Part shown: piece by piece, positions 1 through 64,000 of the stretch | Position numbering within the stretch: the first letter of the stretch is position 1 | How the letters are laid out: each line of letters starts with the position of its first letter | From: Rahnella bruchi | GTDB lineage: Bacteria > Pseudomonadota > Gammaproteobacteria > Enterobacterales > Enterobacteriaceae | Reading direction: 5' to 3' | DNA: 64,000 nt | NCBI RefSeq assembly: GCF_003614975.1 | Contig: NZ_QZWI01000008.1 | Span: 62,001 to 126,000 of the forward strand | Notes under the pieces: model-generated | Databases searched by the model: none | Told to the model about the DNA's origin: nothing | What the model saw: the letters and a program-made list of their open reading frames with translations, nothing else | Position numbers and translations under genes: made by a program

Positions 1-962
1 GCAACATGCGTTTTATGGCCTACAAAGAATATCAGCAGGGTCAGACCATGACGCGTTTCAGCATGGATCCGCTGATCCAAAGCGTCGGCGAGCAGCCGTA
101 TCCGGTAGCGCGCGCGGAACTTCAGTCGATGCTGCTTGATACCTATGGCCGCGATCAGGTGCAGTTTGGCAAACGCGTCACACACGTTGAAGATTCCGCC
201 GACAGCGTCACCGCCTGGTTTGACGACGGCACCTCTGCGACCGGCGATTTGCTGATCGCTGCCGACGGCACCCATTCTATTATCCGCCAGCACGTTCTGG
301 GCTATGCCACGGAGCGCCGCTACGCCGGTTACGTTAACTGGAACGGTCTGGTGGAAATCGACGAAAGCATTGCACCTGCGGATCAATGGACGACGTTTGT
401 CGGCGAAGGCAAACGGGTTTCGCTGATGCCGGTGAGCGGCAACCGTTTCTACTTCTTCTTTGATGTGCCGCTGCCAAAAGGTTTGCCGCAGGATCGCACC
501 ACCGTGCGCGACGATTTGCAGGGCTATTTTGCGGGCTGGGCAGAACCGGTGCAGAAATTGATCAGTCAGATTGATCCGCAGACCACCAACCGCGTTGAAA
601 TTCACGACATCGAACCCTTTATGCAACTGGTTAAAGGCCGTATTGCATTGCTCGGTGATTCCGGCCACAGCACCACGCCGGATATCGGGCAGGGTGGCTG
701 TGCGGCGATGGAAGATGCGGTGGTGCTGGCCAATATGCTGCAAACCAATTCATTAGGCATTGAAGATGCGCTGCTACGTTATCAGGAAAAGCGCGCGTAT
801 CGCGTGAAGGATCTGGTGCTGAAAGCGCGTAAACGCTGCGATGTCACCCACGGCAAAGAAATGGCCGTCACTGAACAATGGTATGAAGATTTAAAAACTG
901 AAACCGGTGAACGCATTCTTTCCGGTATGTGCGAAACCATTCTGGGCGGGCCGCTGGAATAG
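1..962 (+). CDS. hpxO: FAD-dependent urate hydroxylase HpxO (5' end outside window)
   Basis: This flavoprotein monooxygenase converts urate to 5-hydroxyisourate in the cytosolic purine-degradation (hpx) pathway. Only the part from roughly residue 65 onward lies in the window, so the N-terminal GxGxxG FAD-binding fold is missing; the frame is open from base 3. The visible part carries the second FAD motif (ALLGDSGHSTTPDIGQGG), the VNWNGLVEID strand and the RVSLMPVS stretch, and closely resembles what I recall of Klebsiella HpxO. The C-terminus (CDVTHGKEM ... ILGGPLE) is complete. No hairpin with a T-run follows before the next gene. The family is secure; the symbol rests on remembered similarity. 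Confidence 0.9.
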   Translation, partial: NMRFMAYKEYQQGQTMTRFSMDPLIQSVGEQPYPVARAELQSMLLDTYGRDQVQFGKRVTHVEDSADSVTAWFDDGTSATGDLLIAADGTHSIIRQHVLGYATERRYAGYVNWNGLVEIDESIAPADQWTTFVGEGKRVSLMPVSGNRFYFFFDVPLPKGLPQDRTTVRDDLQGYFAGWAEPVQKLISQIDPQTTNRVEIHDIEPFMQLVKGRIALLGDSGHSTTPDIGQGGCAAMEDAVVLANMLQTNSLGIEDALLRYQEKRAYRVKDLVLKARKRCDVTHGKEMAVTEQWYEDLKTETGERILSGMCETILGGPLE

Positions 963-1089
963 TTTTTTATTCGCAGGAAATAACTTTTTACATATCCTTA
1001 AAGTTCCCTGTGTTTTTGCCGAAAATAGCATCAGAAGGATCAAGGTATCCACTGGCGCTGTGACGCATAAAACATAGGGACTCATCAGG

Positions 1090-2664
1090 ATGACAGTTAT
1101 CTCTGCGACAGGTAATCAGGCGCTCAACACGCTGGTTACGGCGACAAAATCACTGACGGCGGTCACTTCTGCGACCCGTCAGCAGCAGGTTTCGGCGCAA
1201 TCCACCTCGGTGATGATCGGCCAGACCGACACCCCGTCGCCGGTCTATAACATCACCAAACCGGCACTGGTCTGGGAACGTTCTTCCGGCGACCTGATGT
1301 CTTCAAAGCTCGCCTCGAACTTCAGCAATGCCGGTAACGCGGCGCGTTTTACCGGGCTCGGTGCGGCGCTGCTTGAGCGTTTTACCACTGACAGCAGCAG
1401 TTACTCGCAATCGGTGATGAAACAAACTTCAGCTCAATCAGCCAGTTCAGCGGGCAACGTCGCCGCCCAAAATCAGCTTCATGCCAAAGCCGATAACCAG
1501 ATAAGCCTGAGCATTAAAACTGCCAGCGGCGCGCTGGTGGATATCACGCTCGGCAGTGATGATGACGGTCTGGGCGTGCAGGTGAATGTCAGCAAAGGCA
1601 CGCTCAGCGATGCCGATCGCAAAGCACTGGCCGGGCTGGCAGAAGGTTTTCAGAAAGCGATTGATGGCCTGACCGCGCAGCCGCCAAAGCTGGATCTGAC
1701 TGGCCTGACAAAATTCGACAGCTCGGTGCTGTCGTCGGTGGATTTACACGCCACGCTCGGCACCACCAATACCCAGACGCTGGATTTCCATGCTGATGCC
1801 AGTACGCGCTCGGTGAAATCCACCGGTATTGCCGGCACGGTAGATATCAGCGTCGACATGAGCAAACGCGCGCTCCTGGGTACGGATACCCAGCAGAAAC
1901 AGGCGCTGAACAGTTATCTGAAGCAGATCAACAGCGCAGGCAATCGGGGCAGTGCCGATGATTCGCTGATGGCGATGTTCAAAGATGCCTTTACCGCGCT
2001 GAACAGCAATTACGGCGATACGGCAACGACCTATAAAAGCCGGGGTTCTGAACCGGTGTATTTCTCGCTGACTAAAACCGATAAAAACATGATGACCGGG
2101 CTGGCGGATTTTACGGCGTCCATTTCGCAAACGCCTGTCGATTCCACCAATCCGATGCGCCCGGATGAAACCGATACGTTCTCCTATCAGCTTTCGCAGT
2201 CCAGCACCATTACTGGCACCAGTACGCAGGATCGTAATATCACGCAGAAGCAGCAGTCACATCTGGTCGCCAGTTATCATCAGTCGCTGACACCAGGTCT
2301 ACAGCTGAACCTGACCAGTGACCGGAACTCGCAGAATTACCTGTATTACCAGATTGATGATAAGTCAGAAAGCACGACCTCTGTTCAGTATCACAAAGGG
2401 GCGCTGGTCAGTGCGTCGGTCGATCAGTCGGCCAGCCACTTAACGCATATTCAGAAATATGTGAAAGGCGCGCTGGAGTCCGATACCACCACACCGGAAT
2501 CCGTGTCGAAAACCACTGATCTGCTCGGTAAGCTGCAATCAGCCTGGGAAAATAATGCGCCGCGGATGTCATTCCAGGATTATCTGAATCATCAGACACT
2601 GCCGGATCTCAGCAGTCTGGTGCTGATGGAATCTGATCCTGCACAGTTGAAAAACCGGTCTTAA
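1090..2664 (+). CDS. Conserved protein of unknown function, Ser/Thr-rich, 524 aa
   Basis: I do not recognise a characterised family. The protein is rich in Ser, Thr, Gln, Asn and Asp, contains no cysteine and only two tryptophans, and has neither a signal peptide nor a membrane segment. The first 130 residues are low-complexity. A more ordered stretch follows at about 135-200 (ISLSIKTASGALVDITLGSD, then VNVSKGTLSDADRKALAGLAEGF), and beta-rich Ser/Thr sequence occupies 200-470. This composition recalls proteins exported by non-Sec routes or surface filament proteins, but no export signal is identifiable. The start is chosen for an AGGGA ribosome site about 9 bases upstream. A terminator hairpin follows at once. 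The gene appears monocistronic. Confidence 0.75.
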   Translation: MTVISATGNQALNTLVTATKSLTAVTSATRQQQVSAQSTSVMIGQTDTPSPVYNITKPALVWERSSGDLMSSKLASNFSNAGNAARFTGLGAALLERFTTDSSSYSQSVMKQTSAQSASSAGNVAAQNQLHAKADNQISLSIKTASGALVDITLGSDDDGLGVQVNVSKGTLSDADRKALAGLAEGFQKAIDGLTAQPPKLDLTGLTKFDSSVLSSVDLHATLGTTNTQTLDFHADASTRSVKSTGIAGTVDISVDMSKRALLGTDTQQKQALNSYLKQINSAGNRGSADDSLMAMFKDAFTALNSNYGDTATTYKSRGSEPVYFSLTKTDKNMMTGLADFTASISQTPVDSTNPMRPDETDTFSYQLSQSSTITGTSTQDRNITQKQQSHLVASYHQSLTPGLQLNLTSDRNSQNYLYYQIDDKSESTTSVQYHKGALVSASVDQSASHLTHIQKYVKGALESDTTTPESVSKTTDLLGKLQSAWENNAPRMSFQDYLNHQTLPDLSSLVLMESDPAQLKNRS

Positions 2665-2686
2665 TTAGTGCAGATAAAACGAAAAT

Positions 2687-2709
2687 AGCCTCGTCAGAGG
2701 CTGTTTTTT
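2687..2709. terminator. Terminator hairpin between convergent genes
   Basis: A six-base-pair stem AGCCTC/GAGGCT with a four-base loop is followed on the plus strand by T6 (2704-2709). On the minus strand it is followed by a shorter ATTTTC run. It lies between the 524-residue protein gene and the convergent 161-residue protein gene and probably serves both. Confidence 0.75.
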
Positions 2710-2726
2710 AGGGCTTTATCGCAGGC

Positions 2727-3212
2727 TTATATTTCAAACTTTGTGCCTTTCACCACGATTTCGTCAAATTGCAGATGATGCATAAACTCGCGCAAAATCA
2801 ATAAAGTGGCGGCGAAATCATTGCCGTCGGGGATCCCTTCGAAATGTGCGGGACGGCCATTTATCACCAGCGCCAGACGGTCGAAAGTGCGTTCCACGGC
2901 GTCGAGCGATAGGATCATTACTTCGTTTTCTGCCTCACCGGCAATACGGGCCAGCGCGCGGATATCGTTATCCGTGCTGAATAATTTGGCGCCCGCCGGA
3001 ATGTCATGCCGGATGCGGATCACTTCGTCCTCGACCACCATAATGGCGGTTTCCATTTCATCCGGCGTCGGCGGCGAATGGCGGAAATAGCCGACGGACG
3101 TCAGCTGTGAGCCCAGTGTCAGGAGCAAATTTGTATCTTCGTTATCATCATTTCGGATGATAACCCGCGTTTCTTCGCCGCCGATATGCAGCAATACAGC
3201 AGGTGTGGTCAT
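2727..3212 (-). CDS. Protein of unknown function, 161 aa, acidic
   Basis: A small acidic soluble protein with no signal peptide, membrane segment or family motif I can name. Its visible features are an N-terminal beta-rich segment (MTTPAVLLHIGGEETRVIIRN), a central DEVIRIRHDIPAGAKLFSTD stretch and a C-terminal helical region ending in KGTKFEI. On the minus strand a GGGAGAAACCG stretch precedes the ATG and gives a plausible ribosome site. It converges on the 524-residue protein and is divergent from the aldehyde dehydrogenase gene. Coding looks genuine because length, start and codon use match the neighbours. No function is proposed. Confidence 0.65.
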   Translation of the reverse strand: MTTPAVLLHIGGEETRVIIRNDDNEDTNLLLTLGSQLTSVGYFRHSPPTPDEMETAIMVVEDEVIRIRHDIPAGAKLFSTDNDIRALARIAGEAENEVMILSLDAVERTFDRLALVINGRPAHFEGIPDGNDFAATLLILREFMHHLQFDEIVVKGTKFEI

Positions 3213-3342
3213 CGGTTTCTCCCAATCATTAGCGTTCTGATTTATTTCCCGACAGCAGGATCAGGCAATGCTTGCACAGTATTGGTCTATCTGAGATTTG
3301 CGCACAAGTCTTAGCATGAAAGCTCATTCATCGGAGGCATTC

Positions 3343-4764
3343 ATGAAACAGATTAATCAAATCTATATTAACGGCGAATTCGTCACCCCGCACGGCAATG
3401 AAGTGATGGACCTGATCAATCCTGTGACCGAACAGGTTACGGCTCAGGTTCGTCTGGCTGATGAAACTGATACCCGCCAGGCGATTGCCGCCGCCAGAGC
3501 CGCGTACGTAACCTTTTCGCGCACCTCAAAAGCACAGCGCATTCAGTATTTACAGCAACTGCACGATGCCGTACTGGCGCGGGCGGATGAGCTGGAAGCG
3601 GTAATGAGTGCAGAATATGGCGGCTCGCTGGCGATGGTGCAGGGCACGGTGGCGCGGTCTTCCGGTGCTTTTTTGCAGGCGATAAAACTCCTCAATGAAT
3701 ACGATTTTGTGCACCACATTGGCCGGGCAAAAGTGGTGATGGAGCCGCTTGGCGTAGTCGGGCTGATTACGCCGTGGAATGCGAATTACGGTTTCATCTG
3801 CAACAAAATGGCGACCGCGCTGGCGGCGGGCAGCACGGTGGTGATCAAGCCCAGCGAACTGAGCGCGGGACAAACGCAGGTGCTGACCGAATGCCTGCAC
3901 GCCGCAGGATTACCGGTGGGCGTATTTAATATCGTCACTGGTCGTGGCGATGTGGTGGGCGCCGAAATGACCCGTCATCCGGATATCGCCAAAATCTCGT
4001 TTACCGGTTCGACGCTGGTCGGCAAAACCATTGCCCGCGACGCGGTTGATACCCTGAAACGCGTCACGCTGGAACTCGGCGGCAAGTCGCCCAATATTTT
4101 GCTGCCGGATGCCGACCTCGCAAAAGCCATTCCGCTGGCGCTGGCGGTCGGCACCATGAATAACGGTCAGGCATGCATCGCCGGAACGCGTCTGCTGGTG
4201 CCGCAGGAACGGCTGGAGGAAGTGAAAACGCATCTGTTGCAGGCGGTGGCGAATGTAAAAGTCGGCGATCCGATGCAGGCAGATATCCAAATCGGTCCGC
4301 TGGTGACCGCAAAACAATACGCCCGCGTGCAGAATTATATTCGTCTGGGGATTGAAGAAGGGGCGGAACTGCTGTGCGGCGGCGAAGGCAGGCCGCAAGG
4401 ACTGGACAGCGGTTATTTCGTCAAACCGACGGTCTTCGTGAACGTTACGCCTGATATGACCATCGCCCGCGAAGAGATTTTCGGACCGGTGCTTTCGGTG
4501 CTGACCTACCGCACTGTCGAAGAAGCCGTGCGGATGGCGAACGATACGGTGTACGGCTTGCAGGCGTATGTCAGCGGGGAAAACCGCCAGCAGGCGCGCG
4601 AAGTGGCAGCGCAGATTATAGCCGGACGGGTGTTCGTCAACGGCATGTATGACGAGCCGGATGCGCCGTTTGGCGGCTTCAAACAATCCGGTTTAGGGCG
4701 CGAATTTGGCACTTACGGGCTGGAAGCGTATCTTGAGCCGAAGACCCTGATCGACGATGAGTGA
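3343..4764 (+). CDS. NAD(P)+-dependent aldehyde dehydrogenase
   Basis: A 473-residue cytosolic enzyme of the aldehyde dehydrogenase superfamily that oxidises an aldehyde to a carboxylate. The visible family motifs are GLITPWN at about 145, the cofactor-binding FTGSTLVG, the general-base Glu at about 244 in LELGGKSP, the catalytic Cys at about 278 in GQACIAG, and PFGGFKQSGLGRE near the C-terminus. The frame is open further upstream from a TTG, but the ATG at 3343 has a GGAGG site five bases before it and gives the normal family start. An AraC-type regulator follows six bases downstream, suggesting an aldehyde-responsive unit. The substrate cannot be read from sequence. Confidence 0.9.
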   Translation: MKQINQIYINGEFVTPHGNEVMDLINPVTEQVTAQVRLADETDTRQAIAAARAAYVTFSRTSKAQRIQYLQQLHDAVLARADELEAVMSAEYGGSLAMVQGTVARSSGAFLQAIKLLNEYDFVHHIGRAKVVMEPLGVVGLITPWNANYGFICNKMATALAAGSTVVIKPSELSAGQTQVLTECLHAAGLPVGVFNIVTGRGDVVGAEMTRHPDIAKISFTGSTLVGKTIARDAVDTLKRVTLELGGKSPNILLPDADLAKAIPLALAVGTMNNGQACIAGTRLLVPQERLEEVKTHLLQAVANVKVGDPMQADIQIGPLVTAKQYARVQNYIRLGIEEGAELLCGGEGRPQGLDSGYFVKPTVFVNVTPDMTIAREEIFGPVLSVLTYRTVEEAVRMANDTVYGLQAYVSGENRQQAREVAAQIIAGRVFVNGMYDEPDAPFGGFKQSGLGREFGTYGLEAYLEPKTLIDDE

Positions 4765-4770
4765 GGCGCG

Positions 4771-5685
4771 ATGACTTCAATGACGTCCATGATTTCCCTG
4801 AGCGCGCGCGTGTTGCGCGCCTTTTCCCCTCTGCCGCCGGAAGAGAATTCCTGCCCGACGGCGCTGCCGTGGCTGTCTTTTATCCGTTTCACCCATCCGA
4901 CCGCGCTCAATAAAGGCATGCTGGAACCGTCAATGTGCCTGATTTTACAGGGGCAGAAAAAGGTTTTGATCGGCACTGACGTGGTGGAATACGGTGCGGG
5001 CAGTTATCTGTTTTCCGCCATCGACATGCCGGTTTCTGGGCAGGTGACGCAGGCATCAGAGGATCATCCGTATCTGGGGATCCGTATCGATCTGGATCTG
5101 AAAGAGATGGCGGATCTGATGATCGACATGCAGCTCGATCAGCGGCTGATCCCTAAATCCGGCAGCGCGACCTATGTGGCGAAATCGGATGATTTTCTGG
5201 CGGATGCATTTTTACGGCTGGTGACGATGCTGGATATTCCGCAGGACTTGCAGGCGCTCGGACAACTGGTGAAAAAAGAGATTTTTTACCGGCTGATCAC
5301 CGCGCCGGAAGGCGGTCATTTTTATCAGCATCTGCTGTCATATTATCAGGGGAGGGGCGTCAGTGAGGCGATTCAGTGGATCAAAGCTAATTTCGCTCAT
5401 CCGCTGCGCATGGACGAACTGGCGAAAACGGTCGGCATGAGCGTTTCCAATCTGCATCACCGTTTTAAAGCGCTGACGGTGATGAGTCCGCTGCAATACC
5501 AGAAACAAATCCGCCTGCTCGAAGCGCGCCGCCTGTTGCTGAGCGGGAATATCGACGCGGCGACGGCGGCGTTTCGTGTCGGCTATGAAAGCCCGTCACA
5601 GTTCAATCGCGAATACCGCCGGTCGTTTGGCGCGCCGCCGTTGCAGGATATCGGCCAGCTGCGCCTGCAGGGTGTCACGCTGTAA
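4771..5685 (+). CDS. AraC-family regulator with AraC_N sensor domain
   Basis: A 304-residue transcription factor. Residues about 35-185 match the AraC_N type of sensor domain (MLEPSMCLILQGQKKVLIG and GSYLFSAIDMPVSGQV are typical). The C-terminal 100 residues carry two helix-turn-helix units (LRMDELAKTVGMSVSNLHHRFK, and RVGYESPSQFNREYRRSFG with the AraC signature). E. coli YqhC, an aldehyde-responsive activator, has the same architecture, and the gene sits six bases after an aldehyde dehydrogenase gene, so control of that enzyme by a reactive aldehyde is a reasonable inference. Its 3' end overlaps the convergent LysR gene by 11 bases. The exact start is uncertain because ATG codons recur at residues 1, 4 and 7. 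Confidence 0.88.
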   Translation: MTSMTSMISLSARVLRAFSPLPPEENSCPTALPWLSFIRFTHPTALNKGMLEPSMCLILQGQKKVLIGTDVVEYGAGSYLFSAIDMPVSGQVTQASEDHPYLGIRIDLDLKEMADLMIDMQLDQRLIPKSGSATYVAKSDDFLADAFLRLVTMLDIPQDLQALGQLVKKEIFYRLITAPEGGHFYQHLLSYYQGRGVSEAIQWIKANFAHPLRMDELAKTVGMSVSNLHHRFKALTVMSPLQYQKQIRLLEARRLLLSGNIDAATAAFRVGYESPSQFNREYRRSFGAPPLQDIGQLRLQGVTL

Positions 5686-6583
5686 GCGGATGCGGATCCC
5701 GCCGCGCAAACTCTTTCACCATCCAGTCGATAAACACCCGCACGCGTGGCGAAAGCTGACGGTTACGTGGATACAGCAGGGAAACCGGCAGCGAACCGGC
5801 CGGATAATCCGCCAGGATTTGCACCAGACTTCCCTGCGCCAGATCCTCCAGAAGACCGTAGTGCGGCACCTGAATAATCCCCATTCCGCGCCGCGCCGCT
5901 TCTTTCATGCTTTCCGCGCCGTTGACCGACAAACTGGTCGGCAGCAGAATTTCACGCGTTTTGCCCTGCGCCTGAAAAACCAGTGGCAACAGGCCTCCGG
6001 TGGCACTGGAACGGAAACCAATCATCCGGTGACCAGCGAGATCGTCCGGCGTAGCGGGTGTGCCGAAACGCCGTAGATACTCCGGGCTGGCGCAGGTCAT
6101 TTCAGGCAGCGTACCGAGCGCACGCGCGACCATATCGCTGTCTTTCAGCTCTCCGGCGCGGATCACGCAATCTATCCCTTCACGCACCAGATCCACAAGC
6201 CGGTCGCCTTCGCTCATGTAAAACTCAATGTCAGGATACTGCGCCAGAAAATCCGGTAAGCCGGGCAGCAGAAAATGCCGCGCCATCGAGCCGTGCACAT
6301 CTACCCGTAACAGCCCTTTAGGCTGCGCACCGGCAAAGGCCATTTCGGCATCTTCTACATCCGCCAGAATGCGCAGACAGCGCTGGTAATAGGCTTCGCC
6401 ATCCAGCGTCGGGCTGACGTGACGGGTGGTGCGTTGCAAAAGCCGGATGTTCAGCCGGGTTTCCAGCTGCTTTATCGCGTCAGTGACGGTCGAACGTTTC
6501 AGGTTCAGCGCTTGCGCGGCCTGCGTAAAGCTGCGCAATTCCACCACGCGGGTGAACAGCTGCATGCTGTCGAGTTTATCCAT
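5675..6583 (-). CDS. LysR-family transcriptional regulator
   Basis: A 302-residue LysR regulator. The winged helix-turn-helix occupies residues 1-60 (MDKLDSMQLFTRVVELRSFTQAAQALNLKRSTVTDAIKQLE), followed by the LysR substrate domain of the group that starts GLLRVDVHGSMARHFLLPGL. The start is set at MDKLDSMQ because it fits the family; the open frame extends 21 codons further upstream. The ribosome site is weak. It is divergent from the short-chain dehydrogenase at 6705, with 121 bases between start codons, the classic arrangement of a LysR regulator with its target. The inducer is unknown. Confidence 0.88.
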   Translation of the reverse strand: MDKLDSMQLFTRVVELRSFTQAAQALNLKRSTVTDAIKQLETRLNIRLLQRTTRHVSPTLDGEAYYQRCLRILADVEDAEMAFAGAQPKGLLRVDVHGSMARHFLLPGLPDFLAQYPDIEFYMSEGDRLVDLVREGIDCVIRAGELKDSDMVARALGTLPEMTCASPEYLRRFGTPATPDDLAGHRMIGFRSSATGGLLPLVFQAQGKTREILLPTSLSVNGAESMKEAARRGMGIIQVPHYGLLEDLAQGSLVQILADYPAGSLPVSLLYPRNRQLSPRVRVFIDWMVKEFARRDPHPLTA

Positions 6584-6704
6584 AATGATTGTTCGCTTTT
6601 TCCGGATAGTGATAACGAATATCAGGGAATTATCCGGCAGCGTCAATCGGCTACTCTTTCTTCATCGACAACAGATCCGAATCACTGAAAAAAGGAAACG
6701 CATC

Positions 6705-7445
6705 ATGACTTCATCCAAACAGAAAGTCGCGCTGGTCACCGGCGCATCACGCGGTATTGGCGCAGCCATCGCAGAACGCCTGGCGCGCGACGGATTTACC
6801 GTGATTGTGAACTATTCACGCGGTGCAGCAGAAGCCGACGCGGTGGTCAGTAAAATCGAGCAGGCAGGCGGCAAGGCCATCAGCGCGCAGGCGGATGTCA
6901 GCGACGCAGCCGCGGTCAGCCGGATGTTTGCCAGCGCAGAACAGGCGTTTGGTGGTGTGGATGTACTGGTGAATAACGCGGGCATTATGACGCTTTCGGC
7001 GATTGCCGACACCGACGATGCGGCATTTGATCGCCTCATCGACATCAACCTGAAAGGCACTTTCAACACGCTGCGTGAAGCGGCGAAACATCTGCACAAC
7101 GGTGGGCGTATCATCAATTTCTCATCGACTGTCGTCGGTTTATACCAGCCGACGTACGGCGTGTATGCCGCGACCAAAGCCGCTGTCGAGGCGCTGAGTC
7201 GCGTGCTGACCAAAGAAATGCGCGGCCGCCAGATAACCGTCAATACCGTTGCGCCCGGCCCGACAGCAACGGATTTATTCCTTAACGGCAAATCGGATCA
7301 GTTAGTCGAAACCATCGCCAAAACTTCCCCGCTTGAACGCCTCGGCCAGCCGGAAGATATCGCCTCCGTCGTCGCGTTTCTCGCCGGTCCTGATGGCGCA
7401 TGGGTCAACGGTCAGACGCTGAAGGCGAATGGCGGGATTATTTAA
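6705..7445 (+). CDS. Short-chain dehydrogenase/reductase (classical SDR)
   Basis: A 246-residue NAD(P)(H)-dependent oxidoreductase. The visible motifs are the cofactor-binding TGASRGIG at 13-20, NNAG at about 90, a catalytic Ser in FSSTVVG, the YAATK active site (YxxxK) about twelve residues later, and the PG turn of VAPGPTATDLF. The C-terminal FLAGPDGAWVNGQTLKANGGI is typical of 3-oxoacyl-reductase-like SDRs. The frame is open far upstream, but the ATG at 6705 follows AAAGGAA and gives the family length. It is divergent from and probably controlled by the LysR regulator. The substrate is not predictable. Confidence 0.9.
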   Translation: MTSSKQKVALVTGASRGIGAAIAERLARDGFTVIVNYSRGAAEADAVVSKIEQAGGKAISAQADVSDAAAVSRMFASAEQAFGGVDVLVNNAGIMTLSAIADTDDAAFDRLIDINLKGTFNTLREAAKHLHNGGRIINFSSTVVGLYQPTYGVYAATKAAVEALSRVLTKEMRGRQITVNTVAPGPTATDLFLNGKSDQLVETIAKTSPLERLGQPEDIASVVAFLAGPDGAWVNGQTLKANGGII

Positions 7446-7455
7446 GCGGTTGTGA

Positions 7456-7836
7456 TCACGCGTACTGGGCTTCACCGTTGCCGAAGGACCAGTTTTCTTT
7501 CGGCACTTCGACCAGGCTGATGAATACGTCTTCTAAGCGTAAGCCGACTTTTTCGTGCAGTCCGTAGGCCACGGCGTGATAGAACGCTTTTTTCATGTCT
7601 GTCGTGCGGCCCGTGTTGAGGGTTATCTGAATCACGATGCAGTTCGGGCTGCGCTGGATATCCAGATAGTCCGGCGAAATCATCATTTCTGCCGGAGAGT
7701 GTTCGGAGATGACAATAAACTTGTCGTTTTCCGGCACGTTCAGCGTGGAGCGCATGGCGTCGTAGACCACATCACCGACGGTTTTGCGGTAGGTTTCGGG
7801 TTTTCCTTCCACCATATCAATACGTACAAATGGCAT
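7456..7836 (-). CDS. Tautomerase-family protein
   Basis: A 126-residue member of the tautomerase superfamily (larger 4-oxalocrotonate tautomerase/YrdN-like type). These enzymes use Pro-1, exposed after methionine removal, as catalytic base. The start at 7836 gives MPFVRIDMVEG with the required Pro at position 2 and lies behind a strong GAGGAG ribosome site; the longer open frame upstream would bury the proline and is rejected. A second conserved part is the central HSPAEMMISPDYLDIQRS segment. It converges on the SDR gene with a 10-base gap. A role in handling keto-enol metabolites fits the neighbouring oxidoreductases but is inferred. Confidence 0.85.
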   Translation of the reverse strand: MPFVRIDMVEGKPETYRKTVGDVVYDAMRSTLNVPENDKFIVISEHSPAEMMISPDYLDIQRSPNCIVIQITLNTGRTTDMKKAFYHAVAYGLHEKVGLRLEDVFISLVEVPKENWSFGNGEAQYA

Positions 7837-7952
7837 TTTATTCTCCTCGTTATTTTCTGTAGGGCGCGCATCTCTCAGGATGCGGCCTTTCAGGTATGCA
7901 ACACGAGGAGCCGGTCTGTCGAGCGATTTTTTGTACGTACCGGTAACCCGCT

Positions 7953-8353
7953 TTAACCCGCTACCGCCTTTCTGCGAAACATCTCCAGCCACGAGGGGCG
8001 GCAGAACATCACCAGATTCCCGAGCAGGATCAGTGCCAGCCCGATTACCGCATTAGCGTGCCACTGATAACCTTCATAAAACGTGGAAACCGTCAGCGCG
8101 ACCAGCGGGAAAAGCAGCGTGCTGTAGGCGGCCTGACTGGCACCGATACGCCCGACCAGCGTGAAGTAAATCCCGAAGGCCAGCACCGAGCCAAACACCG
8201 AAAGATAGACCAGCGAGCCAAGATATTTCGGTGTCAGGTCAATGGCGAAAGAAGCGCCCTGCACCAGACTCAGTGCGCCCATCACTGCGGTGCCGTAGAA
8301 CATCGCGTAAGTATTAGTGGAAAGCACATCCAGCCCGTGGCGGCTGGCGCAAT
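7953..8353 (-). pseudogene. EamA/DMT exporter remnant (C-terminal half only)
   Basis: The reading frame encodes the last four or five transmembrane helices of an EamA-type (drug/metabolite transporter) exporter, from about RHGLDVLSTNTYAMFYG to LLGNLVMFCRPSW. EamA proteins normally have ten helices and about 290 residues. The sequence upstream in the same frame is charged and unlike a transporter, so the N-terminal half is missing. Exporter-like coding ends at about 8345-8360, where coding for an AraC-type regulator begins on the opposite strand. This looks like a deletion that removed the 5' halves of two divergent genes. The upper end given is approximate. Confidence 0.75.
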
Positions 8354-8371
8354 GGCGGCGGGCCGGATCGC

Positions 8372-8707
8372 TTTTGTCTGATGCCCAAAGGCAGCATGTC
8401 GAGCTGGGACGTGCGCGACGATTTGTCGTTTGTACATCTGTATTGTTCCGATGAGCATCTGCGCCATCTGGTTGAGCAAACCTGGGATCGCAGTCCGGCG
8501 GCAATTGATCTGGAAGAACGCACGTTCAAAGAAGATCCGCAGATTACGCTGTTGTATCGCCACTTTTTGCTCAGCGGTCAGTGGCAGGAAAACAGCAATC
8601 AGCTGATGCTGAGCAGCGCGGCTAATCTGCTGCTGGCGCATCTGGTCAAAAATTACACCCATCTGCAATGGGCGCTGCCGACGATGCGCGGCGGCATTAT
8701 TGTCTGA
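8372..8707 (+). pseudogene. AraC-family regulator remnant (sensor-domain fragment)
   Basis: About 108 codons resemble the middle of an AraC regulator of the type with an N-terminal cupin (SFVHLYCSDEHLRHLVEQTWDRSP, then YRHFLLSGQWQENSNQLMLSSAANLLLAHLV). The N-terminal cupin is absent and the frame stops at 8707, just where a GGLAPxVL linker and the helix-turn-helix domain would follow. No ribosome site supports the ATG at 8381. With the truncated EamA gene on the other strand, this points to loss of the shared promoter region and, separately, of the regulator's 3' end. It is not expected to encode a working regulator. Confidence 0.65.
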
Positions 8708-8792
8708 TTTTCATTTCCCGTTAAAACCCCTCTTCCGGTCCGTGTAATTCCAGTGCTAAGTTAATGGAAATTCACTTTATTCAGAGAAAACT

Positions 8793-9326
8793 ATGCTGAC
8801 CCAAGCGCCTGTTATTGAAACCGAACGCCTGATATTACGTGCCCATCAGGTTGATGATTTTGAACATATTGCCGCGCAATGGGCCGATCCGGCTGTGGTG
8901 AAATATATCGGCGGTACACCCTCGAGTCGCGAAACCAGCTGGAGTCGCCTGCTGCGTTATCCCGGTCACTGGCAGATGCTCGGTTTCGGTTACTGGATTG
9001 TGTTCGAAAAAACGGATGGTGCAGAAGGGGCTTTTGTCGGTGAAATCGGTCTGGCAGATTATCAGCGCGACATTACGCCATCGCTCAATGGTATGGCAGA
9101 AATGGGCTGGGTAGTTTCACCGGCGTTTCATGGCAAAGGGTACGCCACTGAAGCCGCGCAGGCGGTGATCCGCTGGGCTGAAAAAAATCTGGATCGTCAG
9201 CTATGCTGCATTATTGAACCGGAGCACCAGGCTTCTGTTCGTCTGGCGGAAAAATGCGGTTTCGTGGTGAAAACCGATACCACCTATCACGGCTCGGCCA
9301 CGCGGATTTTTGTTCGTCCGTCGTGA
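8793..9326 (+). CDS. GNAT-family N-acetyltransferase (RimJ/RimL type)
   Basis: A 177-residue acetyl-CoA-dependent N-acetyltransferase. The N-terminal ETERLILRAHQVDDFEHI is the standard opening of the RimJ/RimL group. The acetyl-CoA pyrophosphate loop appears as SPAFHGKGYATEAAQAV at about 110-126, and a late segment (EPEHQASVRLAEKCGF) completes the fold. A weak AGAGAAAACT stretch precedes the ATG. It lies directly downstream of the broken EamA/AraC remnants and 34 bases before the GST start codon, so it may be cotranscribed with the latter. The acceptor could be a ribosomal protein N-terminus or a small amine and cannot be told from sequence. Confidence 0.88.
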   Translation: MLTQAPVIETERLILRAHQVDDFEHIAAQWADPAVVKYIGGTPSSRETSWSRLLRYPGHWQMLGFGYWIVFEKTDGAEGAFVGEIGLADYQRDITPSLNGMAEMGWVVSPAFHGKGYATEAAQAVIRWAEKNLDRQLCCIIEPEHQASVRLAEKCGFVVKTDTTYHGSATRIFVRPS

Positions 9327-9360
9327 CCCGCCATTTATGCTCCACTTAACAGGGGACATC

Positions 9361-9984
9361 ATGCTGAAGATTCTGGGTAAATCACCGTCGATCAATGTGC
9401 GCAAAGTGTTGTGGACCTGCCACGAACTGGGACTGGATTACGAGCAGGAGCAGTTTGGTGTGGGTTTTCAGTCCACGCAGACCGTGGAATTTAAAGCGCT
9501 GAATCCGAATGCGATGGTGCCGGTAGTGCTGGAAGGCGAGTTCGTGCTGTGGGAATCCAACGTGATTTGCCGCTATCTGGCGGCGCGGGAAGGGCGTGAG
9601 GATTTGCTGTCATCCGACCCGAAACGTCGTGCGCTGACGGAACAGTGGATGGACTGGCAGGCCGGTGAGCTGAATAACGCCTGGCGTTATGCATTTCCGG
9701 CGCTGGCGCGCAATAGCCCGCAACATCAGGACCCGGCGTTGATTGATGCCGGTGTCAGCGAATGGAACCGTCATATGCAGATGCTGGAAGAACAGCTGCA
9801 GCGCAGTGGCGATTATGTGCTGGGGGATAATTTCACCCTGGCAGATATTCCGCTCGGGCTGGCGGTGAACCGCTGGTCGATGACGCCGATGCCACGTCCG
9901 GCGTTACCGGCAGTGACGGCATATTATGACCGGCTGAATCAGCGCGAAGGTTTTCGTCAGTATGGTCGTAACGGTCTTGTGTAA
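9361..9984 (+). CDS. Glutathione S-transferase family protein (GstB-like)
   Basis: A 207-residue cytosolic GST. The N-terminal thioredoxin-like domain shows KSPSINVRKVLW with a candidate catalytic Ser at about 8, the cis-proline segment NAMVPVVLEGEFVLWESNVICRYL, and an all-helical C-terminal domain with FTLADIPLGL. The overall pattern recalls E. coli GstB (YliJ). The start at 9361 has AGGGGA six to eleven bases upstream. The acetyltransferase gene ends 34 bases before it and a strong terminator follows. Likely roles are conjugation or dehalogenation of electrophiles; the substrate is not inferable. Confidence 0.88.
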   Translation: MLKILGKSPSINVRKVLWTCHELGLDYEQEQFGVGFQSTQTVEFKALNPNAMVPVVLEGEFVLWESNVICRYLAAREGREDLLSSDPKRRALTEQWMDWQAGELNNAWRYAFPALARNSPQHQDPALIDAGVSEWNRHMQMLEEQLQRSGDYVLGDNFTLADIPLGLAVNRWSMTPMPRPALPAVTAYYDRLNQREGFRQYGRNGLV

Positions 9985-10000
9985 ATTCTGAGAGTAAAAA

Positions 10001-10036
10001 AAATGACGCAGCAATGTCCTGTGCTGCGTCATTTTT
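10001..10036. terminator. Strong bidirectional terminator
   Basis: The perfect stem AAATGACGCAGCA/TGCTGCGTCATTT has an eight-base loop, with a run of As on its left and Ts on its right. It can therefore terminate both the GST gene and the convergent SDR gene. Confidence 0.85.
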
Positions 10037-10073
10037 GTCTAAATCATTTTACTTTTTCACACTGAAACTGGAT

Positions 10074-11189
10074 TTATTTAAAATCCACCCGCATCAGTTC
10101 ACTGATAGATTGTCCCCGCGTAGAGGAAACACATTTATCAATATAACTTTTAAACGCGGCAGGTTTAGGAATGCCCATATTCAATAAGCGTGAGTTATCA
10201 AATTTCACATTTAACTGAGCAAAGCCGCCGTAGAGTTTAATAGCACGCAGAATAATTTTGTCATTACACGGGCCAAGTACATCTTTAAATTGCTTACGGA
10301 TGCCGGTGAATTCCTGATAACTGATCTGCTCATACTCGCTGATAATACGCGGGGCATTATTTGCTTTCGCTACGGACGTATCAATTTCATGGAAGGGCGT
10401 ACACATCTCTTCGCCGGAAGAAATATGATAGAAATTATGGCTGAGTTCGGTCGCCAGACATAATTTAGCCAGTACCATCGCGCAATAATCTACCGGAATA
10501 ACATCCACTTGATCGTCGAGCGTACAGGTAAATTTCTTCAGTTTTATCGCCATCATAAAGACCCAGAAAATGCTGCTCGAAGGCTGGCAGCCGTGCTGAG
10601 TATGACCGACGATAATCGACGGACGTGCGACGACAAACGGCAGTGACGGGCATTCTTCCCGCACCAGATTTTCGATAGCACGCTTGGACGCGGTGTATTG
10701 CACCAGGTCTTCGTTCTGTTCGTTATCCGGCATGCCTTCATAGAATACGCTGTCTTTATCGGGCATGGAGGCCATCGCCGTGCCGACATGAACAAATCTT
10801 TTCAGCCCTTTGACCTGCGCCATGCGTTTGGCAAAGACCAGCGAGCCTTCAACATTCACCCGCCACATGGCCGGATTATTTCCGAATGAAGCAATGGCGG
10901 CACAGTTAATAACATGGGTGACATTATCTAAACGCGGATCCAGAATAAAACTTGCCGGTTCAGCTAAATCACCGGTTAATATTGACGCTTCGCTCAGCGC
11001 GGAAAGCTGTTCGTCATTGAGTTCAAATTTCTTTAAATTATCGATAATTCTGGCGAGTCCCGTCGCATTATCGTCAGCCCTGACTAAAAGTAATAGTTTA
11101 TTTTTGGTGGTTAATTGCTGACGCAGAAAATATTCAACAACAGCTCCGCCAACAAAACCAGTAGCACCGGTAATTAATAGAGTGTTCAT
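10074..11189 (-). CDS. Extended SDR of the thioester-reductase/male-sterility type
   Basis: A 371-residue NAD(P)-dependent protein. The N-terminal TGATGFVGGAVVEYFL is the extended-SDR nucleotide motif. HVINCAAIASF, the helix VNVEGSLVFAKRMA, HVGTAMASM and the YTASK (YxxxK) active site follow in the usual order. VVARPSIIVGHT is typical of the NAD-binding_4 group, which includes fatty acyl and thioester reductases. No carrier or adenylation domain is attached. The start is MNTLLITG at 11189; the open frame extends eleven codons further. The 3' third (after about 250) is less conserved and binds the substrate, which is unknown. A 450-base AT-rich region separates it from the divergent RIO kinase. 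Confidence 0.82.
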   Translation of the reverse strand: MNTLLITGATGFVGGAVVEYFLRQQLTTKNKLLLLVRADDNATGLARIIDNLKKFELNDEQLSALSEASILTGDLAEPASFILDPRLDNVTHVINCAAIASFGNNPAMWRVNVEGSLVFAKRMAQVKGLKRFVHVGTAMASMPDKDSVFYEGMPDNEQNEDLVQYTASKRAIENLVREECPSLPFVVARPSIIVGHTQHGCQPSSSIFWVFMMAIKLKKFTCTLDDQVDVIPVDYCAMVLAKLCLATELSHNFYHISSGEEMCTPFHEIDTSVAKANNAPRIISEYEQISYQEFTGIRKQFKDVLGPCNDKIILRAIKLYGGFAQLNVKFDNSRLLNMGIPKPAAFKSYIDKCVSSTRGQSISELMRVDFK

Positions 11190-11642
11190 AATAGACAACC
11201 TGCAACGGGAAATTACCGGCACAGTACCATCACAATTCTAAACGGAGCGTATACCGTTCCCTGCCCTTAATAAACGAAGACTAAACAGTACGGAAAGTTC
11301 ACATCACGTAAAAAGTTCCAGCGACATTAAAATATAATAACTGGCAGAACTTATTTACAGTAAGAAATAATTATCAGGTGTAAATAAAATATTTAAGTCA
11401 AATTTCCTGCGGTGGTGTTGAGAGGGAAAACAGCGGCAGTGTCCATCTTCTTTTTTACGCAGAATGACAATAACCTGTGTGCAGAAAGTATCCACTCTTT
11501 CGCCACTACGTTAAACTGTACCCCTGAAGGCAGTGAGCGATAAGGATCAAGAAAGGATGACGCGAACGGCGTGTCTGGTGTGTAATGAAGGGAATATTGC
11601 GCAGGTCATTCCCTCATGCGCTGAAATAAGGTACAAGGCTGC
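11190..11642. other. Intergenic region between SDR and RIO-kinase genes
   Basis: About 450 bases with no credible gene. The SDR-proximal part (11260-11400) is AT-rich and probably holds its promoter. Two structures are visible. An imperfect inverted repeat near 11239-11256 (AACGG and CCGTT separated by seven bases) is a possible operator. A hairpin at about 11584-11617 (AAGGGAAT pairing with ATTCCCT) lies 25 bases before the RIO-kinase start codon, in its presumed leader. No ribozyme, riboswitch or sRNA pattern was recognised. Confidence 0.5.
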
Positions 11643-12500
11643 ATGAAAATCCCAAATAGAATCCAACCTCTGGTGGATGACGGCCTGATTGATGATGTGG
11701 TCCGTCGACTGAAAAGTGGCAAAGAAGCCGACGTGTACACCGTTTTATGCGGTGAAGATATCCGTTGTGCCAAAGTTTATAAGGAAGCAACGCAACGTAG
11801 CTTCAAACAGGCCGTGCAGTATCAGGAAGGTCGTAAAGTCCGTAACAGCCGCAACGCGCGTGCGATGCAAAAGGGCACCAAGTTCGGACGTAAGCAGCAG
11901 GAAGAGTCCTGGCAGACGGCGGAAGTCGATGCACTGTTTCGTCTGGCGAATGCCGGTGTGCGTGTGCCGCAGCCTTACATTTGCCTCGATGGCGTGTTGC
12001 TGATGGAGCTCATCACCGACGCAGATGGAGTCGTCGCGCCGCGCCTCAGTGATGTCATCCTGACCGAAGAAGAAGCGGTTGCGGATTTTGGAACCATGAT
12101 CCGTAATATCGTGCGTATGCTTTGCGCCGGTATCGTTCACGGGGATTTGTCAGAATTTAACGTGCTGATGGATGCCGACGGGCCGGTGATTATCGACCTG
12201 CCGCAAGCCGTGGATGCCGCAGCCAATAATCATGCCGAATCGATGTTTGAGCGCGATGTGAATAATATGACTGAGTATTATGGTCAGTTCGCGCCGCAGT
12301 TGCTGGCAACGCGCTATGCCAAAGAGATTTGGGCATTGTACGAAGACGGTAAACTGACACCGGAGTCACCGCTGACTGGCCTGTTTGCCGAAGATACGCA
12401 TAAAGCAGATGTGAATTCACTGCTCGACGAAATCATTGCCGCCGAAGATGAGTATTATGATCGTCAGCGGGCAATGAAGGAACGCGATTTAGATCATTAA
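11643..12500 (+). CDS. RIO-family serine protein kinase
   Basis: A 285-residue atypical protein kinase. The nucleotide loop is replaced by the RIO form (LKSGKEADVYTVLCG), with the ATP-anchoring Lys in CAKVYK at about 47. The RIO1-like insert KGTKFGRKQQEESWQTAEVDAL follows. The catalytic loop is HGDLSEFNVL (Asp at about 164) and the metal-binding loop IIDLPQAV. It resembles bacterial RIO kinases such as Pseudomonas PA4780. Targets are unknown; archaeal and eukaryotic relatives act in ribosome maturation. The stop codon lies four bases from the end of the convergent ModA-like gene, with no room for a terminator. Confidence 0.9.
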   Translation: MKIPNRIQPLVDDGLIDDVVRRLKSGKEADVYTVLCGEDIRCAKVYKEATQRSFKQAVQYQEGRKVRNSRNARAMQKGTKFGRKQQEESWQTAEVDALFRLANAGVRVPQPYICLDGVLLMELITDADGVVAPRLSDVILTEEEAVADFGTMIRNIVRMLCAGIVHGDLSEFNVLMDADGPVIIDLPQAVDAAANNHAESMFERDVNNMTEYYGQFAPQLLATRYAKEIWALYEDGKLTPESPLTGLFAEDTHKADVNSLLDEIIAAEDEYYDRQRAMKERDLDH

Positions 12501-12504
12501 GTGT

Positions 12505-13245
12505 TTATTCCGGCATCACCGAATGTTTTCCGCAAAAACCGGCGTTCTGCAAAATATGCTGGCCGGTTTCTGAAAGAATAAATTCTGCCAGCGGTTTTCC
12601 TTTTTCGGTGCAGGTGGCCAGCGCGTAGATGGCGCGGACATTGTAATCTGCCGGAACATTGAACACTTCCAGCTCGTCATTCTCCCGCAGCAGCGTGGCA
12701 TAACTGGTGTAGCCGATAAACACATCTGCTTGCCCGCTGCAAATCAGCCATTCCGCCGCCAGTTTGCCTTCCGGCACTTTTGCTGACTTCTCACCGCCCA
12801 CCAGCCGTAAGGCTTTATTGCGCAATGCTTCTCCGGCACCCGGATGACGACGCTCAATATTTTCAAACATCTGCCAGGTATAGTCGCCGGAAGGATCATT
12901 TTTTGGCGTGGATGTCGCCAGCCGGAAACGCGAATCGAGTAATACCTTCAGCCAGTTGAGCGTTTCCAGTTCCGGCACTTTTCGCGCTGTTACACACAGG
13001 CTGTTGCCGCAAAAATTGTCCACTGACAGCGCTTTACCATGCTGCTGTAAAGCCAGCGGATGCGAAGTATTGGCGGAAGCAAACAGATCGGCTTTCTCAC
13101 CCTGTTCGATGCGCTCACGTAACAGCCCGGCAGGGCCGAACTCCGCATTGACTTTCGTGCCGGTTTTTTCCGTAAAGGCCTCACACAACGGTTGCCACGC
13201 CCGGCGCAGGCTACCTGCGGCCAGCACTTTGATTGAATTTGTCAT
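12505..13245 (-). CDS. ModA-like solute-binding protein without signal peptide
   Basis: A 246-residue protein with the fold of molybdate/tungstate-binding ModA proteins. KVLAAGSLRRAWQPLCEAF at residues 6-24, the GPAGLLRERIEQGEKADLFASA segment and GYTSYATLLREN are characteristic. Unlike ModA it starts directly in the domain (MTNSIKVLAAGS) with no Sec signal, and the only good ribosome site (AAGGAG) precedes this ATG, so the product should be cytoplasmic unless exported otherwise. It lies 47 bases downstream of an exported metal-type binding protein that has a ModE-like operator in front. Oxyanion sensing or storage is possible. No permease or ATPase gene is nearby. Confidence 0.8.
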   Translation of the reverse strand: MTNSIKVLAAGSLRRAWQPLCEAFTEKTGTKVNAEFGPAGLLRERIEQGEKADLFASANTSHPLALQQHGKALSVDNFCGNSLCVTARKVPELETLNWLKVLLDSRFRLATSTPKNDPSGDYTWQMFENIERRHPGAGEALRNKALRLVGGEKSAKVPEGKLAAEWLICSGQADVFIGYTSYATLLRENDELEVFNVPADYNVRAIYALATCTEKGKPLAEFILSETGQHILQNAGFCGKHSVMPE

Positions 13246-13292
13246 CAGGTCTCCTTGTCACATTGCCTCAACAATAAACGCCGGGGATGAGG

Positions 13293-14381
13293 TTATTTCC
13301 CCGCGCGCGCCGCGTCTGTCGCGGGTTTAAAATCTGTCCGGTAGAAACGCTGGTAATAAGCGTCTGCCTGTTTTTGCATGTCAATGTCTGCGAATTTTTG
13401 CGGATACAGTTTTTTCGCCATCCACAGTTCACCCATCGCCAACGCTTCGGGCATCGGGTAGCCCCAGGCCTTGGCGTATTCCGGCATCAGATAAACACGA
13501 TGATTTTTAACGGCATCAATACTTTGCCATTTCGGATCACTGTTGATCTGCCCGACCACTTCCGGATATCTGTCCTGCACAAAAATCACCTGCGGATCCC
13601 AAGCGATCACCTGTTCCATCGCCACCTGTTTGAAGCCTTTCACGGTGGCGGCAGCCACGTTCATCGCACCGGCATGTGACATCATCAGCCCGGTATATTT
13701 ACCGGAACCGTAAGTGGTCAGGTCTGGATTTGCCATGTACGTGCGGATCCGCTGTTCAGGCGGAATATCTTTCAGACGCCCGGCGGTCAGTTTGCGCTCT
13801 GAAAAAGTATAGTCGATCAATTCCTGAGCCTGTTTAGGGTGATTAACCACTTCGCCAATCAGGGCGATGCCTTTCCTCAGCCCTTCGCTGTACGCCTTAT
13901 CTTCATCAGGCAGCACCGGATTCATCTTATGTTCTTCGCCTTTGGGATCATCACGCAGTGAAATCGCGACCACTGCAATCCCGGCCTGGCTGATCTGGTC
14001 GATCATTTCCTGCGGCGCATAGTTGGTGACAAAAACCACCTGCGGATGAAGCGCGACGACGCTTTCCAGATTCACACTGGTCAGGTCGCCCACTTCCGGC
14101 GTTTTGGCAAGTTCCGGCGCGAGGCGGACATAACCGCTGCCCAGCTGTTTCTGCCAGTTATTTAATACGCCTACGATATCTTTGGTGGCATCGAGCTGAA
14201 CCAGCAGATTCAGGGTCTGATGTTGCAGAACAACCACGCGGTCAACTTTATCGGGGATCGTGACCTGACGGCCAAGCTGGTCAGTTATCTGGCGTGAGGC
14301 CAAAGCAGAAGGGGAGACAAAGCTCAGGGCAAGCCCGATCAGGGCGACCGAAGGTAAAAAGCGGGATGATAATGCGCGCAC
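13293..14381 (-). CDS. Periplasmic binding protein of the FecB/BtuF/MolA class
   Basis: A 362-residue exported protein. Residues 1-28 are a Sec signal peptide ending ALA (LIGLALSFVSPSALA). The mature part is a type III periplasmic binding protein: ITDQLGRQVTIPDKVDRVVVL opening, DIVGVLNN, LESVVALHPQVVFV, and the long linker helix before YGSGKYTGLMMSH. This class binds ferric chelates, B12 or, in Haemophilus MolA, molybdate/tungstate. A ModE-like box at 14400-14423 and the ModA-like gene downstream favour the last. It starts with GTG behind AGAGGA. Iron-siderophore binding remains the alternative, though no Fur-box match is seen. Confidence 0.85.
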   Translation of the reverse strand: MRALSSRFLPSVALIGLALSFVSPSALASRQITDQLGRQVTIPDKVDRVVVLQHQTLNLLVQLDATKDIVGVLNNWQKQLGSGYVRLAPELAKTPEVGDLTSVNLESVVALHPQVVFVTNYAPQEMIDQISQAGIAVVAISLRDDPKGEEHKMNPVLPDEDKAYSEGLRKGIALIGEVVNHPKQAQELIDYTFSERKLTAGRLKDIPPEQRIRTYMANPDLTTYGSGKYTGLMMSHAGAMNVAAATVKGFKQVAMEQVIAWDPQVIFVQDRYPEVVGQINSDPKWQSIDAVKNHRVYLMPEYAKAWGYPMPEALAMGELWMAKKLYPQKFADIDMQKQADAYYQRFYRTDFKPATDAARAGK

Positions 14382-14399
14382 GGATAAATCCTCTGGTTT

Positions 14400-14423
14400 C
14401 GTTGTGCAGAGGATTATATAACG
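14400..14423 (-). promoter_or_regulatory. Candidate ModE (molybdate-response) operator
   Basis: Read on the minus strand, CGTTATAT and ACAACG flank ten bases, 19-42 bases upstream of the GTG start of the periplasmic binding protein. The E. coli modA operator, as I recall it, has the same 24-base layout: CGTTATAT, ten bases, ATAACG. Here one of the fourteen half-site bases differs. This would allow repression when molybdate is plentiful. No experimental support can be claimed. Confidence 0.5.
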
Positions 14424-14478
14424 TTGACCGCTAGGTGAATATGACCGGTGATAAAGGACCGTTCGTATAAATTGAACG

Positions 14479-15111
14479 TTATTTACGGCCCTCGAGCAGC
14501 ATACGCACTGCCAGTCCGCCCAGAACCGCGCCCATGAACCAGCGCTGAAGCACCATCCACAAAGGGCGCCCCGCGAGGAAGACGGCGATATAACCTGCTG
14601 ACAGGGCGATCAGCGCGTTAACGGTCGCACTGATCAGTATTTGCGAGCTGCCCAGGATCAGCGACTGCGTCAGCACATGACCCTGACCCGGCACGAGAAA
14701 CTGCGGCAGTAACGTCAGATACAGGACAGCCACTTTCGGATTCAGGAGGCTGGTCACCAGCCCCATGCTGAAGAGTTTTTTATTGCTGTCGCGTGGCAGA
14801 TTTTTAACCTGAAACGGTGAGCGGCCGCCGGGTTTTATCGCCTGCCATGCCATATACAGCAGATACGCCGCGCCGCCGATGCGCAGGGTGTCGTAAGCGA
14901 AGGGTACCGCCATGAGCAGCGCGGTAATACCCAGCGCGGCGAACAGCATATAAAACAGAAATCCCAGCACCACACCGCCGAGTGAGATCAGGCCTGCTTT
15001 TGGCCCCTGACACAGTGAACGCGAAATCAGGTAGATCATGTTCGGGCCGGGGGTTAACACCAGTCCGAGGCAAATCAGTAAGAATGGGATCCAGTGGGCG
15101 GCATCAGGCAT
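14479..15111 (-). CDS. LysE/RhtB-family amino-acid exporter
   Basis: A 210-residue inner-membrane exporter with six hydrophobic segments. The N-terminal signature LVLTPGPNMIYLISRSL and the SLLNPKVAVLYLTLLPQF motif after the third helix define the LysE/RhtB family, which exports amino acids such as threonine, homoserine lactone or lysine analogues. The ATG at 15111 follows GGAG at good spacing. It is transcribed in the same direction as the binding-protein pair but separated by nearly 100 bases, and is divergent from the inositol-phosphatase-family gene. The substrate cannot be assigned. Confidence 0.9.
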   Translation of the reverse strand: MPDAAHWIPFLLICLGLVLTPGPNMIYLISRSLCQGPKAGLISLGGVVLGFLFYMLFAALGITALLMAVPFAYDTLRIGGAAYLLYMAWQAIKPGGRSPFQVKNLPRDSNKKLFSMGLVTSLLNPKVAVLYLTLLPQFLVPGQGHVLTQSLILGSSQILISATVNALIALSAGYIAVFLAGRPLWMVLQRWFMGAVLGGLAVRMLLEGRK

Positions 15112-15281
15112 GGGAATCTCCGGCGAAAAGCAGAAAAGTTAAGCACACAGATATAGAGTGTTTTACGCAGTTTTGGCAAGCGACCCGTTGTCATTTTTTA
15201 TTCATCAAAACCGGTGCATTCTATATGCGTGAATGTCCCTTGGAACTGAAAACCCTTCAGACTGAAAAATCAGGATTTGTG

Positions 15282-16085
15282 ATGACGAATAGTATGATGT
15301 CTGCGCGTCTGACCGTTGCCAGCCAGATTGCGGCGCAGGCGGCTGAACTGGCGCTGAGTTTTTTTAACCGCCGGGAGACCATTGAGGTCAGCAGTAAACG
15401 CACGCAGGATTTCGTTTCTGAGGCGGATGTGGCGGTCGAGAAGTTCATTCGTGGTCAGCTGGCAGAACATTTCCCGCAAGATGCCATTATCGGCGAGGAG
15501 CTGGGCGGCGTGCTGACAGAGGCATCCTGCTGGGTGATCGACCCCATTGACGGCACGTCGAATTTTTTGCGCGGTTCGCCGCTGTGGGGAGTCTCGCTCG
15601 GGCTGGTGGAGAACAAAAAGCCAGTGATGGGCATTGTCGCGCTGCCGGTATTAAACGACCTGTTTGCCGCAGAATCCGGAAAGGGGATTTTCCATAACGG
15701 TAAGCCTTTTCGCCGTGATGACCGTTTTGGCGATGTGCAGGTGGTTTCCCTCGGCGACAGTTCCGACGATAAGCTGGAGGAAGCGTCGGCATTTTATCAG
15801 GGGATCCGCGCCGCTAACTGGTCGGTGCATTGCTATCGCTGTACGACCATCGGCATGGTGTTTGCCGCTAAAGGCATTATCGACGGACATCTGCAACGCC
15901 GCACAACGCTGTGGGACATTGCCGGTGGCGCAGTGCTTTGCCAGGAAGCCGGACTGCAAACCGTGGTGAAATTTGCGAAAACGCCGGACGGAACTGACAA
16001 TTACCGGCATATGTCAGTGGCGGCCGGAACGCCAAATCTGATGTCTGACATCGCGCCGTTATGGCCGGACTTTGAACCGAAGTAA
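15282..16085 (+). CDS. Inositol-monophosphatase-family phosphatase
   Basis: A 267-residue Mg2+-dependent, lithium-sensitive-type phosphatase. All metal-site motifs are present: SEADVAVEKFI, the Glu pair in IIGEELGG, WVIDPIDGTSNFLRG (DPxDGT) and the late WDIAGGAVLCQEAG. Members hydrolyse inositol phosphates, fructose-1,6-bisphosphate, histidinol phosphate or nucleotide 3'-phosphates. The sequence diverges from SuhB and CysQ, so a histidinol-phosphatase or general sugar-phosphatase role is possible. The start is the ATG at 15282 after CAGGA; the frame is open further upstream. An inverted repeat follows the stop codon. Confidence 0.85.
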   Translation: MTNSMMSARLTVASQIAAQAAELALSFFNRRETIEVSSKRTQDFVSEADVAVEKFIRGQLAEHFPQDAIIGEELGGVLTEASCWVIDPIDGTSNFLRGSPLWGVSLGLVENKKPVMGIVALPVLNDLFAAESGKGIFHNGKPFRRDDRFGDVQVVSLGDSSDDKLEEASAFYQGIRAANWSVHCYRCTTIGMVFAAKGIIDGHLQRRTTLWDIAGGAVLCQEAGLQTVVKFAKTPDGTDNYRHMSVAAGTPNLMSDIAPLWPDFEPK

Positions 16086-16107
16086 ACCGAAATAAATGCC
16101 TCGAATG

Positions 16108-16142
16108 GCTTTCGCTGCGCAGTTGTCCCGCACAGCGAAAGC
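16108..16142. terminator. Perfect 10-bp inverted repeat between convergent genes
   Basis: GCTTTCGCTG and CAGCGAAAGC flank a 15-base spacer between the phosphatase and the GGDEF-EAL gene. No T-run follows on either strand, so it is at best a weak or Rho-assisted terminator, or an RNA 3'-end stabiliser. Confidence 0.5.
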
Positions 16143-16151
16143 AGAGAGTCA

Positions 16152-18245
16152 TTACGCTTTCTGTTTGATGGTGAGCTGGGGTTCCCAGTCGGTATCGGGA
16201 TGCTGGGCAATCTGTTGTGGTGTCATCGGACGCCCCAACAGATAGCCCTGTAACGTGTCGCAGCCCAGTTGCGTCAGGAAATCCTGCTGCTGGGTCGTTT
16301 CCACGCCTTCGGCGACCACTTTCAGATTGAGGGTCTGACCCAGAGCGATAATAGCCGCAACAATACTGGCGTCTTCGCTGCCCGCAATCAGGTCATTAAT
16401 AAATGCCCCGTCGATTTTCAGTTCGCTGGCCGGCAGACGCTTCAGGTACAGCAGGCTGGAGTAGCCGGTACCGAAATCGTCAATCGAGGCCTTCACGCCA
16501 AATTGGGTCAGACGCTCCAGAATTTCCACGCTGACGTCCGGATTGCGCATTGCGGTGGTTTCGGTGACTTCCAGCGTCAACATTTCCGGTGGGATCTGAT
16601 GACGTTCAATGGTCTCAATCACCATTTCGACCAGATTCGACTGTTCAAATTGCAGCGTCGACAGATTGACCGCCACCGTCCAGGTGGTATGTCCTTCCAG
16701 ATGCCATTCGCGCAACTGGCGGCAGGCTTCATTGAGCACCCATTCACCCATCGGAATAATCAGCCCGGTTTTTTCTGCCAGTGGCAGGAACCCGTCCGGG
16801 CTCAGGGTTTTGCCGTCACGCTCCCAGCGCAGCAGTGCCTCAAAACCGCTGACCGGCCCGTAAGGCGCGATAAATTTCGGCTGATAATGCAGTCGCAGTT
16901 CGTGGTGCTCGATAGCGAGGCGCAAATCATTGAGCATCTGTAGCTGGTTTTGCGCGTTGGCATTCATCGAAGGCTGGAAGAAGCTGTGTCCGTTACGGCC
17001 TGAGTTTTTGGTGTGATACATCGCCGCATCGGCATTGAGCATCAGCTCGCGCTCATTTTCGCCGTCTCCCGGATACACCGCGATACCGACGCTGGCGGAA
17101 ACCAGCAGTTCGTAACGGGAGACGTAAAACGGACGGGCGATCATATGCACCAGTTTATCGGCTAACTGCGAAGCATCCGTTGGCTCGGCGATTTCCACCA
17201 GCAGGACAAATTCATCGCCGCCCAGACGGGCCAGCGTGTCAACTGCGCGCAGCTGAGATTTCAGCCGTTCGGTGACAGAAATTAACAGCTGATCGCCAAT
17301 GTGGTGCCCGAAAGCATCGTTAACAGCCTTGAATCCGTCGAGATCCAAAAACAGCACCGCAAACTGAGATTCTCCCCGCGAGGCTTTCTGAAACGCCTGA
17401 CTGAGGCGGTCTTCCAGTAACAGGCGGTTCGGCAGACGGGTGAGATTGTCATGCAGCGCCAGCTGAGTCAGCTCGCGGTTAGCCTGCGCCAGCGACGACG
17501 CCAGAATCGACGTGCGCGCCTGCATCCGGCCATCAAGAATAGAAATAATCAGCGTGATCGCCAGAATAGCCAGCGTGACCACTATCACCAGCAGCGCCAG
17601 CCAGTTGTTATCGACTCCGCTGAACGCCGCCATGCTGTGGCTGTCCATCGGGAATTGGGCGGCAGCCATGCCGATGTAGTGCATACCGACAATCGCCGTG
17701 CCCATTACAACGGCGGCACTGATGCGCAACAGACGGACATTCGGCGACTGCTGGCGCAGATGGAACGCCATCCACAGCGCAGCGCCGGAGGCGACAATCG
17801 CCACCACGACGGACAGCGTGACCCAGCGGAAGTCATAAACAATGGGCGGCATCATCAGCATCGCTGACATGCCGGTGTAATGCATGGCTGCAATACCGCC
17901 GCCCATCAGTAACGCGCCCGCCAGCAAACGCCGCAGAGGCAACTCTTGCAGGCAGACCAGCCAGAGCGCAAACGCCGAGGAAATAATCGCGATCAGCATG
18001 GAAAGCAGCGTAACAACCGGGTCGTAACCCATTGGCATAGAAGAATTAAAGGCCAGCATTCCGATGAAATGCATCGACCAGATACCAATGCCCATTGCAA
18101 TGGCGCCACCAATTAACCAAAGTCGGGAAGCCCTTCCCTCCGTGGTGGCAACCCGGCCAGCCATATCAAGCGCGGTATAAGAGGCAAGCATTGCAACAAT
18201 GAACGAAAACATGACAAGCACATTGTTGTAATTACTGGAAAACAT
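16152..18245 (-). CDS. MHYT-GGDEF-EAL membrane protein for cyclic-di-GMP turnover
   Basis: A 697-residue inner-membrane signalling protein. The first 250 residues form an MHYT sensor with three repeats (GIWSMHFIGM, AAMHYTGMSAM and VGMHYIGMAAA) thought to bind a metal or diatomic gas. A diguanylate cyclase domain follows (about 275-440) with intact GGDEF at about 341 and an RxxD inhibitory site five residues before it. The EAL phosphodiesterase domain (about 455-690) keeps EALLR, DDFGTGYSS, LKID and AEGVE, so both activities look competent. The ATG at 18245 is preferred because GGAG lies six bases upstream; a frame six codons longer exists without one. Confidence 0.92.
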   Translation of the reverse strand: MFSSNYNNVLVMFSFIVAMLASYTALDMAGRVATTEGRASRLWLIGGAIAMGIGIWSMHFIGMLAFNSSMPMGYDPVVTLLSMLIAIISSAFALWLVCLQELPLRRLLAGALLMGGGIAAMHYTGMSAMLMMPPIVYDFRWVTLSVVVAIVASGAALWMAFHLRQQSPNVRLLRISAAVVMGTAIVGMHYIGMAAAQFPMDSHSMAAFSGVDNNWLALLVIVVTLAILAITLIISILDGRMQARTSILASSLAQANRELTQLALHDNLTRLPNRLLLEDRLSQAFQKASRGESQFAVLFLDLDGFKAVNDAFGHHIGDQLLISVTERLKSQLRAVDTLARLGGDEFVLLVEIAEPTDASQLADKLVHMIARPFYVSRYELLVSASVGIAVYPGDGENERELMLNADAAMYHTKNSGRNGHSFFQPSMNANAQNQLQMLNDLRLAIEHHELRLHYQPKFIAPYGPVSGFEALLRWERDGKTLSPDGFLPLAEKTGLIIPMGEWVLNEACRQLREWHLEGHTTWTVAVNLSTLQFEQSNLVEMVIETIERHQIPPEMLTLEVTETTAMRNPDVSVEILERLTQFGVKASIDDFGTGYSSLLYLKRLPASELKIDGAFINDLIAGSEDASIVAAIIALGQTLNLKVVAEGVETTQQQDFLTQLGCDTLQGYLLGRPMTPQQIAQHPDTDWEPQLTIKQKA

Positions 18246-18513
18246 GTAAGGCTCCACAAACATAGAGTCGAAAGCGACGGGCTGATTTTTTATCCGGCGA
18301 TAATGGCATTAAGATTTATTAAAGGCGAATGAAGTTACGATAATTTTTTTCGTGTAATTAAGATTAATCCGTAAGTGATTTTAATCAAATAAAAAGATTT
18401 TCACGGTATTAATCCGGATAAAAACAAGGGTTTTTAAAACGATTGTGATACCGGCATCGAAAGCGTTGTCTATAGTTAACAAATAATTAAATACCAAAGG
18501 GCAGAAGACATTT
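18246..18513. other. AT-rich divergent promoter region
   Basis: About 270 bases between the GGDEF-EAL gene and the divergent GST gene, much richer in A and T than the surroundings (18296-18440). It must hold both promoters and is a likely H-NS or IHF target, although no exact operator was identified. Confidence 0.45.
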
Positions 18514-19182
18514 ATGTTAACAGTTCATCATTTAGATAATTCCCGATCACAGCGAATCTTATGGATGCTCGAAGAATTGAGTGTCCCCTATGAAATTCAA
18601 CGATATCAGCGTGATGCTGAAACCATGCTGGCACCCGCATCGCTTAAGAAAATCCATCCTCTGGGCAAGTCACCGGTACTTGAAGACAACGGCCTGATCC
18701 TCGCGGAATCCGGTGCCATTATCGAGTATTTGCAGGAAATCTATGATGAGGCTGGCACGCTGAAACCGTCGGCGTTTGCCGAGCGCCAGCAGTACCGCTA
18801 CTGGATGCATTATGCGGAAGGTTCGCTGATGCCGTTGCTGGTCATGAAGCTTATTTTTGGCCGCTTAGGAAAGCCGCCAATGCCGTGGCTGATCCGCCCG
18901 ATCGGCAGTGCCATCGGGCAGGGCGTGCAGAAAAACTATCTCGATAAGCAGATTTATACTCATCTGGATTATCTCGAGCAGCATCTGACCACCCATCCTT
19001 ATTTTGCCGGTTACCAGTTCAGTGCCGCCGACATTCAGATGAGTTTCCCGATTGAAGCCGTCAATGCCCGTACCGGTCTTGGAAAATACCCACATATAAA
19101 TGCATGGCTTTCTAATGTTACGGCCCGACCGGCTTATCAGCGCGCACTGGAAACGGGTGGCCCTTTGAATATCCTGCGTTAG
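18514..19182 (+). CDS. Glutathione S-transferase family protein
   Basis: A 222-residue cytosolic GST. The N-terminal thioredoxin fold has HHLDNSRSQRILWML with a candidate catalytic Ser at about 10, and HPLGKSPVLEDNGLILAESGAIIEYL as the glutathione-binding segment. The helical C-terminal domain includes YFAGYQFSAADIQMSFPIEA. It is distinct from the GST at 9361. A gene of this type precedes ghxP (yjcD) in some other enterobacteria, as I recall, so this block may be conserved order. AAGGGCAGAAG precedes the ATG. The substrate is unknown. Confidence 0.87.
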   Translation: MLTVHHLDNSRSQRILWMLEELSVPYEIQRYQRDAETMLAPASLKKIHPLGKSPVLEDNGLILAESGAIIEYLQEIYDEAGTLKPSAFAERQQYRYWMHYAEGSLMPLLVMKLIFGRLGKPPMPWLIRPIGSAIGQGVQKNYLDKQIYTHLDYLEQHLTTHPYFAGYQFSAADIQMSFPIEAVNARTGLGKYPHINAWLSNVTARPAYQRALETGGPLNILR

Positions 19183-19539
19183 TTCTTTTTAAGTGTCCGA
19201 TAAATTTAAAGGGAAACGTTTTGGCATTTTCGTCGCCGGAACGTCCTCCCTTTTTATATTCAGAGATGTTTATTGGTGGCCGGTAATTCGCGCAGTCAAC
19301 GCCATCAAAAAATAACCCTTAATAAACGTCATGTTATTTTTCCTTATGCACGGTTGTGTCTTGTCATGGTGCATTCACCCTGATTTGCCCTTCTGTATCC
19401 CTGGAAGATGAACTTCGTGCGCAACCGATACCGCACAGCAAACCGCCAGACGGATAAATTTACAACACAACCGCGTTTTTATTGACCAGACAACGGTAAA
19501 TTGTCGGCGAACGGAGTTGAAATGGGAGTGGTAAAGGCC

Positions 19540-19555
19540 GGATAATCGTTTGCGT
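19540..19555 (-). promoter_or_regulatory. Candidate PurR operator 1 for ghxP
   Basis: On the minus strand this reads ACGCAAACGATTATCC, matching the first nine bases of the PurR consensus ACGCAAACGTTTNCNT and diverging in the second half. Its centre is 44 bases upstream of the better box 2. Two PurR sites before a guanine/hypoxanthine permease gene make repression by purine-bound PurR plausible. Confidence 0.4.
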
Positions 19556-19583
19556 TAATTTTTGTCCCGCCATACGCGATGCG

Positions 19584-19599
19584 AGTTAAACGTTTGCTT
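19584..19599 (+). promoter_or_regulatory. Candidate PurR operator 2 for ghxP
   Basis: AGTTAAACGTTTGCTT matches the palindromic PurR consensus in 12 of 16 positions, including the central AAACGTTTGC. It lies about 120 bases before the ghxP start codon. E. coli ghxP is, as I recall, a PurR target. Confidence 0.5.
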
Positions 19600-19715
19600 T
19601 GCCGTTCTGACGCCTGTTTCGGCGATTTCAGGCGACAAATAAGGAAGTGAACGTGCAGAAACGGTTTCATAATGACCACGCCGGCTAATCAGTAGAGACA
19701 TTCAGAGGATTTTCC

Positions 19716-21083
19716 ATGTCGAGTCAACACACTCAGACGGGCAGCGCCGTTGCGCCAAAAGGCCCGTTTGATGCTTTTTTCAAAATCAGTGCGCGTGGCA
19801 GTAATGTCCGCCAGGAAGTGATCGCTGGCTTAACAACGTTTCTGGCGATGGTGTATTCGGTCATCGTTGTGCCGTCAATGCTCGGCAAAGCGGGCTTTTC
19901 GCCAAGCGCCGTGTTTGTCGCGACCTGTCTGGTTGCCGGTTTTGGCTCGTTGCTGATGGGCCTGTGGGCTAATCTGCCGCTGGCCATTGGTTGTGCTATT
20001 TCTCTGACTGCCTTTACCGCCTTTAGTCTGGTGCTTGGCCAGCACATCAGTGTACCGGTTGCACTCGGCGCAGTATTCCTGATGGGGGTATTGTTCACCA
20101 TTATCTCGGTGACCGGCATTCGTTCGTGGATATTGCGCAATCTGCCGGTCGGCGTTGCGCACGGTACCGGCATCGGTATCGGCCTGTTCCTGTTGCTGAT
20201 CGCGGCCAACGGCGTCGGCCTGGTGGTGAAAAACCCGCTGGACGGCTTACCTGTCGCACTGGGCGCGTTCACGTCTTTCCCGGTGATCATGACGCTGCTC
20301 GGACTGGCGGTGATTTTCGGCCTTGAGAAACTGCGCGTTCCCGGCGGCATTTTGTTGGTGATTATCGCGATTTCTATTATTGGTCTGATTTTCGATCCTG
20401 CCGTTAAATATCAGGGTTTGTTCGCGATGCCTTCTCTGGCAGGCGCTGACGGTAAATCGGTGATTTTCGACCTCGACATTATGGGCGCACTGAAAGCCGC
20501 CGTATTGCCAAGCGTTCTGGCGCTGGTCATGACGGCGGTATTTGATGCCACCGGTACCATTCGCGCGGTCGCCGGTCAGGCGAATCTGCTGGATGAAAAC
20601 GGCCAGATCATCAGCGGCGGCAAAGCCCTGACCGCAGACTCGGTGAGCAGCATTTTTGCTTCACTGGTCGGCGCATCTCCGGCTGCGGTTTACATCGAAT
20701 CGGCAGCCGGTACTGCGGCGGGCGGCAAAACTGGCCTGACCGCGACAGTCGTCGGCGTGCTGTTTCTGCTGATGCTGTTCCTGTCGCCGTTGTCATATCT
20801 GGTGCCTGCTTACGCGACCGCACCGGCACTGATGTATGTCGGCCTGCTGATGCTCAGCAACGTCACCAAGCTGGATTTCAACGATTTTGTGGACGCCATG
20901 TCCGGCCTGCTGTGCGCCGTGTTCATCGTGCTGACCTGTAATATCGTGACCGGCATTATGCTTGGTTTCAGCTCGCTGGTGATTGGCCGTATTTTCTCCG
21001 GCGAATGGCGCAAACTGAACCTGGGCACAGTGATCATCGCCGTCGCGCTCGTGGTGTTTTATGCGGGCGGATGGGCGATCTAA
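19716..21083 (+). CDS. ghxP: Guanine/hypoxanthine permease GhxP
   Basis: A 455-residue inner-membrane proton-linked nucleobase transporter of the NCS2 family, AzgA-like subgroup. Long segments agree with remembered E. coli GhxP (YjcD): [76 protein letters not shown] and [19 protein letters not shown], the last two forming the substrate-binding half helices. Length and C-terminus ([13 protein letters not shown]) match. The CAGAGGA site before the ATG is good. yjcE follows, as in E. coli. Two PurR-like boxes upstream suggest purine repression. Alternatives (AdeP or AdeQ adenine permeases) are less likely on sequence and context. Confidence 0.93.
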
Positions 21084-21090
21084 TTTGTTG

Positions 21091-21222
21091 GTTCTCTCCC
21101 TCCCTTGCAAAGGGGAGGGGTGGGGGGGTATTAATGGCGAATCAACAGGTTGAGATGTGCTTTGGTATTGATTTTGTCATTAAAACCCCCTCCCGGTCTC
21201 CCTCTTCGCAGGGGGAGGAGCA
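21091..21222. repeat. 130-bp element with G/C-rich inverted arms, copy 1
   Basis: The left arm begins CTCCCTCCCTTGCAAAGG and ends GGGGGGTATTAA. The right arm begins AAAACCCCCTCCCGG and ends CGCAGGGGGAGGAG. The two arms are roughly reverse complements about 40 bases long around an AT-rich core, and each arm also folds by itself. A second copy of the same length, with a related core (GTGCTTT ... ATTG), lies at 25202-25331. The layout resembles a small non-autonomous palindromic repeat. It sits between ghxP and yjcE, where it could act as a transcript-processing or attenuating hairpin. Confidence 0.75.
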
Positions 21223-21355
21223 GTAAATCCCACAGTTGTAACCGCACGCACTGATTTAAATCCCATCCCCTTTTGATCTACTATTCCTTAGTTCGCTCCG
21301 GACTCACTCACCTGCGTCTGGCTGAAATTCATAAAAACAAGAGTCTAAGGAAAGC

Positions 21356-23005
21356 ATGGAAATATTCTTTACCATTCTGATTTTGATTCTGGTGGTGTCG
21401 CTCTCCGGTGTCGTCACCAGAATGTTACCGTTTCAGGTTCCTCTTCCATTAATGCAGATTGCCGTCGGTGCTTTACTGGCGTGGCCCAATTTTGGCCTGC
21501 ATGTGGACTTCGATCCGGAACTGTTTCTCGTTCTGTTCATCCCGCCATTGCTGTTTGCCGATGGCTGGAAAACCCCGACCCGTGAATTCCTCCACCACGG
21601 TCGCGAAATTCTCGGGCTGGCGCTGGTGCTGGTGTTACTCACCGTCGTCGGTATCGGTTATCTGATTTATATGATGGTGCCGGATATTCCATTGGTGGCC
21701 GCGTTTGCGCTGGCGGCGGTGCTTTCGCCGACCGATGCCGTGGCATTGGGCGGGATTGTCGGTAAGGGCCGTATTCCGAAGTCGATCATGGGCGTGCTGG
21801 AAGGTGAAGCGTTGATGAATGACGCGTCCGGCCTGGTCTCCCTGAAATTCGCTATCGCTGTGGCGATGGGCACCATGATTTTCACCGTCGGCGGAGCAAC
21901 AGTCGAATTCCTTAAAGTGGCGATTGGCGGTCTGATGGCCGGCGTGGCGGTGACCTGGCTGTACAGTAAATCGCTGCGCATCATGAGCCGCTGGAGCGGT
22001 GATGATCCGGCGACGCAAATCGTCTTTCTGCTGCTGCTGCCGTTCGCGTCGTATCTGATTGCAGAACACATCGGTGTTTCCGGCATTCTGGCCGCCGTGG
22101 CTGCCGGTATGACCATCAGCCAGTCAGGCATTATCCGTAACGCACCACTGGCGATGCGCCTGCGTGCTAACAGTGTCTGGGCGATGCTCGAGTTTGTGTT
22201 CAACGGCATGGTGTTCATCATGCTGGGCCTGCAATTGCCGGGCATTCTGGAAAATTCGATTGATCAGGCGACGCATGACCCCTCAATCGTGACGTGGCAT
22301 TTGTTCGCTGACGTCGGGATTATCTATTTTGCGCTGCTGATCCTGCGTTTTGTCTGGCTGTGGGTGATGAAGAATTTCAGCAACCGTTTTTTGAAAAAGA
22401 AACCATTGCTGTTTGGCAGTTACAGTACGCGTGAATTGTGGGTGGCTTCTTTTGCCGGTGTGCGCGGGGCGATTACCCTTGCCGGTGTGCTGTCGATTCC
22501 GTTATTCCTCGCCGATGGTTCTGCGTTCCCGTCACGCTATCAGCTGGTATTCCTGGCGACCGGCGTCATTCTGTTCTCCCTGATTGCGGGCGTGATTGCC
22601 TTGCCGTTCCTGCTCAGGGGCGTGGTGGTGGCTGACGGTACGACGTATCGCGAAGAAGAACGCATGGCGAAATCCATCGCGGCGGAAGTGGCGATAGAGA
22701 GCCTGCATAAGATGGAAGAGCGTCTGGCGGCGGATACTGAAGAAAACATTGATGAGCAAACGCTGAGGGAAATCAGCTCACGGGTGATCGGGACACTGCG
22801 GCGGCGCACGGCCAACCGCGATGACATGGAAACCGCGCTGAAGCTGGAAAACCTCGAGCGCCGCTTCCGTCTGACCGCGCTGCGTGCTGAACGTGGTGAG
22901 CTGTATCATCTGCGCGCCACGCAGAAAATCAGCAACGAAACGCTGCAAAAATTGCTGCATGACTTGGATCTGCTTGAAGCGTTGCTGGTTGAAAAAGAGG
23001 TCTGA
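21356..23005 (+). CDS. yjcE: CPA1-family Na+/H+ antiporter YjcE
   Basis: A 549-residue inner-membrane cation/proton antiporter. The first 400 residues form about twelve transmembrane segments, with the CPA1 signatures LFIPPLLFADGWKTP, AFALAAVLSPTDAVALGGIVG (PTD), EGEALMNDASGLVSLKFA (the ND ion-binding pair) and FAGVRGAITLAGVLSIP. A cytosolic C-terminal tail of about 130 residues is helical and charged (ATQKISNETLQKLLHDLDLLEALL). Length and sequence follow E. coli YjcE, and the ghxP-yjcE order is the same. The AAGGAAAGC site supports the start. A strong terminator follows. The precise ion is uncertain. Confidence 0.92.
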   Translation: MEIFFTILILILVVSLSGVVTRMLPFQVPLPLMQIAVGALLAWPNFGLHVDFDPELFLVLFIPPLLFADGWKTPTREFLHHGREILGLALVLVLLTVVGIGYLIYMMVPDIPLVAAFALAAVLSPTDAVALGGIVGKGRIPKSIMGVLEGEALMNDASGLVSLKFAIAVAMGTMIFTVGGATVEFLKVAIGGLMAGVAVTWLYSKSLRIMSRWSGDDPATQIVFLLLLPFASYLIAEHIGVSGILAAVAAGMTISQSGIIRNAPLAMRLRANSVWAMLEFVFNGMVFIMLGLQLPGILENSIDQATHDPSIVTWHLFADVGIIYFALLILRFVWLWVMKNFSNRFLKKKPLLFGSYSTRELWVASFAGVRGAITLAGVLSIPLFLADGSAFPSRYQLVFLATGVILFSLIAGVIALPFLLRGVVVADGTTYREEERMAKSIAAEVAIESLHKMEERLAADTEENIDEQTLREISSRVIGTLRRRTANRDDMETALKLENLERRFRLTALRAERGELYHLRATQKISNETLQKLLHDLDLLEALLVEKEV

Positions 23006-23022
23006 TTTCTGCCGGGAATGAT

Positions 23023-23058
23023 AAAACCGCGTGCGCTGAAAGGGGCTCGCGGTTTTTT
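23023..23058. terminator. Bidirectional terminator after yjcE
   Basis: The stem AAAACCGCG/CGCGGTTTT has a 16-base loop and runs of T on the right and A on the left. It serves yjcE and the convergent LysR gene. Confidence 0.85.
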
Positions 23059-23066
23059 ATTGGCAG

Positions 23067-23945
23067 CTATTTCCAGTAGTCGCGGCACAGCGTGATCCAC
23101 GCCTGCGCGCTGTGCGAAAGGTAGCTACCCTGATGCCAGATAAGGCCAAGCTGCCACGGCATCAGCGGATCCAGCGGCAGCCACATCAGCGCGTTTTTAT
23201 CCAGTCGCTGGCAGATTGGCTCCGGCAGAATCGCCACGCCCATGCCGGTTTGCACCATCGCGGCTAAGAAATCCCACTGACCGCTGCGTGCGGCAATTTT
23301 GGGTGTGAAACCATGGGCGGAAAACGCATCCATCAGCTGGCGATACAGTGCAAAATCTTCGTTATAAATCAGAATGCTTTCATCAGCCAGATCGCTTATC
23401 CCGATGCGCGTACGGTTCAGCCAGTGCGACGTGCGCGGCACTACCACGCACAGCGGATGGCTGAACAACAAAATTGAGGCGATGGATGGCACCGCATCGG
23501 CGGGCAGGGCGGTCAGCGCCAGATCCAGCTCGCCGGAGATCACCGCCTGTTGCACCGTCAGGCCGCCAAACTCAGAGATAATCAGTTCAATGCCGGGATA
23601 TTGCTGGCGGAAACTGCCGATCAGTGGCGCGATTTGTGTGCCGACCATGGGTGGAATGCCCAGACGTAAATGACCCGATTTCAGCGAGTTGATGTCTTCC
23701 AGTTCGGCTTCCAGCTGGCGGAATTCTTCGAGAATATTCAGTCCGCGCTGATAAAGCGCCTGTCCGCTGTCGGTCAGACGCAAACGCCGTCCTTCACGAA
23801 TAATCAGCGTGCATTCCAGTTCTTCTTCCAGATGGCGCAGCATTTTGCTGATTGTCGGCTGGGTGACAAACAGCTTTTCCGCCGCGCGAGTGAAGCTTTG
23901 CTGGCGAACCACTTCAACAAAATAGCGTAAGGTACGGACGTCCAT
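23067..23945 (-). CDS. LysR-family regulator, CidR-like
   Basis: A 292-residue LysR regulator. The helix-turn-helix is in MDVRTLRYFVEVVRQQSFTRAAEKLFVTQPTISKMLRHLE and the effector-binding domain starts at about 90 (SGHLRLGIPPMVGTQIAPLIG). The opening resembles regulators of cid/lrg operons such as CidR/YwbI of Gram-positive bacteria. The gene is divergent from a cidA-like/cidB-like pair, with 144 bases between start codons, so it very probably controls that pair. In Firmicutes the signals include acetate and pyruvate overflow; whether this holds here is unknown. Confidence 0.87.
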   Translation of the reverse strand: MDVRTLRYFVEVVRQQSFTRAAEKLFVTQPTISKMLRHLEEELECTLIIREGRRLRLTDSGQALYQRGLNILEEFRQLEAELEDINSLKSGHLRLGIPPMVGTQIAPLIGSFRQQYPGIELIISEFGGLTVQQAVISGELDLALTALPADAVPSIASILLFSHPLCVVVPRTSHWLNRTRIGISDLADESILIYNEDFALYRQLMDAFSAHGFTPKIAARSGQWDFLAAMVQTGMGVAILPEPICQRLDKNALMWLPLDPLMPWQLGLIWHQGSYLSHSAQAWITLCRDYWK

Positions 23946-24089
23946 GGGCTGATGTTTTCCCGTTCAGATCGGCAAGTAACAAAGTATTCCAAACTGGAAT
24001 CATTTTTATGATTTTAATTCATTTCTTTACCGGTTTCCTGCCAGCGTATACTTCATTTTCACACTTTTCCCTCCTTCGAGGTCGTTCCC

Positions 24090-24512
24090 ATGTTGTTGGC
24101 GTTGCGCACTAAAGCGCCGTCCCTGCTGACCCGCTGTCAGATCCCCGTTCAGGTGGTGCTGTATGCGGTGTTATTCGTTATTGCCGATCGTCTGGTTACT
24201 GCGTTACATCTGCCTTTGCCGGCCAATATTGTCGGGATGCTGATGCTTTTGCTGCTGATTATGTTCCGCATTTTACCGGTGAAATGGGTGAAAGCCGGTT
24301 CGCGCTGGCTGCTGGCGGAGATGCTGTTATTTTTCGTGCCTGCCGTCGTCGCGGTGGTGAATTACGCACAGTTGCTGATGATTGAAGGCTGGAAGATCTT
24401 TCTGGTGATTGGTGTCAGCACGATTCTGACGCTGGGCGCGACCGCGGTGGTAGTGGACAAAGTTTACCGGCTGGAACAACGTCTGGCGGCGAGGAAGGCG
24501 AGCCGTGACTGA
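24090..24512 (+). CDS. CidA/LrgA-family membrane protein
   Basis: A 140-residue protein with four hydrophobic segments, of the holin-like CidA/LrgA family. The motifs LPLPANIVGMLMLLLLI and LLAEMLLFFVPAVVAVVNY are diagnostic. These proteins modulate murein hydrolase activity or carry small acids such as pyruvate, working with the CidB/LrgB protein encoded next door. The start codon follows a CGAGG site. Its last eight bases overlap the cidB-like gene, indicating translational coupling. The E. coli counterpart is YohJ, but the adjacent LysR regulator is the Gram-positive-like arrangement. Confidence 0.9.
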   Translation: MLLALRTKAPSLLTRCQIPVQVVLYAVLFVIADRLVTALHLPLPANIVGMLMLLLLIMFRILPVKWVKAGSRWLLAEMLLFFVPAVVAVVNYAQLLMIEGWKIFLVIGVSTILTLGATAVVVDKVYRLEQRLAARKASRD

Positions 24513-25194
24513 TTTACTCATCAGCATTTTGTGTTTTGTCATCACGCTCGGGTTGTATTACGCCAATAAAAAACTCTATCGCCAGAAGCGCACTTTACTG
24601 CTGATGCCGCTGGTATTCACGCCGATTGTGCTGGTGGTGCTGCTGGTGCTGACGCACACGTCGTATCAGGATTACATCGGCGAAACGCACTGGCTGCTGT
24701 GGCTGCTCGGACCTTCAACCATCGCCTTTGCGGTGCCGGTTTACGAGAATATGGCGGTGATCCGGCGTCACTGGATGTCACTGAGTGCGGGTGTGCTGAC
24801 CGCGATTGTGGTGGCTGTCAGCAGCTCTGTCTGGCTGGCACGCATTCTGACATTGCCCGAAGAAATCCAGCGCAGTCTGGCGGTGCGTTCCATCACCACG
24901 CCGTTCGCGCTGGCAGCAGCGAAGCAAATGGGCGGTCAGCCTGATCTGGTGGCGCTGTTTGTGGTGATCACAGGCGTGTTCGGTATGGCGGTCGGCGATA
25001 TGTTGTTTTTGCGTCTGGCGGTGAAAAGCGGCCTGGCAAAAGGCGCTGGTTTTGGTGCGGCGTCGCACGGTGCAGGCACGGCGCGAGCGTATGAGCTGGG
25101 CGCAGAAGAAGGCGTGGTATCGAGTCTGGTGATGATGCTGGCGGGAGTGGTGACGGTTGTGATTGCGCCGATGATCGGGGTGGTGATGTGGTGA
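24505..25194 (+). CDS. CidB/LrgB-family membrane protein
   Basis: A 229-residue polytopic protein of the LrgB family (E. coli YohK type), with about seven hydrophobic segments. Characteristic stretches are WLLGPSTIAFAVPVYEN, LAVRSITTPFALAAAKQMGG, TGVFGMAVGDMLFL and FGAASHGAGTARAYELGAEEG. It starts with GTG overlapping the cidA-like gene by eight bases, and GGCGAGGAAGG upstream gives a ribosome site. It probably forms a complex or transport unit with the CidA-like protein. Copy 2 of the 130-bp inverted-arm element follows seven bases after the stop codon. Confidence 0.9.
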   Translation: MTDLLISILCFVITLGLYYANKKLYRQKRTLLLMPLVFTPIVLVVLLVLTHTSYQDYIGETHWLLWLLGPSTIAFAVPVYENMAVIRRHWMSLSAGVLTAIVVAVSSSVWLARILTLPEEIQRSLAVRSITTPFALAAAKQMGGQPDLVALFVVITGVFGMAVGDMLFLRLAVKSGLAKGAGFGAASHGAGTARAYELGAEEGVVSSLVMMLAGVVTVVIAPMIGVVMW

Positions 25195-25201
25195 TGATTA
25201 A

Positions 25202-25331
25202 GGCTCCCTCCCCTGCGAAGGGGAGGGTTGGGGTGGGGTATTAAGGTCAAAACTAAATTCAACGTGTGCTTTAACTCATTGCTTTGTATTCAAAACCCCC
25301 TCCCAACCTCCCCCTTCGCAGGAGGAGGAGT
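25202..25331. repeat. 130-bp element with G/C-rich inverted arms, copy 2
   Basis: The left arm is CTCCCTCCCCTGCGAAGG ... GGGGTATTAA and the right arm CAAAACCCCCTCCCAACC ... CTTCGCAGGAGGAGG. The two outer arms pair as reverse complements around an AT-rich core containing GTGTGCTTT and ATTGCTTTGT. Length and orientation match copy 1 at 21091-21222. It lies between the convergent cidB-like and yhdZ genes, where the folded arms could terminate either transcript. Confidence 0.75.
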
Positions 25332-25375
25332 TAAAAGCTACACCGTTCAGACGCCGGTCAGGCTGCGGCACCCAC

Positions 25376-26137
25376 TTAATGAATCACCTGTGCCAGGAAC
25401 TCCCGCGTCCTTGCTGACTTCGGATTCGCAAAGAACTCCAGCGGCGGTGCCTGTTCCACGATCTCCCCACGATCCATAAAGATCACCCGGTCAGCTACCG
25501 TTCTCGCAAATCCCATTTCATGCGTCACACACAACATGGTCATGCCTTCTTCCGCCAGAGTGATCATGGTGTCCAGCACCTCTTTCACCATTTCCGGATC
25601 AAGCGCCGAAGTCGGTTCATCAAACAGCATGATTTTCGGCTTCATACACAGCGAGCGGGCGATGGCCACACGTTGTTGCTGACCACCGGAAAGCTGGCCG
25701 GGGAATTTATGCGCATGTTCGGCGATACGTACACGTTTCAGATAATGCATCGCCAGTTCTTCGGCTTCTTTCTTCGGCATCTTACGCACCCAGCACGGTG
25801 CCAGGGTGCAGTTCTGCAACACGGTCAGATGCGGGAACAGATTGAAGTGCTGGAACACCATGCCAACTTCGGTACGCACGCGTTCGATGTTACGCAGGTC
25901 GTCGTTCAGCTCGGTGCCGTCCACCACAATGCGCCCTTGCTGGTGTTCTTCCAGGTGGTTGATGCAACGAATGGTCGTTGATTTACCCGAGCCGGAAGGC
26001 CCGCACAGCACGATACGCTCGCGCGGTTTGACGCTCAGATTGATGTCTTTCAATACGTGGAATTGTCCGTACCACTTATTCACGTTTTCCAGCGTGATCA
26101 TCATATTTTGGTTTTCAGTGACTTGATGGTCGCTCAT
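25376..26137 (-). CDS. yhdZ: Amino-acid ABC transporter ATPase YhdZ (AapP)
   Basis: The 253-residue cytoplasmic ATPase of the general L-amino-acid ABC importer. Walker A is GPSGSGKST at about 47, the Q-loop lies in [16 protein letters not shown], the ABC signature is LSGGQQQR, Walker B is IMLFDEP and the switch His is in CVTHEMGF. The closest families are GlnQ, AapP and BztD. It is the last gene of the yhdWXYZ operon, eight bases after yhdY, with GAGG before the ATG. It should be expressed under nitrogen limitation from the sigma-54 promoter at 29665. Confidence 0.92.
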
Positions 26138-26145
26138 GGTTTACC

Positions 26146-27255
26146 TCAGTGTGCGGAACGTCCGGTGTGAAAGCGTCTTTCCAGATGCTGGCTATAACGC
26201 GACATGCTAAAACAGAAAATCCAGTAGACGGCGGCGGCGAAGACGTAGCCTTCAGTCGACATGCCGAGCCATTCCGGATCGACGGTGGCTTGCTGTACGC
26301 TGCTGAACAGGTCAAACAGGCCGATGATGATCACCAGACTGGTATCCTTGAACAACGCGATGATGGTGTTGACCAGACCCGGTATCACCATTTTCAGCGC
26401 CTGCGGCAAAATCACTAATCCCTGCGTTTTCCAGTAACCCAGTGCCAGAGATTCGGCGGCTTCGGTCTGGCCTTTCGGCAGCGCCTGTAAGCCGCCGCGC
26501 ACCACTTCGGCGACATACGCCGACTGGAACAGCACCACACCCACCAGCGCACGCACCAGTTTGTCGATACTCGTCCCTTCGGTCATAAACAGCGGCAGCA
26601 TCACCGAGGACATAAACAACACGGTAATCAGCGGCACACCGCGCCAGAACTCGATAAATACCACCGAGAGAATGCGCACGATCGGCAGACGTGAACGGCG
26701 CGCCAGCGCCAGCATAATGCCCAGCGGTAATGCCCCGGCGATACCGACGGCAGCGATAATCAGCGTCAGCGTCAGGCCACCCCACTGGCGGGTTTCGACG
26801 CGACTCAGGCCAAAGAATCCGCCGTACAGCATGAACCAGGTGAAAATCGGGAACAGCACCATCCAGCAGGCGATATACCGTCCGCGGCGCGGCATCGCTT
26901 TAAAGAAAATGGGTGCCAGCGTGAGCAGTCCGATAATCAGCGTGAGGTTAATGCGCCAGCGCTGATCAAACGGGTATAAGCCATACATAAACTGGCCGAA
27001 GCGGGCATGGATAAACACCCAGCAGGCACCGGCTTTGGTGCAGTCAGTTCGCGCAGTACCGACCCAGTTGGCCTGGAAAATTACCCAGTTCAGCAGCGGA
27101 GGGATCACCAGCCACATCAGCCATAGACAAAACAGCGTCAGCAGACTGTTAAACCAGCTGGAGAACAGATTTTTGCGCGCCCAGAGCACCGCGGTACCCA
27201 GTGGCGTACCGGGCTTCACGGCTCTGACTCCGGGAGGAAGTGTTGTCATCGTCAT
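26146..27255 (-). CDS. yhdY: Amino-acid ABC transporter permease YhdY (AapM)
   Basis: A 369-residue inner-membrane permease. The N-terminal third carries extra hydrophobic segments (VIPPLLNWVIFQANW and others) seen only in the Aap/Bzt type. The C-terminal half is the HisM-like domain with the EAA-type loop QTEAAESLALGYWKTQGLVILPQALKMVIP, which contacts the ATPase. It starts nine bases after yhdX behind AAGGGA. With YhdX it forms the heteromeric channel for a wide range of L-amino acids. Confidence 0.92.
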   Translation of the reverse strand: MTMTTLPPGVRAVKPGTPLGTAVLWARKNLFSSWFNSLLTLFCLWLMWLVIPPLLNWVIFQANWVGTARTDCTKAGACWVFIHARFGQFMYGLYPFDQRWRINLTLIIGLLTLAPIFFKAMPRRGRYIACWMVLFPIFTWFMLYGGFFGLSRVETRQWGGLTLTLIIAAVGIAGALPLGIMLALARRSRLPIVRILSVVFIEFWRGVPLITVLFMSSVMLPLFMTEGTSIDKLVRALVGVVLFQSAYVAEVVRGGLQALPKGQTEAAESLALGYWKTQGLVILPQALKMVIPGLVNTIIALFKDTSLVIIIGLFDLFSSVQQATVDPEWLGMSTEGYVFAAAVYWIFCFSMSRYSQHLERRFHTGRSAH

Positions 27256-27264
27256 GGGTTTCCC

Positions 27265-28443
27265 TTAACGCTCGACCAGCGCGATACGCCGGTTGTAGAT
27301 ATTCATCAGGAACGAAATCACCAGGCTGATGATCAGGTAAACCGACATGGTAATCGCAATGGTTTCAATCGCCTGACCGGTCTGATTGAGCACGGTACCG
27401 GCAAACAGCGACACCATATCCGGATAACCGATAGCGGCCGCCAGTGAGGAGTTTTTCACGATGTTGAGGTACTGGCTGGTCAGCGGCGGAATGATCACCC
27501 GCATCGCCTGCGGCAAAATCACCTGTCTCAGCGTGACCGGATTCGGCAGCCCCAGCGAGCGGGCGGCTTCATGCTGACCGTGCGAAACAGACTGAATGCC
27601 GGAGCGGATCACTTCAGCGATAAACGTTGAGGTATAGACCGACAGTGCCAGCGTTAACGCCGCCAGTTCCGGGATCAGCACCATGCCGCCGCGGAAGTTA
27701 AAACCGCGCAGCGCAGGAACATCCCAGTGCAGCGCAGGCCCGAAAATCAGGTGCGCCAGCGCCGGAAACACCACCAGCATAACAACCGCCCACGGCCAAA
27801 TATGCCAGACGCGTCCGGTGTGGATCTGGCGGAAATGGTTATAACGTTGCAGCGCGATAATGCCAAATATCGCCAGCAGCAGAGCGATAAAACCCGCCAG
27901 ACTGCCGGGGGCCAGTTCCGGCGACGGCAGATACAGGCCGCGGTTACTGACAAAAGCCAGATCAAACGCGTTCAGGCTCTGGCGAGGACCCGGTAAGTTG
28001 CGCAGTACCGCGAAGTACCAGAAGAAGATTTGTAACAGGGGTGGAATGTTACGGAACGTCTCGATATACACCGTCGAGACTTTACGGATCAACCAGTTAT
28101 CGGAAAGACGTCCTAAGCCGATAATGAACCCGAGAATGGAGGCAAAAACGATACAGAGTGCGGAAACCAGCAGGGTATTCAGCAGACCGATAACAAATAC
28201 GCGGGCGTAAGTGTCGCCTTCCTGGTAGTCAATGAGATGCTGAACAATGCCGAAACCGGCACCTTTTTCAAGAAAAGCAAATCCCGAGGTGATCCCTCGT
28301 GTAGTCAGATTGGTAATGGTGTTGTGGAGCAGGTAACCCAGACAGGCTACCAGCAACACCACCGCGAAAATTTGGTAAATCCAGGCTCGTACAGCTGGGT
28401 TGGTCAGCGACAACGAGACTTTTCCGGTTGGGCGTTGCGACAT
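27265..28443 (-). CDS. yhdX: Amino-acid ABC transporter permease YhdX (AapQ)
   Basis: A 392-residue inner-membrane permease of the general amino-acid transporter. The His/Glu/Gln-type permease domain includes YIETFRNIPPLLQIFFWYF at about 150 and the EAA-type loop HGQHEAARSLGLPNPVTLRQVILPQAMRVIIP at about 300. A large insert between helices (about 175-260) is typical of AapQ/BztB. MSQRPTGK at 28443 is the chosen start because GAGG lies five bases before it; the frame is open 20 codons further. It sits 102 bases downstream of yhdW, the usual place for a processing hairpin that favours binding-protein mRNA. Confidence 0.92.
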   Translation of the reverse strand: MSQRPTGKVSLSLTNPAVRAWIYQIFAVVLLVACLGYLLHNTITNLTTRGITSGFAFLEKGAGFGIVQHLIDYQEGDTYARVFVIGLLNTLLVSALCIVFASILGFIIGLGRLSDNWLIRKVSTVYIETFRNIPPLLQIFFWYFAVLRNLPGPRQSLNAFDLAFVSNRGLYLPSPELAPGSLAGFIALLLAIFGIIALQRYNHFRQIHTGRVWHIWPWAVVMLVVFPALAHLIFGPALHWDVPALRGFNFRGGMVLIPELAALTLALSVYTSTFIAEVIRSGIQSVSHGQHEAARSLGLPNPVTLRQVILPQAMRVIIPPLTSQYLNIVKNSSLAAAIGYPDMVSLFAGTVLNQTGQAIETIAITMSVYLIISLVISFLMNIYNRRIALVER

Positions 28444-28545
28444 AAAAACCTCGACCTGCAGGTAAAACAATGGAAGTGATGCACCGGGGAACGACCGGTG
28501 CATCAGCTTCCTTAAACACTTTTCAACGTCTTGTAGAAAGGGTAT

Positions 28546-29571
28546 TTAACGGACAGGTGGCGCGTACTGGATCCCGCCTTTATTCCACAATGCGTTCTGA
28601 CCACGTTTAATTTTCAGCTCGCTGCCCTGGCCGACGTTTCGCTCGAAGCTTTCGCCGTAGTTGCCGACCTGTTTAACGATTTTCACTACCCAGTCATTCG
28701 GCACTTTCAGATCAGCGCCGTAAGTCCCGGTTTTACCCAGCAGGTTGCTCATATCAGGCGTGGTCGGGTTTGCCGCCAGCTGATCGACGTTGGCAGAGGT
28801 CACGCCCATTTCTTCGGCGTTCAGCATGGCGAACAGGGACCAGCGCACGATAGCCAGCCAGTCTTCGTCACCACGGCGAACTACCGGACCCAGAGGTTCT
28901 TTAGAGATAACTTCCGGCAGAACCACGAAATCATCCGGTTTGCCCAGTTTGATACGCAGTGCGTACAGCTGAGACTGGTCAGATGCCAGGGTGTCACAAC
29001 GGCCTGAGTCCAGCGCTTTGGCGCTTTCGTCTGAACGGTCGAAGGTCACCGGGGTGTAAGTCATTTTGTTGGCTTTGAAGTAGTCTGCGACATTTAGCTC
29101 AGTGTCGGTACCCGCCTGCAAACAGACCGTTGCGCCATCAAGCTCTTTAGCACTTTTCAGGCCTGCTTTCTTGTGGGTCAGGAAGCCGATGCCGTCGTAA
29201 TAGTTTACGCCAGCGAAAATCATCCCCATGCCCGCGTCGCGGGAAGAGGTCCAGGTGGTGTTACGGGACAGGATGTCTACTTCGCCGGACTGCAGGGCGG
29301 TGAAACGCTCTTTTGCCGTCAGCGGGGTGTATTTCACTTTTTCAGAATCACCAAAAACAGCTGCTGCCACCGCGCGGCAGACATCAACGTCGATACCGGT
29401 GAATTTGCCTTTAGAATCCGCATAAGAGAAGCCTGGGAGGCCGTCACTGATGCCGCACTGAACAAATCCTTTCTTTTTAACTGCATCCAGAGTGGTACCT
29501 GCATGAGCCTGACCAGCCAGTGTCACGAAGCTTGCTGCGGCAATCAGCGTTGAGAGCAATATTTTTTTCAT
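28546..29571 (-). CDS. yhdW: Amino-acid ABC transporter binding protein YhdW (AapJ)
   Basis: The 341-residue periplasmic receptor of the general L-amino-acid importer. Residues 1-22 are a Sec signal (MKKILLSTLIAAASFVTLAGQAHA). The mature part has the family-3 solute-binding fold: TLDAVKKKGFVQCGISDGLPGFSYAD, GIDVDVCRAVAAAVFGD, and the long AapJ-type C-terminal extension ending NKGGIQYAPPVR. ACAGGAC lies six bases before the ATG. It is the first and, as usual, probably the most abundantly expressed gene of the operon. A sigma-54 promoter lies about 100 bases upstream, linking it to nitrogen control. Confidence 0.93.
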   Translation of the reverse strand: MKKILLSTLIAAASFVTLAGQAHAGTTLDAVKKKGFVQCGISDGLPGFSYADSKGKFTGIDVDVCRAVAAAVFGDSEKVKYTPLTAKERFTALQSGEVDILSRNTTWTSSRDAGMGMIFAGVNYYDGIGFLTHKKAGLKSAKELDGATVCLQAGTDTELNVADYFKANKMTYTPVTFDRSDESAKALDSGRCDTLASDQSQLYALRIKLGKPDDFVVLPEVISKEPLGPVVRRGDEDWLAIVRWSLFAMLNAEEMGVTSANVDQLAANPTTPDMSNLLGKTGTYGADLKVPNDWVVKIVKQVGNYGESFERNVGQGSELKIKRGQNALWNKGGIQYAPPVR

Positions 29572-29664
29572 AAAGCGTCCTGTGAGACAAAACTGAAAAT
29601 TATTATTGTGTGAGTGCCGGAGCACCCTGTCTGTTTATGGGGCAACGCCCTCTGCACCTGTCAT

Positions 29665-29680
29665 TGCAAAGGGAGTGCCA
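29665..29680 (-). promoter_or_regulatory. Sigma-54 (RpoN) promoter for yhdWXYZ
   Basis: On the minus strand this reads TGGCACTCCCTTTGCA. The invariant GG and GC are ten bases apart, and the TGGCAC and TTGCA elements are exact. It lies about 95-110 bases upstream of the yhdW start codon. In E. coli this operon is, as I recall, part of the NtrC nitrogen-limitation response. Confidence 0.8.
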
Positions 29681-29897
29681 ACATGAAAAACGCCTCATCA
29701 ATCAAGTCACGCACTGGAATTGCACAGTAACATTGACGGGCGTTATAAGACTTATTGCCCTGTTTAAGTGCGCGGTCAATGTGGCTGCTTTAAAAGGGTG
29801 CGGATTATTTCAATATTGGAGTGCAGATCGCGGTCTTTGAAGGGAAGGGAAATACGGTGTCATATTTGGAAAAAAAATGAGGCAAAACGATGAGTAA

Positions 29898-29925
29898 ATC
29901 TCTCAGACCAGATGGCCTGAGAGAT
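29898..29925 (-). terminator. Hairpin after the amidotransferase-like gene
   Basis: The stem ATCTCTCAG/CTGAGAGAT has a ten-base loop and lies 19-46 bases past the stop codon of the minus-strand gene. On that strand it is followed only by a short TTTA, so it is a modest terminator candidate. Confidence 0.5.
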
Positions 29926-29943
29926 ATTCAGAAACAGACAGGC

Positions 29944-30630
29944 TCAGAGAAGGGACTTTATCAGTGCAGCCACCAGCGGCGGAAGCTGACCTTTTAATGC
30001 GGCGCGCTCCGGCTGGAACAGCGTCGCGACAAAAAACGGATGGCCGGGCAGTTCGATGGCGCGAACTTCGCCCGTGGCATCGTGCCCTATCATCTGCAAT
30101 GGTTGCGCTTCCAATGCGGTCTGAAAAGCGGGATTTATGCCGTAACGGCAGTGATAACCCTCTTCGACCTCCAGCCGGCCATAGGCGCGTGCTGCCAGGC
30201 TGTCCGGGATAAAGGTGATGGCGTTTTTAACTTCCACCATTTCGCACGTCAGGGCGCTGATCACCAGCCGGCCTTCAGTGTCGGTTTCGCCATGCCCGGC
30301 ATCCTGCCAGTCCATCACATTGCGGGCATATTCAATGATCGCATGCTGAAAACCCCCGCAGGTACCGAGGAAAGGTTTACGGTTTTCGCGGGCAAAACGG
30401 ATAGCGCTCAGGGCACCTTCGGTTGAGCGATACGGGCTGCCGGGAACACACCAGAAAGCGTCGTAGTTTTGCAAAATTTCAGGGGTAATGTTGTCGGTTG
30501 CGAGCCAGTCGGCGTGAATTTCAGTGCTGAAGTGTTGTGCTGCAAGGTCGATAGCAAGGGGGATAGCTTGGTGGGCCGTGATCGCGCAGTGGTAGTCTCC
30601 GACCAGCGCCAGACGAACAGAGGTTTTCAT
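29944..30630 (-). CDS. Class I glutamine-amidotransferase-like protein
   Basis: A 228-residue protein related to the C-terminal glutaminase domain of CTP synthase but standing alone. The opening VRLALVGDYHCAITAHQAIPLAID, the PGSPYRSTEGAL oxyanion region and the nucleophile elbow LGTCGGFQHAIIEYARNV match CTP-synthase-like amidotransferases; His and Glu of the triad are in GHPFFVATLFQPE. Some relatives are annotated as selenoproteins with Sec in the nucleophile position; here it is an ordinary Cys codon. No synthetase partner is adjacent. The ATG at 30630 has GGAGAG upstream and a GTG overlaps it. The reaction is unknown. Confidence 0.8.
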   Translation of the reverse strand: MKTSVRLALVGDYHCAITAHQAIPLAIDLAAQHFSTEIHADWLATDNITPEILQNYDAFWCVPGSPYRSTEGALSAIRFARENRKPFLGTCGGFQHAIIEYARNVMDWQDAGHGETDTEGRLVISALTCEMVEVKNAITFIPDSLAARAYGRLEVEEGYHCRYGINPAFQTALEAQPLQMIGHDATGEVRAIELPGHPFFVATLFQPERAALKGQLPPLVAALIKSLL

Positions 30631-30730
30631 CACTTCTCTCCAGGGCAGGTAAAAATAGAGGTTACAGAAAAGCGATTAATCTGTCGTGAGAATTATTTTC
30701 ATCAGCTCATTTACGCAGATAAAAGCCATT

Positions 30731-30754
30731 AAAAAACCCACATGAAGTGGGTTT
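30731..30754 (-). terminator. Terminator after the 61-residue protein gene
   Basis: On the minus strand AACCCAC and GTGGGTT pair around a five-base loop and are followed by a run of six Ts. It ends transcription of the 61-residue protein gene before the divergently placed promoter region of the amidotransferase-like gene. Confidence 0.8.
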
Positions 30755-30775
30755 CTGTCAGGCGACGCTTACACA

Positions 30776-30961
30776 TCATTCGCCTTTGTCGGCATTGCCT
30801 TTGATGAGCTTACGCGCGGCGGCAATCTGCTCGTTGTCCGGTGCCTTGGGCCTGGCTTTATTCAGTGCTGTGCTGAGGCCGGAACGTCCCCAGAGGTCAA
30901 AACTGTCTTCCTCCTTGAGATGGTCAAAGATGGAAGGTGTCGCGTCAGGTTTTTTAGCCAT
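30776..30961 (-). CDS. Small protein of unknown function, 61 aa
   Basis: A short, charged, soluble protein (MAKKPDATPSIFDHLKEED ... IKGNADKGE) with no membrane segment, signal or family I can name. SIFDHLKEEDSFDLWGRSGLS is the most ordered stretch. It is flanked by a terminator on each side, which supports an independent transcript, and has its own upstream AAGAGA, although the spacing to the ATG is long. The frame is open further upstream, but that part would run through the preceding terminator. It lies directly downstream of the lipid A acyltransferase gene on the same strand. Confidence 0.5.
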   Translation of the reverse strand: MAKKPDATPSIFDHLKEEDSFDLWGRSGLSTALNKARPKAPDNEQIAAARKLIKGNADKGE

Positions 30962-30995
30962 GAAAATTACAAATCTCTTATGGATGCGTTCAATG

Positions 30996-31023
30996 AAAAA
31001 GCCCGGCGCATTGCATCGGGCTT
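30996..31023 (-). terminator. Terminator after the lipid A acyltransferase gene
   Basis: On the minus strand AAGCCCG and CGGGCTT flank a short loop and are followed by five Ts. It lies 25-50 bases past the lpxP-like stop codon, separating that gene from the 61-residue protein. Confidence 0.8.
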
Positions 31024-31047
31024 CTGTTTTATCACGTCTGGCACTTA

Positions 31048-31965
31048 TCAATAAAGAGAAGGCGTTCCTGCCGGACGGGTTTTAAAGCGGCGGTGCAGCC
31101 AGAGGTACTGGTCTGGCGCACGCATAATTTCTTTCTCGATCACGCGATTCATGTACGCCGCAGCGGCCATTTCGTCATCAATCGGGTAATCCTGCAACTG
31201 CGGCTGGATCACCAGTTCATAGCCTTTACCGAGGGCTTTTCTTACCAGTACCACAGTGACCAGCGCAGGTTTCGCCAGACGCGCCAGCATGAAGGTGCCA
31301 CTGGTCGTTGCAGCCTGATCAACCGCGAATAAAGGTGCAAAGACGCTGCCTCGCGGGCCGTAGTCCTGATCCGGTGCAAACCAGACCGCTTCGCCTTTTT
31401 TCAGCGCGTGAACCATACCGCGTAAATCTTTGCGATCGAGCATGGCCTTGTTGGAGCGCATACGCCCCCAGGTCTGCACGAATTCCATCGCTTTATTGTT
31501 GTGCGGACGGTACATCGCCATCATCGGCTGACATAAGCCCATCGCACGGCCACCCAGTTCCAGCGACATGAAATGCACGCCGATCACCAGTACGCCTTGT
31601 TTGTTTTCCTGCGCTTTTTTCAGATTGTGCAGGCCGCTAACGTCAAACCAGCGTTTCACACGGGCATCTGACCAGAACCAGGCCATACCGGTTTCCAGTA
31701 AGCCCATGCCGAGAGATTCGAAGTTGCTGATGATGCGTGCTTCAACCTGATCAGAAGGCAATTCCGGGAAGCACAATTGCAGGTTGCGGCGGGTAATCGA
31801 CACACGGCGCTTAAGGAAACGCATCGACGTTCGGCCAAGCCAGATCCCCAGACGATTTAACACCGGATAAGGGAGCTGAACTAACAGGAACAGGACGCCC
31901 AGGCCAAACCAGGTCAGCCAGTAGCGTGGATGTAAAAATGAAGCACGAAAGCGAGGAGAAGTCAT
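31048..31965 (-). CDS. lpxP: Lipid A late acyltransferase (LpxP/LpxL family)
   Basis: A 305-residue inner-membrane enzyme that adds a secondary acyl chain from acyl-ACP to Kdo2-lipid IVA. One N-terminal membrane anchor (YWLTWFGLGVLFLLVQLPYPVL) precedes the catalytic domain with the HX4E motif in GVHFMSLELGGRAM at about 130, and RMRSNKAMLDRKDLRGMV and VWFAPDQDYGPRGS downstream. HFMSLELGG and MMAMYRPHNN agree better with E. coli LpxP (cold-induced palmitoleoyl transferase) than with LpxL, while other parts are LpxL-like. The symbol is therefore tentative. It is followed by its own terminator. Confidence 0.8.
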   Translation of the reverse strand: MTSPRFRASFLHPRYWLTWFGLGVLFLLVQLPYPVLNRLGIWLGRTSMRFLKRRVSITRRNLQLCFPELPSDQVEARIISNFESLGMGLLETGMAWFWSDARVKRWFDVSGLHNLKKAQENKQGVLVIGVHFMSLELGGRAMGLCQPMMAMYRPHNNKAMEFVQTWGRMRSNKAMLDRKDLRGMVHALKKGEAVWFAPDQDYGPRGSVFAPLFAVDQAATTSGTFMLARLAKPALVTVVLVRKALGKGYELVIQPQLQDYPIDDEMAAAAYMNRVIEKEIMRAPDQYLWLHRRFKTRPAGTPSLY

Positions 31966-32381
31966 AAAAGCCTAATCATCTGCATAAAAAACCGGTGTAA
32001 CGCGTAAGGAGATGCCTCAGTCGCGATACGGATTGTCTTACAAAGAGTGGGACAGCGTGTGTCGGCAAACGTTTTTGAAAAGACACAAGTTGACGCAATT
32101 TTTACTCTATCAAGACACTGTTAAAAGGCGGGATCGCGAAGCTGAAGGGCTGTCCGTAGGCGTTGAGCGGCGAGTACGACCTTACGTAGAGTATAACATG
32201 CTGGTTGATCTAACCGGAGGGGGTAATTGTCCGATAAACGCACTATTTACCGTTTATTTACGTCCAGTTTTGGACGGGTGAATGAAAACGCTACGCAAAG
32301 AAGAGATTAGGTTTTGGAAACTAAAATGGCCGGTATGCGGTATCAGCATGTCCGACGAATCAGACATGCTGAAACGTAATA
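31966..32381. other. Intergenic region between the lpxP-like and doxX-like genes
   Basis: About 415 bases with no supported gene. It holds the presumed lpxP promoter (AT-rich 32090-32135) and two hairpins: CGTCCA/TGGACG at about 32262-32277, and a perfect nine-base stem CAGCATGTC/GACATGCTG at 32344-32371 just past the DoxX stop codon. The latter has no T-run on the DoxX strand. The plus-strand frame at 32012-32281 lacks a ribosome site and any similarity I recognise. Confidence 0.45.
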
Positions 32382-32813
32382 TCAGCGGTACAGCGGGTTG
32401 CTCATTATGGAATAACGGCCACTTCCGTACAGAGCAATCACGATGGCTGCCATGAAGTAATACACGATGTCTTCAATGGCCCAGGCACCGACCGGTGATA
32501 ATGCGAAAGTATGGTGGATGCCGACCATCAGCCAGGCCACGACCATCGTCGCTGCTGCAGACAGAGCGGCGAGGCGGGTGAATATCCCCAACATCATCAT
32601 GACCGGGGCGATAACCTCACCGATGATTACGCCATAGGCGACAAACGCCGGAATGCCATAACCCGCCAGCATGCCCTGAATGCCGCCCAGCCCGTCGTGA
32701 AGTTTATGCCAGCCATGGAAAATCAGCAGACCGTATGTGATGCGTAATAGCAAAATGGCCAGATCAGGTTTGTTCAGCGCGGCGGTAAAACGAAGATAGA
32801 GTGGCTTCATCAT
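32382..32813 (-). CDS. DoxX-family membrane protein
   Basis: A 143-residue protein with four hydrophobic segments of the DoxX/SURF4-like family. LAILLLRITYGLLIFHGWHKLHDGLGGIQGMLAGYG and VIIGEVIAPVMMMLGIFTRLAALSAAATMVVAWLM are the signature stretches. Bacterial DoxX proteins are linked to redox or quinone-associated functions and thiosulfate metabolism in archaea, but the role of this one is unknown. GGAG lies five bases before the first of two tandem ATG codons. It stands alone between fis and the lpxP-like gene. Confidence 0.85.
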   Translation of the reverse strand: MMKPLYLRFTAALNKPDLAILLLRITYGLLIFHGWHKLHDGLGGIQGMLAGYGIPAFVAYGVIIGEVIAPVMMMLGIFTRLAALSAAATMVVAWLMVGIHHTFALSPVGAWAIEDIVYYFMAAIVIALYGSGRYSIMSNPLYR

Positions 32814-32956
32814 GGTGACTCCGGGAGACGTATTTATTGTCTCTCTAAAGTAATTCTTAATTGCTAAACAGAGGGGAGAATTATTCTCATTTGGGTTGAT
32901 CTGGGTTAGGTTTTGAGCAAATTTTCAGCTAAAGGTCTGCTGGTAAAGCAGAAAAC

Positions 32957-32990
32957 AAAAAGGCGCCCTCCTTGCGGAAAGCGCCTTTTT
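32957..32990 (-). terminator. Terminator of the dusB-fis operon
   Basis: AAAAAGGCGC and GCGCCTTTTT form a perfect ten-base stem around a 14-base loop. It starts 21 bases past the fis stop codon and ends in a T-run on the minus strand. Confidence 0.9.
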
Positions 32991-33010
32991 AAGACATCGA
33001 CTGATTAGTA

Positions 33011-33307
33011 TCAGTTCATGCCGTATTTTTTCAATTTCTTACGCAGCGTACCGCGGTTGATACCCATCATCAGGGCCGCACGAGTCTGGTTGCCACGGGT
33101 GTACTGCATCACCATGTCTAACAGTGGCTGTTCAACTTCAGCCAATACCAACTCATACAGGTCATTCACGTCCTGACCATTCAATTGAGCAAAATAGCCC
33201 TTAAGTGCTTGTTTTACCGAGTCACGCAGGGGTTTTTGGGTTACCTGATCCTGAGAATTAACGGTAGAAACGGTCAGTACGTCAGAATTCACGCGTTGTT
33301 CGAACAT
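33011..33307 (-). CDS. fis: Nucleoid protein and transcription factor Fis
   Basis: The 98-residue homodimeric nucleoid protein that bends DNA, activates rRNA and tRNA promoters and assists site-specific recombination. The sequence is essentially that of E. coli Fis: the N-terminal beta-hairpin arm ([22 protein letters not shown]), the helical dimer core and the C-terminal helix-turn-helix ([25 protein letters not shown]). It is the second gene of the dusB-fis operon, 21 bases after dusB. The GC-rich discriminator of the operon promoter implies growth-rate and ppGpp control. Confidence 0.98.
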
Positions 33308-33328
33308 AGTTCTGTCAGCTCTTTTTTG

Positions 33329-34294
33329 TTACGCAAGATTTTCGAAATATGCTTCCAACGCCTCCAGCTGTTCGCTGGCATCCTCTATGGCGTTGAAGGA
33401 GCGCCGAAACTGGTCACTCGGGGCATGCTCCTGGAGATACCAGGAAACATGCTTACGGGCGATACGGAATCCCTTGCCTTGACCGTAAAAGTCGTGCAAT
33501 TCCCGTACGTGCCCTATTAACAAGCGCTGTACCTCACCCAAAGGCGGTGGCGGTAACAGTTCCCCTGTGTCCAGATAGTGCTGGATTTCCCGGAAGATCC
33601 AGGGTCTCCCCTGAGCGGCACGTCCTATCATCAGAGCATCAGCTCCGGTGTAGTCGAGCACCGCTCTGGCTTTATGCGGGTCAGTTATGTCGCCATTCGC
33701 GATAATCGGAATGGAAACACTCTGCTTAACTGTCCGAATACTGTCGTACTCTGCTTCTCCATTGAAGAGGCAGGCACGGGTTCGGCCATGAATAGTCAGG
33801 GCCTGAATTCCACAGTCTTCAGCCAATTGGGCAATTTGTACACAGTTACGGTGTTCCGGTGCCCAACCAGTACGAATTTTCAACGTGACTGGCACATCTA
33901 CCGCATTCACAACGGTAGTGAGGATTTGTTTAACCAAATCCGGATACTGCAGTAATGCAGAACCTGCCAGTTTGCGGTTCACTTTCTTGGCCGGGCAGCC
34001 CATATTGATATCAATGATTTGCGCACCGCTTTCCACGTTAATTCGTGCAGCAGCCGCCATATCTTCGGGGTCACAACCGGCAATTTGCACGGCGCGGATC
34101 CCCGGTTCATCGTTATGTACCATGCGCAAACGTGACTTATCCGTCCGCCACACCTCCGGATTGGAGGAGAGCATTTCAGATACTGCCATTCCAGCCCCCA
34201 TCGCATGACATAAGGCACGAAAGGGTCGGTCAGTGATACCGGCCATTGGGGCCGCAATCAGGCAATTTGTAAGCTGGTGGTGTCCGATGCGCAT
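33329..34294 (-). CDS. dusB: tRNA-dihydrouridine synthase B
   Basis: A 321-residue FMN enzyme that reduces uridine to dihydrouridine in the D-loop of tRNAs. The N-terminal TIM barrel shows [17 protein letters not shown], the catalytic Cys in [40 protein letters not shown] and [10 protein letters not shown]. The C-terminal helical tRNA-binding domain ends [32 protein letters not shown]. It matches E. coli DusB over its full length. It is the promoter-proximal gene of the fis operon. Confidence 0.97.
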
Positions 34295-34333
34295 GAACTA
34301 GGAATGACCATACTGATGTCCGCAAGGGCGCGT

Positions 34334-34362
34334 ATATTACGCATTTTCGTTGCGATATGAAA
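34334..34362 (-). promoter_or_regulatory. dusB-fis promoter with GC-rich discriminator
   Basis: On the minus strand TTTCAT (-35) and TAATAT (-10) are spaced 17 bases apart and followed at once by ACGCGCCC. A G/C-rich stretch just after the -10 element is the hallmark of stringently controlled promoters, and the E. coli fis promoter behaves this way. It lies 40-68 bases upstream of the dusB start codon. Confidence 0.65.
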
Positions 34363-34646
34363 GGCCAAACTTTGAGCAACTCGATAAGAAAATCCCTTGC
34401 CAACGGTGTAATTCAGCACAACTCAATTATTTATCTTGGTTTTACATCGGGTTATGTGATGGTGGTCAAATTGTGCGCTTAAGCAAATTCCTAATATCTC
34501 TCTGAAACACCCTGTTATATCAGTTGAATCTAAGGGCAGGGTTGACGTTTTAAGCAGCAACAACCACAAAATTCCGTGACGCAGATCGTCTTTTGGTTAA
34601 AAAGTGACTTATTTTTAGTAAGCGTAGGTCAGTTTCAGAAACAATG

Positions 34647-34680
34647 GAAAAGAGGCAGCGGCGTTAAATTCCGTGCCTCT
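34647..34680 (-). terminator. Terminator of the carbonic anhydrase gene
   Basis: On the minus strand AGAGGCA and TGCCTCT pair around a loop that can extend the stem through CGG/CCG, followed by TTTT. It lies about 15 bases past the stop codon. Confidence 0.7.
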
Positions 34681-34694
34681 GATGTCAGGAAGGA

Positions 34695-35447
34695 TTACTC
34701 AGCGACAATCGTGCGGCCGTGAAGGTCCTGTACGGGACGATTGTTTGCATGTTGCATCGAGTGCTGGAATTTTTCCAGTTGCGCTTCAGAGAGGGTCACA
34801 GGTTGTTTTAACACCAGCCAGCGAACGCCTTCAGAACATGGCGGAGTGGTCAGAGAACCGCTGAATCGGTAATGCGTCATATCTTTGGGCAGCAGACCTT
34901 TGAGACTGACCTTATCTTTCAGCGCGAGGGTTTCTCCAATATGTTCTGGCATCTGCTGCCAGATTTTTTCCACTTCAGGATTGGCTTTGCCGGTTTCAAA
35001 CATCACAGCAACGACCGCGATTTCTCCGCTTTTATTCAGATGAACAAAATGCGCTTCCATCGGGAAGGATTTTCCATTGAGGGTATTTTCGCTCGGGGAA
35101 TGGAAATGGAATTGCTGGAGGACGAATTTCTCCCCGTCCAGCGTGACAAAATCACCCTGCTGAACATTCACCTGCACGCTGTGGCCATTGTTGATGACAT
35201 TCACCGGCGGTAACTCATAGCTGACCTTGAGAGGATGGGGGTGCACCTGCAACGCATCTTTAATATCAATCGGAGACTGATTTTTGCCTTGCTCACACAG
35301 GTGGAAATCAGGGCTGAGTTTCGACCAGTTTTGCGGAGCGGCATCGCCATCGTAGGACCAGTGTGGCGCTTCGTTGGCTAAGGCGGTATGTGCGGAAACT
35401 GACAGCATCAGTGCGGCCATTGCGGCAAACAGTATTGTTCCTTTCAC
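34695..35447 (-). CDS. cah: Alpha-class carbonic anhydrase, periplasmic
   Basis: A 250-residue exported zinc enzyme that interconverts CO2 and bicarbonate. Residues 1-24 are a signal peptide (LFAAMAALMLSVSAHTALA). The three zinc ligands appear as His114 and His116 in QQFHFHSPSEN and His133 in MEAHFVHLN. LTTPPCSEGVRWLVL carries the substrate-pocket Thr and a conserved Cys. A second Cys at 51 (HLCEQGKNQSPIDI) can pair with it as in other bacterial alpha-class enzymes. It starts with GTG behind AAGGGA. It sits between prmA and dusB, which adjoin in E. coli, so it is an insertion relative to that order. Confidence 0.95.
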   Translation of the reverse strand: MKGTILFAAMAALMLSVSAHTALANEAPHWSYDGDAAPQNWSKLSPDFHLCEQGKNQSPIDIKDALQVHPHPLKVSYELPPVNVINNGHSVQVNVQQGDFVTLDGEKFVLQQFHFHSPSENTLNGKSFPMEAHFVHLNKSGEIAVVAVMFETGKANPEVEKIWQQMPEHIGETLALKDKVSLKGLLPKDMTHYRFSGSLTTPPCSEGVRWLVLKQPVTLSEAQLEKFQHSMQHANNRPVQDLHGRTIVAE

Positions 35448-35596
35448 GAGATATCCCTTTCATTTATGGAGTGATAAAAACCTCGCGAAGTGTAAGGGTT
35501 TTTTGGGGCAGGTGAAATGTGTGAGAGGGCCAGAAATGGATTTTGGGTGGAGATCCCGCTCTTTCTGCAAAAACAGAAAAAGCGGGAGGCTGCAAA

Positions 35597-36481
35597 TCAG
35601 GCCTTTTTAACGCCCGTTATGCGACACCATTCTTCTTTTTCGGCAACCGGGTCCAGCTCGAATTTATCTTTGTATGCATCCGCGACGCTTTGCGCCTGGC
35701 TTGCCAGTACGCCGGACAGACCCAGATGACCACCCGCGACAGGCAGGACGCCAATCAGCGGCGCCAGCTCGCGCAGAGGGCCGGCAAGGATGTTAGCGAC
35801 GACCACGTCGGCTGACAGGTTCTCGGGCTGATCTTTCGGCAGATACAGTGACAGACGCTCTGAAACGCCGTTACGCTCGGCATTATCACGGCTGGCCTGG
35901 ATCGCTTGCGGATCGATGTCGATCCCGACCACGTGTTTTGCACCAAGTTTCAATGCTGCGATCGCCAGAATGCCCGAACCGCAACCGAAGTCGATCACGG
36001 TCTTATCCGTCAGATCCAGGCTGTCGAGCCATTGCAGGCACATCGCGGTGGTCGGGTGGGTGCCGGTACCAAACGCCAGACCCGGATCGAGCATCACATT
36101 GACCGCAGTTGGGTCCGGGACATCGCGCCAGCTTGGGCAAATCCACAGACGCTCGCCAAAACGCATCGGGTGGAAGTTATCCATCCATTCGCGTTCCCAG
36201 TCTTTGTCTTCCAGTTGTTCGATTTTGTGCACGAAACCTTTGCCCAGCAGCGGTTCGTTTTCCAGTATGGCGATCACTTCTTCCATGTCGGTTTCTGCAT
36301 CATACAGGCCGATGGCGTCGGTATCGCCCCACAACAGAGTTTCGCCCGGCAGGGGTTCGAAGACCGGATTATCGTGCGTGTCCTGGAAAGTCACAGACAC
36401 AGCGCCACTTTCGATAAGCGCGTCGCTCAGCGTTTCCGCGTCGTTACCGGTAGTATTAATTTTCAGTTGGATCCAAGGCAT
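35597..36481 (-). CDS. prmA: Ribosomal protein L11 methyltransferase
   Basis: A 294-residue cytosolic enzyme that trimethylates several amino groups of ribosomal protein L11 with S-adenosylmethionine. The N-terminal substrate-recognition domain (about 1-60) leads through a linker to the Rossmann domain with [20 protein letters not shown] (motif I) and [16 protein letters not shown] (motif IV, NPPF-like NIL). It follows E. coli PrmA closely, including the MPWIQLKIN start. An ATG two codons upstream and an extended open frame are rejected. It lies 43 bases downstream of panF. Confidence 0.97.
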
Positions 36482-36524
36482 AGCCATTCTCTTCTTAACA
36501 ATCTGTAAAATCAGTGCCGCCCGA

Positions 36525-37970
36525 TCAGGACGGCTTGAGTACGGTTTCTTGTGGCTGTCTGCCAAATTTATTGCCTACATAAAACGCCAGCAGGCTCAGC
36601 GACAGCGACGGCACAATCGGATGCAGACCGCCAATATGCAGGTCGATACTGGCGAGCAGGGTATAACAAACGCCGCCAACAATCATGGAGCTCAGCGCCC
36701 CGGTAGCGTTAGCGCGCTCCCAATACAATCCGAGCACCAGTGGCCACAGGAATACCGCTTCCAGTCCACCAAAGGCCAGCAAATTCAGCCAGATAATCAT
36801 TTCCGGCGGACGCCAGGCGGCCAGCAGAACCAGTAATCCGAGCACAAACGTGGCCCAGCTTGAGAAGCGTTTTAATTTGCGTTCATTGCTAAGCTGTTCC
36901 GGTTTAACGCCCAGGTATAAGTCTTTAACGATAGTCGCTGATGACTGCAAAAGCTGCGCGTTGATGGTCGACATAATCGCGGCCATTGGCGCGGCAAGGA
37001 AAATACCGGCGGCATAAGGAGGCAGCACGGTGATCATCAGCGTCGGGATCACCTGATCGGGTATTTTAAGATCCGGTAAAACAGCGCGCCCGAGCGCACC
37101 GGCCAGATGCATACCGAACATCAGAATGGCAACTACAATCGTACCCAGCACAATGCCGCGATGCACCGCTTTGCTGTCTTTATAAGAGATACAACGCACG
37201 GCAGTATGCGGCAGACCAATTACGCCAAAGCACACCAGAATCCAGAAAGAAGCCATAAACGGCAGAGAAAGAACGTCACCTCCGCCGTGAACCGACACCA
37301 GTTTCGGATCAATCTGCTGAAGCTTATCGACTGCGCTGTGCAGACCGCCCGCGGCATGAATGACGCCCACCAGCAGCAAAATGGTACCCAGCAGCATTAC
37401 CAGCCCTTGCATGGCATCGTTGAGTACGCTGGCACGAAAACCGCCAAACGCCGTATACAACGCGATACTGATGCCGAAAATCAGCAGACCGGTGTCGTAA
37501 GGAATTCCGGCAGCCGTTTCCAGCAGGCGTGCGCCGCCGATGAACTGGACGGTCATAGCGCCCAGAAATGCGACCAGAAGGCTCAGGCTTGCCAGCCAGA
37601 CCAGCAGACGGCTCTGATAGCGGGCAAACAACATATCGTTGAGTGTGACGGCGTTGTAGCGCCGGGCCAGAATGGCAAATTTCTTACCCAGAACCCCCAG
37701 CGACAACCAGACCGCAGGCAGCTGGATCATCGCCAGCAATACCCAGCCGAGGCCAAATTTATAGGCCGCGCCTGGACCGCCGATAAAAGAACTGGCGCTG
37801 ATATAGGTGGCGGTCAGGGTCATGGCCAGCACGAAGCCGCCCATTGAGCGATTGCCAAGAAAATACTCGGTGAGGAAGTTGCCCTGTTGGCGGCGTGTGT
37901 AGGCATACACAGACAGGCCGAATACCAGCAGCAGATAGGCGATAAGTGGCAGCAGAACTTCAGTCTTCAT
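36525..37970 (-). CDS. panF: Sodium/pantothenate symporter PanF
   Basis: A 481-residue inner-membrane symporter of the solute:sodium family that imports pantothenate, the coenzyme A precursor. About 13 hydrophobic segments are visible. The strongest matches to E. coli PanF are [65 protein letters not shown] and [30 protein letters not shown]. The ATG at 37970 has GGAGG seven bases upstream; a GTG one codon earlier is also in frame. It overlaps yhdT by 11 bases, so the two are translationally coupled. The yhdT-panF-prmA order is as in E. coli. Confidence 0.96.
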
Positions 37971-38202
37971 CACTGTCCTCCAGCGGAATATCGCGGAAAA
38001 TCACACGGACCATCAGCCAGCTTAAAAGCACGAAAATCAGTGGAACCAGCAGGCACGCCATTTCAAACCAATGCGGCAACCCGGTAATGCCCTGTTTATC
38101 ATCAGGAATATAAGCGGCAACACTCCATGCCAGCAGATAAGCAATCGTCAGCCCAAACGCCCAGCGGGCTTCACGGTTGGCTTGTAAGAAACGTTTATCC
38201 AT
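37960..38202 (-). CDS. yhdT: YhdT-family small membrane protein
   Basis: An 80-residue inner-membrane protein with two hydrophobic segments (AFGLTIAYLLAWSVAAYI and MACLLVPLIFVLLSWLMVRVIF) and an acidic tail ending DSDED. It matches the YhdT (DUF997) family, always found just before panF; small partner proteins of this kind accompany several sodium-solute symporters, so a helper role for PanF is inferred. GGAGGGGGAA precedes the ATG. Transcription probably starts in the gap after the accC terminator. Confidence 0.92.
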   Translation of the reverse strand: MDKRFLQANREARWAFGLTIAYLLAWSVAAYIPDDKQGITGLPHWFEMACLLVPLIFVLLSWLMVRVIFRDIPLEDSDED

Positions 38203-38220
38203 TTCCCCCTCCCCATAAAT

Positions 38221-38247
38221 GAAAAAAAGGCCGGAATATCCGGCCTT
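38221..38247 (-). terminator. Terminator of accBC
   Basis: On the minus strand AAGGCCGGA and TCCGGCCTT pair around a three-base loop and are followed by seven Ts. It separates accC from the downstream yhdT-panF-prmA genes. Confidence 0.9.
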
Positions 38248-38277
38248 GATAAGAATGTACGCGACGGTACGGTCTTA

Positions 38278-39627
38278 TTATTTTTCCTGCAAACCGAGTT
38301 TTTTCTCCAGATAGTGGATGTTGGTCCCACCATGCTGGAAGTTCTCGTCGTCCATAATACGCATTTGCAGTTCAATGTTGGTTTTGATGCCGTCGATGAT
38401 CAGTTCTGCCAGCGCATTTTTCATGCGGGCAATGGCCACTTCACGGGTTTCGCCGTAAGTGATCAGTTTACCAATCATGGAATCGTAGTACGGAGGCACA
38501 GTGTAGCCTGCGTAAATGTGCGATTCCCAACGAACACCGAAGCCGCCAGGTGCGTGGAAACGAGTGATTTTGCCTGGGCTCGGCAGGAAGGTGTTAGGGT
38601 CTTCCGCGTTAATACGGCATTCCACCGCATGGCCTTTGACTTTCACTTCGCTCTGTTTGATCGACAATGGCTGGCCGGACGCAATGCGCAGCTGCTCTTT
38701 GATCAAATCCACACCCGTGATCATCTCGGTAACCGGATGCTCAACCTGGATACGGGTGTTCATTTCGATGAAGAAGAACTCACCGTTTTCGTACAGGAAC
38801 TCAAAAGTCCCGGCGCCACGGTAGCCGATATCCACACAGGCTTTTGAACAACGTTCGCCGATGAAACGACGCAGTTCTTCAGTGATGCCTGGTGCCGGCG
38901 CTTCTTCCACGACTTTCTGGTGACGACGCTGCATGGAGCAGTCACGTTCTGCCAGATAAACTGCGTTGCCCTGACCGTCAGCCAGTACCTGAATTTCCAC
39001 GTGACGTGGATTTTCCAGGTATTTTTCCATGTAAACCATGTCGTTGTTGAAAGCCGCTTTGGCTTCCGCACGGGTCATGTTGATGGACTGCTCGAGGTCT
39101 TTGTCGCTGCGTACAACGCGCATACCACGACCACCGCCGCCGCCAGAGGCTTTGATGATGACCGGATAGCCGATGCGTTTAGCGAAGCCACGGTTTTGAT
39201 CCATGTCGTCGCCCAGCGGGCCGTCTGAGCCAGGTACGCAAGGTACGCCAGCCGCTTTCATCGCCTGGATCGCAGAAACTTTGTCACCCATCAGGCGGAT
39301 AGTTTCAGCTTTCGGGCCGATGAAGATAAAACCAGAACGCTCAACCTGCTCTGCAAAATCGGCATTCTCGGACAGGAAACCATAGCCCGGATGAATAGCC
39401 ACCGCGCCAGTGATTTCTGCCGCAGCGATAATGGCAGGGATGTTCAGATAGCTTTTTACTGAAGGTGCAGGACCGATACAGACGGTTTCGTCTGCCAGCA
39501 GCACGTGTTTCAGGTCACGATCAGCGGTGGAGTGCACAGCAACGGTTTTGATGCCCATTTCTTTACAGGCACGCAAAATACGCAGGGCAATTTCGCCGCG
39601 GTTCGCGATAACAATTTTATCTACCAT
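38278..39627 (-). CDS. accC: Acetyl-CoA carboxylase, biotin carboxylase subunit
   Basis: A 449-residue ATP-grasp enzyme that carboxylates the biotin on AccB, the first step of fatty acid synthesis. The N-terminal [22 protein letters not shown], the ATP-binding glycine loop [14 protein letters not shown], the [14 protein letters not shown] active-site strand and the [10 protein letters not shown] motif are intact. The length equals that of E. coli AccC. It follows accB by 11 bases in the conserved accBC operon and ends in a strong terminator. Expression in E. coli is growth-rate controlled and autoregulated by AccB. Confidence 0.98.
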
Positions 39628-39638
39628 GGTACGCCTCG

Positions 39639-40100
39639 TTATTCGATGACGACCAGCGGCTCGTCGAATTCAACCGGTTGGCCGCTTTCTACCAGAATTG
39701 CTTTAACAACACCGGATTTGTCTGCTTCGATTTGGTTCATCATTTTCATCGCTTCAACGATACACAGAGTATCGCCGGCGTTCACTTTCTGACCCACTTC
39801 GATGAAGGCTTTAGCGTCCGGGCTTGGCGTACGGTAGAAGGTACCTACCATCGGTGAGCGAACGATATGGCCACTGATTGCAGCTGGAGCCGCTTCTGCT
39901 GGTGCAGCAGCTGGCGCGACCGCAGCAGCCAGACCTGGCTGTTGTACAGGCATCGCATAAGCCTGTTGCATCATAGGATAAGCCTGCGCAGGTGCAGCAC
40001 GGCTGATACGTACTGATTCTTCGCCTTCAGAAATTTCCAGTTCAGAAATGCCTGATTCTTCAACCAGTTCGATCAGTTTTTTGATTTTACGAATATCCAT
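39639..40100 (-). CDS. accB: Acetyl-CoA carboxylase, biotin carboxyl carrier protein
   Basis: The 153-residue biotin carrier of acetyl-CoA carboxylase. The N-terminal 30 residues ([23 protein letters not shown]) mediate subunit interaction and autoregulation. A Pro/Ala-rich linker follows (about 35-75). The C-terminal lipoyl/biotinyl domain has the biotinylated Lys119 in [13 protein letters not shown] and the thumb loop [13 protein letters not shown]. It is preceded by aroQ with a 32-base gap and followed by accC. The accBC promoter usually lies within or upstream of aroQ. Confidence 0.98.
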
Positions 40101-40132
40101 GGGTGTGATTCCGTACTCTTTTTGCGTAGAAA

Positions 40133-40585
40133 TTAGTGGGTTTTTGACAAGCGGTTAACCGCTGCCTGTAATGCAAAGTGGTAGCCATCTGCGCCAAGTC
40201 CGCAAATAACGCCCACTGCGATGTCGGAAAGATAGGAATGATGCCGGAACGCTTCACGGGCATGTACATTCGACAGATGGATCTCGATAAACGGAATCGA
40301 AACCCCCAGTAATGCATCGCGCAGCGCCACGCTGGTATGGGTAAAGGCCGCGGGATTGATCAGAATAAAATCGACGTTTCCGCGTGCCTGATGAATGCGT
40401 TCAATCAGGACATGTTCTGCGTTGGATTGCAGATGGCTGAGTGCTACATCAGCAGCAGCAGCCTGAATTTCCAAACCTTTAACAATATCGTTGAGCGTGG
40501 TGTGTCCGTACGTCTCAGGCTCACGGGTCCCTAGCAAATTCAGGTTAGGACCGTTTAGTAGCAAAATGTCAAACTTATGCGCCAT
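40133..40585 (-). CDS. aroQ: Type II 3-dehydroquinate dehydratase
   Basis: A 150-residue cytosolic enzyme of the shikimate pathway that dehydrates 3-dehydroquinate to 3-dehydroshikimate as a dodecamer. The type II motifs are present: [21 protein letters not shown] with the catalytic Tyr, [35 protein letters not shown], and [25 protein letters not shown] with the catalytic His in the preceding IEIHLSN. E. coli lacks a type II enzyme at this locus; Yersinia and Serratia-type genomes have it next to accB. The start codon has a weak AGATAGG stretch. Confidence 0.96.
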
Positions 40586-40826
40586 TGTGAGCCTATCTCC
40601 GGCAATTAGACAAAGATTGTAGAAAATACCCTGATGTCACCGATTTGTCACCTATTTCGCGGCAAATCGTCCCGTCTCTTCGGCATGAGGTCGGGCATTA
40701 TAATGATATCGTGGCAATTCGCAGCTAAATACTGGTCTTATCAGCGAAGATAATCAACCCTCGCCAGGTGAATGTGAGGGTGATTGCCGAAATTTTGAGG
40801 GGCAGAACACATAAAAGTTCCGCAGC
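40586..40826. other. Intergenic region between aroQ and msrQ
   Basis: About 240 bases. The palindrome CATTATAATG at about 40695-40704 offers a TATAAT on both strands, but no good -35 is seen at the right distance. A hairpin with stem ACCCTC/GAGGGT at about 40756-40780 lies past msrQ and may end its transcript. Confidence 0.4.
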
Positions 40827-41429
40827 TTAACGCAGCCACTGGCGGAATTTTTTATAGCGAAATGCCAGCAAGATGAGTGCCAGTAACGCGTAAATGACGG
40901 GTTGCGGGGATAACACTTTTACCGACCAAAGGTAATGGATCGGTGCAAGAACCGCGATCAGATAAATGAAGTTGTGCAACTTCTGCCATTTTGCCCCCAT
41001 TTTACGCTGTGCCCACAGTGTTGAAGTACAGGCCAGTGCCAGCAGGAGAATCCAACAGATGATCCCCAGCGTGAGATACGGGCGTGAAATCAGTTCACTG
41101 CCCAGCAGACGCAGATTATTGATGCCTAGTTCGAGGAAAGAATAGCTGAGAAGATGCAGCGTACCCCATGCGAAACACCATAAACCCAGCAAACGGCGGG
41201 TGCGGATCAGCAGTGGCTGTTTACCGTAACGCGCGACAGGCGTGACCAGCAGAGTGACCAGTAAAAATTTCAGAGTCATCCTACCGGTAAAGTGCTGAAT
41301 ATCCTTGGCCGGATCGGCACTAAACCAGCCCTGATTAATCGAAAGAATAATCCAGAGAAAGGGTAAAACGGCGCAAAGGTAGATGATCACCTTCAGCCAG
41401 GTAATGTTTGCAGGGCTTAAACGACGCAT
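40827..41429 (-). CDS. msrQ: Heme-binding membrane subunit MsrQ
   Basis: A 200-residue inner-membrane b-type cytochrome that passes electrons from the quinone pool or a flavin reductase to MsrP. Six hydrophobic segments are visible, with heme-ligand candidates in [24 protein letters not shown] and [21 protein letters not shown]. This matches the YedZ family. The start at 41429 gives the family length; the longer open frame runs backward into msrP and is rejected. It lies 19 bases after msrP. Confidence 0.93.
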
Positions 41430-41448
41430 AGATGAAACTTCCCCTTCC

Positions 41449-42450
41449 TTAATAGAACTTACGCAAATCCATACCGTGATACATCGACGCCACCTGCTCG
41501 GCATAACCATTGAACAGCAGGGTTGGCTGGCGCTGCACGTCGAGCAATCCGCCCGAACCGATAAATCGCTCCGTTGCCTGCGACCAGCGTGGGTGGTCAA
41601 CATGCGGGTTCACGTTGGCGTAAAATCCGTATTCATTTGAGGCAATCTGGTTCCAGGTCGTCGGCGGTTCATCTTTGGTGAATTTGATATTCACAATGGA
41701 TTTAATCCCCTTGAAGCCATACTTCCAGGGAATGGTCAGACGGATGGGTGCCCCGTTCTGAGGGGGAAGGGCTTTGCCATAAACTCCGACCGTCATCATC
41801 GCCAGCGGGTTCATCGCTTCATCTATACGTAACCCTTCGACATAGGGGTAATTGAGCCCGCCGCCGATAAACCGGTCTTTCTGACCGGGCATATGTTCCG
41901 GGTCATATAAGGTCGTAAACGCGACATAACGCGCATTGCTGGTCGGTTCGGCGAGTTTGAGGATTTCACTGAGCTGGAAGCCGACCCAGGGCACCACCAT
42001 CGACCAGGCTTCGACGCAACGCATCCTGTAGATACGCTGCTCAAGCGGGAAGCGCTTCATGATGTCATCCATATCCAGCGTCATCGGCTTGCCGACCTCG
42101 CCATCAATGGTGATTTTCCACGGTGATGTGACCAGTTGCCCGGCATTGGCTGCCGGATCGGCTTTATCGAGCCCGAATTCATAGAAATTGTTATAGCCGG
42201 AAACTTTATCTTCCGGCGTCAGCGGCAGATCATTCTGGTAGGCAGCAGGTTTAGTGAAATCGAGCGGTTTGCCTGCAGGCGCAGGTGGCCGGTCGTGGCC
42301 TTTAAACCAGGAAAGCAGGTCAGCCCTGGCGTTTTGCGGGATGGCAAGCGCCGCTGCACTGATCCCCAGTGCCTGTAAGACTTTGCGCCGGTCATGGAAA
42401 ATATCTTCGGGTGTGACATCGGCTTCAGTGAGTTTGCGGGGTTTGAACAT
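41449..42450 (-). CDS. msrP: Periplasmic methionine-sulfoxide reductase, Mo subunit MsrP
   Basis: A 333-residue molybdenum-cofactor enzyme that repairs oxidised methionines in envelope proteins. The N-terminus carries a twin-arginine export signal ([24 protein letters not shown]), so it is exported folded. The cofactor Cys lies in [20 protein letters not shown], and [22 protein letters not shown] belongs to the sulfite-oxidase fold. It starts at [18 protein letters not shown] with GGAG six bases upstream. It is cotranscribed with msrQ. As a molybdoenzyme it links to molybdate supply. Confidence 0.95.
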
Positions 42451-42465
42451 AGCATTCTCCGGCAT

Positions 42466-42838
42466 TCTGTTTTATATGATTCATTTTTATGGTTATAGAC
42501 AGAGCATGGCGTGAAACGGGGGGTTTTGCGAGATGAACTCTTCAAATACCGAATTTAAAAAAAAATGCCTTTGGCTCATTTTGACCATTTCTATAAGAAT
42601 TCTGAATTGATTGTTTTTTGCGTTGCTATGCTATCAATGTATGCAAAGGGCATTTTTCAGTCAGATAAAGGAATGAAAGGGTGCCTGATGCGACAGAAAT
42701 GAAGAAACATCCGATTAAGTCTGTTTCGTAAATTTCTCCAGCCGCCCCCTTGTTCTGTTTTATAGTAGCGGCGTTTTTACGCAGCAGGCTCAGTCAACGG
42801 GTTTGTGTTCATCTAACCGTAGCGAGTAAGGCACAGGG
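42466..42838. other. Divergent promoter region between msrP and csrD
   Basis: About 370 bases with no gene. The msrP side (42545-42670) is AT-rich with an A9 tract. The csrD side has a TATAGT close to a TTGTTC at 42752-42768, but the spacing is too short for a standard promoter. No hairpin with a T-run or known RNA motif is recognised. Confidence 0.4.
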
Positions 42839-44773
42839 ATGCGATTTACTACCAGACTATCGGCACTGATTTCGATGTTAGTCGCGCTGGCAATGCTGTT
42901 GATGTTGCTGGGCGTCACTTTCAGTTTTCTTTATCTCAATAAACAAAGTACCGAGCAGCATCTTAAGGCTCTGGCGACGACGTATGATCAGGCGCTTCTG
43001 ACTCATACCCCCGCAGAAGCCCAGCGCTGGTTGCCGCAGGCGATGCGCATGCTCGATATCACTGATATTGAAGTTAAACTCAATAACACCACCGTTTATG
43101 AGTATCACGAAAGTCCCAATATGCACCGCTCCTGGGACAGCGTAATGCCTGAGTATTACACGGCAACTTATCCGCTGATGCAGAACCATTCGATGTCTCT
43201 GCAAATGTCGTATATCGATCCCGTCAGCACTTATATCCGTTCCCTGCGCTCTACGTTTGCTATCGGACTCGCCATTGTGGTGATGCTAGTCATGCTGCTG
43301 CTCAGTTTCCGCTGGCTGCGTCAGGAGACTGACGGCGTGGAAAAACTGGAAGACCGCGCGGTGCGGATTTTACGCGGTGAACGCGAGGGACTGACCGGTG
43401 ATGTTGGCGAATGGCCGCATTCTGCCAGTAGTGCCATCGATGTTTTGCTGACGGACCTTAATGAAGCCCGTGAACAACGTAGCCGCGTGGACACGCTGAT
43501 CCGCGCGTATGCCCAGCAGGATGCACAAACCGGGCTGAGTAACCGTCTGTTCTTTGATAACCAGCTCGCCACGCAGCTGGAAGAAAAGGGTGCGCATGGC
43601 GTGGTGATGCTGCTGCGTTTACCTGATTTCGATCTGATGCGCGAAACCCACGGTCAGGCGGTGGTGGATGAATTACGCTCGGCGATGGTGAATTTATTGT
43701 CGACGTTTGTCATGCGCCATGTTGATGCCTTGCTGGCGCGCTATTTCCATAGTGATTTTGCCGTACTGCTACCGCACCGTACCCTGAAAGAAGCGGAAGT
43801 CATGGCGGCACAGCTGGTTAATGCACTGGGCGTGTTGCCGACGTCTTCGCTGATCGACCGCGACGCGTTGATGTACATTGGCATCAGCGCCTACCGTTTC
43901 GGACAAACGCCGGATCAGGTGATGGATATGGTCGAGCAGGCTACACGTCATGCGGCTTTTCAGGGAAGTAACAGCTGGTTTATCTACGATAAAAATGTGC
44001 CGGAAAAGGGCCGGGGAAGCGTTCGCTGGCGTACTTTGCTGGAAAATACCCTGGCGCGCGGTGGCCCGCGTTTATATCAGAAACCTTCATTCTCAAAAGG
44101 CGGCAAACCCGACCATCGGGAAATACAGCGCCGCGTCTTTGACGGAGAACAGGAGCTGCTGGCTGCCGAATTTATTCCTCTGGTGGTGCAGTTTGGCCTG
44201 TCACAAAGCTTTGATCGGGTGATGTTAAGTCAGATTATTCCGTTACTTAACCGCTGGCCGAATGAAACGTTGGCATTTCACCTGACGGTTGATTCATTAT
44301 TGCAGCGCTCGTTTGTTCGCTGGCTGCGCGATACGTTGCTTCAGTGCGAAAGAACACAACGAAATCGAATTTTGATTGAACTTGCAGAGGCAGATCTCTG
44401 TCAACATACCGACCGACTGCGTCCGGCGATCAGATTATTGCAGGGTTTAGGTTGTCGTTTGGCCGTTACGCAGGCGGGTTTGTCGGTCGTCAGTACCTCT
44501 TATCTGAAAACTTTCCCGGTGGAGAGAGTCAAGCTTCACCCAGGGTTAGTGCGTGATATTGATAAAAGGGTTGAAAATCAGCTTTTTGTACAAAGTTTGC
44601 TCAGTGCGTGTGAAGGAACTCAGGCCCTGGTTTTTGCCTCCGGAGTGAGGACAAAAGAGGAATGGGCAGTCCTGTTGAAAAGCGGGATCCACGGCGGTCA
44701 GGGCGATTTATTTGCTGTACCGGAGCCTGTTGAACCGGTCGGTAAAAAATATTCACATAACCGCGATGTTTAA
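42839..44773 (+). CDS. csrD: RNase E specificity factor CsrD
   Basis: A 644-residue inner-membrane protein that triggers RNase E decay of the small RNAs CsrB and CsrC and so raises CsrA activity. Two membrane segments (about 10-35 and 138-160) bracket a periplasmic domain. A HAMP-like linker and degenerate GGDEF (HSDF in RYFHSDFAVLLPHRTL) and EAL (ELLAAEFIPLV) domains follow. As in E. coli CsrD, neither keeps catalytic residues, so no cyclic-di-GMP turnover is expected. Matches such as GLSNRLFFDNQLATQLE and EKGRGSVRWRTLLE to the E. coli protein are strong. It is upstream of mreB as in E. coli. Confidence 0.95.
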   Translation: MRFTTRLSALISMLVALAMLLMLLGVTFSFLYLNKQSTEQHLKALATTYDQALLTHTPAEAQRWLPQAMRMLDITDIEVKLNNTTVYEYHESPNMHRSWDSVMPEYYTATYPLMQNHSMSLQMSYIDPVSTYIRSLRSTFAIGLAIVVMLVMLLLSFRWLRQETDGVEKLEDRAVRILRGEREGLTGDVGEWPHSASSAIDVLLTDLNEAREQRSRVDTLIRAYAQQDAQTGLSNRLFFDNQLATQLEEKGAHGVVMLLRLPDFDLMRETHGQAVVDELRSAMVNLLSTFVMRHVDALLARYFHSDFAVLLPHRTLKEAEVMAAQLVNALGVLPTSSLIDRDALMYIGISAYRFGQTPDQVMDMVEQATRHAAFQGSNSWFIYDKNVPEKGRGSVRWRTLLENTLARGGPRLYQKPSFSKGGKPDHREIQRRVFDGEQELLAAEFIPLVVQFGLSQSFDRVMLSQIIPLLNRWPNETLAFHLTVDSLLQRSFVRWLRDTLLQCERTQRNRILIELAEADLCQHTDRLRPAIRLLQGLGCRLAVTQAGLSVVSTSYLKTFPVERVKLHPGLVRDIDKRVENQLFVQSLLSACEGTQALVFASGVRTKEEWAVLLKSGIHGGQGDLFAVPEPVEPVGKKYSHNRDV

Positions 44774-46172
<1,399 letters not shown>

Positions 46173-46447
46173 TCTGAGCGAAGACTTGTGGTTTTGGACA
46201 GGGCTTGCTGTAAGCAGGCTTTGTCGTAGTTAACAAAATCAGTCTGCCCAGGAAGGTGGTTGTCCGTCAGGTAAAACCTGCAACGTGAAGTGTGCAGTGT
46301 TCAATGTGGATCCGTGCAAACACTGGCCGAGCGATAAACGCTTTGCCGGTGTTTTGTCTATCCCATGAGATTGCCGCCTTTTCTGTCAGGGGAAGTCTTT
46401 ACTTCGACTGGCTGAAACCTTCTGTTGCCGAGGAACTCGCATATTTT

Positions 46448-47455
46448 ATGAAGCCAATTTTTAGCAGGGGACCTTCCCTGCAACTGCGACTTTTTTTGGC
46501 TATTCTCACGGCCATTGTCTTGATTGTTGCCGACAGTAAAATAGGTACGTTTGTTAAAATTCGCACCTATATGGATACTGCCGTCAGTCCCTTCTATTTT
46601 TTGTCCAATGCCCCGCGTGAATTCTTAGATCAGGTCTCTTCTACATTTGCCACTCGTGGTCAGATGGAGCTCGAAAACCGCGCTCTTCGTCAGGAACTGT
46701 TGCTGAAAAATAGCGATCTGATGATGCTTGGCCAATACAAACAAGAAAACGCCCGTCTGCGCGAACTGCTGGGATCACCGTTGCGTCAGGACGAGCACAA
46801 AATGGTGACGCAGGTTCTGTCTACCAGTAATGATCCTTACAGTGATCAGGTGGTGATCGACAAAGGCAGCAACAGCGGTGTGTATATTGGTCAGCCGGTC
46901 ATCAGCGACAAAGGCGTTGTTGGCCAGGTTGTTGCCGTTGCCGCACTGACCAGCCGCGTATTACTGATTTGTGATGCTTCGCACGCATTACCCATCCAGG
47001 TACTGCGTAACGACATCCGCGTGATTGCTGCCGGTAGCGGATGTGCCGATGACTTACAGCTTGAGCATCTGCCAAGCAATACCGATATTCGTGTCGGCGA
47101 TGTGCTGGTCACATCCGGTCTTGGTGGAAGATTCCCTGAAGGGTATCCGGTGGGTGTGGTGTCTTCTGTCAAAGTGGATAACCAGCGTGCTTATACCGTG
47201 ATTCAGGCGCGCCCGACCGCTGGTCTGCAACGTCTGCGCTATCTACTGCTCCTGTGGGGGTCTGACCGTAATGGCGAACACCCGCTGCCGCCGGATGAAG
47301 TCCATCGCGTTGCTAATGAACGTCTGATGCAGATGATGCCACAAGTTCTGCCACCTCCGGGTGATATGGGGCCTCCGGCACCGGTTCCGCCACCGGCTAC
47401 CGGCACGGTGACCGCGCCTGTCAGCACGCCTGCTGTTCAGGGAGCGACACGATGA
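46448..47455 (+). CDS. mreC: Rod-shape-determining protein MreC
   Basis: A 335-residue bitopic membrane protein linking MreB to periplasmic PBP2 in the elongasome. One N-terminal membrane segment ([18 protein letters not shown]) is followed by a coiled coil (about 65-105) and two beta-barrel domains with [26 protein letters not shown]. The C-terminus is Pro-rich (about 295-335), as in enteric homologues. [14 protein letters not shown] at 46448 matches the E. coli start; the longer frame is rejected. It overlaps mreD by four bases. Confidence 0.97.
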
Positions 47456-47940
47456 ACAGTTACCGGAGCCACGGGCGTTGGATTATTTGGCTATCCTTCT
47501 TAATAGCCATGCTGCTGCAGGTAATGCCGTGGCCAGAACAGATTTACATGTTCAGGCCATCATGGCTGATGCTGATCCTGATTTACTGGGTGATGGCGTT
47601 ACCGCATCGCGTCAACGTGGGTACCGGTTTTGTTGTTGGCTTCATCATGGATCTTATCCTGGGCTCAACGCTGGGTATCCGTGCGCTGGCATTTGCCATC
47701 ACCGCCTATCTGGTCGCGTTCAAATTCCAGTTATTCCGTAATCTGGCGCTCTGGCAACAGGCGCTAATTGTCATGGTGCTTTCACTGGCCGTGGACGTGA
47801 TGGTGTTCTGGGGTGAATTCCTGGTGGTTAACGTTTCGTTCCGGCCTGAAGTTTTCTGGAGTAGTGTGGTTGACGGTATTCTGTGGCCATGGCTGTTCCT
47901 GCTGATGCGTAAAATTCGTCGTCAGTTTGCCGTGCAATGA
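47452..47940 (+). CDS. mreD: Rod-shape-determining protein MreD
   Basis: A 162-residue inner-membrane protein of the elongasome with five or six hydrophobic segments. The family stretches [40 protein letters not shown] and [21 protein letters not shown] are clear. The ATG overlaps the mreC stop codon (ATGA), so translation is coupled. It ends seven bases before the yhdE start codon. Confidence 0.97.
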
Positions 47941-47947
47941 GGATGTT

Positions 47948-48541
47948 ATGACCGCACTTTATCTGGCCTCCGGGTCGCCGCGCCGCCGTGAATTACTCAC
48001 TTTGCTGGAACTGCCTTTCGAGCGCCTGTCTACGGATGTGGCCGAAGAGCGTCAGCCCGATGAAGTACCGCAAGACTATGTTCTGCGGCTGGCGAAAGAG
48101 AAGGCGCAGGCCGGTGTGGCGGTAGCAGCAGAGGATTTGCCGGTGCTAGGCGCAGATACCATTGTGGTACTTGACGGTAAAGTGTTGGAAAAGCCACGTG
48201 ACGAAGCGCAAGCCGCTGTTATGCTTAAAGCATTGTCTGGAAAACAGCATCAGGTGATGACCGCGATTGCGTTTGCCGACCGGCGGGATTGCCTCAATAC
48301 GTTGGTTGTGACCGATGTCACCTTCCGTTCACTATCCTCCGACGACATTGCACACTATATTCTGAGCGGTGAGCCCATGGATAAAGCGGGCGCTTATGGT
48401 ATTCAGGGAAAGGGCGGTTGTTTCGTCCGAGAAATTCGCGGCAGTTACTATGCAGTTGTGGGTCTTCCTCTGGTGGAAACTCAGGAACTGCTAAATGAAT
48501 TTTCTGCATTACGCGAGCTTAGGAGAAAACATGACAGCTGA
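47948..48541 (+). CDS. yhdE: Maf-family nucleoside-triphosphate pyrophosphatase YhdE
   Basis: A 197-residue cytosolic enzyme that hydrolyses dTTP and UTP, including modified forms, to monophosphates as house-cleaning. The Maf motifs are [15 protein letters not shown] at the N-terminus, [20 protein letters not shown] and [29 protein letters not shown]. It lies between mreD and rng as in E. coli. Its 3' end overlaps rng by 11 bases. The start is set at ATG 47948 with GAGGA upstream. Confidence 0.95.
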
Positions 48542-50000
48542 ATTACTGGTCAATGTCACCCCGTCTGAAACCCGCGTGGCCTACATTGACGGTGGCATTC
48601 TGCAGGAAATCCATATTGAGCGTGAGACCAAACGCGGGATTGCCGGCAACATTTATAAAGGACGTATCAGCCGTGTTCTGCCGGGTATGCAGGCAGCATT
48701 TGTCGATATCGGCCTTGAAAAAGCAGCATTTTTGCATGCTTCAGACATCATGCCTCACACCGAGTGTGTCGCGCGTGATGAGCAGAAAAATTTCCATGTT
48801 CGTGATATCGCAGAACTGGTGCATCAGGGTCAGGATCTGATGGTGCAGGTGGTGAAAGATCCGCTGGGTACCAAAGGCGCGCGGCTGACGACCGATATTA
48901 CCTTGCCTTCCCGCTATCTGGTGTTCATGCCCGGAGCTTCGCACGTTGGCGTATCGCAGCGTATTGAAAGTGAAGCGGAACGTGATCGTCTCAAGCGCAT
49001 CGTCTCAGAGTATTGTGACGAGCACGGCGGTTACATTATTCGTACCGCCGCCGAAGGCGTGGGCGAAGAAGAACTCAAGCAGGATGCTGCCTACCTGAAA
49101 CGCTTGTGGACCAAGGTGATGGAGCGCAAGCGTCGCAACAAAACCAAGTGCAAGTTATATGGTGAGCTGGCGCTGGCGCACCGTGTTTTACGAGATTTTG
49201 CCGGTGAAGCGCTGGACAGGATCCGCGTTGATTCCCGTCTGACGTACGAATTGCTGGTGGAGTTCACCGGCGAATACATGCCTGAAATGACCAGCAAGCT
49301 GGAACATTACAGCGGCAAGCAGCCTATTTTCGATTTGTTCGATGTCGAGAATGAAATCCAGCGGGCGCTTGAGCGCAAGGTGGAACTCAAATCCGGTGGC
49401 TACCTGATTATCGATCAGACCGAAGCGATGACGACGGTGGACATTAACACCGGCGCATTTGTCGGCCATCGTAATCTTGAAGACACTATTTTCAACACCA
49501 ATACTGAAGCGACACAGGCCATTGCCCGTCAGTTGCGTCTGCGTAATCTCGGCGGCATTATCATCATCGACTTCATTGATATGTCGAATGAAGATCACCG
49601 CCGTCGCGTGTTGCACAGCCTGGAGCAGGCATTGTCGAAAGACCGTGTGAAGACTGGTATTCACGGTTTCTCAGCGCTCGGACTGGTGGAAATGACCCGT
49701 AAGCGCACGCGTGAAAGCGTCGAGCATGTACTGTGCAGCGATTGTCCGACCTGTCATGCACGCGGTACGGTAAAAACCGTTGAAACCGTCTGCTATGAAA
49801 TTTTGCGTGAAATTGTACGCGTGCATCATGCTTACGATTCTGACCGTTTCCTGGTTTACGCGTCTGCTGCCGTGGGTGAAGCCCTCAAGGGAGAAGAATC
49901 CCATGCACTGGCTGAAGTAGAAATCTTCGTCGGCAAACAGGTAAAAGTGCAAATTGAGCCGCTCTACAGTCAGGAACAGTTCGACGTCGTTATGATGTGA
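48531..50000 (+). CDS. rng: Ribonuclease G
   Basis: A 489-residue endoribonuclease that matures the 5' end of 16S rRNA and degrades certain mRNAs. The N-terminal S1 domain (about 35-125) has [23 protein letters not shown]. The catalytic aspartates are in [21 protein letters not shown] and [11 protein letters not shown]. The zinc-link cysteines CSDCPTC near residue 405 join the protomers. The length is exactly that of E. coli RNase G, and the RNase E C-terminal scaffold is absent as expected. AGGAG lies seven bases before the ATG. Confidence 0.98.
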
Positions 50001-50098
50001 TCTGCGGATGACTGGCTTAAAGCATCTGGTTGTTCAGGGTTTCCATTGCCGTCTGTGCGGTTGAAAACCAGCATGGAATGGAAAACAAGGAGAGAGGT

Positions 50099-53000
50099 TT
50101 GAGGCGACTGCCCGGTATTTTATTAACCACCAGCGCAACCCTTGTCGTGATAGTGGCTTTGGTGATCAGTGGCTTGCGGCTGGCATTGCCGCAGCTTAGC
50201 CGCTTTCAGGATCAACTGGTCGGGAAAGTAGAGGCGGTCACCGGCGTACCCATCGAACTGTCGCAAATCAGCGCCAGCTGGAAAACGTTTGGCCCGATCA
50301 TGGAAGTCCGTGGCCTTGAGGTCACAATGCCGGATGCCAGATGGCGGGTTCAGCGCATCACCATGGCGCTGGACGTCTGGCAATCACTCCTGCATTTTCG
50401 CTGGCAGTTTCGCGATCTCACCTTCTATAACCTGCAACTGGATTTAAATACCCCCCTCGGTGGCCATGCTAATAAAGGCAGCGGCATCAAGCCCGGTCGT
50501 GCCAGCGATATTTTTCTGCGTCAGGTCGACCATTTTGACCTGCGCAACAGCCGCATTACCTTCCCTACGCCTTCCGGTCCGCGTGCGGAATTCGATATTC
50601 CCCAGCTGACCTGGCTGAACACCCGCAATCGCCACCGCGCCGAAGGGCAGCTCAGCCTTTCGAGCTTTAACGGCCAGCACGGCGTTGTCCAGCTACGTAT
50701 GGATCTCAATGACTCAAACGGTTTGCTCAATAACGGCAAAATATATCTGCAAGCCGATGATATAGATATGAAACCTTGGTTCAGCCGTTGGCTGCGCAGC
50801 AACACCGGTCTGGAAAGTGCTAACTTCAGCCTTGCCGCCTGGCTGACAGTGCACAACGGCGATATTTATGCTGGTGATGCGCTGTTGAAAACCGGGTTCG
50901 CCACCTGGAAAACCGGTGCCGATGAACACCGTCTCGATGTTGATAATCTGGCGTTGCACGGCAGCCGTCAGGGAAGTGGCTGGCAGATTGGAACGCAGCA
51001 ACTGAACCTGAAAACTGACGGTGTGGCGTGGCCAAAAGGTCGCCTCGAAGCGCTTTATCTTCCTGAAAATACTGATTTCCTCGGCCCCTCGCAGAGCGAA
51101 GAGTTGCGCATCCGCGGTACAAATCTGCAACTGGAGCGCTTAGGGCCGGTGATCCCGGCGATTTCATTCCTGACACCGGCCTTGCTGGAACGCTGGCAGG
51201 ATTTAAAACCTGCCGGGAATGTCGATCGCCTCGCGCTGGATATTCCGCTCAAGCAGCTGGACCAGACCCGTTTCGATGCCAGCTGGCACGATGTCAGCTG
51301 GCAGCGCTGGGAACTCCTTCCGGGCGTAAACCATTTTAGCGGCAGCCTTAAAGGTAGCGTGGCCGGCGGTCAGCTGGCAGTCAATCTCAAAGACAGCGTT
51401 TTACCTTATGGCGAAATGTTCCGTGCTCCGCTGGAAATCGGTGCAGCAACCGGCACCTTTAACTGGACTAACGGTAAGGACGGCTGGGCACTGTCCGGTA
51501 AAGATGTCGATGTTAAAGCCAACGCGCTGTGGGCGAAGGGGGATTTCCGTTACCACCAGCCAACAGAAGGCCAGCCGTGGCTGAATATTCTTGCAGGTAT
51601 CCGTTTATATGACGCCGGTCAGGCGTGGCGCTATTTCCCTGAGCCGCTGATGGGCAAGCATCTGGTGGATTATCTGAGTGGTGCTATTCAGGCCGGTCAG
51701 GTCGATAACGCTACGCTGACGTTCAACGGTAATCCGCATGATTTCCCGTTCAAAAAGAACGAAGGGCAGTTTGAAGTGTGGGTTCCACTGCGCCACTCAA
51801 CATTCGAATTCCAGCCGGGCTGGCCAGCGCTCACCAATCTGGATATCGACCTCGACTTCCTCAATGACGGCCTGTTTATGAAAGCCGCGCATACCAAACT
51901 GGGTAATGTTGATGGCAATAATGTGGTCGCCAATATTCCTGATTACCTGAAGGAACGCTTGTTTATCGATTCAGATTTGCGTGGGCAGGGCAAAGAAATC
52001 GGCGATTACTTCATGGGGACACCGTTGCATGATTCGCTGGGCTCGGCGCTACAGGAATTGCAGATTGGCGGCGAAGTGAATGGTCGCTTACATCTGGATA
52101 TTCCACTGGATGGAGAGAGGGTTCGCGCTTCAGGCGGTGTGACGTTGAATGACAACAGTCTGTTTATTAAACCGCTGGACAGCAAAATCAGCCATCTCAG
52201 TGGTCAGTTCAGTTATGACAACGGCAATCTGCAAAGTAACCGTCTTACCGGTGAATGGTTCGGTCAGCCGGTGAACGTGATGTTCAGTACGCAGGAACTG
52301 GCGAATGACTTTAAAGTTCAGGTCGGTCTGGATGCCAACTGGCAGCTGGCGAAAATCCCTGGTATGCCGGCAGCGGCAGCCAGCAAAATTTCTGGCGGCA
52401 CACCATGGAAAGGCGATGTAAATATTACACTGCCCCACAAAGGCACCCCGACTTATACCGTCGATGTGAACGCCGATCTGAAAGATGTGAGCAGTCACTT
52501 ACCGGACCCGCTTAGCAAAAAGTCCGGACATACCATGCCGCTGGTGGTCAATGTGAAAGGCGATCTGCACAGCTTCAATCTGGAAGGCGTGCTGGCCGGG
52601 AAAGACCGCTTTAACAGCCGCTGGCTGCTGGGCAAACAGCTGAAGCTGGATCGCGCTTCATGGCAAGCCAATGCGAAGAAAACGCCGCCATTACCGGCAG
52701 ACAGCAGCCTGACGTTAAACTTGCCGCCGCTGGATGGTGAAAACTGGCTGGGCTTGCTTTCGCCGGATAAAGCGACGCAGAGCACCGGCAGCAAACTGGC
52801 AGGTTTCAGCTTCCCGCATCAGATAACCCTCACCACGCCTGCGCTGACACTGGGCGGACAGGTATGGAATGACCTGACCCTGACGTCGGTACAGGGACAT
52901 CAGGGGATGGAAATCATCGCCAAAGGCAAAGAAATTGACGGCCAGTTGAATATGAATGACAACGGTCCGTGGCTGGCGAACGTGAAATATGTGTATTTCA

Positions 53001-53926
53001 ATCCGCAATGGACCGTGGCCGATGTCGCCAGCAGCGGTCAGTCGGGCGGAAACCCGTTTGCCACCAGTAAGATTTCCTTTGCTAACTGGCCTGCGCTGCA
53101 ACTGCGTTGCGAAGCCTGCTGGTTCCTCGGACAAAACTTCCGCAAAGTGAATGCCGATCTCACGCCTGAGGGCGATCAGCTGATGCTGCGCAATGGCCTC
53201 ATCGACACCGGCGTCGCGCGGCTTAATGTTCAGGGCGACTGGAAGCAGAACGCCGAAGGCGAAAATACCGGTCTGAAAGGGAAGCTGACGGGTAAAAATA
53301 TCGATCAGGCCATGTCATTCTTTGGTGTCACCACGCCGCTGAAAGGCGCGCCATTCGACATCAACTTCGATCTGCACTGGAAATCTGTGCCGTGGAAACC
53401 GGATATCAGTACGCTTAACGGCACGCTGAAGAACACCTTAGGTAAAGGTGAGATCGCTGATGTCGGCACCGGACGAGCGGGACAGTTGCTGCGTCTGGTC
53501 AGTTTCGACGCCTTGCTGCGCAAACTGCGTCTCGATTTCAGTGACACCTTCGGTCAGGGATTCTATTTCGACTCCATCAAATCGACGGCATGGATCAAAG
53601 ACGGTGTTATGCACACTGATGATCTGCTGATTGATGGTCTGGAAGCGGATATTGCCATTACCGGTCAGGTAAACTTTGTGAATCAACGCCTTGATCTGGA
53701 AGCCGTTATCGCACCGGAAATCTCTGCTACCGTCGGCGTGGCAACGGCCTTTGTTATTAACCCGGTGGTCGGTGTGGCGGTATTTGCGGCCAGTAAAGTG
53801 CTGGCGCCACTTTGGAATAAAATTTCTCTGATCCGCTATCAGATTGACGGCACCATTGCGGATCCGCACATCAACGAAATTCTTCGCAAACCAGCAGAAC
53901 ACCCGAAAGCCGCAGCCGCTCAGTAA
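50099..53926 (+). CDS. yhdP: AsmA-like phospholipid transporter YhdP (TTG start)
   Basis: A 1275-residue inner-membrane-anchored AsmA-like protein that forms a periplasmic beta-groove bridge carrying phospholipids to the outer membrane, working with TamB and YdbH. One N-terminal membrane anchor (RLPGILLTTSATLVVIVALVISGL) is followed by more than 1100 residues of repeated beta-strand sequence and the AsmA_2 C-terminal part (GKGEIADVGTGRAGQLLRLVSFDALLRKLRLDFSDTFGQGFYFDSI). The start is taken as TTG at 50099: AAGGAG stands at ideal distance and the E. coli protein starts at the same RRLPGIL. An in-frame ATG exists at 50078. It is immediately downstream of rng. Confidence 0.94.
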   Translation: MRRLPGILLTTSATLVVIVALVISGLRLALPQLSRFQDQLVGKVEAVTGVPIELSQISASWKTFGPIMEVRGLEVTMPDARWRVQRITMALDVWQSLLHFRWQFRDLTFYNLQLDLNTPLGGHANKGSGIKPGRASDIFLRQVDHFDLRNSRITFPTPSGPRAEFDIPQLTWLNTRNRHRAEGQLSLSSFNGQHGVVQLRMDLNDSNGLLNNGKIYLQADDIDMKPWFSRWLRSNTGLESANFSLAAWLTVHNGDIYAGDALLKTGFATWKTGADEHRLDVDNLALHGSRQGSGWQIGTQQLNLKTDGVAWPKGRLEALYLPENTDFLGPSQSEELRIRGTNLQLERLGPVIPAISFLTPALLERWQDLKPAGNVDRLALDIPLKQLDQTRFDASWHDVSWQRWELLPGVNHFSGSLKGSVAGGQLAVNLKDSVLPYGEMFRAPLEIGAATGTFNWTNGKDGWALSGKDVDVKANALWAKGDFRYHQPTEGQPWLNILAGIRLYDAGQAWRYFPEPLMGKHLVDYLSGAIQAGQVDNATLTFNGNPHDFPFKKNEGQFEVWVPLRHSTFEFQPGWPALTNLDIDLDFLNDGLFMKAAHTKLGNVDGNNVVANIPDYLKERLFIDSDLRGQGKEIGDYFMGTPLHDSLGSALQELQIGGEVNGRLHLDIPLDGERVRASGGVTLNDNSLFIKPLDSKISHLSGQFSYDNGNLQSNRLTGEWFGQPVNVMFSTQELANDFKVQVGLDANWQLAKIPGMPAAAASKISGGTPWKGDVNITLPHKGTPTYTVDVNADLKDVSSHLPDPLSKKSGHTMPLVVNVKGDLHSFNLEGVLAGKDRFNSRWLLGKQLKLDRASWQANAKKTPPLPADSSLTLNLPPLDGENWLGLLSPDKATQSTGSKLAGFSFPHQITLTTPALTLGGQVWNDLTLTSVQGHQGMEIIAKGKEIDGQLNMNDNGPWLANVKYVYFNPQWTVADVASSGQSGGNPFATSKISFANWPALQLRCEACWFLGQNFRKVNADLTPEGDQLMLRNGLIDTGVARLNVQGDWKQNAEGENTGLKGKLTGKNIDQAMSFFGVTTPLKGAPFDINFDLHWKSVPWKPDISTLNGTLKNTLGKGEIADVGTGRAGQLLRLVSFDALLRKLRLDFSDTFGQGFYFDSIKSTAWIKDGVMHTDDLLIDGLEADIAITGQVNFVNQRLDLEAVIAPEISATVGVATAFVINPVVGVAVFAASKVLAPLWNKISLIRYQIDGTIADPHINEILRKPAEHPKAAAAQ

Positions 53927-54000
53927 CATCACCGCGAAGGTGGCAGGAAACCTCGTTCGGGCTGTGTTAGGCTGTTATTAACCTTGTAACAATGGATTGT

Positions 54001-54043
54001 CCGGCGGGTTGACGTTTTTTTGACGTTCAGCCCGCCGGATTTT
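54001..54043 (+). terminator. Terminator between yhdP and tldD
   Basis: CCGGCGGG and CCCGCCGG, extendable to twelve pairs with TTGA/TCAG, flank an inner T-rich loop and are followed by ATTTT. It lies about 75 bases past yhdP and just before the tldD start. Confidence 0.65.
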
Positions 54044-54067
54044 CGTCTTAAAAGAGAGTGAACATCT

Positions 54068-55513
54068 ATGAGTCTGGCCTTAGTCAGTGAGCAGTTACTA
54101 ACTGCTAATAATCTGAGTCATCAGGATTTGTTTTCCGTTTTAGGCCAGTTGTCTGAACGTCGCCTTGATTATGCCGATCTCTTTTTCCAGTCCAGTTTCC
54201 ACGAAGCCTGGGTTATCGAAGACAGCATCATCAAAGATGGTTCTTACAATATCGATCAGGGCGTCGGCGTCCGTGCGGTCAGCGGTGAAAAAACCGGTTT
54301 CGCTTACGCCGACCAGATTACGTTGAATGCCCTGAACCTGAGCGCGACAGCGGCCCGCAGCATTGTCCGCGAGCAGGGTAATGGCAAAGCGCATACGCTG
54401 GGCGAAATTGCGTACAAATCTCTTTATTCTCCACTGGATCCGCTGCAAAGCCTGCCACGTGAAGCGAAGATTGAACTGCTGCACCGTGTAGACAAAATCG
54501 CCCGCGCGGCAGATAAGCGCGTGCAGGAAGTCAGCGCCAGTATTACCGGCGTATACGAAACCGTGCTGGTTGCGGCGACCGATGGCACGCTGGCAGCGGA
54601 TATCCGTCCGCTGGTGCGTTTATCCGTTAGCGTTCTGGTCGAACAGGACGGACGTCGTGAGCGTGGCTCAAGCGGCGGCGGTGGTCGTGTCGGCTATGAT
54701 TACTTCCTTGAAACCGTTAACGGCGAAGTGCGTGCCGAAGCGTTTGCCCGTGACGCCGTGCGCATGGCCCTGCTGAATCTGACCGCTGTTGCCGCACCCG
54801 CTGGCGGTATGCCGGTAGTGCTGGGCGCAGGCTGGCCGGGCGTGCTGCTGCACGAAGCGGTCGGACACGGTCTGGAAGGTGATTTTAACCGTCGCGGCAC
54901 GTCGGTCTTCAGCGGTCAGATGGGCAAACTGGTGGCGTCAGAACTGTGTACCGTGGTGGACGACGGCACTATTCCGAATCTGCGCGGCTCGCTGGCGATT
55001 GACGATGAAGGTGTGCCGGGTCAGTACAACATGCTGATCGAGAACGGTGTGCTGAAAGGCTATATGCAGGACAAACTGAATGCGCGCCTGATGGGCGTTG
55101 CACCGACAGGTAACGGCCGCCGCGAGTCTTATGCGCATCTGCCAATGCCGCGTATGACCAATACCTACATGCTGGCCGGGAAATCCACGCCGGAAGACAT
55201 CATCAGCAGCGTGGAGTATGGCCTGTATGCGCCAAACTTCGGCGGCGGCCAGGTGGATATCACCTCGGGTAAATTTGTGTTCTCTACTTCTGAAGCCTAT
55301 CTGATCGAAAAAGGCCGCATCACCAAACCGGTGAAAGGCGCGACGTTGATTGGCTCGGGTATTGAAGCGATGCAACAGATTTCCATGGTCGGCAACGATC
55401 TGGCACTCGATAAAGGTGTCGGCGTGTGCGGCAAAGAAGGCCAGAGCCTGCCAGTCGGGGTCGGTCAACCCACCCTGAAACTGGATAATCTGACTGTGGG
55501 TGGTACTGCTTAA
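54068..55513 (+). CDS. tldD: Metalloprotease subunit TldD
   Basis: A 481-residue subunit of the TldD/TldE (PmbA) heterodimeric zinc protease, which cleaves unfolded peptides such as the microcin B17 leader and degrades CcdA. The zinc motif HEXXXH is intact as HEAVGH from about residue 262, in [41 protein letters not shown] is the conserved C-terminal strand region. Its partner pmbA begins at 63874 in the same window. The sequence follows E. coli TldD end to end. Confidence 0.98.
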
Positions 55514-55522
55514 ACCTTAATT

Positions 55523-55550
55523 ACCTCCCCTTTCATAAGGGGAGGTTTTG
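55523..55550. terminator. Terminator of tldD
   Basis: The stem ACCTCCCC/GGGGAGGT has an eight-base loop, followed on the plus strand by TTTGATTT. It lies between tldD and the convergent aaeR. Confidence 0.75.
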
Positions 55551-55555
55551 ATTTG

Positions 55556-56497
55556 CTACTGACCCCACTGCATTCCCTTTTTCCCCTGCCGGTATCCCTG
55601 ATACACCTTACTCACCAGTTTGAAATAATCTGTCAGATAATCAATGCAGACCTGCACTTTCAGCGGCAATTTGTCCTTTTCGGTATACAGCGCGTAGACC
55701 GGTCTTGGGTCGGACTGGTAGCTTCTGAACAATATCTCAACTTCTCCTGCGTTAATTTCCTCGATGACCCACATCAGCGGAACATAGGCGATACCCACAC
55801 CGGCTTTTAGCCAGCGGATCATGGTTTGCGAATCATTGGTGACAAAGCGACCTTGCGGCGTAATGCGGGTGGAAATCCCTTCGGGCGCGATAAGCTCAAA
55901 CTCACTGTCGGGACGGACGCTGTATTCCAGCCATGAGAAATTCACCATATCCGCCGGTTTTTCCGGGGTGCCGTGCTGAGCCAAATAACTGCGTGCCGCG
56001 CAGACCACCATCGGCATTGAGCCTAAACGTGTGCAGAACAAGCTGGAATCCTGCAACGCGCCGACGCGGATCACCACGTCCAGCCCGTCAGCAATAAGAT
56101 CCGGTGCCGGAATACCCGTCACCAGATTCACCGTAAGGCCAGGGTATTCGCTGAGCATTTCCGCGGTCATTGCAGCAAGAACATTTTGTGCCATTGTTGA
56201 TGAACTGCCGATGCGCAATGTCCCGGTCGGGGTATTGTTGAAGGCATACAATTGTTCATGCACTTCGCGGACATCGTGCAGCATTTTCCTGCATCCCTGA
56301 TAGTAAATCTTACCCGCTTCTGTCAGACCAATGCTGCGCGTGCTTCGGTTTAATAGTTTGATTTGTAAATCATTTTCTAGTTTTGAAATCGTCTGGCTGA
56401 TGGCGGAAACGCTCATGTCGAGGCGTCGTGCAGCGGCAGTAAAAGAACCGCTTTCTACCACCTGAGCGAAAATCGACATGCGTTTTAATCGGTCCAT
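55556..56497 (-). CDS. aaeR: LysR-family activator AaeR
   Basis: A 313-residue LysR regulator that activates aaeXAB in response to aromatic carboxylic acids. The helix-turn-helix is in MDRLKRMSIFAQVVESGSFTAAARRLDMSVSAISQTISKLE, and the effector domain starts at about 90 (TGTLRIGSSSTMAQNVLAAMTAEM). The location, divergent from aaeX with tldD on its other side, is as in E. coli. The intergenic region holds a CRP site 16-37 bases upstream of its start codon. Confidence 0.93.
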   Translation of the reverse strand: MDRLKRMSIFAQVVESGSFTAAARRLDMSVSAISQTISKLENDLQIKLLNRSTRSIGLTEAGKIYYQGCRKMLHDVREVHEQLYAFNNTPTGTLRIGSSSTMAQNVLAAMTAEMLSEYPGLTVNLVTGIPAPDLIADGLDVVIRVGALQDSSLFCTRLGSMPMVVCAARSYLAQHGTPEKPADMVNFSWLEYSVRPDSEFELIAPEGISTRITPQGRFVTNDSQTMIRWLKAGVGIAYVPLMWVIEEINAGEVEILFRSYQSDPRPVYALYTEKDKLPLKVQVCIDYLTDYFKLVSKVYQGYRQGKKGMQWGQ

Positions 56498-56800
56498 TGT
56501 TAACTCTGGCTTAAAAGTGATTTAGATCACAGAATGTTGATTACTTGATAATAAGCACGCTAATATACCCTTCCGGGCGATAAAACTCAGGTTTCTGTTT
56601 TCCTGACATAATGCTTACCTTCGCACACTTCCCTGGCAACTCCACAACTTCGTTTCGCATTTCCCAGTGAATTATTTATCTCCGGGTGCGCGTGGTGTTG
56701 CCTAAAATAATGAATAATGTGCGCGCGGGAAAAGAGCGTTCACCCGTGGCTAAACTGACCGTCGTAATACCGTTCCTGGTGATAATGTAAGGATTTTTTG
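56498..56800. other. aaeR-aaeX divergent promoter region
   Basis: About 300 bases. It holds the CRP site at 56513-56534 near aaeR and, further on, AT-rich DNA expected to carry AaeR-binding T-N11-A motifs and the aaeX promoter. TAAGGA at 56788-56793 is the aaeX ribosome site. The reverse-strand frame at 56676-56912 runs out of aaeX antisense and is rejected. Confidence 0.5.
56513..56534. promoter_or_regulatory. CRP-binding site between aaeR and aaeX
   Basis: The two arms are AGTGA and TCACA separated by six bases (TTTAGA), within the 22-base frame of the CRP consensus, whose core is TGTGA-N6-TCACA; one core base differs. It lies 16-37 bases upstream of the aaeR start codon and about 270 before aaeX. 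cAMP-CRP control of the aae genes is therefore likely. Confidence 0.7.
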
Positions 56801-57004
56801 ATGAGTTTGCTTCCGGTAATGGTGATTTTCGGATTGTCGTTTCCTCCGGTGTTTTTTGAAATACTGCTGGCGCTGGTCGTATTTTTCCTGCTGCGACGTG
56901 TATTACAGCCAACCGGTATTTATGACTTTGTCTGGCATCCGGCGTTGTTCAACACAGCTTTGTACTGCTGTCTTTTCTACCTGATCTCCTGCTTGTTCGT
57001 TTGA
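56801..57004 (+). CDS. aaeX: Small membrane protein AaeX
   Basis: A 67-residue protein of the DUF1656 type with two hydrophobic segments. It matches E. coli AaeX over its length ([43 protein letters not shown]). It accompanies the AaeA-AaeB efflux pump and may help its assembly, but its function is not established. The ATG is preceded by TAAGGA; a TTG one codon earlier is rejected. It is the first gene of aaeXAB. Confidence 0.95.
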
Positions 57005-57011
57005 GGGCGTT

Positions 57012-57947
57012 GTGAAAAATTTCTCTATAAAAATAATACGTTATGCAATAACGTTGATTCTGGTCGTGCTGGCTGTCATCGCAATTTTCAAAGCCTGGGC
57101 GTTCTATACCGAATCTCCGTGGACCCGTGATGCCAAATTTACCGCTGACGTGGTGTCTATCGCTCCCGATGTCACCGGTCTGATTACCGATGTGCCGGTG
57201 ATCGATAACCAGCTGGTGAAGAAAGGTCAGGTGTTGTTCAAAATCGACCAGCCTCGTTATCAACAGGCGCTGGATGAAGCAAATGCTGACGTCGCGTATT
57301 ACCAGGCACTGGCCGCTGAGAAAAAACGTGAAGCCGGACGCCGTGTAAAACTGGGCGTGCAGGCCATGTCTCAGGAAGAAATTGATCAGGCCAACAACGT
57401 ACTGCAAACCGCTGAACATCAGCTGGCAAAAGCACAGGCGGCACGCGATCTGGCGGTGTTGGATCTTGAACGTACTGTGGTTGTCGCGCCTGCTGACGGC
57501 TGGGTCACTAACCTCACCGTGCATCCGGGAAACTACATCAACCGTGGTTCAACCGCCGTGGCTCTGGTGAAGAAAAATTCCTTCTACATTCTCGCCTATC
57601 TGGAAGAAACCAAACTGCCGGGGCTGAAAAAAGGCGATCGTGCGGAAATCACTCCGCTGGGCAGCAACCGCATCATGCACGGTACTGTCGACAGCGTAGC
57701 CGCTGCCGTTACTAACAGTTCTTCGTCTGCGGCGACTAACGGTCTGGCGACGATTGACAGCAACCTCGAGTGGGTGCGTCTGGCGCAGCGTGTACCGGTG
57801 AAAATTCTGCTTGATGATGAAGACCAACAACATCCTTATCCGGCAGGGACGACTGCGACCGTGGTTATCACGGGCCAGCATGACCGTAAACAAGATGAAG
57901 GTTCTCCGTTCCTTCGTCTCCTGCATCGCCTGAGAGAGTTTGGCTAA
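57012..57947 (+). CDS. aaeA: Aromatic-acid efflux pump, membrane-fusion subunit AaeA
   Basis: A 311-residue periplasmic adaptor of the p-hydroxybenzoic-acid efflux pump. An N-terminal membrane anchor ([19 protein letters not shown]) is followed by the lipoyl half ([31 protein letters not shown]), a short helical hairpin (about 85-150), the second lipoyl half ([18 protein letters not shown]) and a beta-barrel. It starts with GTG behind GAGGG, seven bases after aaeX. The end overlaps nothing but lies ten bases before the aaeB ATG. Confidence 0.95.
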
Positions 57948-57957
57948 GGCCCGAAAG

Positions 57958-59916
57958 ATGAATAGCGTACTTATCCCGCGCATACGTTTTGCCTGCAAGC
58001 TGACGTTCGCGATCCTCGGCGCTCTGGTCCTCGGGTTCTATCTGCAACTCGAGACACCGCGCTGGTCAGCGATGACCGCCGCCATCGTGACCTCCGGCCC
58101 GGCGCTGGTGGCGGGTGGTGAGCCCTTTGCCGGTGCTATTCGTCACCGTGGTTTTCTGCGTGTTATCGGCACTTTTATCGGCTGTCTCGCTGCGCTGGCG
58201 ATTGTTATTTCCACCGCCCGTGCGCCGGTCGTGATGCTACTTTTGTGCTGTATCTGGGCGGGGGTCTGTACCTGGTGGTCTTCGCTGGTACGCATTGAAA
58301 ACTCCTATGCGCTGGGGCTTGCGGGATATACCGCGCTGATTATTGTGGTGACTTCCGCCAGTGCGCCATTGCAGGCTCCGCAGTTTGCCGTTGAACGTTG
58401 CAGTGAAATCGTTATCGGAATTTGCTGCGCCATTGTGGCCGACCTGCTGTTTTCTCCCCGTTCTATCAAAAAAGATATCGACCGCGCCGTCAGTCAGCTG
58501 ATGTTGGATCAGTTTGCACTGATGCGGATTTGCGTGAATATCGGGACGAAGGAAGACATCGATAAGTCCTGGAATAATCTGGTGAAAAGCACCACTGCGC
58601 TGAACGGGATGCGCGGCAGCCTGATGATGGAATCCTCGCGCTGGCAGCGTTGTAACCAGCGTCTGAAAGCCCTGCATAGCACCTCGCTGAGTATGATCAC
58701 TCAGGCCTGCGAAACGTACCTGATCATGCAGGATACGCCGGAAAGGGTTTCTCCTGAACTCAGAGCACTCTTTGCAGAACCGGCAGAAACCGTTGCGGAT
58801 GTTCATCGCCGCCTGAAACAGTTGCGCCAGATTATTACCGGTACGCACAGTGATAATGTACTGGTGACGCTCAGCGCCTGGACCGGAGCCGGAACCCGCG
58901 CGCTGTTGTTGATGAAAGGGATTCAGACTAACAGCAGCATCAGCAGCATTGAAAGCGGCGTGCTGGAAAGTGAAGTGGTGGTTCGTCCGGTTTCAGCGGA
59001 GCGGCATCATGCACTGATCAACGGCCTGCGCACGTTTACCGCGACGGCGATTGGTTGCCTGATGTGGTTGTGGACCGGCTGGACGTCGGCCAGTGGTTGC
59101 GTGATTATCATCGCCGTAGTGACTTCGCTCGCGATGCGCACCCCGAATCCGAAAGGTATGGCGATGGACTTTATCGTCGGTATGTTGCTGGCGATCCCGG
59201 TTGGCTCAATGATGTTTATGCTGATCATGCCCGCGACGCAGCAGAGTTTGTTCCTGCTGTGTCTGATGCTGGGGATTTTCACCTTCTTTATTGGTATCGA
59301 AGTGACCAAACGCCGTCTCGGTATGCTTGGTTTGCTGGCCGGCACGATCAATATTCTGGTGCTCAGCAATCCGATGAAATTCAACGTGACGTCGTTTCTC
59401 GACAACGCGCTGGGGCAGGCGATTGGTACGGTGATAGCGATGGCGGTATTATTGATTATTCGCGATAAGTCCCGTGATAAAACTGGCCGCACACTGCTGA
59501 ACCGCTTTATGAGCAGTGCGGTATCGGCGCTGACCACCAAGGCGTACCGTCGTCGTGAAAACCATCTGCCAGCGCTTTATCATCAGCTCAATCAGCTGCT
59601 GGTAATGTTCCCGAATGACATCGGCAAATACCGTCTGGCGCTGATGCTGATTATCGCCCACCAGCGTATGAAACTCGCCGAAGTACCGGTGAATGATGAG
59701 CTGTCGGCGTTCCATAAAAAAATCCGTAATACGGCAGATCACGTGGTTTCGGCATCGGCCGAGGGCAAGCGGACTTATTATTATCAACGTCTGCTGAAAG
59801 AGCTGAGCGAGTATCAGCAAAAACTGATCGATTACGACGCGCCACTGAAAGTGACCGAGCCGGTGCGGCGTCTGACCGATATGCTCCATCGTTATCAGCA
59901 TTCGTTTCTGGCGTAA
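57958..59916 (+). CDS. aaeB: Aromatic-acid efflux pump, membrane subunit AaeB
   Basis: A 652-residue inner-membrane pump of the aromatic acid exporter family that relieves aromatic carboxylic acid stress such as p-hydroxybenzoate. Two blocks of about six hydrophobic segments (10-170 and 350-500) are each followed by a cytosolic helical region. [39 protein letters not shown] and [14 protein letters not shown] match E. coli AaeB. ATG 57958 is preferred, with TAAGG upstream, and gives close to the E. coli length; a TTG six codons earlier overlaps aaeA. A strong terminator follows. Confidence 0.94.
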
Positions 59917-59929
59917 CAGCCCTGAAAAC

Positions 59930-59962
59930 AAAGGCCGGTGTTTAAACACACCGGCCTTTTTT
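59930..59962. terminator. Bidirectional terminator after aaeB
   Basis: AAGGCCGGTGT and ACACCGGCCTT form a stem of about twelve pairs around a short loop, with T6 on the right and As on the left. It serves aaeB and the convergent acetyltransferase gene. Confidence 0.88.
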
Positions 59963-59980
59963 ATCGCTAATGTCCGGGTA

Positions 59981-60562
59981 TTATTTCATGAACGTTTCAC
60001 GGTCAGCAGCTGTGATCGGTCGTAATACACGACAAGGGACGCCCGCTGCCACCACATCGGCGGGAATGGATTTGGTCACCACGCTGCCCGCGCCAATCAC
60101 GCTGTTACGCCCGATGACCACGCCCGGATTCACCATCACACCCATGCCCAGCCAGACGTTATCTTCGATGACGATCGGCAGGGAGAACTGTTGTCCGGTG
60201 GCGCGGATTTCCGGATCGATCGGATGACCGGCGGTTGCCAGTGTGACGTTAGGCGCGATCATCACGTTATCGCCAATGGTGACGGTCGCGTCATCCACCA
60301 CGGTGAGATTGAAGTTGGCGTAAAAGTGATTGCCGATGTGAATATGCGTGCCATATGCAACACGCAGTGGCGGCTCTATCCAGCAGGACTTGCCCAAACT
60401 TCCCATCATTGCTTTGAGCAGTTGCTGACGCTTTTCTTCTTCTGACGGACGGGTCAGATTGAAATCATACACGCGCTCTTTTCCGGCGCAGCGTTCCTCC
60501 GGCAGTCCTTCGCCCATATCTGTATAGAGTTCACCGATATTCATTTTTTCGCGCGTCGACAT
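59981..60562 (-). CDS. Sugar O-acetyltransferase (LacA/Maa family)
   Basis: A 193-residue hexapeptide-repeat acetyltransferase that moves acetyl from acetyl-CoA to a sugar hydroxyl. The N-terminal maltose-acetyltransferase cap (GLPEERCAGKERVYDFN) precedes the left-handed beta-helix (IHIGNHFYANFNLTVVDD; IAPNVTLATAGHPIDPE with the catalytic His; VWLGMGVMVNPGVVIGRNSVIGAGSVVTK). The start MSTREKMNIGELYTDM has GGAAG upstream; the frame is open twelve codons further. It is divergent from the semialdehyde dehydrogenase gene. Galactoside and maltose acetyltransferase cannot be told apart by eye. Confidence 0.9.
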   Translation of the reverse strand: MSTREKMNIGELYTDMGEGLPEERCAGKERVYDFNLTRPSEEEKRQQLLKAMMGSLGKSCWIEPPLRVAYGTHIHIGNHFYANFNLTVVDDATVTIGDNVMIAPNVTLATAGHPIDPEIRATGQQFSLPIVIEDNVWLGMGVMVNPGVVIGRNSVIGAGSVVTKSIPADVVAAGVPCRVLRPITAADRETFMK

Positions 60563-60748
60563 GCCTTCTTCCTTTGTAAAAAATAGGGTGGGATTCATCG
60601 CAGTTTACTGAGAGGTAGAAGGATTGTGAACGTATGACAATTCACTTTGCGATCTGTGTCTCTCAGTGCTGTCTGACAGACGCTTCCTTTCAAGCCGCTA
60701 TACTTATTTCACAGATCGCTTAAAACGGCTTAAATCAGGAGGATCTTC

Positions 60749-62209
60749 ATGTCAGCCCATATTCATAAACTCTCCGCACATCCTTTGTTCAAGACCGGCT
60801 ATTTTGTTGGCGGAAAATGGCTCGAAGCGAAAGACACCTTTGATGTGCTGGATCCCGCGACCGGCGATCGGGTCGCAAAAGTCGCCAGGGCCGGAAAAGC
60901 GGAAACAGAAGCTGCGGTCAAAGCCGCCAGTGATGCTTTCCCTGCATGGCGTAAAACGACGGCAAAAGAACGTTCTGAAATTTTGCACCGCTGGTATGAA
61001 CTGATGCTTGAGAACAAACAGTTCCTCGGCGAACTGATGGTGGCGGAGCAGGGCAAACCGCTGAAAGAGGCGCTGGGCGAAGTCGATTACGCCGCCAGCT
61101 ATCTGCAATGGTTCAGTGAGGAAGCCAAACGTGCCAACGGAGAAATTATCCCGCCGGCAAAATCCGGCTCGCGCATTCTCGCGACCCGTGAACCGGTTGG
61201 TGTCGTAGCCGCCATTACACCGTGGAATTTCCCGCTGGCAATGCTGACCCGCAAACTTGGCCCGGCGCTGGCAGCAGGGTGTACCGGGCTGATTAAACCC
61301 GCCAGTAATACGCCGCTTTCGGCGTTTGCTCTGTTGCAGCTGGCAAAAGACGCCGGTGTGCCGGATGGTGTGATCAACGGCGTGGCGGGTGATACGAGCG
61401 CCATCAGCGAAGTGATTATGGCAAGCGAAGCGGTGCGCAAAGTCTCCTTTACCGGCTCGACTGCTATCGGCAAAACGCTGGTGCGTAACAGCGCTGATAC
61501 CATGAAAAAAGTGTCGATGGAACTCGGTGGCAACGCACCGTACATCGTCTTTGATGATGCAGATATCGAGGCGGCGGTAAAAGGGGCGATCACCTGTAAA
61601 TTCCGTAATACCGGCCAGGTCTGCGTGTGTATCAACAGAATCTATGTGCAGGAGGGCGTATACGAGGCGTTCACATCGCGTCTGGTGGAAGAAGTGCGCA
61701 AGCTGAAAGTGGGCAACGGCATGGATGAAGGCGTGATTGTCGGGCCGCTGATTGATATCAAAGGGCTGGAAAAAGTAGAAGAGCATGTTAAGGACGCGCT
61801 GGAAAAGGGCGCGAAACTGGTGGAGGGTGGTCAGCGTCACAAGCTGGGCGGGAACTTCTTCCAGCCGACGGTGATTATCAATGCGACCGACGACATGAAA
61901 GTCGCGCATGAAGAAACTTTCGGCCCGCTGGCGGCCTGTTTCCGTTTCAAAACGGAAGAGGAAGTGATTAAACGCGCCAACGATACCCCGTTCGGGCTGG
62001 CAGCCTATTTCTACAGCCAGAATCTGCAGCGTATTTTCCGCGTCGCGGATGCCATTGAAAGCGGGATGATCGGCATTAACGAGTGTGCGATTTCCAATGA
62101 AGCCGCGCCATTTGGCGGTGTGAAAGAGTCCGGTCTGGGGCGTGAGGGTTCAGTGCTGGGGCTGGAAGAGTACTTACAGGTGAAAACGCTGCATTTAGGA
62201 AATCTGTAA
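60749..62209 (+). CDS. gabD: NAD(P)+-dependent succinate-semialdehyde dehydrogenase
   Basis: A 486-residue aldehyde dehydrogenase close to GabD, which oxidises succinate semialdehyde to succinate at the end of GABA degradation. The visible motifs are AAITPWNFPLAMLTRK, FTGSTAIGK, the base Glu at about 258 in MELGGNAPYIVFDDAD and the nucleophile Cys at about 292 in FRNTGQVCVC. The second Cys two residues on and EAAPFGGVKESGLGREGS are typical of the SSADH group. AGGAGG lies before the ATG. No gabT or gabP is adjacent, so a related semialdehyde such as glutarate semialdehyde is an alternative substrate. Confidence 0.85.
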   Translation: MSAHIHKLSAHPLFKTGYFVGGKWLEAKDTFDVLDPATGDRVAKVARAGKAETEAAVKAASDAFPAWRKTTAKERSEILHRWYELMLENKQFLGELMVAEQGKPLKEALGEVDYAASYLQWFSEEAKRANGEIIPPAKSGSRILATREPVGVVAAITPWNFPLAMLTRKLGPALAAGCTGLIKPASNTPLSAFALLQLAKDAGVPDGVINGVAGDTSAISEVIMASEAVRKVSFTGSTAIGKTLVRNSADTMKKVSMELGGNAPYIVFDDADIEAAVKGAITCKFRNTGQVCVCINRIYVQEGVYEAFTSRLVEEVRKLKVGNGMDEGVIVGPLIDIKGLEKVEEHVKDALEKGAKLVEGGQRHKLGGNFFQPTVIINATDDMKVAHEETFGPLAACFRFKTEEEVIKRANDTPFGLAAYFYSQNLQRIFRVADAIESGMIGINECAISNEAAPFGGVKESGLGREGSVLGLEEYLQVKTLHLGNL

Positions 62210-62299
62210 GCTCGCTTTCCAGATGCCGTGTTTTAAGAAACAATAAACAGGAACAGATGATTTCTGGCTTATTTACAAAGGACTCTACAAAGGACGTCA

Positions 62300-62749
62300 A
62301 TGAAGGCATTTAACTGGCTGCGTTCGCGCAAAATGATGATGGCAGTCGCGGTAACTTTGGGGCTGTCCGGGGTGGCCGGGCATGTTGTCGCAAAATCGAC
62401 ATACAAGCAGGGCACAATCGTTGCGGGCACGGATGAACAAGCCGTGGTGAGCTATTTGCGCCAGAATCACAGACTGCCTGACAATTACATTACCAAGAAA
62501 AAGGCGCGTGCAGCAGGTTGGGACGCGCGCTCAGGTAACTTGTGTGATGTGCTGCCGGGCAAGGCTATTGGCGGCGACCGGTTCTCAAACCGGGAAGGTC
62601 GTCTGCCATCGGCCAGTAAACGGGTATGGCGCGAGGCAGATATCAATTATCGCTGTGGTCGCCGTGGCGCTGACCGCGTGCTGTTTGCCAGCGACGGGCT
62701 GATTTACGTCAGTAAAGACCATTATCAGAACTTCGTTCGGGTGGAGTAA
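62300..62749 (+). CDS. Secreted barnase-type ribonuclease
   Basis: A 149-residue guanyl-specific RNase of the N1/T1 (barnase) fold. Residues 10-31 form a signal-peptide-like hydrophobic stretch (MMMAVAVTLGLSGVAGHVVA). The mature part reproduces the barnase active site: Lys66 (NYITKKKARAAGW), Arg98 (FSNREGRLP), Glu112 (WREADINY), Arg122/Arg126 and His141 (KDHYQNF), equivalent to barnase K27, R59, E73, R83/R87 and H102. Two cysteines at 82 and 119, absent from barnase, could pair after export. AAAGGA precedes the ATG. The barstar gene overlaps its stop codon, so toxin and inhibitor are cotranslated. Confidence 0.9.
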   Translation: MKAFNWLRSRKMMMAVAVTLGLSGVAGHVVAKSTYKQGTIVAGTDEQAVVSYLRQNHRLPDNYITKKKARAAGWDARSGNLCDVLPGKAIGGDRFSNREGRLPSASKRVWREADINYRCGRRGADRVLFASDGLIYVSKDHYQNFVRVE

Positions 62750-63048
62750 TGTCGATGAATAAAATGAGCTTCGATTTTAATCATATCCCGGATTTACCCG
62801 CATTCTATGCCGAGTTTGTCCGTCAGTTTGAACTGACCGACAGTTTTGGCGCGAATCTGGACGCACTCTGGGATGAGGTAACAGGCGGAATTGCGCTGCC
62901 GGTGGAGATTGATTTTATTAATCTGAATGCCAGCCGTAAGCGGCGTTTCGGCGCACTGATTTTGCTGTTTGAAGAAGCAGAAGAAGAGCTGGAAGGCGAT
63001 CTGCGGCTGAATCTGCTGGATAAGCCGGTTGCGAAAGCGAAAGGCTGA
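62749..63048 (+). CDS. yhcO: Barstar-family ribonuclease inhibitor (YhcO-like)
   Basis: A 99-residue acidic cytosolic protein of the barstar family. FDFNHIPDLPAFYAEFVRQFELTDSFGANLDALWDEVTGGIALPVEIDFINLN carries the helix and the DALWD loop that plug the RNase active site; the acidic LFEEAEEELEGDL is as in E. coli YhcO. Its ATG uses the last base of the RNase stop codon (TAATG), with GTGGAG upstream, so the inhibitor is made along with the enzyme. In E. coli YhcO has no RNase next to it; here the complete pair is present. Confidence 0.9.
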   Translation: MSMNKMSFDFNHIPDLPAFYAEFVRQFELTDSFGANLDALWDEVTGGIALPVEIDFINLNASRKRRFGALILLFEEAEEELEGDLRLNLLDKPVAKAKG

Positions 63049-63053
63049 AAAGA

Positions 63054-63100
63054 AAAAACCCGCCGATTTTGTTAAGTAAAAGGGCGGGTTTTTGTTTTTT
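63054..63100. terminator. Bidirectional terminator between yhcO and darP
   Basis: AAAAACCCGCC and GGCGGGTTTTT flank an 18-base loop and are followed by a second T-run. It ends both converging transcripts. Confidence 0.85.
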
Positions 63101-63652
63101 TTAGTCCTGGCCTTCAGCCAGTTCGCGCAGATACTGGAAAATCTGGCGGTAAGATTTTGGCGGTTTGTTCGCCGCTTTCTCTTTCTGTGCGTTGCGGATC
63201 AGCGCACGCAGTTGCTGGCGGTCAGCTTCCGGATACAGATCCAGCACGGTTGGCACAGCATCATCACCTTCCTCAACCAGACGGTCACGCAGCATTTCCA
63301 GTTTATGGAACAGCGAAACCTGCTGGTTGTGGCGGTTTTTCAGCTTATCCAGCGCGGTTTCAATCGGCTCCACATCGCGGGAACGCAGCATTTTACCGAT
63401 CAGCTGCATCTGACGACGACGGCCTTCTTTCTTGATCTTCTGGCATAAGTCGATAGCAGCACGCAGATCTTCATCCAGCGGCAGCTTGTCCAGCGAGTTT
63501 TTACCCAGATCCACCATTTCTGCACCGAGATCTTTCAGCGCCTCGGCGTCACGTTTGATTTCACTTTTACTGACCCAGATGATTTCTTCTTCATCTTCGT
63601 TCTCGTTGGTCTCGGGAACGTCATCGTGCCAGTCGTCAATTTTCTTTGTCAT
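63101..63652 (-). CDS. darP: 50S ribosome maturation factor DarP (YjgA)
   Basis: A 183-residue all-helical protein that joins late 50S subunit precursors and aids peptidyl-transferase-centre maturation. It matches the YjgA/DarP family: [62 protein letters not shown] and [38 protein letters not shown]. The N-terminal 25 residues are acidic. It is divergent from pmbA, its usual neighbour in enterobacteria. TTAAGAGGAAG precedes the ATG. Confidence 0.96.
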
Positions 63653-63873
63653 GGGCGCTTCCTCTTAACGAGGTAATCCTGTCAGTTTGATTGTGCTTTA
63701 TTGCTTTGGCGGCATTATGCAGGGTTATGCGGCATACATCCATGTTCTGTTGCAACTTTGGGCATAACAACGCCGGAGTGAATGCGAAATTGTGGCGAGT
63801 CTCTGTTAGACTCAAAGGTATAAGTTTCTCAATACCAGTGTAGAACAATCCCTTTTATCTCATAAGCGATGAC
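63653..63873. other. Divergent promoter region between darP and pmbA
   Basis: About 220 bases without a gene. It holds both promoters; no operator is identified. The reverse-strand frame at 63636-63848 is a shadow without a ribosome site. Confidence 0.4.
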
Positions 63874-64000
63874 ATGCCGATGAACGTAGTGAATCAAGTA
63901 GCGCAGCAGCGTAAAACTCTGGAACAGGCCGTATCTCAGGCTCTGGAACTGGCGAAAGCGGGTTCAGATGCCGCAGAAGTGGCGGTCAGCAAAACCACCG
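63874..64000 (+). CDS. pmbA: Metalloprotease subunit PmbA/TldE (3' end outside window)
   Basis: The first 42 codons match the start of E. coli PmbA (TldE), the partner of Tld[40 protein letters not shown]. The product is about 446 residues in E. coli, so most lies beyond the window. PmbA lacks the zinc motif and pairs with TldD to form the substrate tunnel. Two in-frame ATG codons (63874, 63880) compete for the start; neither has a strong ribosome site. It is divergent from darP as in other enterobacteria. Confidence 0.93.

Follow-up and report, generated by a model that had tools for sequence, protein, structure and literature searches.

Solute-binding proteins of the Peripla_BP_2 family are known to bind siderophores, heme and vitamin B12, and the ModE regulon of enterobacteria takes in modA, moaA and dmsA. 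The closest described counterpart of the locus considered here is MolBC-A of Haemophilus influenzae (HI1470-HI1472), a low-affinity molybdate importer with a gene named 'modA' (HI1469) adjoining it, in which the affinity of MolA is quoted as about 100 uM (PMC3928620). Molybdate represses molB of the same organism 10-fold, through what is termed an 'unknown factor' (PMC4031551). A ModA-type protein outside the classic ABC role is also found in Pseudomonas aeruginosa, where ModA is secreted by the T6SS (PMC9769707), although we take this as an analogy only. Within the titles, abstract openings and passages that our literature search covered, there was no account of a MolA that lacks its transporter, or of ModE at molA; a printed link between ModE and the mol genes may nonetheless exist.

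The window, a stretch of 64,000 nucleotides from Rahnella bruchi, encodes a MolA orthologue and a ModA-like protein behind a putative ModE-type operator; ordinary parts in an unusual assembly, with a binding protein and a signal-less ModA but no importer. Like the Haemophilus system, the locus has a ModA-like gene beside a mol gene (assuming that HI1469 belongs to the same group); it differs in that the pair stands alone, with no molC next to it and no MolB anywhere in the host genome. The features are as follows.

14400 to 14423, minus strand: putative ModE-type operator, CGTTATAT-N10-ACAACG, upstream of molA (from sequence and pattern search)
14413 to 14418, minus strand: TATAAT, a -10-like element within the operator (by sequence)
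13293 to 14381, minus strand: molA orthologue, a periplasmic solute-binding protein (Peripla_BP_2) with a GTG start preceded by AGAGGA (by homology and tree)
14298 to 14381, minus strand: signal peptide of MolA, residues 1-28, ending in SPSALA, Sec-type (read by eye)
13250 to 13260, minus strand: Shine-Dalgarno-like AAGGAGA of the ModA-like gene, with an in-frame TGA just upstream (from sequence)
12505 to 13245, minus strand: ModA-like protein (SBP_bac_11, PRK03537 group), without a signal peptide, 47 bp after molA

A preliminary description of this DNA had assigned the first gene to the FecB/BtuF/MolA class of binding proteins, and its place within that class is now clear: it is an orthologue of Haemophilus MolA, matching HI_1472 with an E-value of 1.6e-142, far above other Peripla_BP_2 proteins (the next solved structure scores 1.5e-29), such that identity as a siderophore or B12 receptor is ruled out. 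Homology to HI_1472 spans residues 30-353, thus starting after the leader, and of the named relatives those closest in MolA belong to Rahnella; among NCBIfam models none reaches 1e-30 against the protein. Long motifs are identical in HI_1472, and on this basis the protein would be expected to bind molybdate or tungstate.

The second gene has, as had been anticipated, the ModA fold: its predicted structure (pLDDT 94.8) matches Lmo1041 (7tav, Z 26.0) and ModA (1wod, Z 23.6). The protein passes the general modA model TIGR01256 (71.6 against a cut-off of 62.5) and PRK03537.1-4 (288.6 against 288), but scores only 35.4 bits with the enterobacterial ModA model PRK10677, where the cut-off is 253. Of the ligand residues of E. 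coli ModA (Ser12, Ser39 and a Tyr), the protein retains Ser12 and the Tyr, whereas an Ala sits in the place of Ser39; a loop is also remodelled or extra. It therefore shares the SBP_bac_11 fold with ModA of ModABC, whilst differing in its pocket, in its model group and in having no signal peptide. On this last point, the in-frame TGA upstream of the start leaves no room for a leader, as the frame allows at most 12 residues ahead of the AAGSL motif. When 94 such genes (the window's included) were examined by open frame, fewer than 20 residues were possible before the motif in 40; a longer frame was open in 53, each of which has a start codon 1-10 residues before the motif, and the one remaining row is incomplete and has no AAGSL motif. 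The ModA-like protein thus seems to remain cytosolic.

The minus strand at 14423-14400 reads CGTTATAT-AATCCTCTGC-ACAACG, a single mismatch from CGTTATAT-N10-ATAACG, which we take to be the ModE operator dyad. A spacer of 18 nt separates it from the GTG at 14381, and the operator-like box proposed for this position is borne out. Because a TATAAT lies inside it, ModE binding would be expected to cover the promoter; a sigma-70 promoter scan at the box returned no full sigma-70-like site, and we therefore infer the -10 at 14413-14418. A switch at the RNA level was considered and rejected, with 0 Rfam matches over the gathering score between 11500 and 16000.

The host genome (5.5 Mb in 63 contigs) encodes both ModE and ModA. 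Searching all of it with the box pattern at 0-1 mismatch gave six distinct places, five of which precede moaA, modA, a WtpA-like SBP gene (an assignment that scores under that model's cut-off), a dmsA/ynfE-type reductase gene and molA; the sixth sits within a long ORF. At the boxed modA locus, modE is divergent to modA and the box lies 47 nt before the modA start, so that this box is, like that of molA, near a start. The molA box has the layout seen in the enterobacterial ModE regulon, as at the E. coli sites, but its target is the molA and ModA-like pair. Saying this, at 2 mismatches the pattern matched 18 forward and 24 reverse sites against 12 and 20 for a reversed-pattern control (42 against 32 strand matches), which is barely above control; with enrichment across the genome near absent at this level, the pattern by itself proves little. 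As a separate observation, the box between the WtpA-like SBP gene and copA (G000:C1:773129-773152) is perfect, and a ModB/WtpB-like permease gene lies behind that SBP gene.

Conservation is more telling. We looked for the best box within 260 nt upstream of the conserved TDQ codons at 108 MolA loci (105 different protein rows): it has at most 3 mismatches at 103 of them. The same was true of 0 of 108 control stretches (often coding) taken 400-660 nt ahead of those codons, and of 16 of 540 sequences made by dinucleotide shuffling of the upstream regions; an exact TATAAT occurs in 52 of 87 distinct boxes. The operator is therefore conserved across MolA loci, and a chance origin is ruled out on this conservation, though not on the 2-mismatch counts across the genome. 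With the MolA orthology, this lends support to the orphan molybdate/tungstate module that had been predicted from the sequence. The box is missing at five loci (L086 in G117, L147 and L169 in Proteus, L188 and L189). Absence of the regulator is excluded as a cause, since a ModE-type protein is encoded in all five genomes and, more widely, in 27 of 27 tested, of which 13 score above the model cut-off and the rest have E-values of 1.2e-47 or better. The two Proteus loci carry the molA and ModA-like pair with no recognisable box, in genomes that encode ModE. The repression of molB in H. influenzae could be explained, in kind, by a ModE box that covers the -10; ModE is thereby put forward as a candidate 'unknown factor' in the repression of Haemophilus molABC (PMC4031551).

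Amongst the genes next to the pair there is no permease or ATPase, as previously described, and a LysE-type exporter is encoded immediately upstream; for MolB the absence extends to the whole host genome, where the best match has at most 47% identity, whilst MolB orthologues are 53-95% identical to each other. A MolB hidden elsewhere is rejected, as five (L012-L016) of the nine FecCD matches reach no more than 43% to MolB orthologues. The search for the MolC ATPase, confined to the locus, found none beside molA. Relatives have a fuller order, molA-molB-molC-modA-like, from which molBC is gone here. The 63 contigs of the assembly might suggest that molBC has fallen within a gap, but molA and the ModA-like gene lie 47 bp apart on one contig, and less than 300 nt apart in 22 of the 53 genomes in which both genes share a contig, including some that are assembled into one or two contigs; as an account of the adjacency, an artefact is refuted and has practically no probability left.

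The same loss is seen more widely. A MolA search of an order-wide sample gave some match in 133 of 295 genomes; 19 of the 295, the host included, hold a match of at least 62% identity, the rest among the matches listed being at most 39%. A box is present at 18 of these 19 loci. Ten have molB beside molA (matches of 54-100%, where 100 is the query itself and the other nine are 54-96%) and nine, the window among them, do not; in all nine the best MolB match in the whole genome is at most 47% identical. In a named scan of the best 80 of 271 relatives, a choice biased to the window's own clade, molB is lacking from the fetched stretch in 60 and present there in 20. A less biased sample of 198 genus-diverse genomes has 54 with both proteins and 140 with neither at the E limits used; MolA occurs alone in two (G500 and G112) and the ModA-like protein alone in two (G475 and G414, the latter a genome 49% complete). 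The two genes are less than 300 nt apart, too close to accommodate molBC, in 22 of the 54 and 1.7-2.4 kb apart in 31, with one pair across two contigs; the longer gap is read as molBC by its size, the sequence having been seen for genomes shared with the order-wide sample. This recurrence of the pair without a transporter suggests that it is probably useful without a pump of its own. The two proteins are not obligate partners, however, since the fetched stretch of 7 out of 71 transporterless loci yielded no ModA-like gene.

In family f9 (121 genomes, which we infer to be Pasteurellaceae), MolA occurs in ten. In seven it is accompanied by molBC; L189 has just the pair, L186 just molA, and in L190, left out of the counts, molA lies in two frames and is apparently broken. 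Seven of the nine kept loci have a box. These three exceptions lie apart from the large transporterless clade described below.

On a MolA tree of 108 rows (105 different; quick support method), the transporterless label needs three changes, and 69 transporterless rows form one clade with an SH-aLRT of 99 by that quick method, leaving two outside it (L186 and L189). The clade spans Yersiniaceae, Erwiniaceae, Enterobacteriaceae, Hafniaceae, Budviciaceae and Morganellaceae. Between the window and eight Rahnella, Ewingella and Hafnia relatives, molA has a dN/dS of 0.06-0.13 and the ModA-like gene one of 0.03-0.12; the ranges are 0.06-0.09 and 0.17-0.23 in three other transporterless pairs, and 0.04-0.07 and 0.06-0.14 in four transporter-bearing pairs. 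The sampled pairs are under strong purifying selection. It is very improbable, then, that the pair is a relic decaying after transporter loss: molBC is indeed gone, and in some members the ModA-like gene was also not found, but such a reading sits badly with the dN/dS of molA in the tested pairs, with the conserved box and with a single clade over six families. A tentative reading, which we think possible, is that the binding protein shed its transporter mainly once and then spread through these families, as a stand-alone, ModE-controlled buffer of periplasmic molybdate or tungstate; with a cytosolic, signal-less ModA it would form an oxyanion reserve in two compartments and not an import system.

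Residue patterns in MolA speak to two further alternatives. Across all 108 rows, with and without transporter, 77 columns are invariant. Columns 97, 104, 105, 107 and 129 are fixed in 37 of 37 transporter-bearing rows and relaxed in the 69-row clade, whereas columns 125, 128 and 257, with others, are tightened there: Glu125 is found in 67 of 69 rows against 25 of 37, and an acidic residue at 128 in 68 of 69 against 5 of 37. Conversely, residue 274 is Asp or Glu in 28 of 37 transporter-bearing rows and in 20 of 69 of the clade. We hold it to be unlikely that both proteins now serve another ligand, be it an oxyanion or a metal complex, whilst keeping the Mo-responsive switch: the substitutions specific to the clade, the ligand range generally known for Peripla_BP_2 and a ModA-like pocket unlike that of ModA would all fit, but the invariant columns and the motifs identical in HI_1472 do not, and the kept ModE box argues for molybdenum.

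Alternatively, MolA may now serve a different importer of the FecCD type (type II), and so still be a normal importer subunit, which we consider rather doubtful. One such FecCD permease, with an ATPase gene, lies at G000:C3:67149-69064 with no adjoining binding-protein gene; the gene upstream of it resembles, by eye, an amino-acid permease. Residues 125 and 128 lie on a helix that we presume, from an alignment by eye, to match the BtuF helix bearing a docking Glu, and their tightening in the clade would suit a new partner; the relaxation of columns 97, 104, 105, 107 and 129, and the retreat of the acid at 274, which we guess to be the second docking acid, point the other way. The C3 permease, the one permease tested (picked for having no binding-protein neighbour), is present in 22 of 22 transporterless genomes, as against 18 of the 31 whose gap is the size of molBC (Fisher p 0.0003, uncorrected for kinship), but also in 40 of 145 other genomes; it has no box within 2 mismatches, and may have its own binding protein elsewhere in the genome, such as C2:214578.

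Taken together, we favour a model, which on balance we think just about probable, in which the pair is a ModE-repressed, two-gene remnant of molBC loss, in which MolA is an accessory binder in the periplasm and the ModA-like protein a binder in the cytosol. We suggest that molBC was lost from a molA-molB-molC-modA-like operon to leave the two-gene unit; that, when molybdate is plentiful, ModE-molybdate would bind the box overlapping the -10 and repress the pair; and that Mo limitation would free it, together with the boxed modA and WtpA-like importer. Exported MolA might then bind molybdate or tungstate in the periplasm and pass its ligand to another importer, with the ModA-like protein binding, and perhaps buffering, the incoming oxyanion in the cytosol. 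The MolA orthology, the boxed Mo-related genes (5 of 6), the box at 103 of 108 loci, the absence of MolB, the single supported clade, the purifying selection, the joint occurrence of the two proteins, the invariant MolA columns, the ModA fold of the second protein and the molybdate repression of Haemophilus molB all favour this remnant model. Against it stand the five box-less loci in genomes that encode ModE, the 7 of 71 without a ModA-like gene, the altered ModA-like pocket and the affinity of Haemophilus MolA, which at ~100 uM is poorly suited to scavenging. At this locus a binding protein has been retained in the absence of its cognate permease, alongside an apparently cytosolic protein of ModA fold, and the possible functions of a solute-binding protein that lacks a pump are thus opened to experiment.

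The preliminary description had also drawn attention to MsrP as a molybdenum enzyme encoded in the window. An MsrP-type Oxidored_molyb gene is indeed present (41449-42465, minus strand), but it lies ~27 kb away and is one of four such genes in the host genome, three of them elsewhere, so that a special tie to the pair was dropped. Among the relatives, molB of a Symbiopectobacterium locus (L138) is read as two overlapping frames; at two loci (L084 and L088) a further FecCD-type permease, its ATPase and an SBP-like gene lie divergent to molABC; and one pair (L123) is carried on a 927 kb Pantoea plasmid (pSOD02).
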